Below, piece by piece: positions 1-64,000 of a stretch of DNA of 64,000 nt. Each line of letters starts with the position of its first letter. The stretch's first letter is position 1. Under the pieces are notes generated by a model that worked only from the letters and a program-made list of their open reading frames with translations, was not told the origin of the DNA and did not search any database. This DNA comes from Candidatus Woesearchaeota archaeon. Lineage in GTDB: Archaea; Nanobdellota; Nanobdellia; Woesearchaeales; GW2011-AR9. The stretch lies in NCBI GenBank assembly GCA_945861715.1, contig CAMAVK010000003.1, positions 129,344 through 193,343 of the forward strand. The letters are read 5' to 3'. The position numbers and the translations under genes are program-made.

Positions 1-739
1 GCTTCAACTTCGAAAAGAATCCTTTCGGTTCAACAACCTCATCAGGTACTTTTTTAGGTGATGGAACTACAACATCTTCCTTTTTCACTACCTTCACTTC
101 AGGTACAATTTCAACTTTCTTTTGAATTGTTTCAACTTTCTTTTGAACAACATCCGCTTTCTTGTGAACAACATCAACGTTTGACGCAACAACATTCTGT
201 TTCACCACCTGTGGTCTTACTTGCTCAACAGGAGGTTTAATTTCAACAGAAGCATCCTTAACCGAGTCGACTCTTCTTTCTTCAACAACCCCTTCCTTCT
301 GCTCAACAGTCCTTTGCTTCTGCTCAACCGCATCTTTATTCACTTCCAAAGAATTTTTTTTATCCTCAACAATCACTTCAGCTTGCGTTGCATCATCATC
401 ATTTTTTTGCTCAACAACCATTTGTTCAGCAGGTTTCGATCCAAATATTTTAGAAAAAAATCCCTTCTTCGCAGATTCAACAGAGACCTTCACATAATCC
501 TTAACAACAATCTCATCTATAACTGGTTTCGTTTCCAGAGTCTTATCATGAATTATGATCTCTTCCTGAATAGTATCCACCAACGATTCAGTTTCAATAT
601 TTTCAGTAGCAACAGACGAAGCAACCACATTTTCAGAATTAACCTCTACCTCAACTTGCTTTACTTCAGCTTCTTCTTCCGTCTTCTTAGAAAAAACAGT
701 AAGCGCGTCCTTTAATTTTTCTCGAAGTTTTCCAAACAT
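1..739 (-). CDS. ftsY: Signal recognition particle receptor FtsY, N-terminal part (truncated by window edge)
   Basis: Reverse-strand reading gives MFGKLREKLKDALTVFSKK... then a long charged Glu/Val/Lys-rich linker with repeated FFSKIFG/FFSKL-like segments; directly downstream of prefoldin alpha (classic archaeal pfdA-ftsY order). GTPase domain lies outside the window. Confidence 0.72.
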   Translation of the reverse strand, partial: MFGKLREKLKDALTVFSKKTEEEAEVKQVEVEVNSENVVASSVATENIETESLVDTIQEEIIIHDKTLETKPVIDEIVVKDYVKVSVESAKKGFFSKIFGSKPAEQMVVEQKNDDDATQAEVIVEDKKNSLEVNKDAVEQKQRTVEQKEGVVEERRVDSVKDASVEIKPPVEQVRPQVVKQNVVASNVDVVHKKADVVQKKVETIQKKVEIVPEVKVVKKEDVVVPSPKKVPDEVVEPKGFFSKLK

Positions 740-788
740 AATATTCTCCAACGAATTAATTTTAATCAAAAACAACATTCACAATAAT

Positions 789-1196
789 CTACTCACTCTG
801 GCTCTCTACCTCACGATAAATCTGCATAGCTTGACCTTCAAACTGTTCAAGCAACCTACGTGCTTCCCCAATATTAAGTGTAATTTTATTTCGTTGTTCA
901 TCCAGCATCAAAATAACCTGATCACAGGAACGAGGAACAACAGCTCCCGCTCCAACATTAACAAGCAATTCTGGATTACCTGCAAACTTTGCCTTCAAAA
1001 AAATACCATCTGCAAGAGGAACAAGCATTTCTTGCCCAGGCAGAACCGAAGAAAATGCATGCAATGCATCTTTTGTATCATCAATAAGAACCAATTGGCG
1101 CTCAAGCATATCGGTATGTTCATTAAGTTTTTCCATATGTTCTTGGAGCACCTTAAATTCCTGATACTGCTCTTTAATGTGATCTGTAGCAACCAT
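789..1196 (-). CDS. pfdA: Prefoldin subunit alpha
   Basis: MVATDHIKEQYQEFKVLQEHMEKLNEHTDMLERQL...: two coiled coils around a beta region (LVPLADGIFLKAKF...VNVGAGAVV). Start set at ATG 1196 rather than the longer ORF start. Confidence 0.85.
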   Translation of the reverse strand: MVATDHIKEQYQEFKVLQEHMEKLNEHTDMLERQLVLIDDTKDALHAFSSVLPGQEMLVPLADGIFLKAKFAGNPELLVNVGAGAVVPRSCDQVILMLDEQRNKITLNIGEARRLLEQFEGQAMQIYREVESQSE

Positions 1197-1286
1197 AAAC
1201 AAACAGAGCCTTCCTCTTTTAAAAAGCTTTGCACCTAATACCCACCTCAAATCTAAAGAGAATATATATCACAAAACGCCACCTAA

Positions 1287-1571
1287 TCACTCCCTAGATT
1301 CTACTTTAACATACGGAAAATGAATTGTGTGACTATCCCCCACAATTTGACCAACAACTAAACTCCCCGTGTTCTGTGACTCAAGAGAGCGATACAGTAA
1401 AAATCTACGTAACCGAGTTTCCTTATCTAATCCTTTTACCCAAGAATAGCTCTTGCCTAACTCTTCAATAACACATGCAATCTCATCATACGACGCATAC
1501 GAAAAACTATCCATCTTATCCCGAGTAATAAAAGGATGGAATCGATCACCTGACGCAATGCGACGCATCAA
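1287..1571 (-). CDS. Hypothetical protein (start uncertain; frame open upstream)
   Basis: 94-aa ORF; see finding about overlap with the upstream ORF. Confidence 0.45.
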   Translation of the reverse strand: MMRRIASGDRFHPFITRDKMDSFSYASYDEIACVIEELGKSYSWVKGLDKETRLRRFLLYRSLESQNTGSLVVGQIVGDSHTIHFPYVKVESRE

Positions 1572-1619
1572 TTTCCCACGGCGTGTAAAGTGAACAAAAA
1601 GTTGATTATAAAATGACCC

Positions 1620-2339
1620 TTACTCCCATCCCACAAAACCAATGCTACGACCTATGTGTTTGAACAAGTTTGGAATAGAGTCTGGAACAAATGTAAACCC
1701 ATCCGGATAAGACCCCTCATTCTTAAACTTAAATGGCATCTCCATCAATTCTCTATCTCGAATATACTTGCTATGCCCTTGAACATTTGACCTAATCATA
1801 ACTTGTTTTGGGTCAAATGATTTTCCGCTTTGAACAATTTCAAACTCTGCGCGCACAACATTATAACGCGCCTCTATCAGTTTCCCTTGATCATACATCA
1901 ATAACCTAGATAACTCATCACTTTTCATCCCTGTATTCTGAAAACTACTATTTTGTGAGGCGACCAGTGTTGGGGTATACACATTCCCAGATGAACCAAC
2001 AAAAGCACTGCCCATTAATACATCTTGATTTTTAAAATCAACCTGAAATGAGTAGTCACCTTGCACAAATGGCTCCTTAGCAGTATACCCATTATACCCG
2101 CAGTGTGCTAGTATGGGTGGTCCACCCACTTCAAGGGAACTAAGAGTAGACGGGATCCCCATCTTACACATCGTCTCCAATGTCCGTGCAGATTGTTCCC
2201 TAACCTCCAAATCAACGCATTCCAACTCAGATGTAAACATCGCATGAACGAGTAGATCAACAACATCTTTATTATAATGAGATTGAAATATTGTTAGTAC
2301 CTCTTGCGATTTGTCACTAAAGTATAAACTGTTCATCAA
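1620..2339 (-). CDS. Hypothetical protein
   Basis: 239-aa ORF, no recognised family. Confidence 0.6.
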   Translation of the reverse strand: MMNSLYFSDKSQEVLTIFQSHYNKDVVDLLVHAMFTSELECVDLEVREQSARTLETMCKMGIPSTLSSLEVGGPPILAHCGYNGYTAKEPFVQGDYSFQVDFKNQDVLMGSAFVGSSGNVYTPTLVASQNSSFQNTGMKSDELSRLLMYDQGKLIEARYNVVRAEFEIVQSGKSFDPKQVMIRSNVQGHSKYIRDRELMEMPFKFKNEGSYPDGFTFVPDSIPNLFKHIGRSIGFVGWE

Positions 2340-2566
2340 ACATAAAAAACGATCAATTCATTATAATACTTCAGCAAAAAATTGATCTCCATCATGAATT
2401 TAATATATGGCGATGTATCAGTATGCGCGATGCCATTCCTTTGTATCAAGTATAAAGAGCAATGACCAAAAAATAAAAAGCATCCAAAAATGATGCAACA
2501 GAGAAGCTATATGGGAAACATCATTTTAAAAATATTCCAAAGAAAAAATAAAAAAGATACTCAAAC

Positions 2567-2914
2567 CTATTTAGTTAGGTAAAACTGTCGAATAAGTCCT
2601 GAAGCACGAGCCAAGTTTTCTCTAAGCAAAGTTTGTCGTACAACTATATCCAAATCTGTTTGATCTCGTTGCACAAGTTTAGTTTCTTGCCATCTATCTT
2701 CACTCACTATGGCTGCCTCGAGGGTCTCAACCACTTGTAAATGAGTCTTATAAACAGTATCTAGCCAATTGTTATTCCCTTGGTAACGAGTAATAAACTC
2801 CCCAAATTGAAGCGGAACCAAAGTTCTCTCAGGAGTCATTACCTTAGCAACCTTGTATCCAACAGGCATACCGGCAATTAAATCGAAATTAGGTGTTAAT
2901 GGTTTTGGTGTCAT
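2567..2914 (-). CDS. Hypothetical protein
   Basis: 115-aa ORF, no recognised family. Confidence 0.5.
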   Translation of the reverse strand: MTPKPLTPNFDLIAGMPVGYKVAKVMTPERTLVPLQFGEFITRYQGNNNWLDTVYKTHLQVVETLEAAIVSEDRWQETKLVQRDQTDLDIVVRQTLLRENLARASGLIRQFYLTK

Positions 2915-3054
2915 ACCTTATCAAACTCACCCTCCTTTTATAAAAATTTCGTAAAAATGTCATTCAATAGTAACAACGGCCTATTTTATTTAATAAATCT
3001 GCAATAATACCCCACCATCATGGCTCACCAATTCCAAATAATTCAAACCAAGCT

Positions 3055-4290
3055 CTACTTATCCTTTTTCTGATCTAATTCCAACACCCGATAATCTGCT
3101 CTGGTTGGTTGCACGATATCCAATTTGTCCGAACGCAACTCTGTCTCTCTTCGCTTTAAAAAATCTGAAATAGACGCACCAGTTTGGTTACAATAAAATG
3201 CCTTAGCAAGAAGATAATCAACTGAGAGAACATCAAGCCACGGATCATGCTTCAAATAATATCCGGGGTATTTTTCCGGCAATGAATCTGTCACAAGAAC
3301 CGGGACCTGCTCTCGAGCTAATCTCTCTTCTGCGGTAATCCCATTTTTGGAGCTAAACAACGCATGAGTTGCACACAACAAAACAGTTGCTCCTCGCTCC
3401 TTTAAGTACTGCACCGGACCGGTTTTATCTTTTTCATATTCGCCCACCATTGAACCTGCCGAGTCAATGATATCATCTGGAAGAATGACCGTAACACCTT
3501 CCAATTTCACATCAGAATGATAAGTGTGAGCAGCCACGCCATGTGCAGTTCTTTTCTTATCTAGTACTGTATATTGGACCCCTAACAAATTCGCAAAATA
3601 TTCACACCGTTTCGCACTTCCAGCATCAACTCCAACAACCATAACTTTGCTTGGATCTTCCTCAAGAATATTTTTCAACTTATGTTTATAACATGCTGCA
3701 AACTCAGGCACTGCAAAGAATTCATCAAGTGGTCCACTAAAAAACCCCTGCTCCTGACGAGCGTGCAAATCTAATGAAACAATTCTCTTTAATTTCCCAG
3801 CAAACGATTCTTCAAGTAAATTAAATATCAGCCGAGCTGAAATAGGCACGCGACCATCATCCTTCTTATCTTGTCGCATATATGGCAAATATGGAGCATA
3901 CAATGTAACTGAATTCACTCCTGCTCGATTTAAGTTATCACCCATAATCAGCAATTCCATAATCCCCAAATTAGGGTCTCTACTTTTCCACAGAAAATGA
4001 ACATCTTTCTCGCGCACATTCGTTTGTATGTGAGTAAAAAGTTCACCATCATTATGTTGCTTAATCAGTCGGGGACCAAATTTCAGAGGACCATCACACA
4101 AATTAGAAATAATTTCAATCTCTTGATCAGTACCACCATTAAATTCCTTTAGAACACGACTCCGAATCTTTTCTTCAAGATGTTGTGCGGATGATTCAGC
4201 ACCGCTACTCGCAAGCAAAACCACTTTTGATAACTTCATCAATTTTTCTTGTCTATTCAGAAGATCCAGTTGTGTAGTGGCCATAGTCAC
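3055..4290 (-). CDS. Ribose-phosphate pyrophosphokinase family protein (long, bacterial-like)
   Basis: APYLPYMRQDKKDDGRVPISARLI, SLDLHARQEQGFF and PRPP-loop-like VILPDDIIDSAGSM; 411 aa with an extended C-terminus. Confidence 0.82.
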   Translation of the reverse strand: MTMATTQLDLLNRQEKLMKLSKVVLLASSGAESSAQHLEEKIRSRVLKEFNGGTDQEIEIISNLCDGPLKFGPRLIKQHNDGELFTHIQTNVREKDVHFLWKSRDPNLGIMELLIMGDNLNRAGVNSVTLYAPYLPYMRQDKKDDGRVPISARLIFNLLEESFAGKLKRIVSLDLHARQEQGFFSGPLDEFFAVPEFAACYKHKLKNILEEDPSKVMVVGVDAGSAKRCEYFANLLGVQYTVLDKKRTAHGVAAHTYHSDVKLEGVTVILPDDIIDSAGSMVGEYEKDKTGPVQYLKERGATVLLCATHALFSSKNGITAEERLAREQVPVLVTDSLPEKYPGYYLKHDPWLDVLSVDYLLAKAFYCNQTGASISDFLKRRETELRSDKLDIVQPTRADYRVLELDQKKDK

Positions 4291-4366
4291 ACAAAATTAT
4301 TTTAGTATTAAAATAGTGTATATTCTGCAGTATCTATTTTTATAGAAAAAATCGAAAGTAACCCCT

Positions 4367-5638
4367 CTATTCCTTCTTCTCTTCATAGAAACTAAGCTCA
4401 TCTGTATCTTCATCTACATACTCATCCTCAGCAGCATGACCAATATCTCCTGCTACCTTCTTATGGTTCTTCCTGTTAGCTTCGTACATCTTGGCCCAAC
4501 CCGGATTGTCAAGAAGTTTAGCCGTTACTTCTGCATCCTTCTTAGCATGAATTTCTTTGGTTCGTATAGTGTTATCTTGAGTCTTTTTCCCAGACAATCC
4601 GGTAGAAGGAGTACGCACTAAATAATCATCAATTCCAAACTCTACCCCATTCTTCAAAAAGTCAGCATACAATAAATCAAACTTAGGAAAATTAATCCAT
4701 GTGTACCATCCATCTTCACGTTTGTATTTTTTCTTTGCAAACATCACCACACGCGATGGAACGTGTTCAGATACAATTTCGTATTCAGGTAAACACGCAA
4801 CCAACAGCTCAGACCATGCAACAACTTCTTCATGCAGTGGCATATTCTTTCGGCTCAACCGCTGTTGTGATGGTCCAACAAACATATACGCCTTTACTTC
4901 AATAAAATCAGGAAAGCCACGCATAATCAATTCAGCATATTTGTCGACATGCGAATCATTATGATCTTTTACCATAGTCAGACGAATAGTCGTACGTTGT
5001 TTTTTTGCACGTAACGCATCAAGTGATGCCAGCATGCGTTCATAATAATCAGAAAACAATGGAACGTCTACTTCCTTCAATAACTCTTTTGTTGGCGCAT
5101 CAATGGAAAGATAAAGTTGCGTCACGGGTCGTAAATTTTTAATTTGCTCAGGATACTGCGCATTTGTGACCAAAAACGTAGAAACTCCGTTTGCATGAAA
5201 CTCATCAACAAGCTCATTCATACGTGGATACGTTATTGGCTCACCAGTCAAAGACAACGCCACGTGCTTCACGGTTTTAGATTTCTCAAAACTCGCCATA
5301 TTCACTTTTGGTGATCCGCCAAACCCAACAAGTAAACCATGATGCGCTTTATGCGCTTCAGTAAAGATCATGTGTGGATCATCAACATCCCATTTCCACT
5401 CTTTAGCCACAGGTGCCTTATACCCTCTCCAACAAAATGTACACCTATTTGCACAACTAATACTTGTGGTCATTTGCATACATTGATTCGACATAATACC
5501 ATAGAATTTGAGTTTGTAACAACCACCCTCTCCATTAATCATATTCTTAGTCCATCCACACGTCTTAACCGCGCTATGACTACCTACAATACGATATTGC
5601 TGATGTTCAAGTTCTGCTCTAGCCTCAGGAGTTAACAT
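4367..5638 (-). CDS. taw1: 4-demethylwyosine synthase (TYW1/Taw1), radical SAM
   Basis: Radical SAM CxxxCxxC motif CANRCTFCWRG; HVALSLTGEPITYPRMNELV; FLVTNAQYPEQI; DAPTKELLKEVD. Confidence 0.93.
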   Translation of the reverse strand: MLTPEARAELEHQQYRIVGSHSAVKTCGWTKNMINGEGGCYKLKFYGIMSNQCMQMTTSISCANRCTFCWRGYKAPVAKEWKWDVDDPHMIFTEAHKAHHGLLVGFGGSPKVNMASFEKSKTVKHVALSLTGEPITYPRMNELVDEFHANGVSTFLVTNAQYPEQIKNLRPVTQLYLSIDAPTKELLKEVDVPLFSDYYERMLASLDALRAKKQRTTIRLTMVKDHNDSHVDKYAELIMRGFPDFIEVKAYMFVGPSQQRLSRKNMPLHEEVVAWSELLVACLPEYEIVSEHVPSRVVMFAKKKYKREDGWYTWINFPKFDLLYADFLKNGVEFGIDDYLVRTPSTGLSGKKTQDNTIRTKEIHAKKDAEVTAKLLDNPGWAKMYEANRKNHKKVAGDIGHAAEDEYVDEDTDELSFYEEKKE

Positions 5639-5816
5639 ATGATCTCAAAATTCTAGTTCCAAGCCCTCTTTAAATAAGTTCGTACCAAAAATCCTCCTCC
5701 CATTTTCAAGAAACCTAAATAAAATCTATACACTACTATAAACATATGCGAATCACTTTTAAGGGGCAATTTTTAAATAGAATCCCCTCTTTTTGAGCTT
5801 AAACTGTAAAATTAGC

Positions 5817-6620
5817 ATGACCGAACAACCGAATTATCAAGAGAACCCCCCAAGTATCGAAGTATTTGGTAGATCATACACTAAAAATCACGCAACTCCG
5901 GGTGGCAGTGGAATATTCTATCATCATGCAGGAGACACCCATGGTGTAAAGCTCATTCCATACATCAGCGCGTTAGGACAATTTGGAAAAGCTAAAGTTG
6001 ATGCAACCCTCGAAGCTCACATTGCACAATTCGCTCAAAGCCTCAACCCACTACAGATCATAGGAGCCGATGATACAACCGAAATAACTCTACCCAATAA
6101 ACAAGGTGGATTAGCAATGCTTGTACGCTACGGAGGAAAAACGGCACGGAATAATTACCAATTAAATAACGAAGACAAATTAACCCTATGTCACAACGTA
6201 GCATCCGCACTTACAGTTCTACATCAAAATAACATCATGCATGGTGACATTAGTCCTGAAAACATTGTATACCACCAAACGAATCAAGGTATTCAAGCAG
6301 CCATAACCGACTTTGGCGAAGCAAGACGAATTGGTATAGACCTAGACTTTCCTGGTGGAACAAACAGTTATGCTGATCCCGAACGTGCCTATGGAAATAC
6401 TGGCTACACAAACGATGTGTATAGCTTTAGCATTATTTCTGAAAATCTTCTTCAAGAATACCTTGCACAACAAAGTTGCTTTGGATTTGGCACACTTCTC
6501 AAAAATGAACTCACTGCCGCAAAGGGATCATCAAGAACACGTCCATCAATGAACAACCTGTACATTCTATTACGAGATGCACTCTCTGCAGAAAAAGCGC
6601 TTCAAAGAGACGCTGCTTAA
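5817..6620 (+). CDS. Eukaryote-like Ser/Thr protein kinase
   Basis: Catalytic loop MHGDISPENIVY, DFG motif ITDFGEARRIG, activation-segment end YADPERAYG, then NDVYSF. ATG 5817 preferred over the TTG at 5793. Confidence 0.8.
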   Translation: MTEQPNYQENPPSIEVFGRSYTKNHATPGGSGIFYHHAGDTHGVKLIPYISALGQFGKAKVDATLEAHIAQFAQSLNPLQIIGADDTTEITLPNKQGGLAMLVRYGGKTARNNYQLNNEDKLTLCHNVASALTVLHQNNIMHGDISPENIVYHQTNQGIQAAITDFGEARRIGIDLDFPGGTNSYADPERAYGNTGYTNDVYSFSIISENLLQEYLAQQSCFGFGTLLKNELTAAKGSSRTRPSMNNLYILLRDALSAEKALQRDAA

Positions 6621-6673
6621 ATTCTAAATCCTGTACTAAAAAAAGTATTAACAAAAAATAATAATCTCAACAA

Positions 6674-6931
6674 CTAATCCCTATAAAACGTCTTTGGACA
6701 TGTACCCCTTGACTCATAAAATCGCGCACAGTTCTCAAGAAACTGCTCACGAGGGGGAAGAGTTGTATCTGCGCTCAACTTCTCTGGCAATAATTCATAA
6801 AGACGTAAATCGTCAACCCAACAGCGTCCATGGCCTTTCTCATCTCGATGTTCCCGAATACCTGTACGTAATCTGATAATCTCATCCTTAAGTCCCGAAG
6901 TTGTTAGCAACTCCAAATCAGAATCATCCAA
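6674..6931 (-). CDS. Small conserved protein with an [17 protein letters not shown] motif
   Basis: Coding signal [45 protein letters not shown]; likely TTG start at 6931 overlapping the cdc48 stop. The longer ORF to 7039 would overlap cdc48. Confidence 0.6.
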
Positions 6932-9404
6932 AGTATCCCACCTTCTCTTCCTTGATTTGTTTTGCCCGAGCTGTGGAAAAATAACTCTCAAGCTCCTTAT
7001 ACGTCTCTTCAATTTCCTTATCAATTGACGGACGAACAACCTTAAGCGCAGCTTCTAAATGTGTCCACGAAACCTTTGAAGCACCATGATCTTCACGTAA
7101 TGCAATCATTGCAGCTTCACGTGCAACTGCTTCAATATCCGCACCAACATATCCTTCTGTTTTTTCAGCAAGTGCTGTCACAAACGCTTCTTTTTGTTCA
7201 ACCGTCGCAACAGGAACAACCACAACGGTATCAGGATCTCCACTTGCCGACTTCAAATCTGTTTGTACTTCTTCTTTACTTCGATTCTTAATCACTTTCC
7301 TCACAACTTTCTTTTCCGTGCTCACAACTATTGCCTCATTCGTTCCAAGGGTGGTAAAATCAACCGGAATTCCATGCAAATGAACTGCAAAAATTCGTTT
7401 ACGAGTTTCAAAATCAGGTACGGGTGTATAAATGATTCTATCAAAGCGACCAGGGCGAAGGAGTGCCGGATCCATAATGTCGGGTCGATTAGTCGCAGCA
7501 ATTACAACCACATCATTAAGTGCAGTAAGACCATCCATTTCTGTGAGCATCTGATTTACAATTTTATCATTTGCGCGAGCGCCACCATCTTGTGATTGTC
7601 CACTACGTTTTGGAACGAGGGCATCAATTTCATCAAAAAATAAAATCGTAGGAGCCGTCTGTCGTGCTTTTCTAAAAATTTCACGAACTGCCTTCTCCGA
7701 TTCTCCAACCCACTTCGAAAGAAGTGATGGTCCATTAATCAAAATGAAGTTTGCTTCCGATTCTTTAGCTACAGCTTTTGCAAGCATTGTCTTACCTGTT
7801 CCTGGCGGACCATAGAGTAAAATTCCTCGAGGAGGTCGAATTCCCATCCGTTTGAATACTTCAGGTTGCTTGAGCGGCCATTCAACAGATTCCTTCAATT
7901 TATCTTTAGTATCTTCAAGTCCACCCACATCACTCCAACTTACATCGGGTATTTCTACCATTACCTCACGCATCGCGCTTGGTCGAACAATCTTGAGTGC
8001 ATCAACGAAATCTCGTTGTACAACTTCAAGTTTCTCTAATATCTCAGGAGGAATTGGTTGCCCATCCTCAATTCCTTCCATTTTCAAATCAGGTAAAATA
8101 CGTCGTAACACAATCATCGCAGCTTCCTTAGTGAGACTACTCAAATCAGCTCCCACAAATCCATGCGTTACTTTTGCAATATCCTTTAGTACCACATCTT
8201 TGCCTAAAGGCATGTTCCTCGTATGAATTTTCAAAATATCAAGTCTACCATTTTTATCAGGAGCGCCAATTTCAATCTCTCTGTCAAACCTACCCGGCCT
8301 GCGAAGAGCGATGTCTATTAAGTTTGGCATATTGGTTGCAGCAATAACAATCACCTTGCCACGCGATTTCATGCCATCCATCAAACCAAGCAACTGTGCA
8401 ACAACACGTTTTTCAACATCCCCTTTTGCTTCCTCACGTTTGGTTGCAATCGCATCAATCTCATCAAAGAAAATAATCGATGGAGCATTTTGCTCCGCTT
8501 CCAAAAATTTGTCTCGAAGATTCTTTTCCGACTCCCCATAAAACTTAGAGATTACTTCGGGACCATTAATAATAATAAAATGACTATTCGTTTCATTCGC
8601 AACTGCTTTAGCAAGTAACGTTTTACCCGTTCCAGGAGGACCATGTAACAATACTCCTTTAGGTGGTTCAATACCAAGTTTCTCAAAAATCTCAGGATGC
8701 TTAAGTGGCAATTCAACCATCTCTCGAACTTTCTTAATCTCCTCTTCAAGACCACCAATATCCTCGTAATTAATACCAAGACTTACTGCCTCTTCTTCCT
8801 TTGCTTCAACAGCATGCGGATTAAACTCAACCTCTGTCTCCTCCGTTACAATCAGAATTTCTTTTTTAGGAACACAATCCACCACAACAAACTTGATATC
8901 TCCAAAACCAAACGATGCAAACTGATTTTCCATCATTGAAAAAATATCAGACATCTGATGCTCCTGTGAAGTCATTCGTCGCTTGGCTCGACCAAGTGAT
9001 ACAATGTCCCCCTTTACAATCGCTTTACCAAGAAGTCCATATTTAAACAATTGAGGGGACGCTTTAACCATTACTCCTTTATTAGCTGGAGCAATGATCA
9101 CCTTTTTTGCCGGCTTTAAATCCGCCTTTTGAACTGTGACCATATCACCAATACCCGTGCGAGCATTACGACGAATATTACCATCCATACGAATAATATT
9201 CAAGCCAATATCACCCGGATACGCACGATCAACAATCGCCGCAGTAACACGTTCGCCTTTAATCAGAACAATATCTCCAGGAGCGCAGCCAATCTTGCGA
9301 ATAAAATTAGAATCAATCTTGACAATGCCCTTATTAACATCATCTTGCACAGCTTCCATAACTTTAAGCTTAATTTCACCCACTTTTTCCGTAGTTTCCA
9401 TCAA
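6924..9404 (-). CDS. cdc48: Cdc48/VCP-type AAA ATPase
   Basis: N-domain plus two AAA modules ([17 protein letters not shown]..., [18 protein letters not shown]...), Walker B FFDEIDA twice. Confidence 0.97.
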
Positions 9405-9573
9405 TAATAATATAGAGCAGCAGCTTATAAAGGTTTATGCATCAAAAGTTCACAATCAACGTGATAGCCACATGCAACTATAAGCTCAGAAATCCGCCTA
9501 AATAATAATCACAAGATGACATACGTTCATCCGCATCTATACTGAAAGAAAAAACAAAGAATAACAAAATAAA

Positions 9574-9816
9574 TTAAACTTCCAATACTTTACGTGCCTT
9601 CTCAATAAATGGCATAATAGCGTCCAACTCTTCCTTTGTAAGTCGACCCATTTTAGCAAAAGATGCTTCTCCCTCAGCGTTCACATTTTCTCGTGATATC
9701 TGAAGTTTTGCTGTTCCACCATTATATGCAAACACTGCTACTGTCAATTTGGAGCGACCAATAGTAATAGACTCAGAAAACATTTCCTTATCAAGACTCT
9801 TATCAAAACCTGCCAT
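9574..9816 (-). CDS. Small conserved protein, possibly PC4-like fold
   Basis: 80 aa; SKLTVAVFAYNGGTAKLQISREN...RLTKEELDAIMPFIEKA resembles the PC4/p15 arrangement, weakly. Confidence 0.5.
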   Translation of the reverse strand: MAGFDKSLDKEMFSESITIGRSKLTVAVFAYNGGTAKLQISRENVNAEGEASFAKMGRLTKEELDAIMPFIEKARKVLEV

Positions 9817-9912
9817 AATACATACCTCAACATATCTATTCTAAATAGACTAATTAAAAACTAATAAACACTAAAGTATACTTCCCTTTTAAAAAAGTTT
9901 TGACAAATCTAC

Positions 9913-10158
9913 TTATTTAACAAATTTCCCGCCAACAAATAAAAATCGGGGCATCGCGATTCCCTCCACTACAATATCATCTAAAAAATCCTTCTTTGGT
10001 CGAACCCATAACGGATTACACCCGAATTCCACTGATTTATATAATCCTCTATAAACCACAATATCCTCGTGGGTATCTGCGTGTTTACCAACCCCAAGCA
10101 CTTCATAAAGTTGGCCTTTGTAATGATGATATAATCCAATATGAATAATTTGTTCCAT
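9913..10158 (-). CDS. DUF1653 family protein
   Basis: IGLYHHYKGQLYEVLGVGKHADTHEDIVVYRGLYKS...LWVRPKKDF matches the DUF1653 pattern. Confidence 0.8.
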   Translation of the reverse strand: MEQIIHIGLYHHYKGQLYEVLGVGKHADTHEDIVVYRGLYKSVEFGCNPLWVRPKKDFLDDIVVEGIAMPRFLFVGGKFVK

Positions 10159-10230
10159 AAAAATCAATTATATACTATCCATTTAAACCATTCCATAATC
10201 TTTAATAGTAAAACTCTTCTCCCAAATCAG

Positions 10231-10614
10231 ATGTCCATAAAACTCACTCTAAACGATTACTACAACGCACTCAGTCTAGTGGAGTATCGCACTATTTCTC
10301 AAATCACCAAAAATATCTTTGAGGCAAAAGGCCTCCAGGATCCTGAAACAATACAAGACATCCACTATGCAGATAACCGTATTCCTGGGTTCACCTACAA
10401 GCGATATCAGGCACTCAATCGTCTTGTATCTGATAGGTTAGCAACCAGAGATTTCATACCTCTCAATCCTCAACAACAAGAACGAAATGCAACGCTACAC
10501 CCAGAAAGTTTCGATCGCACAATACCCCGATCAATATGGAAAAAACTACCAACCGGAGTCAGAGACAGGAATCCAAACGGATTATTTAGTATCGATGACC
10601 TAGTACCCGCATAA
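10231..10614 (+). CDS. Hypothetical protein
   Basis: ORF with ATG at 10231 (MSIKLTLNDYYNALSLVEYRT...). Confidence 0.5.
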   Translation: MSIKLTLNDYYNALSLVEYRTISQITKNIFEAKGLQDPETIQDIHYADNRIPGFTYKRYQALNRLVSDRLATRDFIPLNPQQQERNATLHPESFDRTIPRSIWKKLPTGVRDRNPNGLFSIDDLVPA

Positions 10615-10663
10615 TCACGAATAATAAAATACTTTCTAAAGAATAAAAAAATCTAATCTAAAA

Positions 10664-11539
10664 CTACTTCTTCAACGCTTGAACACACAATTCAGTTACA
10701 TCGATTGCATTTGTTGAATGACCAATCGTATTTGTACTCACAACCTTAAACACACCTGCCTTTTTCATAATTTTAAGTGCATCATCAGCAAATAAACCAT
10801 GAACACACATTGCCGTAATAGTCTTAGCACCCTGTGCCTTAGCTAACTTCGCAGCCTCTGCAATCGTATGACCAGTTGATATAATATCATCCACAATGAC
10901 AACATTTTTACCCTTAATTTCAACAGGCTTCAATTGCTTCACTGCAACGTGAGACGAACTAAACCGAGTTTTATGTAATACAGTACATTCAACTCCTGCA
11001 TGCTTAGCAATAACCTCTGCCCATTGATAGGATTCCCCATCTGGCCCAATAATGACTGCATTACGCACTCTCTTCTTAACCCAATCCCCAATTAATCCAT
11101 TCGTTGTCAAACATTGAGTTTTGCACGAAAACACCTCATTAAGTGATTTATACCGATGCAAATGAGGATCAATAGTAATCACTTCATCAAATGTGGAGCT
11201 AAAATGCTTACCCATAATTTTAGAGCTAATCGCTTCACCTGGATGAAACCGCTTATCCTGTCTCATATACGCTAAATACGGAGCAACTAATACCACACGT
11301 TTCGCACCCAAATCCCGTGCTGTTTCACCAGCAAAAATCACATCAAAAAAAGACATATCAGGGCTCGGTTGAAATCCTTGGACAATAACTACCTCTTGAC
11401 CCTTCAAATTTTCATGAAATCGCAAATAAAAGTCTCCATCAGGAAACGCACCAATAGTAAGAGGAGAATATTTCGCCTTCAATTGTTTTGCAATCCCTTT
11501 TGCAATTTTCTCAGAATTCCCGCAGCTAGTAATAATCAT
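10664..11539 (-). CDS. prs: Ribose-phosphate pyrophosphokinase (archaeal type)
   Basis: VLVAPYLAYMRQDKRFHPGEAISSK and PRPP loop VVIVDDIISTGHTI. Confidence 0.93.
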   Translation of the reverse strand: MIITSCGNSEKIAKGIAKQLKAKYSPLTIGAFPDGDFYLRFHENLKGQEVVIVQGFQPSPDMSFFDVIFAGETARDLGAKRVVLVAPYLAYMRQDKRFHPGEAISSKIMGKHFSSTFDEVITIDPHLHRYKSLNEVFSCKTQCLTTNGLIGDWVKKRVRNAVIIGPDGESYQWAEVIAKHAGVECTVLHKTRFSSSHVAVKQLKPVEIKGKNVVIVDDIISTGHTIAEAAKLAKAQGAKTITAMCVHGLFADDALKIMKKAGVFKVVSTNTIGHSTNAIDVTELCVQALKK

Positions 11540-11628
11540 ATCACATCAACCTCTTAATACCTCCTCAGCAATCAGGCCTTAAATATCTTACGTATGTCGT
11601 ACTTTTTAAAGTAATAATTTCTTAAATC

Positions 11629-12330
11629 CTAATACCCAAGCTTCTTCTCCGCTACTCTCGCATTCAAATCAGCAGTAAGTTGCAAATGATACACATCCGA
11701 TACGCCACACATCGCTGGATTTACCTTCTCCATAAACCACTTCAACTTTTCTATATCACCCGCAATTAATCCATAACTTGTAACTAGATTTTTTCGATAA
11801 AATGCGCAAATAATCTTCTCATGAGCTAGATGGTTTCGTTCCTGCTCCACTGTAAAAGGCGGATTAGCACACGAAATAAAACGTAACCGATACCCACTCT
11901 CTCCACCAAAAACAAATCCAAACAATAAACGCGTTCGTTTCATATGAAACTTATTTGTTAACACTGTTAAATCTGTAACTCCTATTTCATCAAGCATTAC
12001 CCGAGAATAAAACGCGTTAGAAAACGTATCCTTGGACTTTTCCTCACACATAATTTTAGACGATGGAACACCTAAAGAAATCAAATAATTCGCAAGACAA
12101 CGAGCCTCACTAATATTCTCCTCATCCCTTCGATACGTCCGGCCAGTTGTCGTAAGAATAAAATCAAACTTATGATGAATCAAAACAGCAGCATCGCAGC
12201 GAATCTTACTTCGAACATTAACTTGACCTGCATCCGTCATCCCGCCACATAACACAATAAGGACTTTCTTCCCTATATTGTCACTTACATTAATAATTTT
12301 GTTTTTATCGCTCTTTACTTTAGTCATCAT
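11629..12330 (-). CDS. YdcF-like / DUF218 domain protein
   Basis: LIVLCGG, ILTTTGRTYR, EARCLANYLISLGVPSSKIMCEEKSKDTFSNAFYS, VLTNKFHMKRTRLLF. Confidence 0.75.
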   Translation of the reverse strand: MMTKVKSDKNKIINVSDNIGKKVLIVLCGGMTDAGQVNVRSKIRCDAAVLIHHKFDFILTTTGRTYRRDEENISEARCLANYLISLGVPSSKIMCEEKSKDTFSNAFYSRVMLDEIGVTDLTVLTNKFHMKRTRLLFGFVFGGESGYRLRFISCANPPFTVEQERNHLAHEKIICAFYRKNLVTSYGLIAGDIEKLKWFMEKVNPAMCGVSDVYHLQLTADLNARVAEKKLGY

Positions 12331-12439
12331 CTCAACAACACTACCAATAAGAACCTCTTATTAACCTTACGAAACCAAACACAAACTAACGGATACCACA
12401 CAAGAAACCTTTTTAAATAACCCCTCAATTACTCAACAT

Positions 12440-12473
12440 AACAGACATGTAGGGTTGCTCCCCTGAATCTGTT
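12440..12473 (+). promoter_or_regulatory. Stem-loop in the L15e mRNA leader
   Basis: AACAGA (12440-12445) pairs with TCTGTT (12468-12473); inner AGGG (12451-12454) pairs with CCCT; TATA-like tttttaaata lies about 25-30 bp upstream; SD ggagg precedes ATG 12506. Confidence 0.45.
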
Positions 12474-12505
12474 GCAAGCAAAAGCACCAATAAACGGAGG
12501 CAAAA

Positions 12506-13018
12506 ATGGGATTATACAAATATATTAAAGAAGCGTGGAAAAAACCACGAGAAAACCAAGGCGAAGCATTTAAACAAAAATTAATGGAATGGCGCCGGGA
12601 TCCAGTAACTCTTGTTATTCAACATCCAACTCGACTAGACCGAGCTCGCTCAGTAGGATACCGAGCAAAGCAAGGCTACATTATTGTGAGACAACGTGTT
12701 ATGCGTGGTGGTCACATTCGACCAGATTTCAGTGGTGGAAGACGACCAAAGCGATACACCCAGCGACTTGATCTTAGAAAAAATTACCAACAAGTAGCTG
12801 AAGAAAGAGTTGCAAAGAAATACGTAAATCTTGCTGTACTAAATTCATACGAACTAGCAAAAGACGGAAAGCACGCATGGTTTGAAGTAATCTTGGTTGA
12901 CCCACATCACCCTGTGATTATCGCAGACCCACGAATCAACTGGATTTGCAAACAATCAAACCAAAGCCGAGTATTCGCAGGAAAAACCGCAGCAGGAAAA
13001 CGCGGTCGCGGTTTGTAA
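12506..13018 (+). CDS. rpl15e: 50S ribosomal protein L15e
   Basis: MGLYKYIKEAWKKP...RLDRARSVGYRAKQGYIIVRQRVMRGGHIRPDFSGGRRPKR. Confidence 0.96.
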   Translation: MGLYKYIKEAWKKPRENQGEAFKQKLMEWRRDPVTLVIQHPTRLDRARSVGYRAKQGYIIVRQRVMRGGHIRPDFSGGRRPKRYTQRLDLRKNYQQVAEERVAKKYVNLAVLNSYELAKDGKHAWFEVILVDPHHPVIIADPRINWICKQSNQSRVFAGKTAAGKRGRGL

Positions 13019-13169
13019 TCTTTTTGAATCATTTTTTCTTTTTTTATATTCTAAGTAATATCTGTATTCTCCATCTGCATATCTTTTAGTGGGATTTCTA
13101 TTAGGATATTTTATTCTCGAAAAAACACTCACAAATTATTATTAGTGGCTAGTAAAAAAAACAAAAAAA

Positions 13170-14276
13170 TCATCCAAAAATCTTCTTCAAAAATCCAACC
13201 GACGGTTTCTCCTCACCAAACTGTTTTAACAATTCGGATTGTTTTTTAGTAACCTTCTTTGGAACTTCGATTCGAACTTTTACCATCTGATCGCCAGGAT
13301 TCCCACCATGTACCGAAGGTAATCCCTTGCCTCGCATTCTAAACACAGTCTCAGAGTGCGTCCCAGCGGGAATAGTTAAATCAGCTTTCGAGTCAAGTGT
13401 AGGAACTTCAATGGAGTCCCCAAGTACTGCTTGCGTAAACGAAATCGGAATAGTGATTAACACATCCTGTTCATCTACTTCAAAGAATTTGTCATCTTTA
13501 TAATGGACCTCAACGTACAAATCCCCGGACTCTCCACCATGGTCTCCCATTTGTCCTTCGCCACGTACCCGAAGACGCATACTATCTTCAACACCAGCAG
13601 GAATTGCAACTTCAATTTCTTTACGTTTACGAACTGCTCCTTCCCCATCACATGTTGAACACGCTTTTGTACCTCTCTCCCCCGTACCGCGACAGGTTCC
13701 ACAAGGCCCAGTTTGCGCAAAAATACCAAATGGTGTTCGTTGTGTTCGCTTAATAACGCCAGCTCCCTTACAATCACCACACTTCTCAAATGAAGTGAAT
13801 CCTTTCCCATCACAATCAGCACAGCGATCTAACTTATTTAATTCAATAGATTTTGTAACACCATGTAACACTTCTTGCAACGTAATTTCCATCTCATACA
13901 ACAAATCAGCTCCTCGTCGATGACGTCGCCCACCACTACCACCAAAAATGGAATCAAACACTCCATCAAAGTCTCCAAATCCGCCACCGCGAAACTGGGA
14001 CATAATATCGGAGAAATCATATCCTTGCTGTCCATGAGCACCAGCTTGATCCATACTTTCAGAACCAAATTGATCATAGTGAGCACGTTTCTTATCATCA
14101 CTTAACGTTGCAGCAGCTACTGAGAATTCCTTAAATTTCTCTTCGTACTCTTTCTTTTTCTCTTCTGGAGCACGATCCGGATGATATTGCATCGCCAACT
14201 TCTTGTACGCTTTTTTAATATCTTCCTTGGTTGCACCTTTTGCAACTCCTAACATATCATAATAGTTTTTGCTCAT
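13170..14276 (-). CDS. dnaJ: Chaperone DnaJ
   Basis: J-domain YYDMLGVAKGATKEDIKKAYKKLAMQYHPDRAP and four CxxCxGxG-type repeats. Confidence 0.97.
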   Translation of the reverse strand: MSKNYYDMLGVAKGATKEDIKKAYKKLAMQYHPDRAPEEKKKEYEEKFKEFSVAAATLSDDKKRAHYDQFGSESMDQAGAHGQQGYDFSDIMSQFRGGGFGDFDGVFDSIFGGSGGRRHRRGADLLYEMEITLQEVLHGVTKSIELNKLDRCADCDGKGFTSFEKCGDCKGAGVIKRTQRTPFGIFAQTGPCGTCRGTGERGTKACSTCDGEGAVRKRKEIEVAIPAGVEDSMRLRVRGEGQMGDHGGESGDLYVEVHYKDDKFFEVDEQDVLITIPISFTQAVLGDSIEVPTLDSKADLTIPAGTHSETVFRMRGKGLPSVHGGNPGDQMVKVRIEVPKKVTKKQSELLKQFGEEKPSVGFLKKIFG

Positions 14277-14965
14277 GGGACCACCTGTACATGTTCTATC
14301 TCACCTGACTCTACAACTCGTGCAAGTTCATCGGCACTAAAATCTAAAATCTCAAATATTTTTTTTTCAATTGCAACCACATGCGTTGCATACGCTGCCC
14401 ACCAGCTAGGTGGGTGTGAATACTGATTTTGTAAATATAATAATCTCTCTTCAATACTAACTACATTATTTTTAAACACGCGAAAATCACTATAGTGCAC
14501 AATCATCTGTTCCCATGAATCCGCAACCGTACTCGCACCCAAATTCTTGAGAGCCACAGCAAGTTCAGGAAAATCATCTTTAAATATTTCATGCGCGACT
14601 TCAGTTTCATTATGGACTGGAAATTTTTTCTTCATCTCAGTCCAAAAATCAATTTGCCTAGCACTCAACGTTTCGCCCTTATGCGCACCTGACCCAAATT
14701 CCTTAATTCCTATCATCTTAAACAAATCATGAAGTACCGCAAGTCTCTCAACAAACTCAACATTCAATTCTACTCCCTTAGCAACAAGCAATGTCGCAAT
14801 AACCACCGCTACCCGATGCACTCTACCACAATGCACCCTCACATTATGTGGAACATGATACTCCTCAAAAAATTCCCGACACTGCGCTCTACTTGGGATA
14901 GCTACATCCTGGGCAACACGTGGTACTTGTTTGTTCTCCCCCATATTCAATTGAGTTGGCATCAT
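14273..14965 (-). CDS. HD-domain protein
   Basis: VRVHCGRVHRVAVVIA...LAVLHDLFKMIG; overlaps the dnaJ start by 4 nt. Confidence 0.72.
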   Translation of the reverse strand: MMPTQLNMGENKQVPRVAQDVAIPSRAQCREFFEEYHVPHNVRVHCGRVHRVAVVIATLLVAKGVELNVEFVERLAVLHDLFKMIGIKEFGSGAHKGETLSARQIDFWTEMKKKFPVHNETEVAHEIFKDDFPELAVALKNLGASTVADSWEQMIVHYSDFRVFKNNVVSIEERLLYLQNQYSHPPSWWAAYATHVVAIEKKIFEILDFSADELARVVESGEIEHVQVVP

Positions 14966-15068
14966 GTTCTATTATCACAAAAAATATCTCTTAAAACCAG
15001 TTACATCAAACATTAAATAATAAAAAAAATAAAAAAAGTCGCTCAAACGAATAAAGAAAAAAAGAAAA

Positions 15069-16919
15069 TTACTTCTTCTTCTTCTCCTTACTCTCCTCAG
15101 ATTTCTTCTCGGTAAACTCAGCGTCCACTACGTTGTCATCTCCCTTGGCCTCAGCTCCATCAGCACCAGCATCGCCTGCTTGAGATTGAGCATAGATCTT
15201 AGCACCAATCTCTTGAACAACTTTGTTAAGCTCTTCAATGCGTGCGTTAATAGTTGCAGGGTCTCCCCCAGTTCGAGCATCTTCTACTTGTTTAAGTTTA
15301 GCTTCAACTCTACCCTTGGTATCGGAATCAACCTTAGCTCCAAACTCATCAAGAACCTTTCGAGTTTGATACACAACCGAATCTGCATTATTCTCAGCTT
15401 CAACTTTAGTTCGTCTGCGTTCATCTTCAGCTTCGTTTGCCACTGCTTCATTTCGCATCTTTTCAACTTCTTCTTTAGATAAAGCACCAGTTCCCGAAAT
15501 TTGAATCTTATGTGACTTTCCAGTTCCTAAGTCTTTAGCAGATACATTCACAATTCCGTTTGCATCTAAATCAAACGAAACTTCAATTTGTGGAATTCCT
15601 CTTGGTGCAGGTGGAATACCAACTAAATCAAATTGACCAAGTGCCTTGTTGTCACCAAACATCGAACGTTCTCCTTGACCAACACGAATGGTAACTGCTG
15701 TTTGACTATCAGCCGCTGTTGAGAAAATCTGAGACTTCTTAGTAGGAATAGTTGTATTTCTCTCAATAAGTCGAGTGAAAACTCCACCCAGTGTTTCAAT
15801 TCCTAAAGACAATGGGGTAACATCAAGAAGTAAAACATCTTTGATTTCTCCACCAATAACTCCTGCTTGAATAGCTGCACCAATAGCAACAGCTTCATCT
15901 GGATTTACGGACTTATCTCCATCTTTTCCAGCCAACTTAAAGACAAGTTGTTGAACTGACGGAATTCGAGTGGAACCACCAACAAAAATAACTTTGTTGA
16001 TGTCAGTTTGCGTCATCTTCGCATCTTTAAGTGCGTTCTTAACTGGACCTTCAAGGCGTCGTAAAATATCAGAAATCATCTCCTCGAATTTAGCTCGAGT
16101 TAATTCTTCCTTAATATGCTTTGGACCATTTTGATCCGCAGTAATAAATGGAATATTAATCTCGGCTTTTTGCTTACTTGAAAGTTCAATTTTAGCTTTT
16201 TCAGATGCTTCTTTAAGTCGTTGAACAGCAGTAGGGTCAGTAGCTAAATTGATACCTGTATTTTTCTTGAAGTTATCCATAACCCACTTCATGATTAACT
16301 CATCAATATCATCTCCACCAAGAAAGTTATCTCCTGAGGTTGATTTTACTTCAAAGACACCATCTCCGAGTTCAAGAATGGAAACGTCAAACGTTCCACC
16401 ACCAAAGTCAAATACTAAAATTGTGTGATCATTGGTTTTCTCAAGACCATAAGCAAGTGATGCTGCTGTTGGCTCGTTAATAATTCTCAGAACATTAAGA
16501 CCAGCAATTTCTCCTGCATGCTTGGTTGCTTGACGTTGGGAATCATTAAAATATGCGGGAACTGTAATAACTGCGTTCGCAACCGTTGTACCCAAATAAC
16601 TCTCTGCATCTCGCTTCAATTTTTGTAGAATCATTGCTGAAATTTGCTCGGGTGAATAATCTTTATCATCAATTCTTATTTTCTCATTAGTACCCATCTT
16701 TCGTTTAATGGATCTAACTGTATGTAATGGATCAACAACCGTTTGATTTCGAGCAACTTGCCCAACCACAACTTCTGTATCCTTCACGTGAACAATAGAA
16801 GGAGTTGTTCGCTGACCCTCTGCGTTAGGGATAATAACTGCCTTCCCACCCTCAAGCACCGCCACTGCACTAAATGTGGTTCCTAAATCAATACCAATAG
16901 TTGCACCGTTTTTTGCCAT
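15069..16919 (-). CDS. dnaK: Chaperone DnaK (Hsp70)
   Basis: [58 protein letters not shown]. Confidence 0.98.
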
Positions 16920-17002
16920 TTTATATTTCCTCCAAATATGAACTTCAAATTTGATTATTTTGTCAATTATATTGTCTCAATTAACTCAGATTTAATCTAT
17001 CT

Positions 17003-17527
17003 CTACTTCTTACCACCGCTAATCTTTACCTTTGCATGACGCAACACAGCCCCATGTAAAATATACCCCTGTTGATATATTTCAATAACAGTATTCTCCT
17101 TCGCTGCATTTGGGACCTTCATGAGCGCCTCATGTGCGTACGGATCATATTGTTTACCCATTGCTTCCATAACCACAAGACCGTTATTCAATAACAAGTT
17201 TTGGAGTTGTGCATGGATGAGTTCCACTCCCTCAACGAGCGGGTGTTTATTGGCTTCAACAACATGTGCCTTAAGAGCTAACTCTAAGTTATCAACCACT
17301 GAGAGCAATTGCAACAACACATTCTTAGCAGCGAGCTTTTTCATATCATCTACTCGTCGCTCAGTCTGTTTTCGATAGTTATCAAAGTCCGCTTTCGATC
17401 GCAAAAGCGAATCCCGAAGCTCACTGAGTTCATCTCGTGGTACTTGTTCCTCTTGACCCGATTGTTGTTCCTCGTTAAGAGAGTCCTCAACTTTCAAGTT
17501 CAACTCTTCTTCATTTTTATGTGCCAT
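17003..17527 (-). CDS. grpE: Nucleotide exchange factor GrpE
   Basis: LRSKADFDNYRKQTERRVDD...LLSVVDNLELAL...YDPYAHEALMKVP; start MAHKNEE at 17527. Confidence 0.95.
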   Translation of the reverse strand: MAHKNEEELNLKVEDSLNEEQQSGQEEQVPRDELSELRDSLLRSKADFDNYRKQTERRVDDMKKLAAKNVLLQLLSVVDNLELALKAHVVEANKHPLVEGVELIHAQLQNLLLNNGLVVMEAMGKQYDPYAHEALMKVPNAAKENTVIEIYQQGYILHGAVLRHAKVKISGGKK

Positions 17528-17633
17528 AGTTATTTTCTGTTGAGTTAAAGTCAACCAAGCTAGTTTAAAGGCAACTTATATTTAAACATTTCGTCACAAA
17601 GGTTTAAAAAAGCTTAACCCTTTACACAAAAAT

Positions 17634-18029
17634 ATGACTCATCATATCACTCTTCTTCGTGTGAGAAGAACATCATCAAGCGATGTAAATCACAATTTAC
17701 AATGGTTAGGAAATTCCTTAGGGCTTTTTGGGCTCAGAGATAAGGATAGCTCCTGTTTTCGTATATTTATTGCTCTAGTACGAAGATCACATAAAACAGA
17801 AAGTCTCTCAACAGATGACCTAGCAACCTCCTGCGACCTATCGCGAGCAACCGTTCTCCACCATTTAGAAAAACTCATTGAAGCAGGATTAGTTATAAAG
17901 GAAAAAGAAGGATTCATGATGAGAGAAAGTACCCTTGAACGTGTGGTAAAACAAATGCAACGAGACGTTGATCAAATCTTCAATGAACTAGAAGAAGTAG
18001 CAAAAGAAATCGATAACAAAATGGGATAA
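17634..18029 (+). CDS. Winged-helix HTH transcriptional regulator
   Basis: LSTDDLATSCDLSRATVLHHLEKLIEAGLVIKEKEGFMMRE; divergent from grpE. Confidence 0.72.
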   Translation: MTHHITLLRVRRTSSSDVNHNLQWLGNSLGLFGLRDKDSSCFRIFIALVRRSHKTESLSTDDLATSCDLSRATVLHHLEKLIEAGLVIKEKEGFMMRESTLERVVKQMQRDVDQIFNELEEVAKEIDNKMG

Positions 18030-18118
18030 ACACTCTATTTAAACTATTATCAGTATCTAATTCTAATCAAGTCTTCACAACAAATAAATTCTTAAATCCA
18101 ATGAAAACCTGAACAATC

Positions 18119-18622
18119 ATGAACCCTGAACAATTTTATGTACAAGCTCGCTCCTTTACAACGGCAGCGATTACAATTATTGAAGATAGTCAACTCTTTG
18201 TGGCAAATTACCAATTAGATCATCTATGCTATCGAGTTCAAAACGCTGATTTTTACAAAATAATGAAAAGTTTCCTTTCAACCCAAGGGCCATTGATCTC
18301 CGAGGCGCAAGTAAATGGCAGAGAAATAAGTACCTTCAAACTTGCCAACTCAGTTATAGTGCCCGGGAACCCGTTTCGCCAAATTAATATCATCGAGTTA
18401 CCTTCGCCAAAAAAGAAACTATATCCAACCGGTTTCGAACATCTTGAGTTTGTTGTTCCTGATATCGACCACTTCCAAAATAGCTATCCAAACCGACCAT
18501 TCGAACGCTCAAACCCAAATGGACAAAATCCTACATTGAGTTTACAATTCCCTCATTTCGCAGTAAAATTCCATGAACAATCACTCGAAGAAGTCATCGC
18601 GAAGGAACAAAGCCAAAAATAA
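18119..18622 (+). CDS. YecM-like VOC superfamily protein
   Basis: LDHLCYRVQNADFYKIMKSF...VNGREISTFKL...GFEHLEFVVPDID. Confidence 0.7.
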   Translation: MNPEQFYVQARSFTTAAITIIEDSQLFVANYQLDHLCYRVQNADFYKIMKSFLSTQGPLISEAQVNGREISTFKLANSVIVPGNPFRQINIIELPSPKKKLYPTGFEHLEFVVPDIDHFQNSYPNRPFERSNPNGQNPTLSLQFPHFAVKFHEQSLEEVIAKEQSQK

Positions 18623-18704
18623 CTAATTTTCAATTTTGATAATATCAAAACCCAGAACTATACGATGGAACCCCAAACTATATAATACCCTGGATATTAC
18701 CTCA

Positions 18705-19436
18705 ATGATGGTAAAAAGCACAGATGTGAAACAAACTACGAATATACCTATTTATCAGCCTAATCCTCAGCAAAAAAATCCAATAAATAAAAAAATCAAA
18801 CAAGAATCAATTATTGTCTGCTCAGCACATAACGACGACTTTGTAATCGGCGTCGGTGGAACAATAGCTAAATACATTCAAGAAAAAAAGAAAGTCACCG
18901 CCATAGTTTTCTCGTATGGTGAAAATTCGCATCCTTGGTTGAAAAAACAAGTCGTACAAAAAATGCGATCTAAAGAAGCAGAAGTTGCAGCTAAAATTCT
19001 AGGGTGCAAAGTAATCATATTTGATTTAAAAGAAAATCACTTTCTAGAAGACATCAAAACAAACCATCGTGACGAAAAACTCCAAAAAATATTTACCTCG
19101 CTCAAACCAAATAAAGTATTCACCCACTCAAGTGAAGATCCACACCCTGACCATCGCGCAGTACATGAAATTACTCTTGCATTATGCGCATCCTTACCTG
19201 TTCACCCAGAACTCTATGTATATCCCGTATGGAATGCGCTCACCTTCAAAACATCAAACCCTTCTTTATATATAGACATCAAAGAAACATTTTGGTTTAA
19301 ATTACGTGCACTTCGCGCATTTAGCTCCCAACAAATTCACATTATCTACCCCGTATTCCTACTCCTTTTTCGTGCATTTCGAGAAGGACTACGAATTCAT
19401 AGTCGATTCGCAGAAAAATTTTTCCGACTAAAATAA
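18705..19436 (+). CDS. PIG-L family deacetylase
   Basis: SIIVCSAHNDDFVIGVGGTIAKY and HSSEDPHPDHRAVHEIT; start inferred at ATG 18705. Confidence 0.85.
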   Translation: MMVKSTDVKQTTNIPIYQPNPQQKNPINKKIKQESIIVCSAHNDDFVIGVGGTIAKYIQEKKKVTAIVFSYGENSHPWLKKQVVQKMRSKEAEVAAKILGCKVIIFDLKENHFLEDIKTNHRDEKLQKIFTSLKPNKVFTHSSEDPHPDHRAVHEITLALCASLPVHPELYVYPVWNALTFKTSNPSLYIDIKETFWFKLRALRAFSSQQIHIIYPVFLLLFRAFREGLRIHSRFAEKFFRLK

Positions 19437-19497
19437 AACTACTCAACCAATAGTAAACCACCACCACTCCCCAACCAGAAACAATTTCCATCCACCC

Positions 19498-20670
19498 ATG
19501 GCCAGAACAAAAATCAACAACCAAAGACCAAAACTCTTGGTTGTAACAGATACCTTTCACCCTAAAGTAGATGGCACAGTACGATTCATCGAAGAGTTCT
19601 GTGCAAGTTCAAGTTCCCAGTTTGATACCTCCCTTCTCGCTCCCAAATTTAACAAATCTTTATCCTCCCCCTCAATCACATTTCTTCCAACAAGTAAAAT
19701 CATCACACCACTACCTAATTATCCATCAATCAAATTATCCTTCAAGAATTTCGCAGCCATCAAACGTGAAGTTCAAAAAAATGACATCATCTTTATCCAA
19801 GGCCCCGCACTAACAAGCCTTCTTGCATTGCATTATGCAAGAAAATACAAAAAGGTAGCCATCGCATACTTTCATGTCCTACCATGGGACCTCTATGAAA
19901 AATCCGTAAAACATCCTCTCAAAAAATGGGTAGCAAATATAATTCTTAAAATTTGTCAGCGGGAATATAACCACGCAAACCTTCTTCTCTATCCCTATGG
20001 TGACCTCGCAACCACCATGAGATCACAAGGCTTCATAGCCCCACAAAAAATTGCCCGCTTAGGTGTTGATATCAACCGTTTTTATCCTGCAACCTCTCCT
20101 GCTAACTTCAAACAAAAAATAGGAATTGACCCATCCCAATTTGTGGTGGGTTACGTCGGTCGAATATCTCCTGAGAAAAATATCAAAACGCTTATACGCG
20201 CCTTCAAACGATTGGGACCAAATGCTCACCTCCTCCTCATTGGCAACGGAGAAAAAGAACAAACCGAGCAAGCACGAAAACTTCCCAATTGCACTATCAC
20301 CGGCTTCGTAACTGATGTAGAAGAATATTTACGAGCAGTAGATGTGTTTGTCATGCCTTCTTTGACTGAAACGACTTCCTTAGCAACACTTGAAGCTATG
20401 GCAACAGGGCTCCCTGTGCTCTCATCAAAAGTAGGATATGCACAAAAATACATTGTGCGCAATTACAATGGTCTTTTCTTTCCTGCGCAAAGTGCAGCAA
20501 TCCTCGCAAAAAAACTAGAACAACTAAAAGCAAATCCAAAAGAACGCGCACGTCTTGGCCTCAACGCCCGAAAAACCATAGCATATTCCTTCAGCTGGGA
20601 ACGCTCCATTTCCAGAATCAAGAAACTCTTACTAGAAGAATACTATAACGCGAACGAAGATGAGGCGTAA
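19498..20670 (+). CDS. Glycosyltransferase family 4
   Basis: VTDTFHPKVDGTVRFIEEF...VGYVGRISPEKNIKTLIRAF...VFVMPSLTETTSLATLEAMATGLPVL. Confidence 0.92.
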   Translation: MARTKINNQRPKLLVVTDTFHPKVDGTVRFIEEFCASSSSQFDTSLLAPKFNKSLSSPSITFLPTSKIITPLPNYPSIKLSFKNFAAIKREVQKNDIIFIQGPALTSLLALHYARKYKKVAIAYFHVLPWDLYEKSVKHPLKKWVANIILKICQREYNHANLLLYPYGDLATTMRSQGFIAPQKIARLGVDINRFYPATSPANFKQKIGIDPSQFVVGYVGRISPEKNIKTLIRAFKRLGPNAHLLLIGNGEKEQTEQARKLPNCTITGFVTDVEEYLRAVDVFVMPSLTETTSLATLEAMATGLPVLSSKVGYAQKYIVRNYNGLFFPAQSAAILAKKLEQLKANPKERARLGLNARKTIAYSFSWERSISRIKKLLLEEYYNANEDEA

Positions 20671-20719
20671 ACTAGTTTCATATTCATCTACACCCCAACA
20701 AAATAAATTTACAGCATTA

Positions 20720-21628
20720 TTATGCTGCCCTCTTCTTTGAAATCTCAATCGCTAATTTTTGTGATCTTGCTATTGACGCTTCCCAATCTCTACGATGAAT
20801 ATCAAGCGTAGCAGTCATTTTTCCAAGCAAAGTGTTCAAATCATCAGATTCAAATCTATCATCGGGGGTAAACCCGGAATCTAGACTCATTTCAGTCCAA
20901 TGTATAGCCCCAAAAAATCTATCCCGCCCACTCAGATACAATATTCGCCCCTCATACAACAATTTTCCTGCTTTGGTAAGCATCAATGAAATTTCAAATG
21001 GTGGCAATTTTCCCCGTAAATTTTCCCCGGAGTAATTATCCCATTCTGAATTAATATCACCTAATTCTCTAATTCGTAAGTCCCACCCCTTCACCTTCTT
21101 CTTAAAAGCAGCCTCAATCTCAGGGACATGTCTACGGATATAGACATTACCACATTTTTGCCGCTCTCTTACACGCAAATATTTAGTTAATACTTCTTCA
21201 TAATCTAATTTAGAAATGAGTCCCTTCATGCCGACCTTTGTAGATAAAATATCCGCTTCGCAATGTTCGTTCTTAACATTCAACCGTTGCCACCCACTTA
21301 AAATCGCGGCGATATGTGCACTCAAAAATTCGAAATTTTGTTTGGTCAGCGCATAATTTTTGGTAGAACACGCACTCCAATCCTCACCGATTAGTTTTAC
21401 TACTTTTTTAAGCTCTTTTTCTATTTTTTTTTGCAGTTCACCAATATCTAACCCAAGGGTCTTCCGGACCTTTTTATCCAACTCTGATTGCGTTTTAAAT
21501 CGTTGAACCATAGATTCAAACAAAAGAACTTGATCACGTACAAGAATTGCTGCGGCATGAGAATTTTTAAAATGAATTTCTTCATTCACCACAACATTAA
21601 TGACTTCTTTAGCAATAACGGTAACCAC
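20720..21628 (-). CDS. Hypothetical protein
   Basis: Long helical ORF; GTG start at 21628 preceded by an SD-like ggagg (track ORF extends to 21733). Confidence 0.6.
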   Translation of the reverse strand: MVTVIAKEVINVVVNEEIHFKNSHAAAILVRDQVLLFESMVQRFKTQSELDKKVRKTLGLDIGELQKKIEKELKKVVKLIGEDWSACSTKNYALTKQNFEFLSAHIAAILSGWQRLNVKNEHCEADILSTKVGMKGLISKLDYEEVLTKYLRVRERQKCGNVYIRRHVPEIEAAFKKKVKGWDLRIRELGDINSEWDNYSGENLRGKLPPFEISLMLTKAGKLLYEGRILYLSGRDRFFGAIHWTEMSLDSGFTPDDRFESDDLNTLLGKMTATLDIHRRDWEASIARSQKLAIEISKKRAA

Positions 21629-21804
21629 AATCCCACCCCTCCTTTGAACATAATTTCTCTCTAACTTGAGATACAAACACCATTCAAACCTTAAAAACAT
21701 TTGTAAAAATATAGTCCAAAATAGCCTTCTCATCAGTACAGCGCCAAAAGAATATACCCTATATTCGCAAACTTTAAAAAGCCAAAGCGAGAAAACACTT
21801 TTTT

Positions 21805-22053
21805 ATGGATAACTACGTATTTGATGAAGAAGAAAGTACCCCTAATCCCGAAGTACTTGAAGAAGAAGAATCTACTGAGGAAGAAGGCGCTTTTATGAAA
21901 GGGTACGAGAAAGACGAAGAACCAGCAGAATGTGCAGAGTGTGGCGGAGCCATCAAAGAAGAAAAGAAAGTTACCAAAGAGTTTGAAGAAGAAGAATACG
22001 TATTCTGCTCCAAAGATTGTGCCGAAGAATTCGAAGAATCCTTAAGTGAGTAA
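21805..22053 (+). CDS. Acidic zinc-binding protein with TRASH/MYM-like motif
   Basis: Glu-rich N-terminus then CAECGG...YVFCSKDCAEEFEE. Confidence 0.65.
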   Translation: MDNYVFDEEESTPNPEVLEEEESTEEEGAFMKGYEKDEEPAECAECGGAIKEEKKVTKEFEEEEYVFCSKDCAEEFEESLSE

Positions 22054-22161
22054 TTCCAATCATCACAACATTTTTTTTATTAAGATTTTCTTCTAACTGT
22101 ACTTCCCGGAAATCATTACCTCAGGCATGAATGAAACCCAACCTACAAAATTAAAACAGGT

Positions 22162-22704
22162 TTAACTCGACCTTCGAGCAAACCCTTGCATCATTGTATT
22201 TTTCGCAGCAGCATCAAAGGCAAATTTTTTCTCAAACTCAAGCTCAAACCCTGGCCCGTATCCCATGCGAGCACCTTCTTCAAGAATCGTTCGATACACG
22301 TAGTGCGTAAATTCAGGAAACTTTTGCCGCATCTCACCATGATCATATCCCAATTCAAACATGCGATTAAGTGCGATACCAACTGCTGGACTTCTATTTT
22401 TACCACGAGTACAATGCACAACCAGTCCCTCGCATCCCGCATTTCGGGCCTCAACAAAATCAGAAATAATATTACAGGCAATCTCTGCGGTAATCAAACC
22501 AGGGTCATTTTTATGTAAACCAGGCCACACATCATCAAACACATACATTTTCTTTGAAACATACATCGGATGAACAACTGCCTTAGCATGCATCCGTGCA
22601 TCACTTGCGATGGCATAACTAGGTTTAATTTGAATAACATGGGTAGGTACAGAGGGGATAAACGAGAATAGCATTCCTTCAAGACCGGTAATATGAAGTT
22701 GCAT
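22162..22704 (-). CDS. Dual-specificity phosphatase-like protein
   Basis: CX5R signature in VVHCTRGKNRSPAVGIALNR. Confidence 0.72.
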   Translation of the reverse strand: MQLHITGLEGMLFSFIPSVPTHVIQIKPSYAIASDARMHAKAVVHPMYVSKKMYVFDDVWPGLHKNDPGLITAEIACNIISDFVEARNAGCEGLVVHCTRGKNRSPAVGIALNRMFELGYDHGEMRQKFPEFTHYVYRTILEEGARMGYGPGFELEFEKKFAFDAAAKNTMMQGFARRSS

Positions 22705-22860
22705 AATGAAACGAAACTGAAAGGAACTTTAAAAACTAATCTATCTCTTTTGAAAAATAAATTTTGATAATGAAAACTACCCCTCGCATTCCCAATCTAA
22801 CTAAATCTATCAACATCAATTCCATTATCTTTTTATACCACCTCCTTCGTTCAACAAACC

Positions 22861-23628
22861 ATGTCAATAAAAAAAGGGGTTTTAGCAGTATTCGCAGACA
22901 AACGTCTCTACCTATACACCCTCTTTGACATTCTACTTGTTGCTATGCTCTATGTATCAATGACTAGTTTTGGCGCATACATCCAATCACACTCATCAGC
23001 GCTACAAGGAGTAGATCTAAGCAATCTAATGCAACAAGACCCTGCCAAAGCATCCGCCACACTAGACGAAATAAAATCGTTTCTCATCATTTTCATTGTG
23101 GTAATAGTAGGTCTCTTCATAACGAGCATAGTCACCTTCTCTCTATTGCAAGGCATCATAGAAAACGATATAACAAATCAAAAACTGAACAAACTCGCAC
23201 GCTGGATACCCTTCAATCTACTTATAATTATACCACTTACCATCGCAGGACTGGTACTAGCATTAATAAATATTTTATTTCAATCTCTCTTTAATCTACT
23301 CCCTGATATCGCCGCAAGCATCCTCAAAAACATCGTACTTCTCTACCTCCTCGCAACATTCATCATTCTCGTACATCTCCTCTATAGACACTTCGTTATC
23401 TCCCACAAAATGTGGGCAAGTATTGGCGAAGGGTTTCACTATTTTTTTAGTAACAAAAAGAAAGTTGCATTCCTTTCAATGATTGGTGCAATTGGATTCC
23501 TACTTGTAGGCCTTCTCCTCATCCCACTTCAATACTTCTCACTTGGAATTACCACTATCTATTTCATCGCAACGCCGCTTTACCTTCTAGTATGTGAAAT
23601 GATTCGACTTCAAGTACACACACTCTAA
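22861..23628 (+). CDS. Polytopic membrane protein
   Basis: Multiple long hydrophobic segments (FLIIFIVVIVGLFITSIVTF, LLIIIPLTIAGLVLALINILF). Confidence 0.7.
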   Translation: MSIKKGVLAVFADKRLYLYTLFDILLVAMLYVSMTSFGAYIQSHSSALQGVDLSNLMQQDPAKASATLDEIKSFLIIFIVVIVGLFITSIVTFSLLQGIIENDITNQKLNKLARWIPFNLLIIIPLTIAGLVLALINILFQSLFNLLPDIAASILKNIVLLYLLATFIILVHLLYRHFVISHKMWASIGEGFHYFFSNKKKVAFLSMIGAIGFLLVGLLLIPLQYFSLGITTIYFIATPLYLLVCEMIRLQVHTL

Positions 23629-23667
23629 GAAAAAGAATTACACCAAAAAAACAAATTTCTATTCTAA

Positions 23668-24135
23668 TTATCGAGAAAGTAATAGAGGATCATGGCCCAT
23701 TTTCACCAATTGATTAAATACTGGCCGAAGTTCCTCATACCTTCTACCGGCTTCTTCTGCTAATCTATCTGCATGTGCATACAGATCCGGCTTTCCTCGG
23801 CATTCCACACTCGCTTTATTCGCTTCACGGATAGCTTGATAAATGCCTGTTGTATCTATAGTTTTATGCTCAAATCGAAGTAGTATATCGAGGCTAATCA
23901 TAACGGACGCACGATTTTCGTAACCTCTCTCATCCATCAATACTCGATAACTCCCTAAAGGCAAATTTTCATAAAAATTATTCATATTATAATCAGGGCA
24001 ATCGTCATAATATCTATTTTGAAAGGCTAAATTTAAACCTTTAGCTGTAAATTTAATAAATCCCACTTTCAACAATCCAAACCAAATCACAATTCGAGGC
24101 CCACAGAAACCTTTATAAACAAAACCCCAAAACAC
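23668..24135 (-). CDS. Hypothetical protein (true start may be near 23985)
   Basis: ORF; an internal ATG gives MNNFYENLPLGSYRVLMDERGYENRAS... Confidence 0.5.
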   Translation of the reverse strand: MFWGFVYKGFCGPRIVIWFGLLKVGFIKFTAKGLNLAFQNRYYDDCPDYNMNNFYENLPLGSYRVLMDERGYENRASVMISLDILLRFEHKTIDTTGIYQAIREANKASVECRGKPDLYAHADRLAEEAGRRYEELRPVFNQLVKMGHDPLLLSR

Positions 24136-24144
24136 AAGGATAAA

Positions 24145-24708
24145 ATGTTCTATACCGTAAAAGTCAAAGACTACATCCGTGTACCACCCGCTATGTTTAA
24201 CTTAGGTAAACAGGAAGCAGTCCTCAAAAACATCAAAGCAACCTATGACAACCACGTTTCAAAAGAATTTGGATATGTTATTGGTGTCATCTCAACTGGC
24301 AATATAAAAGAAGGCGTAATCATCCCTGGTGACGGCGCTGGTTACTATGAAACCGAATTCGAACTCCTCGTATTCCGACCTGAAGTAAACGAACTTGTCT
24401 TTGGAAAAGTACGAGACATCACTGATTTTGGAGCATTCATCGACATCGGTGGCGTTGAAGGAATGGTTCACATCTCACAAAGTATGGACGATTTCGTATC
24501 CTTTAGTAAAGAAAAAGTCTTACAAGGAAAGAAAACCGGACAAACCGTAAAAGTTGGCGACAGATGCAAAGCACGTATCATTGCAGTATCATATAAAGAT
24601 CAAAACAATCCAAAAATCGGTTTAACCATGCGACAAGAAGGACTAGGTCGTGTTGAATGGGTAGATCAAATGAATTCCGCACCAAAAGCAAAAGAAGATT
24701 CAGAATAA
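24145..24708 (+). CDS. rpoE1: DNA-directed RNA polymerase subunit E' (RPB7 homologue)
   Basis: MFYTVKVKDYIRVPP... plus S1 domain VFGKVRDITDFGAFIDIGGVEGMVHISQ. Confidence 0.95.
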   Translation: MFYTVKVKDYIRVPPAMFNLGKQEAVLKNIKATYDNHVSKEFGYVIGVISTGNIKEGVIIPGDGAGYYETEFELLVFRPEVNELVFGKVRDITDFGAFIDIGGVEGMVHISQSMDDFVSFSKEKVLQGKKTGQTVKVGDRCKARIIAVSYKDQNNPKIGLTMRQEGLGRVEWVDQMNSAPKAKEDSE

Positions 24709-24732
24709 AAATAAATCAACGAGACATAAACC

Positions 24733-24918
24733 ATGGTTAAAAAAAAAGTATGCAAACGCTGCAAATTGTTTGTTGAAGGAAACGTATGCCCCTGCGGTGT
24801 ATCCTCATTTACAACCACATTCCAAGGACGCCTCTTAATTACTGATCCTGAAAATTCCCTAATCGCAAAGAATGTAGGAATTACAACCAAGGGAGAGTAT
24901 GCAATTAAGATTCGCTAA
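24733..24918 (+). CDS. spt4: Transcription elongation factor Spt4 (RpoE'')
   Basis: 61 aa, KVCKRCKLFVEGNVCPCG...WEGRL-equivalent FQGRLLITDPENSLIAK. Confidence 0.92.
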   Translation: MVKKKVCKRCKLFVEGNVCPCGVSSFTTTFQGRLLITDPENSLIAKNVGITTKGEYAIKIR

Positions 24919-25023
24919 GACCATACTCAAATATAACGACTAAACATACAAAATTCAAATAAATAAAATCAAAGAATTCGATAAATAATAAACAATACAA
25001 AAATCAAATTTAGGTGAATAACA

Positions 25024-25329
25024 ATGCAATTAAATGTAACATCAAAAACAGAAAACGTATTCTTAAAGCGAATTGAAGTAAAAGGTATCGCAACCTTTGA
25101 AAAACAAACTCCGAGCAACAATGAAGTAGCTCAAGCTGTTGCTAAAGCAGTTGGAACAGAAGCAAAGAATGTTGTTGTAAAACAAATAAAAACTGAGTTT
25201 GGCACAACCAAAGCTCACGTAAGCGCACTTGCTTACAAAGACGAAACTTCAAAAAACTCAACTGAAGCAACTACTCATCACACTAAAAAAATAGCCGAAG
25301 AAGCAAAGAAGGCTAAAGAGGCGCAATAA
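25024..25329 (+). CDS. rps24e: 30S ribosomal protein S24e
   Basis: Size, PSNNEVAQAVAKAVGTEAKNVVVKQIKTEFGTTKAHVSALAYKD, and position before S27ae. Confidence 0.9.
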   Translation: MQLNVTSKTENVFLKRIEVKGIATFEKQTPSNNEVAQAVAKAVGTEAKNVVVKQIKTEFGTTKAHVSALAYKDETSKNSTEATTHHTKKIAEEAKKAKEAQ

Positions 25330-25330
25330 A

Positions 25331-25546
25331 ATGGCAGCACCAGCAAAGAAACCAGCAGCAAAGGCACCAGCAGCAAAAGCAAAGAAAAAAGGCCCACTCA
25401 CCGCAAAATTATACGACGTAAGTGGTCCAAAGATTGCTCGAAAAAACAAATTCTGCCCAAAATGTGGTCCAGGATACTTCATGGCTGCTCACGCAAATCG
25501 AATTGTGTGTGGCAAATGCGCATATACTGAGTACGTAAAGAAGTAA
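25331..25546 (+). CDS. rps27ae: 30S ribosomal protein S27ae
   Basis: Ala/Lys-rich N-terminus then zinc ribbon CPKCGPGYFMAAHANRIVCGKCAYTEY. Confidence 0.92.
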   Translation: MAAPAKKPAAKAPAAKAKKKGPLTAKLYDVSGPKIARKNKFCPKCGPGYFMAAHANRIVCGKCAYTEYVKK

Positions 25547-25658
25547 TTTTTTTTGTATTAAATTTTATCTTTCTTAAAACTTTTTTTCTCACAAAAACTT
25601 TACTTATAATCAACACATTTATATCCCTTCTTCGCTTCAAAATAATTGAGTTGATACA

Positions 25659-26768
25659 ATGAAACGCAAATCAAATAAATTTCTACTCCTCATCTTGACC
25701 ATCTTATTACTTTCAACATACTATTACTTCGTTCACTACAAAGGATACAACCCCTTTGATACCATCAATGGAAAATCAACCACCACCACAGGTGAAACAG
25801 CTTCCTCCATTGAAACCAGCATAGAAGTAACATCTTATGTCACAAGCAATGGCGACTTCAACATCACCTTCTGCCCTAGTCAAGCATGTCTCAATCAATA
25901 CCTAAATGTAATTAATAGTGCACGAACTAAACTTGATTGCGCTGTCTACGAACTCGATCATCCTCAAATACAAGCAGCCATACGAAATAAAGCCTTATCT
26001 ATCCAGGTACGAATCGTAACCGACAGTGACTATCTCAAAGAATTCAATGAACCATATGTTAAAACCGATAAAAGCGGTCTGATGCACAACAAATTTTGTC
26101 TCGCAGACAACTCTACCCTATTGGCCGGCTCCGCAAACCCTACCGAAAACGATATGGGCAAAAATAATAACAATGTCATCGTCACCACATCAAAAGACCT
26201 CATCACCAATTACCAAGACGAATTCGACGAAATGTGGTCAGGCATATTCAAAAAAGGCACCCCTACAAAAACACCTGACCTCATATTAGGTGACCCCACA
26301 AACCAAAATTCAATAATAAAGATCAGCAACTATTTCTGTCCAGAAGACCACTGCGAAGACCACGTCGTAGCCGAATTAAACAAAGCAACGAGCAGTATCG
26401 ATTGCATGGTCTTCTCCTTCACCTCCGACCCTATTGGCAACGCCTTAGCGCTCAAACATACCGAGAACATTCCCATCCGTTGCATCTTTGAAACACGTCA
26501 AGAGTCAGAGTTCTCTGAATATGAAAAACTCAAATACCAAAACCTCGACGTTCATCTTGACGGCAACAAATATACCATGCACCACAAAGTGTTCATTATT
26601 GATAACAAGACAGTCATCACAGGTTCATTCAATCCATCCGCTGGCGGCAACACAAGAAATGATGAAAACATCATGATCATACATTCAAAATCCATCGCAA
26701 CATTATACACGGAAGAATTCATGGAAGTATATGGTGCTGCAATAGTGAATGAAACGATAAAAGAATAA
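25659..26768 (+). CDS. Membrane-anchored or secreted phospholipase D-like protein with two HxK repeats
   Basis: N-terminal hydrophobic segment; MHNKFCLADNSTLLAGSANPT and MHHKVFIIDNKTVITGSFNPS. Confidence 0.85.
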   Translation: MKRKSNKFLLLILTILLLSTYYYFVHYKGYNPFDTINGKSTTTTGETASSIETSIEVTSYVTSNGDFNITFCPSQACLNQYLNVINSARTKLDCAVYELDHPQIQAAIRNKALSIQVRIVTDSDYLKEFNEPYVKTDKSGLMHNKFCLADNSTLLAGSANPTENDMGKNNNNVIVTTSKDLITNYQDEFDEMWSGIFKKGTPTKTPDLILGDPTNQNSIIKISNYFCPEDHCEDHVVAELNKATSSIDCMVFSFTSDPIGNALALKHTENIPIRCIFETRQESEFSEYEKLKYQNLDVHLDGNKYTMHHKVFIIDNKTVITGSFNPSAGGNTRNDENIMIIHSKSIATLYTEEFMEVYGAAIVNETIKE

Positions 26769-26805
26769 ACCAAACATTTTTAAAGTGGTGGTCATATTAA
26801 TAACC

Positions 26806-26829
26806 GCATGGTTAAAATAATAACCATGC
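26806..26829. promoter_or_regulatory. Palindromic operator candidate upstream of HTH-MNT gene
   Basis: Perfect 9-bp inverted repeat GCATGGTTA-N6-TAACCATGC, with another TAACC half-site at 26801-26805; ATG at 26837. Confidence 0.7.
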
Positions 26830-26836
26830 CTCTAAT

Positions 26837-27367
26837 ATGGATGAACTATTCAAAAACAATACCTATCGCCTACTCGAGCTATTCATCAAATTCCCAAATA
26901 AGGATTTTTCCATAAGGGGAATCGCTCGTGATCTAAAACTCAGCCATGCAACAATCATAAAGTATATGGCTGACCTTGAGAAATTAAATCTAATCAAAAA
27001 GAAAGATACCACTCTATATCCCACGTATTACGCAAATACAGAAAGTATAAAGTACAAATCCTACAAAAAAAATTGGCTAACATTCCAGATAACAGAATCA
27101 AAAGTAATTGAATATATCCAAAATGAAATATATCCATCATCCATCATTCTGTTTGGCAGCGGAGCAAAAGGCACATTCACCGAACAAAGTGACATAGATA
27201 TTTTTGTAGAAGCCAACCAAGGCAAACTAGACTTAAGTAAATATGAAAAAAAACTCAATAAAAAAATCAACCTTCTATTCGAATCCAACATAAATACCCT
27301 CTCAAAAGAGCTACGAAACAACATTATCAACGGAGTCATCATATCTGGCTTCCTCAAAGTAAATTAA
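26837..27367 (+). CDS. HTH-fused minimal nucleotidyltransferase (MNT)
   Basis: N-terminal wHTH FSIRGIARDLKLSHATIIKYMADLEKLNLI; NTase motif GSX10DXD = GSGAKGTFTEQSDID. Confidence 0.85.
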   Translation: MDELFKNNTYRLLELFIKFPNKDFSIRGIARDLKLSHATIIKYMADLEKLNLIKKKDTTLYPTYYANTESIKYKSYKKNWLTFQITESKVIEYIQNEIYPSSIILFGSGAKGTFTEQSDIDIFVEANQGKLDLSKYEKKLNKKINLLFESNINTLSKELRNNIINGVIISGFLKVN

Positions 27368-27415
27368 GAATCCAAAGCTAACTGATAAACATAAAAATAA
27401 ATCGAAGGACTCACA

Positions 27416-27835
27416 ATGGCAAACGAAATGAGCTGGAAAGAGTGTACGGAAGAAAAAATAATCTCAAGGACTGACCCTGACGAAGAAAGAGCAAACCAGA
27501 TGCAACAGATGGCAAATGTACGCCTAGCTTTTTGGGATCAAAAGATTGCCAATGAGTTCAGTACTCTCAAAGTAGAAGCATACTATGACATTATCAAAGA
27601 ACTCATATTTGCTCACCTCTACAAAAATGGGTACAACAGTAGCAATCACCTTTGCCTTATTGCGTACCTCAAAGAGAAAATGACTGACTTCGATTTTGAA
27701 ATACACAAAATTGATGAATTACGAAGAGTAAGAAACGATATCAACTATAGGGGATTACAAATTCCAAAAGACTACTTACAAAGAAATGAACCTGAATTCA
27801 AAATCATAATCGAAGAATTAAAACAAAGACTATGA
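27416..27835 (+). CDS. HEPN-like partner protein
   Basis: EAYYDIIKELIFAHLYKNGYNSSNHLCLIAYL...LRRVRNDINYRG; adjacent to an MNT protein. Confidence 0.7.
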   Translation: MANEMSWKECTEEKIISRTDPDEERANQMQQMANVRLAFWDQKIANEFSTLKVEAYYDIIKELIFAHLYKNGYNSSNHLCLIAYLKEKMTDFDFEIHKIDELRRVRNDINYRGLQIPKDYLQRNEPEFKIIIEELKQRL

Positions 27836-27895
27836 CCTTGCTAACTCCGTGAAAGATAAGACGATTTTATAAATCATAAAGGAATAGTAAACTCC

Positions 27896-28396
27896 ATGGG
27901 TAGGGAAACAGCCAATACGGGTGGCATACATGAAATTCATATTACCAAAGAAGATCGTAAGAAATGGGAGAGAGAAGATACCGAATCAACCCGGGAGTTC
28001 AAAGATGCCTTACATAAGTGGCGAAAGGATAAAATTCACAATCAACCCAAACCCTATTCTCAAAAATACATAAAATCTTCAGAAAACACCTCTCAAAACT
28101 ATATTTATGAAAATGAATATGCACCTGCCAATAAAGATAGAAACAAAGAAATAGGCAACAGCGGAGGCGAGTATGAATTCCATATCACTAAAGAAGACCG
28201 CAAGAAATGGGAAACCGAAGACACTAAATCTACTCTTGCCTTTAAGGAAGCATTGCATAAATGGCACGGAAGTCCAAAATTTAAACTCCAAAATGTTCTA
28301 TGGAAGGTCAAGAAAAAACTTAACCAAATGGGGTGGATTTTAGGGATAATCCTAATAATTATTTTCATCTATCTATTAAAAAATAATGGTATCTAA
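27896..28396 (+). CDS. Membrane-anchored protein with an internal duplication
   Basis: Two copies of HITKEDRKKWExEDTxSTxxFKxALHKW; C-terminal TM segment GWILGIILIIIFIYLL. Confidence 0.7.
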   Translation: MGRETANTGGIHEIHITKEDRKKWEREDTESTREFKDALHKWRKDKIHNQPKPYSQKYIKSSENTSQNYIYENEYAPANKDRNKEIGNSGGEYEFHITKEDRKKWETEDTKSTLAFKEALHKWHGSPKFKLQNVLWKVKKKLNQMGWILGIILIIIFIYLLKNNGI

Positions 28397-28398
28397 AA

Positions 28399-28776
28399 AT
28401 GAGAAAACGAGGAACAATAATAATTGAAACAGATGAGGGTATATTATTAACAGCTATGAGTAGTGGGACTTATCTTCTGCCTGGTGGTGGTGTCAATAAA
28501 GGGGAATCGAGATTTCGAGCTGCAATAAGAGAATTAGAAGAAGAAACCGGCTTAAAGGCAAATTATGCCGAAATAATCTTCCGTCACGTAAGTAAAAGCC
28601 AAGAACACACCGTAGTTTTAGTAAAAGCACGCGGAATTCCTTTTCCTAAACGAGAAATCAAATTTATTGATTATTATCAACCAAATAAAAAAATCAAAAT
28701 GTCTTCCGGCACTAAAGAGATAATCGAGAAATATTACCACTGGAAAAAACATACTAATCATCAAAAAGATGATTAA
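28399..28776 (+). CDS. Nudix hydrolase
   Basis: Complete Nudix box GGVNKGESRFRAAIRELEEETGL. Confidence 0.9.
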   Translation: MRKRGTIIIETDEGILLTAMSSGTYLLPGGGVNKGESRFRAAIRELEEETGLKANYAEIIFRHVSKSQEHTVVLVKARGIPFPKREIKFIDYYQPNKKIKMSSGTKEIIEKYYHWKKHTNHQKDD

Positions 28777-28813
28777 ACATTAAAACAAGAATTAAAACAA
28801 AGATTAAACTAAA

Positions 28814-29287
28814 TTATCTTTTCACAGATTCATGACCACACTGATATCGCTGCGTAGGATTTGCTGAAAGTGCAACGAGAACCGGACCATAAATTGCATG
28901 TTTCACATAATGGCTATCCAGTATTATACCAGCAAGATTTACTACATCAGCAATCCCCTTTTCATGGCGTCGTGTTCCTAGCCCAATTTCATCAACAAAA
29001 CGATTCATCGTAGCTAAATCGAAATATGAGACCACACTCTCACCATCACTACATGCATCGATGTTACCATCTACAATCAAATGTAACCCCATCCCTTTAT
29101 GAGTATACCTTCCATCCATATCTTTTCCAAAATAAACATCACGAATAACGGATCTTGAAGTTACTAATTCCAATTCATCAGGATTACAAACAAGTACTCC
29201 TTCAGCTTCAAATACTTCAGCAAGACCTTCTATTCCCTCTGGACTTCTAACATACAACCTAAATAATTCCGTCATTTTAATTCCCAT
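28814..29287 (-). CDS. Hypothetical protein
   Basis: 157-aa ORF. Confidence 0.55.
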   Translation of the reverse strand: MGIKMTELFRLYVRSPEGIEGLAEVFEAEGVLVCNPDELELVTSRSVIRDVYFGKDMDGRYTHKGMGLHLIVDGNIDACSDGESVVSYFDLATMNRFVDEIGLGTRRHEKGIADVVNLAGIILDSHYVKHAIYGPVLVALSANPTQRYQCGHESVKR

Positions 29288-29408
29288 CCAAATTAGCTAT
29301 TCCGATAAATCAAACTTCATTTATAAAATATAAGCACAAAAAACATCTTAATCAAAACACCAATCCCCCACAAACCTTTTTAAAACCTCAATAAAATACC
29401 ACTCTCAC

Positions 29409-31835
29409 ATGGTAGACTTAATCATCACTGAAAAGCCAAGCTCCGCAAAAAAAGTAGCGGAAGCATTAGCCGACGGAAAGCCTATCCAAAAAAAATCCAA
29501 ACAATCATCCTACTACGAACTTTCACATAACGGAAAAGATATAATTGTCACATCCGCAGTTGGTCATCTCTTCGGCCTGGTTGAAAAAAACAAAGGAAAA
29601 TGGACATACCCAGTCTATGATATAGAATGGCAAGAATCCTACAAATCTTCTAAAGATCTAAAGTATGTAAAAGACTACATCGATACTATTCGCGACCTCT
29701 CCAAAAAAGCGGATTCATTCACTATCGCCTGCGATTACGATGTAGAAGGAGAAGTAATAGGATACAATGTCGTACGATTCGTGTGTAAACAAAAAGACGC
29801 GAGTCGAATGAAGTTCTCAACTCTAACAAAACAAGATTTAATCGACTCATACGCACAGCGAATGAACCACATTGATTGGGGACAAGCTAACGCGGGTGAG
29901 ACCAGACACATGCTTGACTGGTATTATGGTATTAACGTCTCTCGTGCCTTAACAGCATCTGTCAAAGCAGCCGGATCATTTAAAATTCTCTCCGCCGGTC
30001 GAGTACAAGGGCCAACTCTCAAACTATTAGTGGATAGAGAGCGAGAAATATCAAGTTTCAAACCTGAACCATACTCCCAAATAAAACTAATAGGAGAAGC
30101 GAAAAAAGAAAAAATCGAAGCAGAGCATCAAGCAGACCGCATCTTTGATTCCAAAGAAACAAAACGCATCATGGCGAAGATTAAGGATCAAAAGACAGGA
30201 ACAATCAAAGACCTCAAAAAAACAAAGCGAGAACAATCTCCTCCCGTCCCATTCGACCTCACAACTCTGCAATCAGAGTCATACAACCAATTCAAAATAA
30301 CACCAAAAGAAACACTTGAAATCGCGCAGTCACTCTATCTTGCAGGAATCACATCATACCCTAGAACATCATCCCAACAACTCGATCCAAAATTAGGATT
30401 CAAAGCAATTCTAACCAACATTTCAAAACAATCAATCTACTCTGAACTCGCAAAAGAACTTCTCAAACTCAAAGAATTAAAACCAAACAACGGGAAAAAA
30501 ACAGATCCAGCGCATCCTGCTATTTATCCAACGGGCCTCGCTCCAAAAGAACTCAAACCACGAGAATTCAAACTTTATGACTTAATCGTAAAACGCTTCA
30601 TGGCTACATTTGCGGAGCCCGCAGTAAGAGAAACCATCGAAGCACAAATAGATGTGAACACCGAGATATTCATAACCAAAGGTACAAGAACATTACAGGA
30701 AAATTGGCACATTTTCTACAAACCATATGTTAAACTCGAAGAAATCACTCTCCCGGCTCTCGCAATAAATGACAAAATAAACATCACTGAAATAAAACAA
30801 TTCGATAAACAGACAGAACCGCCAAATCGCTACAACCAATCATCCATCATTAAAGAACTTGAAAAGCGAAACCTCGGAACAAAAGCAACGCGAGCTGATA
30901 TTCTAGACCGCCTGTTCCAACGTGGTTATGTTGAAGGAGTACAAATCAAAGTATCTCAATTAGGAATTGAGACAACCGAAATACTTGAAAAATACATTCC
31001 AATAATCGTTGATGAAAAACTCACCGCCTATTTCGAAGCCGAGATGGACAAAATTCGCGAAGGAAAAGAGAAGCAACAAAAAGTCCTTGACGAAGTAAAA
31101 AAAACGCTCACTCCAATTATGGAATCGCTCCATAAAAAAGAAAAACAGATTGGTCAAGAAATCTTAAAGAGCGTAAAAGTTACCCGTGACGCTCAGAATT
31201 TTATTGGCTCTTGTAAAGCATGTCCTGACGGAACGCTGCAAATGAAAAAAGGGAAATTCGGCTTCTTTATAGCCTGCAATAAATATCCTGAATGTAAAGT
31301 AACATTCAAAATCCCGCAAGGAGCAATTGTCAAAGGCCTTGGCAAAACCTGTGAAAAATGCACATATCCTCTCGTTGAAGTACGTGCAAAAGCCAAACGT
31401 CCATCGCAACACTGCATCAACCCAAGTTGCGAGACAAAGCTACTTAACCAAGCAGCCATGCAGCAGTATGCCCAAGATCAACAAGAAAAACAAGACGCAA
31501 AAGACGCGCTCTCACCATCTACAACAGTCAAATCAAAGAACACTGATGACACCACAGTAGAAAAACCAGCAAAAAAAGTAACCAAGAAAACAGCAAAAAA
31601 AAGTGCAGCAACAAGTACATCCTCACAAGCAACCCCTACTGCGGTACCAAACCCAGCTTCCATTACCGACAAAACATGCCCTAAATGTCAAAAACCACTT
31701 CTCAAACGCAGATCATTTTATGGAGAATTCTACGGATGCTCAGGATTCCCGGGATGTAAATACACCGAAAACATTAATCCACCTGCACCCGCACAACCAA
31801 CAACCACCCCACAATCCAATATTCAATCAAAGTAA
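29409..31835 (+). CDS. topA: DNA topoisomerase I (type IA)
   Basis: Toprim LIITEKPSSAKKVAEAL, active-site region ITSYPRTSSQQLD, three C-terminal zinc ribbons. Confidence 0.96.
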   Translation: MVDLIITEKPSSAKKVAEALADGKPIQKKSKQSSYYELSHNGKDIIVTSAVGHLFGLVEKNKGKWTYPVYDIEWQESYKSSKDLKYVKDYIDTIRDLSKKADSFTIACDYDVEGEVIGYNVVRFVCKQKDASRMKFSTLTKQDLIDSYAQRMNHIDWGQANAGETRHMLDWYYGINVSRALTASVKAAGSFKILSAGRVQGPTLKLLVDREREISSFKPEPYSQIKLIGEAKKEKIEAEHQADRIFDSKETKRIMAKIKDQKTGTIKDLKKTKREQSPPVPFDLTTLQSESYNQFKITPKETLEIAQSLYLAGITSYPRTSSQQLDPKLGFKAILTNISKQSIYSELAKELLKLKELKPNNGKKTDPAHPAIYPTGLAPKELKPREFKLYDLIVKRFMATFAEPAVRETIEAQIDVNTEIFITKGTRTLQENWHIFYKPYVKLEEITLPALAINDKINITEIKQFDKQTEPPNRYNQSSIIKELEKRNLGTKATRADILDRLFQRGYVEGVQIKVSQLGIETTEILEKYIPIIVDEKLTAYFEAEMDKIREGKEKQQKVLDEVKKTLTPIMESLHKKEKQIGQEILKSVKVTRDAQNFIGSCKACPDGTLQMKKGKFGFFIACNKYPECKVTFKIPQGAIVKGLGKTCEKCTYPLVEVRAKAKRPSQHCINPSCETKLLNQAAMQQYAQDQQEKQDAKDALSPSTTVKSKNTDDTTVEKPAKKVTKKTAKKSAATSTSSQATPTAVPNPASITDKTCPKCQKPLLKRRSFYGEFYGCSGFPGCKYTENINPPAPAQPTTTPQSNIQSK

Positions 31836-31898
31836 TATTGATCCAGAAAATAATTCTTGTCAGAAATAAGAATTCTACCACGGAAAGGAATAACACGT

Positions 31899-32276
31899 CT
31901 AACTTTCAAATCTAAACTGTGGAATATAAACTCTAAACGTTACTCTCTGGATTCTAGAAGGACTAACCAATTCAAATTGGCAAATATCATCTGTAACTCC
32001 CGAAGTAAAAGAAGCCCTTCGCATAGACACATTTCCATTTGCAAGTTCACTTCGTCTACCGACCTCTTCACACATCCATTCTAAATTATCTTCTTTGGTA
32101 ATACGACCAGAATCAAGAGTTCCATTTGCCAAATATGAAAAAGCCATTCTTACACGGTTATCATTATACTTACGTAAATAAGGCAACTCAAATTGTGCTA
32201 ATGCCACCCAAGCAGTTTCATAAATAGCATCAAAACCTTCCCTGTGAGTAAATTTTGTGTCCATAGTAGTATTCAT
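31899..32276 (-). CDS. Hypothetical protein
   Basis: 125-aa ORF. Confidence 0.5.
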   Translation of the reverse strand: MNTTMDTKFTHREGFDAIYETAWVALAQFELPYLRKYNDNRVRMAFSYLANGTLDSGRITKEDNLEWMCEEVGRRSELANGNVSMRRASFTSGVTDDICQFELVSPSRIQRVTFRVYIPQFRFES

Positions 32277-32404
32277 TGTAATCAGATAATTGATTATTGA
32301 TATAATGATTATTTATATATAAATATGCGTACTATTACTACTATCAAAAAAGAACAACGCTTGGCCGCAAAACCTTTATAACTATTCCACAATCTACATC
32401 CCGT

Positions 32405-33889
32405 ATGAACATAGAAGAAGGAACAATCATCGGACCACCTAAAGAAATAATCAAAATATCAGATACTATTTGGGAGCTTCCAACAACCTACAAAAAAGGA
32501 ATGAACGTTCCAGCACGAATTATAGCAAATAAAAAAATCATTGACGCAATGGATCAAGGCGTCTTCAATCAAGTTTCTAACGTTGCCTGCTTGCCTGGCA
32601 TCCAACAATTTGCGTATTGCATGGCTGATGGTCATTGGGGCTACGGCTTCCCCATAGGGGGCGTTGCCGCATTCGATATAAACAATGGTGGCATCATCTC
32701 ACCAGGTGGAATTGGCTTTGACATCAACTGTGGAATGCGACTGATCGTAACAAATTTACACATAGACGAAGTCCGGCCTAAAATAAAACAACTTGTTGAC
32801 GAATTATACAAAAAAATTCCAGCGGGCGTTGGCTGTCAAGGTTTTGTCAAAGTCTCCAAAGAAGAATTCAAAGTAATCATGAAACAAGGTGCTGCATGGT
32901 GCCTTAAAAATGGCTACGCTTGGAAAGAAGACATTGAACACATTGAAGATCATGGTTGCATTGTACAAGCTGACCCATCCAAAGTATCAGACAAAGCAAT
33001 TAAACGTGGCTTTGACCAGATCGGCACACTCGGTTCAGGTAATCACTACTGTGAAATTCAAGAGGTTCGCGAAGGTTCCGTCTATGATTGGGATGCAGCT
33101 AAAGCCATGGGTATCAATAAAATTGGACAAATTTGCATCATGGTACACTGTGGCTCCCGCGGCTTTGGCCATCAAATTGGAACTGACTACTTACGAGTTT
33201 TCCTTGATGCCATGCCAAAATATGGAATAGATATTCTTGACCCCGAACTTGCCTGCGCACCATTCAAATCTCCTGAAGGACAAGATTATTACGCAGCAAT
33301 GGCGTGTGCTGCAAATATGGCCTTCGTAAACCGTCAAGTAATAACCCATAGAATTCGTGAAGTGTTCAGCAGTATCTTCAACAAAACACCTGAAGAAATG
33401 GAAATGAAATTAATCTACGACGTAGCACACAACATCGCTAAGATTGAAAAACACAAAATTAACGGAGTAGAAAAAGAACTCTTAGTGCACAGGAAAGGAT
33501 CAACAAGAGCGTTCGGACCTTCGCGCATTAAAGATCTACCTAAAGAATACCAGAAATTTGGTCAACCAGTAATCCTTGGCGGTTCCATGGAAACAGGATC
33601 ATACCTTTTACTTGGAACTGATGGAGCAGACATGACATTCTCATCAACTGCGCACGGTGCGGGAAGAACCATGAGTCGAGCAAAAGCCAAGCGAGAAATC
33701 GTAGGAGCAGATTTACAAAAAGACATGGAAAAAAGAGGCATTTACGTACATGGCTCAAGCATGGCAGGACTTGCTGAAGAAGCAGGGTGCGCGTATAAAG
33801 ACATCGAAAGTGTCGTTGACAGTTTAGAAGAAGCTGGAATCACACGTCGAGTAGTGGCCCTCAAACCGATAGGAAATATCAAGGGATAA
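32405..33889 (+). CDS. rtcB: RNA-splicing ligase RtcB
   Basis: MADGHWGYGFPIGGVAAFD, GGIGFDINCGMRL, HCGSRGFGHQIGTDYL, TAHGAGRTMSRAKAK; no intein. Confidence 0.97.
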   Translation: MNIEEGTIIGPPKEIIKISDTIWELPTTYKKGMNVPARIIANKKIIDAMDQGVFNQVSNVACLPGIQQFAYCMADGHWGYGFPIGGVAAFDINNGGIISPGGIGFDINCGMRLIVTNLHIDEVRPKIKQLVDELYKKIPAGVGCQGFVKVSKEEFKVIMKQGAAWCLKNGYAWKEDIEHIEDHGCIVQADPSKVSDKAIKRGFDQIGTLGSGNHYCEIQEVREGSVYDWDAAKAMGINKIGQICIMVHCGSRGFGHQIGTDYLRVFLDAMPKYGIDILDPELACAPFKSPEGQDYYAAMACAANMAFVNRQVITHRIREVFSSIFNKTPEEMEMKLIYDVAHNIAKIEKHKINGVEKELLVHRKGSTRAFGPSRIKDLPKEYQKFGQPVILGGSMETGSYLLLGTDGADMTFSSTAHGAGRTMSRAKAKREIVGADLQKDMEKRGIYVHGSSMAGLAEEAGCAYKDIESVVDSLEEAGITRRVVALKPIGNIKG

Positions 33890-33976
33890 ACTCTTACTTT
33901 TTAATATAAATTATTTTTAATTTATTTACCTGTACCAATCATTAGAAATTTCTACTTAAAAAAAACATAATTTTGT

Positions 33977-35095
33977 TTACGCAGCTCTAAATTGGAGAAC
34001 ATTTCCGTTATTAAAACCATCATTCATCCAGGTTTCAAGCCCCACTTTTTCGATTCGTTGAGAAATATCCTTCATTAACTCCTTTATTGCTTCCTCTGGC
34101 TCCCTTCCTAAACCATCCGGAGAAGCAAAACTCGCACCTCGAAATTGAAACTCAAATTTATTCCAAGATGAATTGAATGTTGCTGAAACACCGCAATTTC
34201 GCTTCGCAGCACTTGAACCTTCAAGAAGAACTTCAAAGGCTATCTTCGCAACAACAACTGGAATCTCAGGAACATCTTGTAAAAATGGGGAATTAATTTC
34301 AATAAATTTGTTCGCCTCCCCCATATTTTGTAAAGAATGAACAAATAGGGCCGTGTCTTCATTCGCTTTCTTGCGAACCTCATTAGATAGATCAATTACT
34401 TTGACTTTCCAGGGTTTCAAAACCTTATCCAAACCTAATTTCAACGCAACCGCATAATTTTTCTTATTCTTATCCAAATAAGAGTTTGCCAAATTTTGAC
34501 GTTGTTGAACCCATTCATAATTCTCAACATGCAACAAAACATGAATCGCAGCGAGTCGAGAATGAAAATCAGCATACACATTCAATAGCATTCCAACCAC
34601 AAACTGTGTTGGTTCTCCTCTTAAAAACATCCTCAAATCTACCTGTACTGTTGCATCTAGAATTTCTTCTTTTACATCCAATATAAGAACATCTGAATTC
34701 GTCACTTTTAATGTTAATATTCTCTTCGATAGTCTTTTAATAATCTCCAAATGCTCTGAAATTAACTTAACTTTCTCAAGCATGTGATCTTTCACTATTG
34801 GGTTTTTTCGAACTACCCCCGTGATTATTTCACCAATTGATGCCTCAATTTTATGAACATCCTCTGCTAATCGAACTAAATGAGGATGAATTCGCATAAA
34901 CAACCAAGAAGCTTCTGATATTGTCGTTTTAGTCCTCATACTTCTAGGAATGCGTCGTAACGATTCAATTGTCTGCAAGTTACGCTCAGCTGTCATAGCA
35001 GCAGCAAGAAGACCTTCTACTTCTAGAATTGTCTGTTTGAACATCATCTGTTCCTTGACAATAATCTTATCCGCTTCCTGTTGAAATCCCGCCAT
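33977..35095 (-). CDS. Hypothetical protein, paralogue A
   Basis: MAGFQQEADKIIVKEQMMF...LHVENYEWVQQRQNLANSYLDKNKKNY, aligns with the next ORF. Confidence 0.7.
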   Translation of the reverse strand: MAGFQQEADKIIVKEQMMFKQTILEVEGLLAAAMTAERNLQTIESLRRIPRSMRTKTTISEASWLFMRIHPHLVRLAEDVHKIEASIGEIITGVVRKNPIVKDHMLEKVKLISEHLEIIKRLSKRILTLKVTNSDVLILDVKEEILDATVQVDLRMFLRGEPTQFVVGMLLNVYADFHSRLAAIHVLLHVENYEWVQQRQNLANSYLDKNKKNYAVALKLGLDKVLKPWKVKVIDLSNEVRKKANEDTALFVHSLQNMGEANKFIEINSPFLQDVPEIPVVVAKIAFEVLLEGSSAAKRNCGVSATFNSSWNKFEFQFRGASFASPDGLGREPEEAIKELMKDISQRIEKVGLETWMNDGFNNGNVLQFRAA

Positions 35096-35201
35096 AATCT
35101 ATCAATAAAAAAGAATGAAATGAGACTTAATAAACCTAACTAATATGAGAAAATACCAATAAACAAAACACTCCATCAAAAAAAGTATTACTGTACGGAA
35201 T

Positions 35202-36269
35202 CTATTTAGTATGAATACCAAACTTTGTCCTAACGAAATCATCAAGACTAAATTCAGACGCCGCAATTTCTATTTTTATATTTTCATATAGTTTATCAAT
35301 TCCTTCTTCTGGCTCCAACTCAATACCACCTGGAATTGTACTATTCTCTATCCCTACACTAAATTTTCCCTTAGTACAAAGGTATTGAATCGTAATAAGC
35401 CATTCCCTAATCCCTTCCTCAACCTTAACTGAATACGTAAGAACAGTTCTCTTCAATTGTACGCTAGGAACGTTGTTAAGATAACCTCGCCCTGCATTAG
35501 ATTCCCCAGCAAGGCCAACTCCTTCTATTGCCTGTGAATAATGTCTTTCTTCTTCATAATCCCTACTTCGATCTTTGTTCAACACAACAATTGTTTTATG
35601 ACTCACTGACTTATCACGAAACGCTCTATCCAGTTGAGCTTTGATGCGCCCAATGTATCGTTGTGTATTTTTTTTCAAATACGCATTAGCAAGATTCTGT
35701 TTCTCAATCACCCAAGACTCAGCTTCCACGTGTAACAAAAGATAAACCCCTTGCAGAGTAGTATGAATACTCTCAATCATTTTAGTAATTTCAACAATAG
35801 GAGTAAAAGTTTTTGAGTCCCCAATACCATAGCTATGCTTCACGACTCGAGATTCAAAAAACTTATCCCCATCAAAATAATCTTTCTTTAGAAACAATAA
35901 TAGTCTTTGCCGTAGGGATTCTAGTGATTGAAAGGATTGGGCTTCTCGCTTTGCAACCATATCCTCAACCGTATTCACCATTTCAACATATTGATGATAA
36001 TCAGCCCCAAGTGCTCCTTCCAATTTATGAGTTTGCTTCTCTACTCGCATAATAAAAAGTTCGATTGAGTAAAGTATTTCTTGAACACGAGATGTAACGG
36101 CAGATGATCTAAAATTGTCATGTATATTGGTAGTAAACGCCTTTAACTCAGCAATCCTTTTTTCACACCGTTTATGTTCCGCAAGAATAACCTCCACTTC
36201 ACGAATAGTCACAAGGAAAATGAGCTTTTCTCTATCTATTATCTTTACTGCCTCAGATTGAAATCCCAT
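35202..36269 (-). CDS. Hypothetical protein, paralogue B
   Basis: MGFQSEAVKIIDREKLIF...LHVEAESWVIEKQNLANAYLKKNTQRY, aligns with the preceding ORF. Confidence 0.7.
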   Translation of the reverse strand: MGFQSEAVKIIDREKLIFLVTIREVEVILAEHKRCEKRIAELKAFTTNIHDNFRSSAVTSRVQEILYSIELFIMRVEKQTHKLEGALGADYHQYVEMVNTVEDMVAKREAQSFQSLESLRQRLLLFLKKDYFDGDKFFESRVVKHSYGIGDSKTFTPIVEITKMIESIHTTLQGVYLLLHVEAESWVIEKQNLANAYLKKNTQRYIGRIKAQLDRAFRDKSVSHKTIVVLNKDRSRDYEEERHYSQAIEGVGLAGESNAGRGYLNNVPSVQLKRTVLTYSVKVEEGIREWLITIQYLCTKGKFSVGIENSTIPGGIELEPEEGIDKLYENIKIEIAASEFSLDDFVRTKFGIHTK

Positions 36270-36391
36270 TTACATCTACCTATTGAACTAACACAAACAG
36301 AGTTAATAAACCTAACTAATATTAAAAACAAATTTACAAAACACAATTTCAAGAAAAATACAAAAAAAGAAAAATCAAAGAAACATTCAAC

Positions 36392-36805
36392 CTAATTCAC
36401 TTCCGCACTCTTCACTTTGGGTAGTGGCAGAGGGCTTGGTAAATTAATTTCTTCAGAAATTTTGATCGCCTGAATATTTCCTTTATGAAGTGCAGCATTA
36501 GCAATCTGTTCCATCACGGAACCAGGAATTTTTTTATCTTTATCCCAACCCTTCTTAATTGCTTCCACAACTAAAGTTTCATCAACAAAAAGAACCTTAC
36601 CCTCAACAACAATAGAACCTAAATCAGGTTGATACGTGCAAGTAAACGAGAAAGTAAATTTAAGCCCTTTTTTACCTTCCAAAGTAAACTCCATATCTTC
36701 AACATTTTTAAGAGAAACAGTATTATCAATTCGTACTTGACCACCAAGCGCACTCAAATTTCGCTCGGCACTTAATTTATGAACATCGATTTTAACAATT
36801 GGCAT
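36392..36805 (-). CDS. Conserved hypothetical protein
   Basis: MPIVKIDVHKLSAERN...; compact beta-rich pattern; start at ATG 36805. Confidence 0.6.
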   Translation of the reverse strand: MPIVKIDVHKLSAERNLSALGGQVRIDNTVSLKNVEDMEFTLEGKKGLKFTFSFTCTYQPDLGSIVVEGKVLFVDETLVVEAIKKGWDKDKKIPGSVMEQIANAALHKGNIQAIKISEEINLPSPLPLPKVKSAEVN

Positions 36806-36965
36806 AATGACCACCTTCTATTTTTGTAAGACAATAGACTCCAAACCACTTATTTCCTCAGTTATCTTCAAGAGCATAAAGCACTAAGCTTCTTTATAAA
36901 TTTACTGCAACAACTTTCTTTATAAGTGAAAAAATCAATCGATTAAAACTCAATCCACTTAAAAT

Positions 36966-37757
36966 TTAAACCACCTTACCTTTAGAAAAACCATACAAAT
37001 GTCGTCTCGTTGCCTGAGGATTTCCAGAATTAATCACAACTGATTCTGCAAATTCCAAAACATCCTTCGGCTCTTCTACAAGTAATCTTGCAAGACTTTC
37101 CTCTTTCAACATATTTGAAATCACATGGGAATCACACGTGGCAATGCGCAGCGCAAGAGTACCCGTATCTTCACGCCACTCACGAGTAAACGTATCCACC
37201 AAATAAATAGTAGGCACGCCATCGCAATATAAATTCTTCATTATTGCCTCATTATATGCTCCCAAAACATAAAGAAATCGTTGTTCTGCATTGCACAACT
37301 TCCAATCCACTTTGCGAAGGTAACGAGCTACATGGGTTTCACCAACACCAATTGCACAATAATGATCAATCTTTTTTGGCTTTAATGATCCATACTCCAA
37401 CTCAAACATATCTCCTGGAGATAAAGCAACAACTACATCACACGTAAACTCCTCCGCAGGCGGCAACACTTTTTGCATTTTCAAACAACTATCCCGTGCA
37501 TTCTCCAGAGTAAATTGATTAGCTAAGTTATATCGGGCAACAATTTGTTCAATGGAAATATTCCCTTGGCAACTATCTAAAAGAATATCGCAGCACTCTG
37601 CATTGCCAGATGCCCCAATAATATAATGTAGCCCTGCAAGTATTTTGGGAGTATATTCTTTTGATTCTTCCTGTAAAGTTTCCTCACAAGAAATAAGTTG
37701 ATCTCCAATAACGACCGCCAAATCATCGCAAAGCCGAGCACCAATAATAATAGTCAT
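36966..37757 (-). CDS. Proteasome/HslV-like Ntn-hydrolase family protein (copy 1)
   Basis: MTIIIGARLCDDLAVVIGDQLIS...TPKILAGLHYIIGASGNAECCDILLD...YCAIGVGETHVARYL. Start placed at ATG 37757 (ORF track runs to 37877). Confidence 0.72.
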   Translation of the reverse strand: MTIIIGARLCDDLAVVIGDQLISCEETLQEESKEYTPKILAGLHYIIGASGNAECCDILLDSCQGNISIEQIVARYNLANQFTLENARDSCLKMQKVLPPAEEFTCDVVVALSPGDMFELEYGSLKPKKIDHYCAIGVGETHVARYLRKVDWKLCNAEQRFLYVLGAYNEAIMKNLYCDGVPTIYLVDTFTREWREDTGTLALRIATCDSHVISNMLKEESLARLLVEEPKDVLEFAESVVINSGNPQATRRHLYGFSKGKVV

Positions 37758-37851
37758 ACCCCATTCAGGCAATGCTTTTTTTAAAAAGATAACTCTCTTT
37801 TTTAGCACAAAACCAACCAAACCAACCATAACAAATCCAACAAACGAACCT

Positions 37852-38661
37852 CTAATTAGGCATGGGAAGAAATCCATCCAACAAAGCTTTTCCGCGCTCT
37901 ATCTTTGGACCACGAAGCTGTCCCAAAACCAACTCGCGTACGTTTCTATAATCCTCGCCATCAAGTAAATGCTCTATCCCAGATTTAGCAACCTTTGGTG
38001 CTAAAAGTCCATTCGTAAACCCTCGCTCAATACGTTGCATAAGAATAGTTGAAGAATAGTTAATTGACATGAACTGATGACCAAAAATGAGATAAATTGA
38101 AGGAACTCCGCCACAACCTATAACCGACTCCACACTATTATGATACGCATGAAGTAATGCAAGCATAGATTCACTTCGACTAAGTTTAGACCAGTCTGAC
38201 ACCGGCGCAATATGTCCAAGCGTGTCAAATGCAATATTTGATCCATTACCTGTTGCCACATATGCTGTTCCCACTTTAAGACCTTTACTCGTGAATTCAC
38301 GCAAGGGATATGCATCGTTTGCTCGAACAGAAATAATTGATGATGCCCGAGTATAACGAGATCGACTTGAAATTGATCCAATAGTTGATGTTTTTCTAAA
38401 TTCTCTTCGTATTTCTAAGTATTCTGCAACTGACAAATAATGAGTTCTAACATCATTACTAGTTCCCCTATTAGTATCTTTTTCTTTGAAAAAATCCCAA
38501 AACGGGACTATCCCACTAAACCCTAATACTTCCGTTCCCTGTTCTGTTGGACGCACCATTAATTTAGAAGGATAATACAGCTTTTCTTGTCCACTACTCG
38601 CCTGCGTATCAGCCATCACAATAGAATAATCCTTCTGTGCAGCACCAATTACAATCGTCAT
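37852..38661 (-). CDS. Proteasome/HslV-like Ntn-hydrolase family protein (copy 2)
   Basis: MTIVIGAAQKDYSIVMADTQASSG...YPSKLMV...EVLGFSG...YVATGNGSNIAFDTLG; Thr at residue 2, Asp at position 17 counting Thr as 1. Confidence 0.75.
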   Translation of the reverse strand: MTIVIGAAQKDYSIVMADTQASSGQEKLYYPSKLMVRPTEQGTEVLGFSGIVPFWDFFKEKDTNRGTSNDVRTHYLSVAEYLEIRREFRKTSTIGSISSRSRYTRASSIISVRANDAYPLREFTSKGLKVGTAYVATGNGSNIAFDTLGHIAPVSDWSKLSRSESMLALLHAYHNSVESVIGCGGVPSIYLIFGHQFMSINYSSTILMQRIERGFTNGLLAPKVAKSGIEHLLDGEDYRNVRELVLGQLRGPKIERGKALLDGFLPMPN

Positions 38662-38800
38662 AAAGGAGATTTTCCGTCCTCCATTTTTAAGCCTTTCTCA
38701 CAAGACTGCTCTGTAGTTTTTTTTCAAACCATTAACAAAAAAAACACCCGAAGTATGACCTATTCCATAACTTATATAAACACCAAAACCCACAAAAATC

Positions 38801-39394
38801 ATGAGGAAAAAGACCATGGAAGAATACCACACACCCAAAATAAATACACAAGCACCAACGTTCACAACCAAATCGTATCATAACGGAAAAGATACTACTA
38901 TCAATCTAACCGATTACAAAGGAAAATGGGTCATACTTTTCTTTTACCCTGCAGACTTTACATTCATATGTCCAACTGAGTTAGGTGACATGGCAGACCA
39001 CTACAGTGCATTCCAACAACTCGGAGTAGAAATACTGAGCGTATCAACAGATACGCTTTTTGTTCATAAGGCATGGCATGACAACTCACCAACTATTGCA
39101 AAAATTAAATTCCCAATGCTTGCCGACCCAACCGGAACTATTTGCAAAGCCTACGGAACATATATTCCAAGCGAAGGTCTTGCACTGAGGGGAACATTCA
39201 TTATTGATCCTGACGGAGTCCTCAAATCCTACGAATTAAATGACAACAGCATTGGACGATCTTCTGTTGAACTCATTCGAAAAATCAACGCCGCCCAGTT
39301 TGTACGAACACACGGTGGAGAAGTTTGTCCAGCCAATTGGAATCCAGGATCAAAAACTCTCAAACCAGGTCTTGATTTAGTGGGGAAAATATAA
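38801..39394 (+). CDS. AhpC-type 2-Cys peroxiredoxin
   Basis: FFYPADFTFICPTELGDMAD and C-terminal GGEVCPANW. Confidence 0.95.
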   Translation: MRKKTMEEYHTPKINTQAPTFTTKSYHNGKDTTINLTDYKGKWVILFFYPADFTFICPTELGDMADHYSAFQQLGVEILSVSTDTLFVHKAWHDNSPTIAKIKFPMLADPTGTICKAYGTYIPSEGLALRGTFIIDPDGVLKSYELNDNSIGRSSVELIRKINAAQFVRTHGGEVCPANWNPGSKTLKPGLDLVGKI

Positions 39395-39460
39395 TCATTA
39401 TCCTCAGTGTCAACAATAAATAACAAAATACGACTACAAAACATATCGGAGAACACTATC

Positions 39461-40057
39461 ATGGCATACGAACCCAAAAATTTTGAACACCTACTTGGCC
39501 TACCAGGCTTTAGTGAGAACTTACTCAAGAACCACTTCACCCTCTATCAAGGCTATGTAACAAATACGAACAAAGTACGAGACCTGCTCTCAAATTTGCT
39601 AAAAGAAGGAAAAACGGCAACACCTGAATTTGCAGAATTAACAAGACGCTTAGGTTGGGAATTCAATGGTATGCGGCTTCACGAATTATACTTTAGCAAT
39701 CTCAGCAAAACACCATCAAAACTCTCAGCAACAAATCCACTTGGAAAGAAAATCCAAGAACAATTTGGATCCATTGAAAATTGGGAAAAAGAAGCAAGAG
39801 CAATTTGTACCATGCGTGGCATAGGCTGGGCTGTCCTCTACTTTGATCATATAAATAATCAGCTCATAAACTGCTGGGTCAATGAACACGACGTAGGCCA
39901 CCTCTCAACTTGTGTACCACTCGTAGTAATTGACGTGTTTGAACACGCATACATCACGGACTTTGGCATAAAAAGAGCAGATTATGTAGACGCAATATTC
40001 AAATTCTTGGACTTCGCTCCTCTTGAAGAACGATATCTCAAAGTCGGTGGAAAGTAA
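39461..40057 (+). CDS. Fe/Mn superoxide dismutase
   Basis: LKNHFTLYQGYVTNTNKV, NGMRLHELYF, VVIDVFEHAYITDFG. Confidence 0.88.
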   Translation: MAYEPKNFEHLLGLPGFSENLLKNHFTLYQGYVTNTNKVRDLLSNLLKEGKTATPEFAELTRRLGWEFNGMRLHELYFSNLSKTPSKLSATNPLGKKIQEQFGSIENWEKEARAICTMRGIGWAVLYFDHINNQLINCWVNEHDVGHLSTCVPLVVIDVFEHAYITDFGIKRADYVDAIFKFLDFAPLEERYLKVGGK

Positions 40058-40151
40058 GCATACTTTTTTATATTATCTTTTTTTCTATTAAAATGTTTTA
40101 ATTAAATTCTAACTAAATAACCTTTTAAAGTAACAACACAAAAAACCTATT

Positions 40152-40814
40152 ATGGAAACAATAATCCCAAATAAAACTTCACATGACACCCCAGAACTAA
40201 TCTCAGCAATTCCAAATAATCTCTCCACTATAGGTCCACAAGTTCTTATCATGGAGTATGAAACAACAACGCTCCTCAAGGAACCAGAAGGAGATCTCTT
40301 TTTTTATCACGGCTCTGATTGTGGAATTGCAAGACTCATTTTGCAACCAGCTATATCAGCAATGATTACAAAACGGAGTAATGCAAACATAATTAAGCAT
40401 GGCTCCTATGAAGATAAATTCGGAAAAGTGAACAAAGATACCCAAGAAATTGGTCAAGAAATTTTATTCACCCAAATGGTAACCATGCTTCATGCCGGAA
40501 GTCCTTTTCAAACAACAAACGAGCAAATGTACGAAGTAAATTTACAAAATAGAAAAATAACGATGTATGACAAATATACCTCTGTGAATTTAGCTGGAGA
40601 GCATGCTGAGTTGACCTTACCCATTCAAATTCCTCATTTACAACGAACACTCGATGGAAAAATTCAATACGGATTCGAGCAACACTCAAATGCAAAAAGT
40701 CTAACGCAAAGACTAAAAGACACACCAAAAGTACTATTTCAAACTCAAAATAGCAGATATACAACAGTACGATTATTACATGAACTAATAACCGCATATC
40801 AAAGACAGAATTAG
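40152..40814 (+). CDS. Hypothetical protein
   Basis: 220-aa ORF. Confidence 0.6.
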   Translation: METIIPNKTSHDTPELISAIPNNLSTIGPQVLIMEYETTTLLKEPEGDLFFYHGSDCGIARLILQPAISAMITKRSNANIIKHGSYEDKFGKVNKDTQEIGQEILFTQMVTMLHAGSPFQTTNEQMYEVNLQNRKITMYDKYTSVNLAGEHAELTLPIQIPHLQRTLDGKIQYGFEQHSNAKSLTQRLKDTPKVLFQTQNSRYTTVRLLHELITAYQRQN

Positions 40815-40882
40815 CTATTTTTTTATTTTAATAATAAACTAGAAATGTTCCATAATAAATAAACTTTATAATTATGAAAAAG

Positions 40883-41536
40883 TTACCACAAATCTTCTTC
40901 AGGTTTACCTTTAGACAAATCCCAATCCGCCGGTTTCTGTCTCATAATTGCTAAAACAATTGAATCAACTCTCCTCGGAATAAAAGGGGTTCGTGACATC
41001 TCGAGCTCTATATCAACGCCAGCTAAAAAATCCATATCCTTAAACTGAGGCACTTCATCTAGACCTTTAAACCCACCAAACATGTAATCATGTGGCATTC
41101 TGCCCATAACTTCAATCCATCGAGCATCTTTTTCATCCTGAGTATCCTCTTTACGCGGAGCATCCTCGGATACAACAGAATTATAATTCAATCTAACGGG
41201 AATTTCTGCAACATTAGAAGATGCTACTGGAATAACCGCAGGAACATAAACATGAGCTACAACCTTGGGTTCAACATGTAATGGTGCATATTCTTGAACG
41301 GTTCCAACTTTATTCTGCCAACCTCTAAGTACATGATCAACCAACCGGTACAAACCAGAATCATGTCGTCTCTCAATTTCAAGCTTTTCAGCCTCAATGA
41401 CCGGAATTGCAAGTTCGCCACTCTCATGCTGACGACTAATTCTTTCTCCTTCAACTAAAAATCCTGCCGTTTCAGGATCAAATTTACTATTAATATCAGG
41501 AATTAAATCAAATCCTCGAACTTGGTATCTGCTCAT
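40883..41536 (-). CDS. Hypothetical protein
   Basis: Long ORF starting MSRYQVRGFDL. Confidence 0.6.
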   Translation of the reverse strand: MSRYQVRGFDLIPDINSKFDPETAGFLVEGERISRQHESGELAIPVIEAEKLEIERRHDSGLYRLVDHVLRGWQNKVGTVQEYAPLHVEPKVVAHVYVPAVIPVASSNVAEIPVRLNYNSVVSEDAPRKEDTQDEKDARWIEVMGRMPHDYMFGGFKGLDEVPQFKDMDFLAGVDIELEMSRTPFIPRRVDSIVLAIMRQKPADWDLSKGKPEEDLW

Positions 41537-41657
41537 ATAATCAAAAAACACCTCTATATTTAAATAAGTTACTACTAAAAAGAAACAAAATGAGTTTAAT
41601 CCTCATTTAAGCCAAATAACCCCAAGGTTTTTATTAAACACCATAACCACAACCCAA

Positions 41658-42593
41658 ATGCACTGCCTCCACTGCAAAGAAAAAGCAATATACAGTAAAG
41701 AACGACTCTGTATTGAACACTTCAATAATTATGTATACAAACGAGTAGAAAAAGTTCTAGACCGAATAGACGTCAATAACCACCGCTTCCTAGTAGGTGT
41801 TTCCGGAGGAAAAGATAGTGCAACCGTAGCCTACGCACTATCCAAATACACTCAAAATTTCGAACTTGTCTACCTCGATTTAGGCATCACAAAATACAGC
41901 GAAGAAAGTAAAGTAGCTGTAGAAAAACTCGCAACCCTACTCGACAAAAAACTCAACATCATCAGCTTCAAAGACGAGCATTTCACCATAACCGAAGCAC
42001 GAAGGCAAACCAGTTGCGGCAAAATAAGAGGTAGCATCTGTGGAACATGCGGACTCTCTAAACGATTCTATCTCAACAAATTCGCTCAAGAACACAATTT
42101 CTCAACCGTTATAACCGGACACAATCTAGATGACGAATTAGCTTTCTTAATGATGAATCTCAGAAACCAAGACTTGCTCCAGCTCTCACGTGTAGGACCA
42201 ATTGTCAAATCAGATGAGAAAATGAAGCTTGTGTGCAAAGTAAAACCACTCTACTACTTAACTGAAAAGGAAAACCGTCTCTTTGCTATCATCAACAAAC
42301 TACCAGTTCATACCGGTGAATGTCCATACGCAACCGACAACATGCAAATAGAAATGAAAACCCACATGAACGCTATGGAAGAAAAATTCGACCATTTCAA
42401 ATACAACGTCACAAGGACACTTAGAAAGCTCATCGCGTTAGGCCAAGACAAAATTGAAAGTGAAGCAGTTAATGTAGTTGAATGTAAATCCTGTGGCTTC
42501 CCAACAATAGAAGGCCGAGACAAATGCAGATTTTGCGTAACAAAAGAGCAAGTATTAGCTGAACAACAAATCCATAATCAGAAACAACAATAG
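41658..42593 (+). CDS. tRNA 2-thiolation protein, TtuA/Ncs6 family
   Basis: N-terminal CxxC zinc knuckle, PP-loop VGVSGGKDSATVAYAL, CGTCGLSKR, TGHNLDDE, C-terminal CKSCGFPTIEGRDKCRFC. Confidence 0.9.
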   Translation: MHCLHCKEKAIYSKERLCIEHFNNYVYKRVEKVLDRIDVNNHRFLVGVSGGKDSATVAYALSKYTQNFELVYLDLGITKYSEESKVAVEKLATLLDKKLNIISFKDEHFTITEARRQTSCGKIRGSICGTCGLSKRFYLNKFAQEHNFSTVITGHNLDDELAFLMMNLRNQDLLQLSRVGPIVKSDEKMKLVCKVKPLYYLTEKENRLFAIINKLPVHTGECPYATDNMQIEMKTHMNAMEEKFDHFKYNVTRTLRKLIALGQDKIESEAVNVVECKSCGFPTIEGRDKCRFCVTKEQVLAEQQIHNQKQQ

Positions 42594-42654
42594 CTTCAAA
42601 AAACCAAGTCCAACCAAAAGTTTAATAAATAGAAACCCAAGAATTTCCCTTAAA

Positions 42655-42753
42655 GCGGTAGTCGTATAGAGGCTAGTATGTGGCCTTGCCAAAAGCAAAT
42701 TCATCATGCTTCGCAAGCAGGCTGCGACCGGGGTTCGATTCCCCGCTACCGCA
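42655..42753 (+). tRNA. tRNA-Gly (GCC) with a 27-nt intron at 42692-42718
   Basis: Acceptor GCGGTAG/CTACCGC, T-arm CGGGGTTCGATTCCCCG, anticodon stem TGGCC/GGCTG, loop TTGCCA|A; BHB-like: central helix TTGC/GCAA with 3-nt bulges CAA and GCA. CCA not encoded. Confidence 0.88.
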
Positions 42754-42898
42754 CTTCCTTCTCAGTCAGGTTCCCTCAGGCTTTGTTTATAAAGAAGCCA
42801 GTTACGCACGTGACTGCGGGTAAGGTGCGTAGACGTCTGGCGGGAACGTACTTGACGGTATCATGCGATGGGTGGGAACATACTTTATGGTGTGATGC
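42743..42898 (+). repeat. 156-bp tRNA-tail-associated repeat, copy 1
   Basis: Aligns ungapped with 43795-43950, by eye about 22 mismatches; starts within the tRNA-Gly 3' end. Confidence 0.85.
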
Positions 42899-43063
42899 AC
42901 CAACCATGCATTGAAATTCTTTTCCAAGTTGAAAATATGCACAAATACGGGCTGGAATGGAGGGTCAATCCCCTGGTTGTGAATTTACCTTCCGGTCTAG
43001 TTCATCATATTTACTTAAGAAGAAGATAAACGTAAAAAAAATTAAGTTATCAGAAAGTGTATT

Positions 43064-43600
43064 TCATCGTAGTAGGATTCGTCCTTCTTTCTGGCCAGTT
43101 AAAATTTGGTGTAGATCGTAAAGAACTGCTACATTTCTTCCATAATTTTTAGCAATATCGCCACCAACACTAAGAACCGTACTTAATGGTTGGTCTAAAG
43201 CAGGTTTTCCCATCCAGGAATCATTAGTGGAGCCATTTCGATTCACGAAACGAACAGAAGCACCATCTAGACCTGTGACATAATCTCCAGCTCGATTTAT
43301 AGCATACGCTGGTAGCTTACTTGTGCCAGCTGCATTTACGATTACGACTCCGGGTTTAATGGTATACAATGAGTCAACTCTGCATACATTTTTCCACTCT
43401 CGGTGATTAATGACAATTCCTTCAGGAAATACGGTTGGTACCAGTTTTCGTAAGCTTTCTTCCTCTACTTCAATAGGAGGAATTGCTCTCCCTTGTCCAT
43501 AATCAATAGAACCATCAGTTTCAATAGTCACACCATGTGATCTTGCGAATGATTCAAAGTCTCGAATAACGGTCACTAGATTTTCTGGGATTGGATTCAT
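43064..43600 (-). CDS. Hypothetical protein
   Basis: 178-aa ORF MNPIPENLVTVIRDFESFARSHGV... Confidence 0.6.
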   Translation of the reverse strand: MNPIPENLVTVIRDFESFARSHGVTIETDGSIDYGQGRAIPPIEVEEESLRKLVPTVFPEGIVINHREWKNVCRVDSLYTIKPGVVIVNAAGTSKLPAYAINRAGDYVTGLDGASVRFVNRNGSTNDSWMGKPALDQPLSTVLSVGGDIAKNYGRNVAVLYDLHQILTGQKEGRILLR

Positions 43601-43720
43601 TTTATTTCTTCCTCGTAAGCTTCTTTTTAGAGTTTAAAATGGAGTTATTATTTAAATGTTTTGGTGAATTGTAACTACAGAGGGACTAATTAAGCCAAAT
43701 TGACTTAGTCAACAGAAGAT

Positions 43721-43808
43721 CTTAAATATCATCCCTACTTTTTGTCGTCTAAGAAGCACAGGATGAAGGGGGTCTGGAGTGGAAGCACCGACAGCCGCTA
43801 CCGCACTT
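43721..43808 (+). repeat. TATA-box plus tRNA-Gly-tail repeat, copy A
   Basis: CTTAAATATCAT...TCGTCTAAGAAGCA...GCACCGACAGCCGCTACCGCACTT; matches 45990-46077 in layout and spacing. Confidence 0.65.
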
Positions 43809-43950
43809 ACCTTCTAGTAATGTTCCCTCAGGCTTTGTTTATAAAGAAGCCAGTTACGCACGTGACTGCCAGTAAGGTGCGTGGACGTTCGGCGGGAACA
43901 AGCTTTTTGGTATCATGCGATGGGAGGGAACATGCATTGTGGTGTGATGC
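43795..43950 (+). repeat. 156-bp tRNA-tail-associated repeat, copy 2
   Basis: See copy 1; conserved GTTCCC/GGGAAC and ACGCAC/GTGCGT complementary segments. Confidence 0.85.
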
Positions 43951-43979
43951 GACGTTTTTGAGATTTGTGGGGCAGAAGT

Positions 43980-44432
43980 CTATGGTTTGAGGATATCTCG
44001 TGCAAAGCGGTTACAATAGTCATTCATAAAAAGCCCGAGAGAAGCAGGAGGAAAAAAGTGAAAAGTTCTTACATCTTCTTCTAATTTAGATATCGGGTAG
44101 TTCTTCTGGATTAAGTAATCACGAACTAGCGATAGATCGGTTCCATCGTTTCTACCTTCAGAAGCTAAATAATGAATAGCAAGATCATCATCATGAGTTC
44201 CGGGATCATAATCAATCCCATCATGTATTTTTCTTCTTGTGTTTTCAATACAGAATTGATAATCTCTCATAGTTCTTTGAGAATCCAATCGTTCTACCAC
44301 AACAGTGCTTTCTTGTTGGTTTGTCCAGTTACGATATAACTCAACGCCACCAGCAATTGCAAGGGCAGTGAGAGGTATAGCTGCAATCACTAACCTTAAT
44401 GTTTGCTCAGTTTTAAAATCGTCTAGTGTCAT
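43980..44432 (-). CDS. Small membrane-anchored hypothetical protein
   Basis: N-terminal TM LRLVIAAIPLTALAIAGGVEL. Confidence 0.55.
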   Translation of the reverse strand: MTLDDFKTEQTLRLVIAAIPLTALAIAGGVELYRNWTNQQESTVVVERLDSQRTMRDYQFCIENTRRKIHDGIDYDPGTHDDDLAIHYLASEGRNDGTDLSLVRDYLIQKNYPISKLEEDVRTFHFFPPASLGLFMNDYCNRFARDILKP

Positions 44433-44529
44433 AGTAATCTATTTGCATAGAAGTAGGGATATATTTTTGTGGTAAGAGTACTTACCTCAAACGATTAAAT
44501 TTAAATAAAAAAGGAGTTCTCACACGTTC

Positions 44530-45243
44530 ATGGACACAAAAGACTTGCACTCGTTTGGTTTTTCTGAAAATGAAGCGAAGATATATCTTGCACTGCTAGC
44601 GTCTGGTCCGCTGCAGGCGGGAGGACTAAGCAAGAAAACACAAATTAACCGTAGAACTACGTATGATACTCTTGAAAGAATGCTGGAAAAAGGAGTTATT
44701 TCGTTTACCCTAGCAGCTGAAAGACGAGTTTTTAAAGCAATTGCTCCTAAGATAATTTTCACCAAAATCAGAGAAATAGAAAAAAAAGCACAACAAATCG
44801 TTCCAGAATTAGAAAAACTTTATGCTCAGCACCCTAAAGATCAGGAGATTCATATTTACCAAGGTAGGAAAGGAATACGGGCTATTTTAAACCAAATATT
44901 GGATGTAAAAGAATATGTTGGTTTTGGGTCTAATGAACGTTTTCCTGAGATAATGGGGCATGATTTTCTCCAGTTTCAAAAGAAGAAAGCCCAATTAAAA
45001 ATCAAAAGTAAAACTCTTATGAGCACAGCGATGCGGGGAAATCCGCTTATTCACCCTGCCAAAACCGAATTTCGATATCTTCCAAAGCAGATATCACATC
45101 CTACCTCGACTTTTATTTATGGTGATATAGTTGCTATCATGATGTGGTCAGATATTCCAATTGCAATTACAATCGAAAGTAAAGAGTTGGCCGAAACGTA
45201 TACCCAGTATTTTAAAACTCTTTGGAAGACGGCTCATAAATAG
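44530..45243 (+). CDS. TrmB-family transcriptional regulator
   Basis: LHSFGFSENEAKIYLALLASGPLQAGGLSKKTQINRRTTYDTLERMLEKGVI plus C-terminal effector-like domain. Confidence 0.85.
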   Translation: MDTKDLHSFGFSENEAKIYLALLASGPLQAGGLSKKTQINRRTTYDTLERMLEKGVISFTLAAERRVFKAIAPKIIFTKIREIEKKAQQIVPELEKLYAQHPKDQEIHIYQGRKGIRAILNQILDVKEYVGFGSNERFPEIMGHDFLQFQKKKAQLKIKSKTLMSTAMRGNPLIHPAKTEFRYLPKQISHPTSTFIYGDIVAIMMWSDIPIAITIESKELAETYTQYFKTLWKTAHK

Positions 45244-45296
45244 TTCCAAATTTCTTAAATAATAAAAATAATGCTTCAAGATCAGTGTTTAGCCAA

Positions 45297-45369
45297 CTAC
45301 CAAAAACTACCAATATCTACCAAATTGGTAGGAGGCCGGTTTTTAGCAGTTCCTACCAAAATCTACTAA
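45297..45369. promoter_or_regulatory. Phased CTACCAA array (operator candidate)
   Basis: CTACCAA at 45297, 45307, 45317; inverted TTGGTAG at 45325; CTACCAA at 45353 and CTACTAA at 45363; just upstream of TATA-like cttataaata and the antitoxin gene. Confidence 0.75.
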
Positions 45370-45437
45370 AACCTCCCCAATCAGCAGAAAAACTTATAAA
45401 TAAGTCTGACTTAGTTTTAATTAGGTGAAATAACTCT

Positions 45438-45674
45438 ATGGTCCAAGCATTAGTTGATCTCGATGAAAACACTAATCGTGTGTTGAACGTTGTGAAAGCA
45501 AAATTTAATCTCAAAGATAAAGCGGAAGCTATCAAATTTGTTGTTGAAGAATATATTGAATTCGAAAATGAACCATCTCTACGACCAGAGTTCATTGCTA
45601 AAATGGATGAAATTAAAAAACAGAAATCCATTAAAGTTAATGATTTTGCTTCTCGTTACGGTTTAGAATTTTAA
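45438..45674 (+). CDS. DUF2683/RelB-like antitoxin
   Basis: MVQALVDLDENTNRVLNVVKAKFNLKDKAEAIKFVVEEY; directly before a RelE-like gene. Confidence 0.78.
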   Translation: MVQALVDLDENTNRVLNVVKAKFNLKDKAEAIKFVVEEYIEFENEPSLRPEFIAKMDEIKKQKSIKVNDFASRYGLEF

Positions 45675-45685
45675 TAGGTAGGAAA

Positions 45686-45967
45686 ATGTACGATCTTGAA
45701 ATCAAAGAAGAAGTGGATAAGATTTTCAAGAAGCTTGCAAAAAAGAATCCTTTGCAGTTAAAGATTATTGGAAAAAAGATATCTGAAATTAGACAAGACC
45801 CTCAAGGGTACAAATTTCTACGAGCCCCTCTTGCTGGTTTTAACAGAGTCCATATTGACAAACATTTTGTACTGATTTTTACCATTGATCATGAAAATAT
45901 GAAAATTACAATTTATTACTTTGATCATCATGACGTCGTGTACAATTGGCAACCAAAAGAAGAATAG
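45686..45967 (+). CDS. RelE/ParE-like toxin
   Basis: MYDLEIKEEVDKIFKKLAKKNPLQLKIIGKKISEIRQDPQGYKFLRAPLAGFNRVHIDKHFVLIFTI...YYFDHHDVVY. Confidence 0.85.
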   Translation: MYDLEIKEEVDKIFKKLAKKNPLQLKIIGKKISEIRQDPQGYKFLRAPLAGFNRVHIDKHFVLIFTIDHENMKITIYYFDHHDVVYNWQPKEE

Positions 45968-45989
45968 GGCATTACTAATAACAGAATAA

Positions 45990-46077
45990 CTTAAATATCA
46001 TTCCAACTTCTTATCGTCTAAGAAGCATTTGAAATGGTCGTGAACAATGAGGGCATCGACAGCTGCTACCACAAAGT
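45990..46077 (+). repeat. TATA-box plus tRNA-Gly-tail repeat, copy B (degenerate)
   Basis: CTTAAATATCATTCC...TCGTCTAAGAAGCA...GCATCGACAGCTGCTACCACA. Confidence 0.6.
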
Positions 46078-46148
46078 ATTTCACCCAATCAACAACCTTC
46101 TCATTTTCATCCAATACTCTTATAATTAAACATTAAAAAAGAGATTAT

Positions 46149-46838
46149 ATGGAAATAACCAGAAGAAATTTTCTTCAAATCTCAACCGCAACCAGTCTCA
46201 CCTATCTCCTAGAAAATAGTGCTCACGCAACACCAAAATCAGATACTACAGACAAAACGAGAATGCTTCAAAGAATCCAAGAAGCGCGCGATACATACAA
46301 TCGTGCACCATGGATACACCAAGCCCTCCAAAGAGTAGCGCAGCAAAGTGAATATTTTACTCACGCGGAACAAACACACAAAGTATCAAGATTTTATCTC
46401 GCAGGAATCTGTATGAAAGAAACTATGGGTGTACCTTACCTCATATCAAATAAAGGTGCACTAGGGATAATGCAAGTAATGCCCGGAACAGCTGAAGCGA
46501 TGGGCTTCCCCCCACATACAATTTATGCCACAAAAAATAAATCAACATTAACCCAAAAATCAGCTACTAAAAATAATATTCTCTGTGCGGCAAAATATCT
46601 TGCATATTCAAGAAACAAAATAGTAGAAACCTATCCCTCAAAACCGCGTTCAGAACAAGGCTTCATGACGTTAGCAGCATACGCCGGAGGTCTTGGAACT
46701 CTCACCAGAATAATGCAATATACCCCTCACTTTAGCAACTTACCCAACACCTCAGCACTCCATCAATACGTCGTGAGGGTAAATGCCCTCACCATGCTAG
46801 TCGAAGAAAATAGAAACCTATTTGGGTTTAACATCTAA
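46149..46838 (+). CDS. Exported lytic transglycosylase-like (SLT) protein
   Basis: Tat-like signal MEITRRNFLQIS; SLT motifs GICMKETMG, SNKGALGIMQVMPGTAEAMGF, AAYAGGLGTL. Confidence 0.83.
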   Translation: MEITRRNFLQISTATSLTYLLENSAHATPKSDTTDKTRMLQRIQEARDTYNRAPWIHQALQRVAQQSEYFTHAEQTHKVSRFYLAGICMKETMGVPYLISNKGALGIMQVMPGTAEAMGFPPHTIYATKNKSTLTQKSATKNNILCAAKYLAYSRNKIVETYPSKPRSEQGFMTLAAYAGGLGTLTRIMQYTPHFSNLPNTSALHQYVVRVNALTMLVEENRNLFGFNI

Positions 46839-46861
46839 ACATAAAAGTATAAATTACAGTA

Positions 46862-48298
46862 TCACTTATTTTCCCACAAATTTGCTGTTCCAAGAAAAAT
46901 AATTCCTTCCATTCTATACGATTCTGGATTAAATTTAATACTCGCACGTTGCGTAAACATACCCAAAAATGCAGTAGATTCATCAAGACTTACCATCCAC
47001 TCCTTGCAATCACCAACTTTATTTTTAGCAAGACCTGCACCAAAGAATGTATTTTCCCGACCATAATTATTTGAATTTGGAATTTGTTTATAGACCATAC
47101 CGCCATATGTAGAGGTATCAACATCTTCATTACGCTCGGCAAGAATTTCAAAAAGCACCGATCCACCAGCATAGTTCGGTGTAAACCGCTCCCATCCCTG
47201 CAGAACACCTAATGCTCCAACACCAAGAGCACGACTATCTAAATCAACAACATCAGTAGGCTCAAGCGACAGAGCAGGTCCAGCAATCAAATGCAAACCT
47301 TGATCCCCATTATCACTACTATACCACATTCGATTCAGCAAACCCCATCGCGCATCAGAACGACTCTTCCCATTAAAATTAGGCAAAAATCCTTGCGTAC
47401 TAGAACCTATCCCAGACGTATTTCCACCAGCAGATACATACCAATTCTTACCAGTAAAACCAACAACACCACGAGCAAGAGCATTATCTTGAGTTTCCAT
47501 GTTCGCAATCGCATCAACGTTAAACACAAATCCACCTAAGCGAGAACCAACATATTGACCACCCACAAGAGCATTCTTCTCCGTATCAACATACACCAGT
47601 CCGCCTCGAACAAGAGCATTTGCAACGGGTTCATATCGAAGAAGAACAGTTCCGTCATTTCGACTCTGATCCGTCAACATTGAAACATTGCCTTGCAAAG
47701 ATAAATGATAAACAGAAGGAGTAATAATTCCTAAACTCAATGTATCAGCACCCACTGGAACTCTCAAGTTTTCAAATCCTAATTCAAACCCTTCACGACC
47801 ACGAACACCTACGCGTGTCTGTTGTCCAACCTCATTTTGCACCACAGTACCAATCATGGTAGAACCACGTGGTTGCATCGATGTATTCTCACCATAAATA
47901 TGATCTCGTTCTTCAAATGAAGAATCATCAAGGGTCGTAGCATGAACAGGAGCAACAGGAGCTGAACGTGGAGCAGCAGCGCTTGGAACAATAGGAATCG
48001 TAGGAGCAGAACTATGAATCGCAGGAGCAGATGGTGCAATAGGAGCAGCAACACTAGCTGGCGCAATAGGTAATACAGGTATCAAAACAGGCGCACTAGG
48101 CGGCATAGAAGCAGTAGCACTTGGAATCATTGACGCAGGAGCACTCGGAGCCGAACTCACAGGGGCACCAACATACACTGGTTCAAATTCCATTGGCACA
48201 GCACCTGAAGATGGAGCACTAGGAACCGCACTAGGACCCTGTGCAACAGCAGTACCTGACGCAAGAAGAATACTAAGACCAATATTGTGACGATTCAT
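46862..48298 (-). CDS. Exported Pro/Ser/Ala-rich protein with large beta-rich C-terminal domain
   Basis: Signal peptide IGLSILLASGTAVAQG, PSAPS-rich linker, then repeated beta-strand-like GxY/GG segments. Confidence 0.7.
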   Translation of the reverse strand: MNRHNIGLSILLASGTAVAQGPSAVPSAPSSGAVPMEFEPVYVGAPVSSAPSAPASMIPSATASMPPSAPVLIPVLPIAPASVAAPIAPSAPAIHSSAPTIPIVPSAAAPRSAPVAPVHATTLDDSSFEERDHIYGENTSMQPRGSTMIGTVVQNEVGQQTRVGVRGREGFELGFENLRVPVGADTLSLGIITPSVYHLSLQGNVSMLTDQSRNDGTVLLRYEPVANALVRGGLVYVDTEKNALVGGQYVGSRLGGFVFNVDAIANMETQDNALARGVVGFTGKNWYVSAGGNTSGIGSSTQGFLPNFNGKSRSDARWGLLNRMWYSSDNGDQGLHLIAGPALSLEPTDVVDLDSRALGVGALGVLQGWERFTPNYAGGSVLFEILAERNEDVDTSTYGGMVYKQIPNSNNYGRENTFFGAGLAKNKVGDCKEWMVSLDESTAFLGMFTQRASIKFNPESYRMEGIIFLGTANLWENK

Positions 48299-48457
48299 TG
48301 TATGTCCCTCAAACCTGTTGATGCAATAACATGCAAAAATTTATCTATTTTGGAGTAGTACTATTTAAAATTGCTGGAACAAAATACCACCTAGATACTA
48401 CAAAATATAGATTACTATATCACAAATCTTAATAAAGACATTCGAAAACCTAAGAGT

Positions 48458-49198
48458 ATGCGTAGCTATTACATAGTAGCACCATTATTGGTGGCGGGGA
48501 CTCTTCAGAGCTGTGGCAACGATCTTACTTCTCTAGATACGAGCATCGGATATAACGGCGGAACAGCAGCAACACTTGAATCAACCCCATGGTGTGACGC
48601 ATGTTTAATAGTAGAAACACCAGCACCACACCCAAATCCTAACCCAAATCCAAATCCTAATCCAACCCCTACTCCAACAAAAGACGCACAAACAATCGAC
48701 GCAGTAATTGACGCACAAGTCGTTGATGCAAGTTGGGAACCACTCTGTCTTGCCTACGGTTTTCCCGGAGACAATGGTCCTGTATGTCGAAGAACAAATA
48801 CGCAAACAAACGAAATAAATGAAGGTGGAATTCTTGGCTGTGACAAATACATGGCACCATGCTGCCTAGATCCTGACGCATCCTACACATCAAATCTACC
48901 TTCCGACGCCTGTACTGCAGGAAACTGGGCCCCAGGCTATCCAAAAAGCATCCCAGAAGCAAGAATTGGTCAATGTGTGCGACTAGAAACCGTTGTACGA
49001 GATACCTGCCAAGCATTCGTATACGACGCAACGAATCAAGTAACCGCAATCGACGCAGGAATTCCAAGTTGTGATAACCTCGGTGGTCCATGTTGCTATG
49101 TAGCACCCGCACAACTACCTGCTAACACCACCCTAATCCCACCAACCTGTCAAAATCCAAATTCAGTAACATGGGTAAACGAATCTGAACTGCAATAA
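48458..49198 (+). CDS. Lipoprotein-like Cys-rich secreted protein
   Basis: Lipobox-like GTLQSC; (PN)n/(PT)n linker; two Cys-rich repeats CDxxxxPCC...C. Confidence 0.7.
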   Translation: MRSYYIVAPLLVAGTLQSCGNDLTSLDTSIGYNGGTAATLESTPWCDACLIVETPAPHPNPNPNPNPNPTPTPTKDAQTIDAVIDAQVVDASWEPLCLAYGFPGDNGPVCRRTNTQTNEINEGGILGCDKYMAPCCLDPDASYTSNLPSDACTAGNWAPGYPKSIPEARIGQCVRLETVVRDTCQAFVYDATNQVTAIDAGIPSCDNLGGPCCYVAPAQLPANTTLIPPTCQNPNSVTWVNESELQ

Positions 49199-49256
49199 TT
49201 CTGATTATATTCTACCAAACAAAAAATAAATCAAAAATAACACAGAGGAAAATAAC

Positions 49257-50729
49257 ATGGCTCATCTACCACAAAACACCGTACCACCACAACCAATTCC
49301 ACCAGTAACAGACAACATTCCAACTTTACCAACCGGAGAATTACAAATAGTAGAAACAAAAGATACAGCAGAACAACAAATTGCAAAACCAGCTTCACAA
49401 AAACCAACCCAAGCACCACCTCCATCTCCTGAACGCGCACTCCTTCCCACGTTAACATACCATGCACTCTATATTGGAAGAAAACCAGCGAGCTCAGTTG
49501 ATGATGCCATAAAAGCGTTAGAACTCAACATCCCAATCGATAACCTACCCTCACATGCAAACCCTGTTCCAGGTATATATTCACTTGTAAGATCAAGTAG
49601 ACCAGGCCAAGCAACAACTCTTAATCCAACCGGAGTAGAACAAATCATTGCCTATCAACCATCACTTGGTACAAGAACAGAAGAATGGAGAGTAGGAGCA
49701 TTCCGAGCACACGCATACGACATCGCACAACAAGAAATTTCAACACTCAAAAAAGAAAAACAAATAATAAAAAAACAAGGAATACGAAACACCCTCATCG
49801 GTGCAGGAATAGGTACAACCGCAGTAACACTTGCAATCGCCTTCACCTGGGGATTAAAAGGCCATGTAGATTCAGGTCGATTCTTTGAAACAAACCATGC
49901 ATCAGCACAAGATCGCATCACTTATGCTCATAATTCCTACGAAGAAGTAGCAGGAAAACTAAAAACAGCAGAAGAACAAACAGCACAACTGCAAGAAAAA
50001 GTAACAACCCTAGAGACAAAATTAACCGAAGTAACCGGAAAACTAACCTCTGCAAAATTTAATGCTGAAAGTGCCATACAACAAACTGACTCTGCCTTAG
50101 CATCACTTCTAGATCAAACAGCACTTGTAGATAATTTCTGGACATTAAGCGACGACCTAGAGATTCGTCAAAAAACAGCCACAGAACAAGCCACAAGTAA
50201 TCTCTACGCACTCCATACAATGCAAAGAACACTTGACGCATGGAACGCGATACCCGCTCACGCAAAAGAAGTACAAGACACCCTACAATACCGATTTCCA
50301 GCATACCAAATGGCCGCAGGACTTCTACAAAAATTAGGAAAAAGCAACGCTGACATTCAAAAACAACAGGTCACCTATCTAAGAGCACTAAAAGATCAAA
50401 CAAAACGAGAACTAGAAGCATCAATCATCACCCAACTTGCTGGAAATCCAGACCCACAAATGTTACATGCAACAGTTGCCGCATCTGCACAATTCGCAGC
50501 AGAAAACACCGCAAAACCGGTAAACCCTAACGTTACCTACCATGGCGGATTAATCGAGATAAAAGCAGACAACTGTATCACTGCAACAGCAACTCTTGCA
50601 AATGTTCTAAACATCAGCGTTCCAATCAAAGAAAAATTCATCGCTGTGGAACAATCAGTTTGTAAACCTAACGGAACCGATATAAGAACACAAAAAGATT
50701 TCACTGGATATCATTGGGGTAGTAAATAA
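49257..50729 (+). CDS. Membrane-anchored coiled-coil protein
   Basis: Pro-rich N-terminus, TM NTLIGAGIGTTAVTLAIAFTWGL, then coiled coil EEVAGKLKTAEEQTAQLQEKVTTLETKLTEV. Confidence 0.7.
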   Translation: MAHLPQNTVPPQPIPPVTDNIPTLPTGELQIVETKDTAEQQIAKPASQKPTQAPPPSPERALLPTLTYHALYIGRKPASSVDDAIKALELNIPIDNLPSHANPVPGIYSLVRSSRPGQATTLNPTGVEQIIAYQPSLGTRTEEWRVGAFRAHAYDIAQQEISTLKKEKQIIKKQGIRNTLIGAGIGTTAVTLAIAFTWGLKGHVDSGRFFETNHASAQDRITYAHNSYEEVAGKLKTAEEQTAQLQEKVTTLETKLTEVTGKLTSAKFNAESAIQQTDSALASLLDQTALVDNFWTLSDDLEIRQKTATEQATSNLYALHTMQRTLDAWNAIPAHAKEVQDTLQYRFPAYQMAAGLLQKLGKSNADIQKQQVTYLRALKDQTKRELEASIITQLAGNPDPQMLHATVAASAQFAAENTAKPVNPNVTYHGGLIEIKADNCITATATLANVLNISVPIKEKFIAVEQSVCKPNGTDIRTQKDFTGYHWGSK

Positions 50730-50840
50730 AATAACCTTTTTTTTCTTATTAGAAATGGTGTATAGTTTAAGACCACAGACGTTGTCCGTAGTTAGCCCCA
50801 AATGAACGGTTTTTCGTTATTCTTCTATTTTCCTCTTCTT

Positions 50841-51296
50841 CTATTTTCTTGCTCGAAGAACTGCAAAAACTTCTGCCAACAAATTCGTTTGAGGCAACTC
50901 ACCCACACCCACCACTTCTCGCAAGTACGAAATGCAATTATACGGTGGTCCCCGAATCGGCGCTCTCATACAATATAACCCTGATTCATTACCACGCAAT
51001 CTCAGATGCATATACGCTTCATCATACCAGTTCATATCAAACGCAAACCGTTCAATCTTCACCTTTCCTTGTAAGATCGAAAACATCCTGGTTTGATTAG
51101 AATAACACGCGGGATATTTCTCCCATATATCAATAACTTCTGGTAATGGATCAGGAGAAAAACCATAAATCTGCCCAGAATCATCTTCAAAGGCAATATG
51201 ACCATATGCCACCCAACGAGTTATATAAGAAAGATACCCCCCCCATTCAACCGTCTCACCCGACATACGAGACTCAAAACCAATAATAGCGGCCAT
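50841..51296 (-). CDS. Hypothetical protein
   Basis: 151-aa ORF, immediately downstream of the next ORF (1-nt gap). Confidence 0.55.
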   Translation of the reverse strand: MAAIIGFESRMSGETVEWGGYLSYITRWVAYGHIAFEDDSGQIYGFSPDPLPEVIDIWEKYPACYSNQTRMFSILQGKVKIERFAFDMNWYDEAYMHLRLRGNESGLYCMRAPIRGPPYNCISYLREVVGVGELPQTNLLAEVFAVLRARK

Positions 51297-51297
51297 G

Positions 51298-51699
51298 TTA
51301 TTTCACAATATTTGGTGTATGAGAAAAAATTTTATCCGTAAGAAAATACACATTTCTATCATCTATCACTTCAATTTTCACATAACCTTTATTACATAAC
51401 CGAGTAAGATCAATGTTCTCACAACATAGTCTTGGATTATGAATCAACCAAGAAAAACCCTCATCATCAACACCAACATTTCGACCAGCATAACTAACAT
51501 GATTCACAAAAACACCTAAATCATTCCAAATTTGAAATTCCCCTTTTCGTCCATTAAATGGTGTTGAAGAGCCCATCGGAAAAGAATTACCCCATTGAAT
51601 ATACGCATTAAGCAACGAAATTCCAAATCGAACATCCACCTCTTGACTAAATGAAGTACCACTTTGCTCCTTGTAATATAAATGATCAATCATATCCAT
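51298..51699 (-). CDS. Hypothetical protein
   Basis: 133-aa ORF. Confidence 0.55.
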   Translation of the reverse strand: MDMIDHLYYKEQSGTSFSQEVDVRFGISLLNAYIQWGNSFPMGSSTPFNGRKGEFQIWNDLGVFVNHVSYAGRNVGVDDEGFSWLIHNPRLCCENIDLTRLCNKGYVKIEVIDDRNVYFLTDKIFSHTPNIVK

Positions 51700-51782
51700 A
51701 CCTACCTAAAAAATAGGATACTTTAAAAATACTCCTATTATGTAACAACAAATAAATATTAAAAACAAATCAAGAAAATTCT

Positions 51783-53540
51783 TTATCCAACAACCACCGT
51801 CGCTTTTATCCTACGAACACCCGCAGCCGACGCTTCTTCCTTTTGTATCACAAAACGACCAAGTTCAGATGTATTCGTTACGTGAGGTCCGCCACAGAAC
51901 TCTTTACTATACTCCCCTACAAAATACACTGAAACAGTGGCAGGATATTTCACGCCGAACTCCATCTCAGCCCCTAACTTAACAGCTTCATCATAGGGCA
52001 TCTCCCGTCGCACCACAGCAACCCCAAGGGAAATCACACGATTAACTTCATCCTCAACTTTCTTCACTTCCTCCGCAGTTAATTTGCGACTAAAATTAAA
52101 ATCGAACCGAAGTCGCTCAGGAGTTATATTAGACCCTTTCTGATGAACATCGTTACCAAGAACACGTCGAAGAGCCTCGTTAAGCAAATGCGTTGCCGTA
52201 TGTAAACGAACCGTTTGTTCCCCATGATCAGCAAGTCCACCTTTAAACATACCACCAGTAGCCGACCGACTTAACTTCTGATGGTGCTCAAACTCAACTT
52301 TAAATGCAGCAACATCAACAGACCTACCCAATTCACCCGCCAACTCCTCCGTCATCTCAATTGGAAATCCATAACTCTGAAACAACAAAAACGCATCCTT
52401 ACCGCACACAACGCCTGGTTGCTCTGCAATTTTATTAAACTCACGCAAACCTTTCTCGAGTGTAAGAGTAAAACGATCTTCTTCCTTTTGCAATTCAGCA
52501 AGAATTTTTTCTTTATTGCGAACAAGTTCAGTATAATATCCACCGTACTCAGCAATAACAATAGAAGCAATACGTACCGCAAACATCGAATCAATTCCAA
52601 TTAGCTTTGCATAGCGAATCGCGCGACGAATCAAACGTCGCAAAATATACCCACGGTCAACGTTTGCTGGAACAATACCCGCATCATCACCCAAAATAAA
52701 TGTCGCAGCTCGGATATGATCTACAACAACACGCATCGCCTTCATAGAATCAATATAATCTCGTCCAGACATCAACTCCAACTCCCGAATCATTGGCATA
52801 AAAAGTTCAGTCTCATACGCACTTTTTTGACCAGAAAGCACCGCAAGTTCTCTCTCAAAACCCATACCAGTATCAACATTCTTCGAAGCAAGTTCAACAA
52901 GTGATCCATCAGCCAACCGATTGTAAGACATAAAAACATTGTTCCAAATCTCAACCCATCGATTATCCTCAGCATCAAACACATCAGGGGCTTTACTATC
53001 TCCTGTCCAGAAGAAGATCTCCGTGGACGGACCACATGGACCAGTGTCGCCAGCTGACCAAAAATTATCCTTGCCACAAAATGCAATACGACCAACAGGA
53101 ACACCTTGCTCTTTCCACAGTGCAACCGACTCATCATCTCGCGCAACCAAAGAATCCCCTTTATACACAGTAATACCAAGCATCGAAGGACTAATTGCCA
53201 TCCATTTTGGCGACGTCAAAAATTCCCATGACCACGCAATTGATTCCTTCTTAAAATAATCACCAAGCGACCAATTTCCTAGCATCTGAAAAAATGTATG
53301 ATGCGTATTATCTCCAATATTGTCAAAATCAACCGTCCGCAAACATTTCTGAATATTGACAAGTCGTGTTCCTTGCGGATGTTTTTGTCCAAGAAGATAC
53401 GGAACAAGTGGCTGCATACCAGCAGTTGTAAACAAAACCGACGAATCATTCACCGGAATAAGAGAAGAAGATGATATAACAGCATGCTTTTTCTCAGCAA
53501 AAAATGCGAAATATTTCTCACGAAGCGTTTTAGGATCCAT
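51783..53540 (-). CDS. alaS: Alanyl-tRNA synthetase, short bacterial-like form
   Basis: SSSLIPVNDSSVLFTTAGMQPLVPYLLG, QKCLRTVDFDNIGDNTHHTFFQMLGNWSLGDYFK, editing-domain LHTATHLLNEALRRVLG, FCGGPHVTNTSELGRF; no C-Ala domain. Confidence 0.95.
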   Translation of the reverse strand: MDPKTLREKYFAFFAEKKHAVISSSSLIPVNDSSVLFTTAGMQPLVPYLLGQKHPQGTRLVNIQKCLRTVDFDNIGDNTHHTFFQMLGNWSLGDYFKKESIAWSWEFLTSPKWMAISPSMLGITVYKGDSLVARDDESVALWKEQGVPVGRIAFCGKDNFWSAGDTGPCGPSTEIFFWTGDSKAPDVFDAEDNRWVEIWNNVFMSYNRLADGSLVELASKNVDTGMGFERELAVLSGQKSAYETELFMPMIRELELMSGRDYIDSMKAMRVVVDHIRAATFILGDDAGIVPANVDRGYILRRLIRRAIRYAKLIGIDSMFAVRIASIVIAEYGGYYTELVRNKEKILAELQKEEDRFTLTLEKGLREFNKIAEQPGVVCGKDAFLLFQSYGFPIEMTEELAGELGRSVDVAAFKVEFEHHQKLSRSATGGMFKGGLADHGEQTVRLHTATHLLNEALRRVLGNDVHQKGSNITPERLRFDFNFSRKLTAEEVKKVEDEVNRVISLGVAVVRREMPYDEAVKLGAEMEFGVKYPATVSVYFVGEYSKEFCGGPHVTNTSELGRFVIQKEEASAAGVRRIKATVVVG

Positions 53541-53606
53541 AAACAACCTCAAGACTCACTCTTTTTTAAAGGTTATCCTCTCATAACCTCATGAAAAAGA
53601 ACAAAT

Positions 53607-54326
53607 CTAGTCCCATACTTGCTTTCCTCTCTGTTGAGATTTCGCTGCCACTGCCATCCCCTGCCGTGGTTTCAAAATTCGAATATGCATATGTCGAGTA
53701 TGGCGTCGTTCCGGATGAAATACAGAACCATATTGATCCCACTCTTCTTTTCCAATTGATTGCACTACATAACGTTTTAGATTTTGAATATTTCTAGGAC
53801 TCCAAAATATATATTCAATTCCTGTAGAGTGATTACCAAGAGTCCGAACAAATTCCCATGTCACAGCCATCGTCTCAGAGTTTCCTGAGATAGACCCAGT
53901 GGAATTTTTAATATATCGTTCACCCGCATAAAAATGTCCAACATCAACATCTAACCCATTTTGATGACTCTTATGAGGTCGAAATTTTCCTCCGCCATAT
54001 TGAGAAACATCATCAACACGAAGCCTAGCCCCCGTCTGTTCAAACATATGACATGCTGTGTCCTGAAGTAAATCTGCAATTTCTTGTGTACCAAAATGAT
54101 TTGTACTCATCGATTCTAAACATGCAGATGATTCAATTGCCACCCCGTTACGTAACCTACCATGTGTTGGCAGACCAAATGACTCATCATATCCACGTGG
54201 TTGCTCACAATACAACTTCTCATCCACTCCAGAGCTTTGAATAGATGACATCAAACTGCTATCTTGTGCTGCGGCATTACCATATTGTAACGCACCATAT
54301 AATCCAAATATTAATCCTAAACGCAT
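53607..54326 (-). CDS. Exported MepA-like murein endopeptidase (peptidase M74-like)
   Basis: Signal MRLGLIFGLYGALQYGNAAAQ; metal-site-like motifs PHKSHQNGLDVDVGHF and RRHTRHMHIRI. Confidence 0.78.
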   Translation of the reverse strand: MRLGLIFGLYGALQYGNAAAQDSSLMSSIQSSGVDEKLYCEQPRGYDESFGLPTHGRLRNGVAIESSACLESMSTNHFGTQEIADLLQDTACHMFEQTGARLRVDDVSQYGGGKFRPHKSHQNGLDVDVGHFYAGERYIKNSTGSISGNSETMAVTWEFVRTLGNHSTGIEYIFWSPRNIQNLKRYVVQSIGKEEWDQYGSVFHPERRHTRHMHIRILKPRQGMAVAAKSQQRGKQVWD

Positions 54327-54494
54327 TGTTAATATACCTCTAACCACCAATTTAATTGCCAACTTCCTTTCGAATAACTAAGAAAAAGTCACTCTGCTAC
54401 TAACCCAAATTTTTGGAATCCCTAATCATTAAAAAAGCTTTCTATATACCTATTATACAGAAATACAAAGAAATAATAGAAAAAAAAATTTAAT

Positions 54495-55817
54495 CTACGC
54501 AATAAACATATCATATAACGTTTTGACTGCCTTTGGTCCATCTTCCCCATGCACAGCATACAATATGCATCGTCGCTCAAACCCCATCGATGATGCCAGA
54601 ACAAAAACACCTGCCGCATCGAGGGCAACCTCCGCCCGAGCATTAACCAGTGGGTCACGAGCAATACCCTTGCCTGCAAGAACGACACATGCCAGATTCT
54701 CATAAAAAGAAAAATTCCCTTTGTTCGTTGCATCAATCAAATCAGATTTCAGCTCGGCAAGAACAGAAGATGTTAATCCATTCTGCTGAACTATATATGA
54801 CACATCATCAATTCCTACTGCTGGAAATTCAATGGCAATTTTATGCTTAGCAAGCACTCCTGTGGTAGCCGCAAGTACACCATGCAAATCATTAAGGCCC
54901 ACACCAGCTAAAGTAACCGCGCAAAGACCCTCACGATATGCAACTCCAACAACTGGTCGAGTAGCATCCGCCACACGTTCAGAATACACCATAGTACCAT
55001 CTTCAGGAAAATTAGTTGTACTTCTAACATGAACTTTAATTCGATCTTCAAGAAGTGGAGAAATTGCTTCACTATGATAAATCCCAAACCCCGCATACGA
55101 CAAATCACGAAGCTCATTTAAAGTCAACTCCGTAACCCGCTTAGCGTCTGGCACATACTTAGGGTCTGCTGCGCGAATCGGACCATCCGTAAAATTTTCA
55201 TACAAATCAGCTCCAACTCCCTTCGCAATTTCCGCACCCGTTTTATCGGACCCACCAAACGCAAACGTTTTGACCTCTCCCTCGCGTGAATACCCAAAAA
55301 ATCCGGGGATTACAAACCGTCCCTCACTTAAATTAATCTTCATACGTGAATAACTTATCGGATGAACTTGGGCAGCATCATATGGCCCATTAACTAACAT
55401 AATGTCCTTCAAATTAACATATTGAAAATCTAACGCACGAGCAGCTAACTGAGCAGTCATATCCTCGCCAAACGCCTTCATATTTGCCATAAACGCATCA
55501 TTACCAATATGACCGAAGATGTCTACTCGCCTACCTAATTCTTCACCAACAATTCCTTCACACTCAGATCCAAAAATACTGACATACTTAGCTAATATTT
55601 TATCTTTTAAGGCGTTAAACTCCTTCTCTCGAACCCTACCACCCATCGTCTCTTGCCCTAAACGAATAAGCATCTGGGTAACACGATATTTTTTATCCTT
55701 ATCTCCTGGAGCAGACACAACAATAAAGCGACGATCAGCATCAGCCTCAATAATTGATTTAACTCTATCAAATTGTAAAATAGACGACCCACCAAATTTA
55801 GAAACAATTTTTACCAT
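54495..55817 (-). CDS. Aspartate kinase
   Basis: MVKIVSKFGGSSI, FAFGGSDKTGAEIAKGVGADLYENFTDGPIRAADPK, C-terminal ACT-like domains. Confidence 0.9.
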   Translation of the reverse strand: MVKIVSKFGGSSILQFDRVKSIIEADADRRFIVVSAPGDKDKKYRVTQMLIRLGQETMGGRVREKEFNALKDKILAKYVSIFGSECEGIVGEELGRRVDIFGHIGNDAFMANMKAFGEDMTAQLAARALDFQYVNLKDIMLVNGPYDAAQVHPISYSRMKINLSEGRFVIPGFFGYSREGEVKTFAFGGSDKTGAEIAKGVGADLYENFTDGPIRAADPKYVPDAKRVTELTLNELRDLSYAGFGIYHSEAISPLLEDRIKVHVRSTTNFPEDGTMVYSERVADATRPVVGVAYREGLCAVTLAGVGLNDLHGVLAATTGVLAKHKIAIEFPAVGIDDVSYIVQQNGLTSSVLAELKSDLIDATNKGNFSFYENLACVVLAGKGIARDPLVNARAEVALDAAGVFVLASSMGFERRCILYAVHGEDGPKAVKTLYDMFIA

Positions 55818-55876
55818 AACCAAACAAAACAAGACTTAATTTAAAAAAGAAACGTAAGAAAAAAGAAAGAATAAAT

Positions 55877-56170
55877 TTACGCGAACTTGTTATATAACCA
55901 AGCGCCACAGAAACCAACAATTAAACCACATACAGCAGCTTCTGCCATCCCTGTTAAAATTCCTGATACACCAGTATTCCAACTCATTAACACTTTGCTA
56001 AGAATTTCTCCAGCTGATGACCAACCCATACGAGTTGCAACACTCAAAATCAATACCTTAACAGCAGCAATAATTGCAATAGCATATGCAACCGCATAAA
56101 CATCCAAACCTGTTACTCGTGAACTAGATTTACTCACTACCACATTAACACTTTTTTTGGCTTTAGCCAT
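55877..56170 (-). CDS. Small membrane protein
   Basis: Two hydrophobic segments (YAVAYAIAIIAAVKVLILSVATRM; MAEAAVCGLIVGFCGAWLY). Confidence 0.6.
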   Translation of the reverse strand: MAKAKKSVNVVVSKSSSRVTGLDVYAVAYAIAIIAAVKVLILSVATRMGWSSAGEILSKVLMSWNTGVSGILTGMAEAAVCGLIVGFCGAWLYNKFA

Positions 56171-56416
56171 CCTAAACATCACCTCAATATAGAGGATAGA
56201 TAAACTTTTTTGCTTTATAAATGTTTTGATTTAGTACAATGAGATCTAGAGGTTGCAAGAGGTATTTTAGTGTTTACTCGCCAAAATTCTAAACATCTTC
56301 CCTATAGTATTTCAAAACAAATCCAAAGAAACGTGCATTTAACATACTCATTTAAAAAACAAATAACCGCATAAAAATATTCATTGATCAATAGGCCATT
56401 TAGAATCTCACTATCC

Positions 56417-56908
56417 TTACTGCTGGCTTCGTGCAAGTTTTTCTAAGTCATCTTCGCGTATTTTTTCTCGAGTTTCATGTGCCAGGTAGATGTTTGAAGA
56501 GTTCCCAATATTAAGTGATCCTAAGTTACCTAAATGATGTTGTATTCGGTCTAAATTTTATCTAAATACCGGAAGCGCACAAGCGTTAAGTTCAAATTTT
56601 AAATTTGGAGCAACTGGGATGCAAATGTTCTCTTTTGACCCCGGAGTAGCATTATAAAGAGGAAGAACAGATGATCCATATTGAAGAAACAAAGTAGGGC
56701 GAAACGGCGCCCTTTTCTTCCTTAGCAATAACGCAGTAGCATCAAGGACATCAACGGGATTAGATCCAAAAAATAGCAGAGGAAATTCAGATGAAAATGT
56801 CAACGCAAGATTTCCCGCATCACACCAGTTTATGAGTCTTTCAGGGATAATCTCTCCATTTGGTATCCGATAAGTATACGTTGCATGAGGCATGGCCATA
56901 TATACCAA
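56417..56908 (-). pseudogene. Hypothetical protein interrupted by in-frame TAA (56558-56560), or ORF 56558-56908 followed by an in-frame coding remnant
   Basis: 116-aa ORF ends ...CALPVFR*; same frame continues NLDRIQHHLGNLGSLNIGNSSNIYLAHETREKIREDDLEKLARSQQ* to 56417. Confidence 0.5.
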
Positions 56909-56969
56909 AAATCAAGAGAACAATATAAATATGGTCTCACTAAAGTTACAATTCACACTAATGTTAAAA

Positions 56970-59900
56970 TTATATTTTCAAACTTGTCACTTTCGAAACA
57001 CCATCAAGCATAGAAACACCAAAGAGCGTATCCGCTTCTGAAATAATTGCATCATTGTGTGATATCACAATATACTGCGCTCTATTGCAATACTCCCGAA
57101 TCAACTGTGAGAGCAACTCCGCATTATGTTTATCGAGTGCCGCATCAATCTCATCAAGAATATAAAACGACGCTGGCTGATACTCTTGAATTGCAAAAAT
57201 AAACGAAAGAGCAGTCAGTGTTTTCTCCCCGCCTGACAACGATTTTAAATCCATAAACCGAGTTCCTGTAATCTTAACCTTTATAGAGAGACCCTCAGCA
57301 AATACATCCTCTGGATTATCAAGTTCCAAATACGCTTCTCCCTTCCGAAACAAATTTTTAAAGATGCGAATAAAATTAGTATTAGCTTGTGTAAACGTCT
57401 TCATAAAATGCTCTTTCTTCTTTGTCTCAATTTCATTCATCAGAGTTAAGACATCTGTTTTCTCAACACCTAAACCGTCCTTTTTCGCAACGAGTTCATT
57501 ATATTCTTTTTCAACCAATTCATAAATCTCAAGAGCCTTCATATTAACCGCTGTCATCTGACCTAACTGCACTTCAATCTTACTCATCTCCTCTTGTAAC
57601 TTAGAAACATCCTTTTTCTCAAATCCTTCAAGTAACGGCGCACTCTTATATCGCTCAAACTCTTCACGTAACCCAGCAAGACGTGCTCGAACCTCAGCAT
57701 TCTTTAAAGATAACAAATTTAACTCACGCTCAAATCCACGCGCTTTTTCACGTGTTTGTTCCGTCTGACTCTCAAGCATAACAATTTCAGAGTTCAGTTT
57801 CTCACGCTGCGCAAATAATTCCTTATACATCGCATAGAACTCCTTACTTTCCTTCTCCTTAACCAACAATAACTTCTCTTTTTCCAATACAACACTAGCA
57901 AGCATAGCAACTTCAGAACTAAATTGTTGTTCTTCCTTATCCTGTTGCTTCAAAATTTCTCGAATCTTATCCCGCTCTGCGCTAAGCATTGAATCAACAC
58001 TTCCCACCGCATTTTTCAACTCACTCTCAAGTCGAACCAAATCATCACGAATCTGCTGTCTACTCTCTTCAAATGCAACCAACTGTGCAAGCAAACGAGG
58101 ATTACGAAGTTCCGTAACTTGATTTCGTAAATTCTGTTTACGACCCTTCAAATCAGCAAGATCACGATTAATTGTGCTAACCGTAAAAGACATCTCTTCA
58201 GTTTGTACTTCAAGAGCTGCCAATTGAACAACCAACTCCTTCTTAAGCGATCCAGACGCATCCATGTCGCCAGTATCAAGATGTAACGTCTTCTCAAGTT
58301 TAATTATTTCAGCTTCTACTTCACTTTTCTTATTTCGTAAAAATGAAATTTCCTGCTCATTACCCTGACGTTTAACTTCTACATTTGAAATAACGCCTTG
58401 CACTTCTGAGAGCTCACCTTCAAGTCTCTCCAATTCCTCAAGCGAATCCTTTTCCTTAAACCCAGACGAACCTCGAACTGCGTTGAATCCCCCACGCATA
58501 ACTCCCGACCCCTCAGCAAGATCACCTTCTAAACTCACCATGCGCAGGCGCCCTATACCAATTCGCCTAGCAACTTCAATAGAATCAACAACTAACGTAT
58601 TTCCAAACACATGAGAGAACGCGCGCGCATGTTCTGATCTATATGTAACTAATGATAAAGCAAAATCATGAACCCCACTTCCTGCACTCTTCACAACCTT
58701 TCTATCATCTTCAGTTATGTCCGTTGCCTTAATTTTGTTTAATGGAATAAACGCAGCAGACCCGAATTTACCCGCCTTCAAATACTCAATACACTCAGCA
58801 GCTGTTTTATCAGAATCAACAATAATATTTTGTAATTTCGCTCCCGCCGCCATCTCCAAAGCGAGAGCATATTTTTTATTTACCTGCCCAAGTTCAGATA
58901 CCGTTCCATACACACCAGGAAACCTTTTCTTTTGCTCAAGAACTGCCGCAACAGCTTGATTGGCTGCCGCCCCTGCTCGAACAGAAAAAGCCTTAGCCTG
59001 AAGATGAGCATGCTTTTCTTGCATATCCACTAATTTTTTACGAGCATTCGATAATTGTGATGCATACGAGCTATCTTGGTCTAAGCAAGTATTCAACCGA
59101 AGAGTAGCATTCTTGAATTCTGCCTTATGTTTACTTAATACAACCAACTGATCCTTATGGCCATCTTCAACTTGTTTAACCTTAGAAATTTTCTCATCAA
59201 CCGTTTGAACTTGGTATTCTAATTTATCTTTCTCACGCAACATTTGTTGTTGATTTTGCCGAATAACGCTAATTTCCTCTTGCTTTGCTTCAATAGAAGC
59301 ATCCAGCAACTCAATCTCCTTCTCCATCTCAACAGAAGACTCTATTTTATTTTTTTTCTTAAACTCTGCAATTTTAAATTCTGTCTCAGCTAAATTTTGT
59401 TTCCGAGATCCAATTAAATCTTCAGTTTCCTTACCTTTTGCTTTACTTCGAACAAACTTGTCCTCAATCTCATCCAACTCTCCCTTAAACTGAGAACGTC
59501 GCACATTAATTTTAACTAACTCCTCCTTCAAGGTGCCATAACGACTCCGCTCCTTAGCTATCATTACCTTCAAATCCTCAATATCTTTATGTACCGCAAC
59601 CTGTTCCTTTTCTCCCTTCTCTTCAATTTCATTATTAATTGCAAGAATTCGATCGCGACACTCACCAACACGACTTCGTTGAATTTTTACTTGCTCTTCG
59701 GCATCCTGCAATAGTCCTTGTGCTTTCTGTTGTTGAGCCGTAAACTCCACAGAACCTGCTTCCTTCTCATCAATTTGAACTTTCAAAATAGTAGCGCGAA
59801 ACGAATCAACTTGAACCTTTAATTCTCTATATTTAAGTGCCTGATCTCTATCCTTTTGCAACTCCCGTAAATAGGTTTTTCTCTCCTTTAAAATAATTTC

Positions 59901-60476
59901 AGCATCATTAAGCTTCTGCTCTGTTTTCTCAAGTTCAAGCATCGCCTTATGTTTTTTATCTTCATAAATAGCAATATCACTTATTTCCTCAATAATTCTA
60001 CGCCTCTCAACTGGCGCCATCTCAACAAAACGAGTAATATCACCTTGCAAAATAATGTTATATCCATCAGGATTAATACGAGCATAACCAAGCAAATCAA
60101 CAATTTCCGTACGTGTTACTTTTTTCTCATTAATGCGATAGATACTAGATCCACTACTATGAATTTCACGAGAAATAACAATTTCTTTTGCATCAATTGG
60201 AAATTCACGAGGAACATTTGAAAACGCTATTTCAACTCGCCCAACTGTTCCAGCCTTCTTATTTTTGCCACCATTAAAAATCAAATTTGCAGCTTTCTCA
60301 ACTCGCATTGATTTCGCTGAAAGTCGACCTAGAACAAAACAAATAGCATCTCCAATATTTGACTTTCCCGAACCATTCGGGCCTAAAATGCAATTATACG
60401 TAGTACTAAAATCAATATCCGTCTTCGCAGCAAAGCTCTTAAAACCATTTATTGTGATACGGGTAATAATAGTCAT
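56970..60476 (-). CDS. smc: Chromosome segregation protein SMC
   Basis: Walker A GPNGSGKSNIGDAICFVLG, signature LSGGEKTLTALSFIFAIQ, Walker B FYILDEIDAALDKHN, long coiled coils with a hinge. Confidence 0.97.
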   Translation of the reverse strand: MTIITRITINGFKSFAAKTDIDFSTTYNCILGPNGSGKSNIGDAICFVLGRLSAKSMRVEKAANLIFNGGKNKKAGTVGRVEIAFSNVPREFPIDAKEIVISREIHSSGSSIYRINEKKVTRTEIVDLLGYARINPDGYNIILQGDITRFVEMAPVERRRIIEEISDIAIYEDKKHKAMLELEKTEQKLNDAEIILKERKTYLRELQKDRDQALKYRELKVQVDSFRATILKVQIDEKEAGSVEFTAQQQKAQGLLQDAEEQVKIQRSRVGECRDRILAINNEIEEKGEKEQVAVHKDIEDLKVMIAKERSRYGTLKEELVKINVRRSQFKGELDEIEDKFVRSKAKGKETEDLIGSRKQNLAETEFKIAEFKKKNKIESSVEMEKEIELLDASIEAKQEEISVIRQNQQQMLREKDKLEYQVQTVDEKISKVKQVEDGHKDQLVVLSKHKAEFKNATLRLNTCLDQDSSYASQLSNARKKLVDMQEKHAHLQAKAFSVRAGAAANQAVAAVLEQKKRFPGVYGTVSELGQVNKKYALALEMAAGAKLQNIIVDSDKTAAECIEYLKAGKFGSAAFIPLNKIKATDITEDDRKVVKSAGSGVHDFALSLVTYRSEHARAFSHVFGNTLVVDSIEVARRIGIGRLRMVSLEGDLAEGSGVMRGGFNAVRGSSGFKEKDSLEELERLEGELSEVQGVISNVEVKRQGNEQEISFLRNKKSEVEAEIIKLEKTLHLDTGDMDASGSLKKELVVQLAALEVQTEEMSFTVSTINRDLADLKGRKQNLRNQVTELRNPRLLAQLVAFEESRQQIRDDLVRLESELKNAVGSVDSMLSAERDKIREILKQQDKEEQQFSSEVAMLASVVLEKEKLLLVKEKESKEFYAMYKELFAQREKLNSEIVMLESQTEQTREKARGFERELNLLSLKNAEVRARLAGLREEFERYKSAPLLEGFEKKDVSKLQEEMSKIEVQLGQMTAVNMKALEIYELVEKEYNELVAKKDGLGVEKTDVLTLMNEIETKKKEHFMKTFTQANTNFIRIFKNLFRKGEAYLELDNPEDVFAEGLSIKVKITGTRFMDLKSLSGGEKTLTALSFIFAIQEYQPASFYILDEIDAALDKHNAELLSQLIREYCNRAQYIVISHNDAIISEADTLFGVSMLDGVSKVTSLKI

Positions 60477-60653
60477 ACCTAATTCAGCCTCTTTTCCAAA
60501 TCAAATCTCACAAACAATATATATAAACGTTACTGTTATCAAACCTCGAAATAAATCAATAACCATGGCAAGTGGGAAAAAACCCATCCTAGAATCTAAA
60601 TCCTTAAATGCTCAAATAGACAAAACACCATAAATTTAACAGCAAAAACAAAA

Positions 60654-61163
60654 ATGACCCATTCAAAACCAACCAAAACCGCACTAAAAGCAGGAATAGA
60701 TTACACGGGCATACTATGTGTTGCACTCATACCAAAACCAAAAGAACCAACATTACTTCTTCTACTTCAACGCTCACTTACCAGCATAATAGAACCAGGC
60801 CTATATGAATTACCAAGCAGTAATCTTGAATTTCAAGACACGCCTTTAGAATGCATATGTAATGGAATCAGAACACAAACAACCTTAATTATAAACCCCT
60901 ATCATCAAGCACCAATTCTAACCCACATAACCCGTGGCCAACATTGGCTCCAAATTCCATACTTAACACAACTACAGCACAATTCACCAATTGAACCAAA
61001 TCTCAGACTCAACAAAAATTACAACGACCACTTATGGACAACCCCACAAAATGCACTCAAAAAATATCAATTAACTCGTGGAACAGAGCTGCTTCTCAAT
61101 ACATATGTGGAAAATCATAATCAACAATGGAAACCAAGAAAACATAATACCAACCAACCCTAA
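60654..61163 (+). CDS. Nudix-fold-like protein with degenerate Nudix box
   Basis: GLYELPSSNLEFQDTPLECICNGIRTQTTL occupies the place of GLWELPGGKxExGE...REUxEExGU. Confidence 0.5.
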   Translation: MTHSKPTKTALKAGIDYTGILCVALIPKPKEPTLLLLLQRSLTSIIEPGLYELPSSNLEFQDTPLECICNGIRTQTTLIINPYHQAPILTHITRGQHWLQIPYLTQLQHNSPIEPNLRLNKNYNDHLWTTPQNALKKYQLTRGTELLLNTYVENHNQQWKPRKHNTNQP

Positions 61164-61397
61164 CAATATTAAATTCTCTCTTCATTAATATAAATAATTC
61201 CCTCTTAATTCAAACATAATCAAAATTTATTCATAAAAATCAAACACACGCAAGAATTTTTTCCCCAAAACTAACAAACTTAAATTCTAACTTAAAAAGA
61301 CCTAAACTCACCAAAGTCTACGAGAAAAAAATTTCAATCCAGAAAAAAACATTGTTGGATGCAGCACAATGCACCCAAGAATTATTATAAAAAAAAC

Positions 61398-61511
61398 CTA
61401 AGCAAAAGGAACCTTAATCCCCATTTGTTCGCACAAACGCTTTTGATTTTCAGTTAACATCGTGTAATTTTTCTGCACGAAGTCTTCAAATTCTACGTCG
61501 ATATCAACCAT
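61398..61511 (-). CDS. Possible 37-aa small protein
   Basis: MVDIDVEFEDFVQKNYTMLTENQKRLCEQMGIKVPFA with a G-rich SD-like sequence upstream. Confidence 0.4.
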   Translation of the reverse strand: MVDIDVEFEDFVQKNYTMLTENQKRLCEQMGIKVPFA

Positions 61512-61920
61512 CTCTACACCCCCCTTCTCAAAAATAAAAAACAAAGTATTCAACACACAAGTAGTATTTAAAGATTGTTCATTCACCCAGAGTTGTAAAT
61601 TGAAATGATAAAACATTTCAATCAAAAACCACAAAACTAAAATCAAAAAAAATATTAATCAAATCATAGAAAAAATTCAAACTAAGAAAAATAAATACGG
61701 AAAAAATAAAATGAAAACAGAAAAAACAAGGTTAAATGCAACAAAACTTTAAAATAAAAAATTCAAAAAAAAGTAATAAGAGTATCTCAATCATACAAAC
61801 ATGAGTACTTTAATCATACAAACCTAAATAAACTAACACAACTAAGTACATTCAGCAATAAAATAAAAACCTAGTTAAATAATATTCAAATACAAACGGA
61901 TTACAAATCATAGCTCAAAA

Positions 61921-63306
61921 ATGATAACCACCCAAAACCCTGCAACGAACAAACTCATAGCCACCTACGACCTCATGAGTCAAGACACAATCAATAAGAT
62001 GACAGAGCAAAGTCACAGTGCCTATCTAAACTGGAAAAATCTCACAATCCAAGAACGTTCCAAATTTTTCCAAAAACTCTCAGATGTCTTAGAAAAAAAT
62101 AAACTAGAATATGCGAACTTCATAACGAACGAAATGGGAAAACCAATTAGTGAATCAATTGCAGAAATAGAAAAATGCGCCCAATTAGCACAAACTCTCA
62201 CACAAAAAGCCCCCGAATGGCTTCAAGACCAAAATAAACAGGTAGACGGTATAAAACATATCATAACCTTTGACCCTCTTGGGCCAATTTTCATCATCAT
62301 GCCTTGGAATTATCCATTTTGGCAACCAATAAAAGTTGCTCTACCTCACCTCATCGCAGGAAATACAATTATACTAAAACATGCCCGCAACGTAACTGGC
62401 TCGTCCCTTGCCCTCGAGTCAGCATTCCAACAAGCAGGATTTCCTCAAGGTGTATTTCAAAGCATAATAGCTGATCACCAAGCATCCTCCCTTCTCCTTG
62501 AAAATGATATCATTCAAGGATGTTCACTAACAGGAAGCGTTCAAGCAGGATCTATCATTGCAGCCCATGCCGGAAAAAACATTAAAAAAACGGTGCTAGA
62601 GCTAGGCGGATCAGACCCACATATCATTCTAGAAGATTACGATCTCGAAAAAGCGGCTGATGCAGCTGTACGCGGAAGAACCAGCAATAGTGGTCAAGTG
62701 TGTATCGGCTCAAAACGATTCATTGTTCATAAAAGCATAGCAGACAAATTCGCTGAACTTTTTGCAAAAAAAATATCAACCCTACGTCTGGGTGACCCGC
62801 TTGATGCAAAAACACAAATAGGCCCTCTCGTTGATAAAAAAGCAGTCCTTCAAATGGTATCATTTGTTCAAGACGCTGTTACAAAAGGAGCAAAGGTTCT
62901 CACCGGCGGAAAAGAACCAACAAGTCTACCACCACACCTAGCTAATGGAGCATTCTTCGAGCCAACCGTTCTCTATCCAACCACAAAAGACATGCGCTGC
63001 ATCACTGAAGAAACCTTCGGTCCTATTGCTCCCATAATAACCTTTACAACAGACGAAGAAGCAATAGAAATAGCAAACAATTCTGAGTTTGGTCTTGGTG
63101 CCACCATCTGGACCAATGATCTGAGCCGAGCAGAAAAAATTGCAAGACAAATCAACGCCGGCGGCGTATTCATCAACTCAACATCAAAAAGCCACGCCCT
63201 ACTCCCCATTGGCGGAATTAAAAAAAGCGGATACGGGCGGGAACTTTCAGAGTATGGAATTAAAGAATTTGTAAACATAAAAGCCATCAACATATATAAC
63301 CCATAA
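61921..63306 (+). CDS. Aldehyde dehydrogenase (succinate-semialdehyde dehydrogenase-like)
   Basis: IIMPWNYPFWQPIKVALPHLIAGNTIILKHA, VLELGGSDPHIIL, GRTSNSGQVCIGSKRFIVH. Confidence 0.95.
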   Translation: MITTQNPATNKLIATYDLMSQDTINKMTEQSHSAYLNWKNLTIQERSKFFQKLSDVLEKNKLEYANFITNEMGKPISESIAEIEKCAQLAQTLTQKAPEWLQDQNKQVDGIKHIITFDPLGPIFIIMPWNYPFWQPIKVALPHLIAGNTIILKHARNVTGSSLALESAFQQAGFPQGVFQSIIADHQASSLLLENDIIQGCSLTGSVQAGSIIAAHAGKNIKKTVLELGGSDPHIILEDYDLEKAADAAVRGRTSNSGQVCIGSKRFIVHKSIADKFAELFAKKISTLRLGDPLDAKTQIGPLVDKKAVLQMVSFVQDAVTKGAKVLTGGKEPTSLPPHLANGAFFEPTVLYPTTKDMRCITEETFGPIAPIITFTTDEEAIEIANNSEFGLGATIWTNDLSRAEKIARQINAGGVFINSTSKSHALLPIGGIKKSGYGRELSEYGIKEFVNIKAINIYNP

Positions 63307-63443
63307 TCAAAGAACAAGACACGAGCAACAAAAATAACAACACCAATGATAACAAAATAAAACATTACCCAGAACTTACCAAGTAGATTTTAAAATACTT
63401 TAATCATAAAAAAATTCACAAAATATAGTATTGAGGCCAATCC

Positions 63444-64000
63444 ATGAAAGCGTCTGATCTATTTGTTAAATGCCTTGAAACAGAGGGTGTAGAATATATT
63501 TTTGGAGTACCCGGTGAAGAAAACCTCGACCTTCTTGAGAGTCTTAGAACATCCAAAATAAAAATGATCATAAACCGCCATGAACAGGCAAGTGCCTTCA
63601 TGGCTGCAACCTATGGAAGACTCACCGGCAAACCTGGAATATGTCTCTCTACACTAGGTCCAGGTGCAACCAACCTCATAACAGGAATAGCACACGCTCA
63701 ACTTGGTGGCATGCCCCTCATCGCAATTACCGGACAAAAAGCCGTCAGAGAAAACATGCAAGCAAATTTTCAAGTACTCGACGTTGTAGGAATGATGCGA
63801 CCAATAACAAAACGTGCTTTACAAATAGTCGGGCCAAAACAAATACCAAAAGAAATTCGTCAAGCATTCAAAACAGCAACAACCGAACGCCAAGGTGCAT
63901 GTCATATTGAACTCCCTGAAGACATCGCGCATGAACAAGTTGATGACAAATTCACTCCTCACATACCTCCACACACCAGACGTCCATCAGCAGACATTAA
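63444..64000 (+). CDS. Acetolactate synthase-like TPP enzyme, N-terminal part (truncated by window edge)
   Basis: MKASDLFVKCLETEGVEYIFGVPGEENLDLLESL...RHEQASAFMAATYGRLTGKPGICLSTLGPGATNL. Confidence 0.92.
   Translation, partial: MKASDLFVKCLETEGVEYIFGVPGEENLDLLESLRTSKIKMIINRHEQASAFMAATYGRLTGKPGICLSTLGPGATNLITGIAHAQLGGMPLIAITGQKAVRENMQANFQVLDVVGMMRPITKRALQIVGPKQIPKEIRQAFKTATTERQGACHIELPEDIAHEQVDDKFTPHIPPHTRRPSADI

Follow-up and report, generated by a model that had tools for sequence, protein, structure and literature searches.

A pair of adjacent genes in a Woesearchaeota archaeon encodes, in our reading, two strongly diverged proteasome-like Ntn-hydrolases that lack propeptides, belong to an uncurated family scattered among Woesearchaeota-type archaea and are duplicated in tandem; with the mechanism proposed below included, we give this reading a probability of roughly 0.7. 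The pair lies within a stretch of 64,000 nucleotides, the whole of which is called the window here (Table 1). A preliminary description of this DNA had singled out two neighbouring open reading frames beginning M-T-I, and the pair exists as described. By BLASTP the products, P0001 (copy 1) and P0002 (copy 2), share 23% identity over 193 aa (E 1e-8), and on this comparison they are true paralogs.

Table 1. Genes, putative promoter elements and predicted active-site codons of the pair, in window coordinates.
Feature	Position	Strand	Basis or remark
P0002 (copy 2), proteasome-like Thr Ntn-hydrolase, 269 aa	37852..38661	minus	ORF, homology and AlphaFold2 model
P0001 (copy 1), diverged tandem paralog, 263 aa	36966..37757	minus	corrected start; the ORF caller opens the frame at 37877
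TATA box CTTAAAAA	38684..38691	minus	8/8, -30..-23 from P0002 ATG
TATA box TTTAAAAA	37778..37785	minus	8/8, -28..-21 from P0001 ATG
Thr1 codon (ACG) of P0002, N-terminal once Met is removed	38656..38658	minus	invariant, 22 homologs
Asp17 codon of P0002	38608..38610	minus	invariant, 22 homologs
Lys33-equivalent codon of P0002 (Lys32 with Thr = 1)	38563..38565	minus	invariant, 22 homologs
Thr1 codon of P0001	37752..37754	minus	ORF and homolog alignment
Asp17-equivalent codon of P0001 (Asp18 with Thr = 1)	37701..37703	minus	homolog alignment
Lys33-equivalent codon of P0001 (Lys32 with Thr = 1)	37659..37661	minus	homolog alignment; model low-confidence here

Translation starts and putative promoters

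Both translated frames open with Met-Thr. TATA boxes matching at all eight positions are correctly spaced from both ATGs, an arrangement found before only ~0.4% of all ATGs when the whole window was scanned (the scan resolves ties toward -30, which slightly biases the exact spacing), and the Met-Thr starts therefore look real. The ORF caller's start for P0001 lies inside P0002; it was dropped in favour of 37757, the choice favoured by the upstream box. TATA boxes at such distances are the pattern expected for leaderless archaeal mRNAs. Boxes matching at seven or eight of eight positions at -30..-23 also precede the topoisomerase I, RtcB, peroxiredoxin, transglycosylase and TrmB regulator genes, and the presence of a TATA-like box at this distance in many genes of the window suggests that leaderless mRNAs are common in the source genome. 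P0001 and P0002 thus most likely begin at Met-Thr and would be made without a propeptide, as the preliminary description proposed. Their absence is nothing new in itself: among all proteasome-like families, propeptides are reported only from proteasome beta subunits and HslV (PMC8665760).

Homology to the proteasome

Neither protein is recognised by Pfam or NCBIfam, the curated cut-offs of PF00227 and TIGR03634 not being reached. The best Pfam match for either is a sub-threshold Proteasome match of P0002 to PF00227 (E 0.23; 11.5 bits against a cut-off of 22.4), P0001 has no PF00227 match, and NCBIfam at E<=1 returned nothing for the family members beyond a weak archaeal beta match to one of them (L012) and one unrelated match. 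Scores of this kind would suit the view that the resemblance is fortuitous and that the two ORFs are not Ntn-hydrolases, a view that independent profile, fold and residue-conservation evidence renders scarcely credible. A profile of the family built without the window proteins found P0002 at E 1e-12 in a search of ~1000 sequences, in which the best shuffle reached E 0.9. A 14-sequence profile, again without the window proteins, had HslV (5ji3) as its best match in the PDB at E 7e-4 and also matched 20S beta, and 30 of its 33 matches at E<1 were proteasome or HslV. Because P0002 is found by an independent profile that itself finds HslV and the proteasome, chance resemblance is refuted for this copy.

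Further comparisons point the same way. An eight-member family profile placed proteasome alpha and beta at the top of its PDB matches and also picked up canonical 20S beta in related genomes, which ties the family to the proteasome. In profile-profile comparison the family aligned with archaeal beta at E 1.6e-6 (probability 90%, 183 columns) and with archaeal alpha at E 4.4e-5 (probability 69%, 96 columns). The profiles built without the window proteins gave P0001 non-significant values (E 0.06-1.1), so that its assignment goes via P0002 and its AlphaFold2 model, and confidence in it is lower than in P0002; a two-sequence profile of P0001 and P0002 matched no proteasome in the PDB.

Predicted fold

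Both proteins were modelled with AlphaFold2 from six sequences, the input alignment taking in members of the wider family. The model of P0002 is of moderate confidence (pLDDT 73.4, pTM 0.75), and the best of five models of P0001 reaches pLDDT 68.3 and pTM 0.72, with residues 21-66, the active-site lysine among them, mostly at low confidence; the other four models of P0001 lie at pLDDT 48-54. Foldseek searches of the PDB returned 20S beta subunits as the best matches for both. For P0002 the best 50 of 837 matches at E<=0.001 were all proteasome subunits (best E 2e-7); for P0001 the matches listed, of 610 at the same threshold, were 20S subunits and Anbu (best E 9e-7). The viral matches were phage HslV-like and proteasome-like proteins. 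TM-scores of 0.42-0.65 mark this as a diverged version of the proteasome fold. The models support a proteasome-beta fold for P0001 and P0002, in agreement with the proteasome/HslV-like Ntn fold named in the preliminary description. Two helices are predicted in the H1/H2 region of each (55-60 and 68-92; 53-62 and 69-94), partly at low confidence, and both models have a longer C-terminus with extra helices than 20S subunits.

Conservation of the active site

The equivalents of Thr1, Asp17 and Lys33 are kept in all 22 sequences of the family alignment, most of which are 15-35% identical, and both glycines of the G-x-G loop are invariant too. Invariance of the Thr/Asp/Lys set across 22 diverged homologs exceeds what chance would give to a motif layout. 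Neither of the outcomes that the preliminary description had named as fatal to its reading, a predicted structure lacking the alpha-beta-beta-alpha Ntn fold or homologs in which the Thr and the Asp17/Lys33 equivalents vary, was observed. The preliminary description had placed Asp17 and a Lys at about 32 in copy 2 and Asp18 in copy 1, which is confirmed (the Lys is Lys32), and had listed G-[AF]-S-G and Y-x-A-x-G-x-G segments, which are present in both; copy 1 has Lys32 as well. One family member (L060) has a reading frame that opens with Val at the start position, as a GTG start would give. The conserved alignment column closest to Gly47 of the oxyanion hole has Gly in P0001, P0002 and 20/22 homologs. 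At the equivalent of Ser129 in the G-S-G loop, an equivalence read off a profile alignment with 20S and not off a structure, 18/22 sequences have Ser; P0002 has Asn and P0001 has Val. Replacement of this residue in both copies could mean weakened or altered catalysis. P0001 has also lost the GVGG segment, where it reads YCDG.

Distribution of the family and origin of the pair

At E<=0.001 the eight-member profile matched 30 of the 371 genomes of the phylum (Woesearchaeota-type). About 10 of them correspond in length and span to canonical 20S beta, one (L072) having been checked directly, and the diverged family is found in ~20/371 genomes, about 5%. The scan of the genome-contig collection used a three-sequence alignment, two others (A2 and A3) being too diverged for such scans. 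No relatives were detected in viral contigs scanned with two alignments, nor by tblastn of L030 against plasmids and phages, and PADLOC returned nothing for P0001 or P0002. A literature search, incomplete in coverage, turned up nothing on proteins of this kind in Woesearchaeota.

Two M-T-start proteins of 238 and ~275 aa (L070 and L073) branch in the tree with canonical beta and not with the main family; they possibly represent other proteasome-like families.

Within the maximum-likelihood tree P0001 and P0002 cluster with support of 91/84, a grouping that, as the tree program warns, may be a long-branch effect. Duplication is the most economical explanation of their common short length, a common GVP[ST]IYL segment and their arrangement in tandem. 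Adjacent copies occur in the source genome only: the loci of other members show one copy within ~1.5 kb in the family genomes examined. We conclude from these comparisons that the duplication is probably specific to the source lineage and that both copies are without the Ser129-equivalent.

The preliminary description had suggested that the pair could form a hetero-oligomeric peptidase. One copy, probably P0002, would be catalytic and P0001 structural or regulatory, in an obligate assembly like beta and alpha in 20S. The adjacency and clustering of the paralogs fit this arrangement, as do the longer branch of P0001 (2.34 against 1.96 changes per column) and its loss of both GVGG and the Ser129-equivalent. 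P0001 nevertheless retains Thr, Asp and Lys, unlike the inactive proteasome alpha; each gene has a TATA box of its own; the grouping is open to the long-branch effect just mentioned; and every other family genome examined has a single copy at the locus. We regard an obligate hetero-oligomer as speculative and rather unlikely. More doubtful again is a fuller version, in which the pair would be a two-subunit enzyme of a DPANN-specific family outside the 22 clusters described by others (see below), both subunits keeping Thr1/Asp17/Lys33 with Ser129 replaced, and would act beside canonical 20S as an amidase or ligase that is hetero-oligomeric and works by a modified mechanism.

Relation to known proteasome-like proteins

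Another 22 families of proteasome-like proteins, PHI, PMI-1 to PMI-6, WPH and ACC among them, have been described by Fuchs, Alva and Lupas (2021); they share this core and triad, and for them the authors found neither a genomic context nor an AAA+ partner; DPANN, Nanoarchaeota and tandem pairs are unmentioned in the main text (PMC8665760). The window pair resembles these families in its extremely diverged proteasome-beta fold, its retention of Thr1/Asp17/Lys33/Gly47, its lack of a propeptide, its co-occurrence with a canonical proteasome and its unconserved genomic context. It differs from them in the absence of the Ser129-equivalent, and from PHI and PMI in that the insertion after H1/H2 is largely missing from P0001 and P0002, extra residues being present in the single-copy relatives. 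By this likeness, which is one of description only, the pair probably belongs to a further family within the known class.

With 20S beta (TIGR03634, PF00227) the pair shares the fold, the Thr1/Asp17/Lys33 layout and the G-x-G loop. The source genome (1.3 Mb, 98% complete) encodes canonical 20S alpha and beta elsewhere, and P0001 and P0002 are additional to these psmA and psmB products, which bears out the earlier suggestion of a system distinct from the canonical 20S. Since canonical subunits of the same fold are present in the cell, P0001 and P0002 might be imagined as alternative beta subunits built into its own 20S proteasome. We consider this very improbable: identity to 20S subunits is only ~12-15%, under the Pfam cut-off, the predicted C-terminus is longer, with its extra helices, and the family's occurrence in a small fraction of the phylum stands against canonical PF00227 proteins in 13/13 genomes checked.

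HslV is the best PDB sequence match of the family profile and has a comparable TTI...GD.Q layout, but it is about 175 aa long against 263-269 aa for the pair, and TIGR00390 finds no hslU in the source genome at E<=0.001. Anbu structures (5loy, 5nyw) rank high among the folds matched by P0001, at TM-scores of ~0.55, and share with the pair extra C-terminal helices, whereas no NCBIfam or Pfam model for Anbu is matched among family members at E<=1.

Connectase (DUF2121) is, like the pair, an archaeal propeptide-less proteasome homolog; it is monomeric, and it shows that protein ligation exists as a chemistry in the class (PMC8665760). The pair might likewise be a specific protein ligase, its Thr1 acyl-enzyme being handed to the N-terminus of another protein, and the absence of an AAA+ neighbour would fit. 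However, DUF2121, one of the Pfam families scanned, is unmatched at E<=1 in 8/8 family members; connectase lacks H1/H2 and has a two-helix insertion between S3 and S4, whereas both models place helices in the H1/H2 region, in part at low confidence; and connectase has been reported from Euryarchaeota only (PMC8665760). A connectase-like ligase is, in our estimate, improbable.

Genomic neighbourhood

The source genome has several AAA+ genes. The Cdc48 gene to which the preliminary description drew attention (6924-9404; CDC48_N and two AAA domains) does lie 27.5 kb from the pair, but at this distance, and with no common neighbourhood in relatives, a partnership was rejected and the functional tie is speculative. 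Across 19 relative loci no neighbour is shared beyond close relatives. A TrmB-type regulator lies near two relatives and 6 kb from the pair in the window. Peroxiredoxin and superoxide dismutase genes (38801-40057) are divergent from P0002, which may be coincidence. The genes 3' of P0001, one at 36392-36814 and two coiled-coil-rich paralogs, are loosely spaced from it. The latter (33977-36269) form a tandem pair of their own, with 25% identity (E 8e-27) and no significant Pfam match; having relatives in 1 other of 193 genomes, and thus almost no homologs in the phylum and a spread unlike that of the proteasome-like family, they were set aside as partners.

Two other loci in the phylum deserve mention. 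At L115 (G079:C23, 4016-8053) only a few bases separate a gene for an AAA+ ATPase (785 aa) from the proteasome-like gene that comes after it, and a gene for a 302-aa protein is next. The proteasome-like product has an M-T start, 257 aa, Asp17, a Lys at 34 and a PF00227 match at E 1e-5. This arrangement occurs in 1/371 genomes and contrasts with the lack of AAA+ partners among the families of PMC8665760. At L084 (G082:C21, 1179-2747) two adjacent genes look like proteasome beta and alpha of the bacterial type (PF00227, E 6e-22 and 0.015), in addition to two canonical copies in that genome.

Proposed mechanism and implications

We propose that methionine aminopeptidase would take off Met1 and so expose Thr1, whose hydroxyl, with Asp17 and Lys33, would attack an amide bond, the Gly47-equivalent providing the oxyanion hole. 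The resulting acyl-enzyme would be resolved by water, as in a peptidase, or possibly by another amine, as in a ligase. P0001 and P0002 would act apart from the canonical 20S; their substrates would probably be specific or small, and no dedicated AAA+ partner would be involved.

The proteasome-like class far exceeds the proteasome itself in size, and, since connectase, a characterised member, is a protein ligase, each uncharacterised family is a candidate for a new activity. The 22 sequences with an invariant triad supplied here can be used for expression and probe labelling. Our results place the class, as several diverged subgroups that neither Pfam nor NCBIfam recognises, in DPANN archaea with small genomes and a 20S proteasome of their own.
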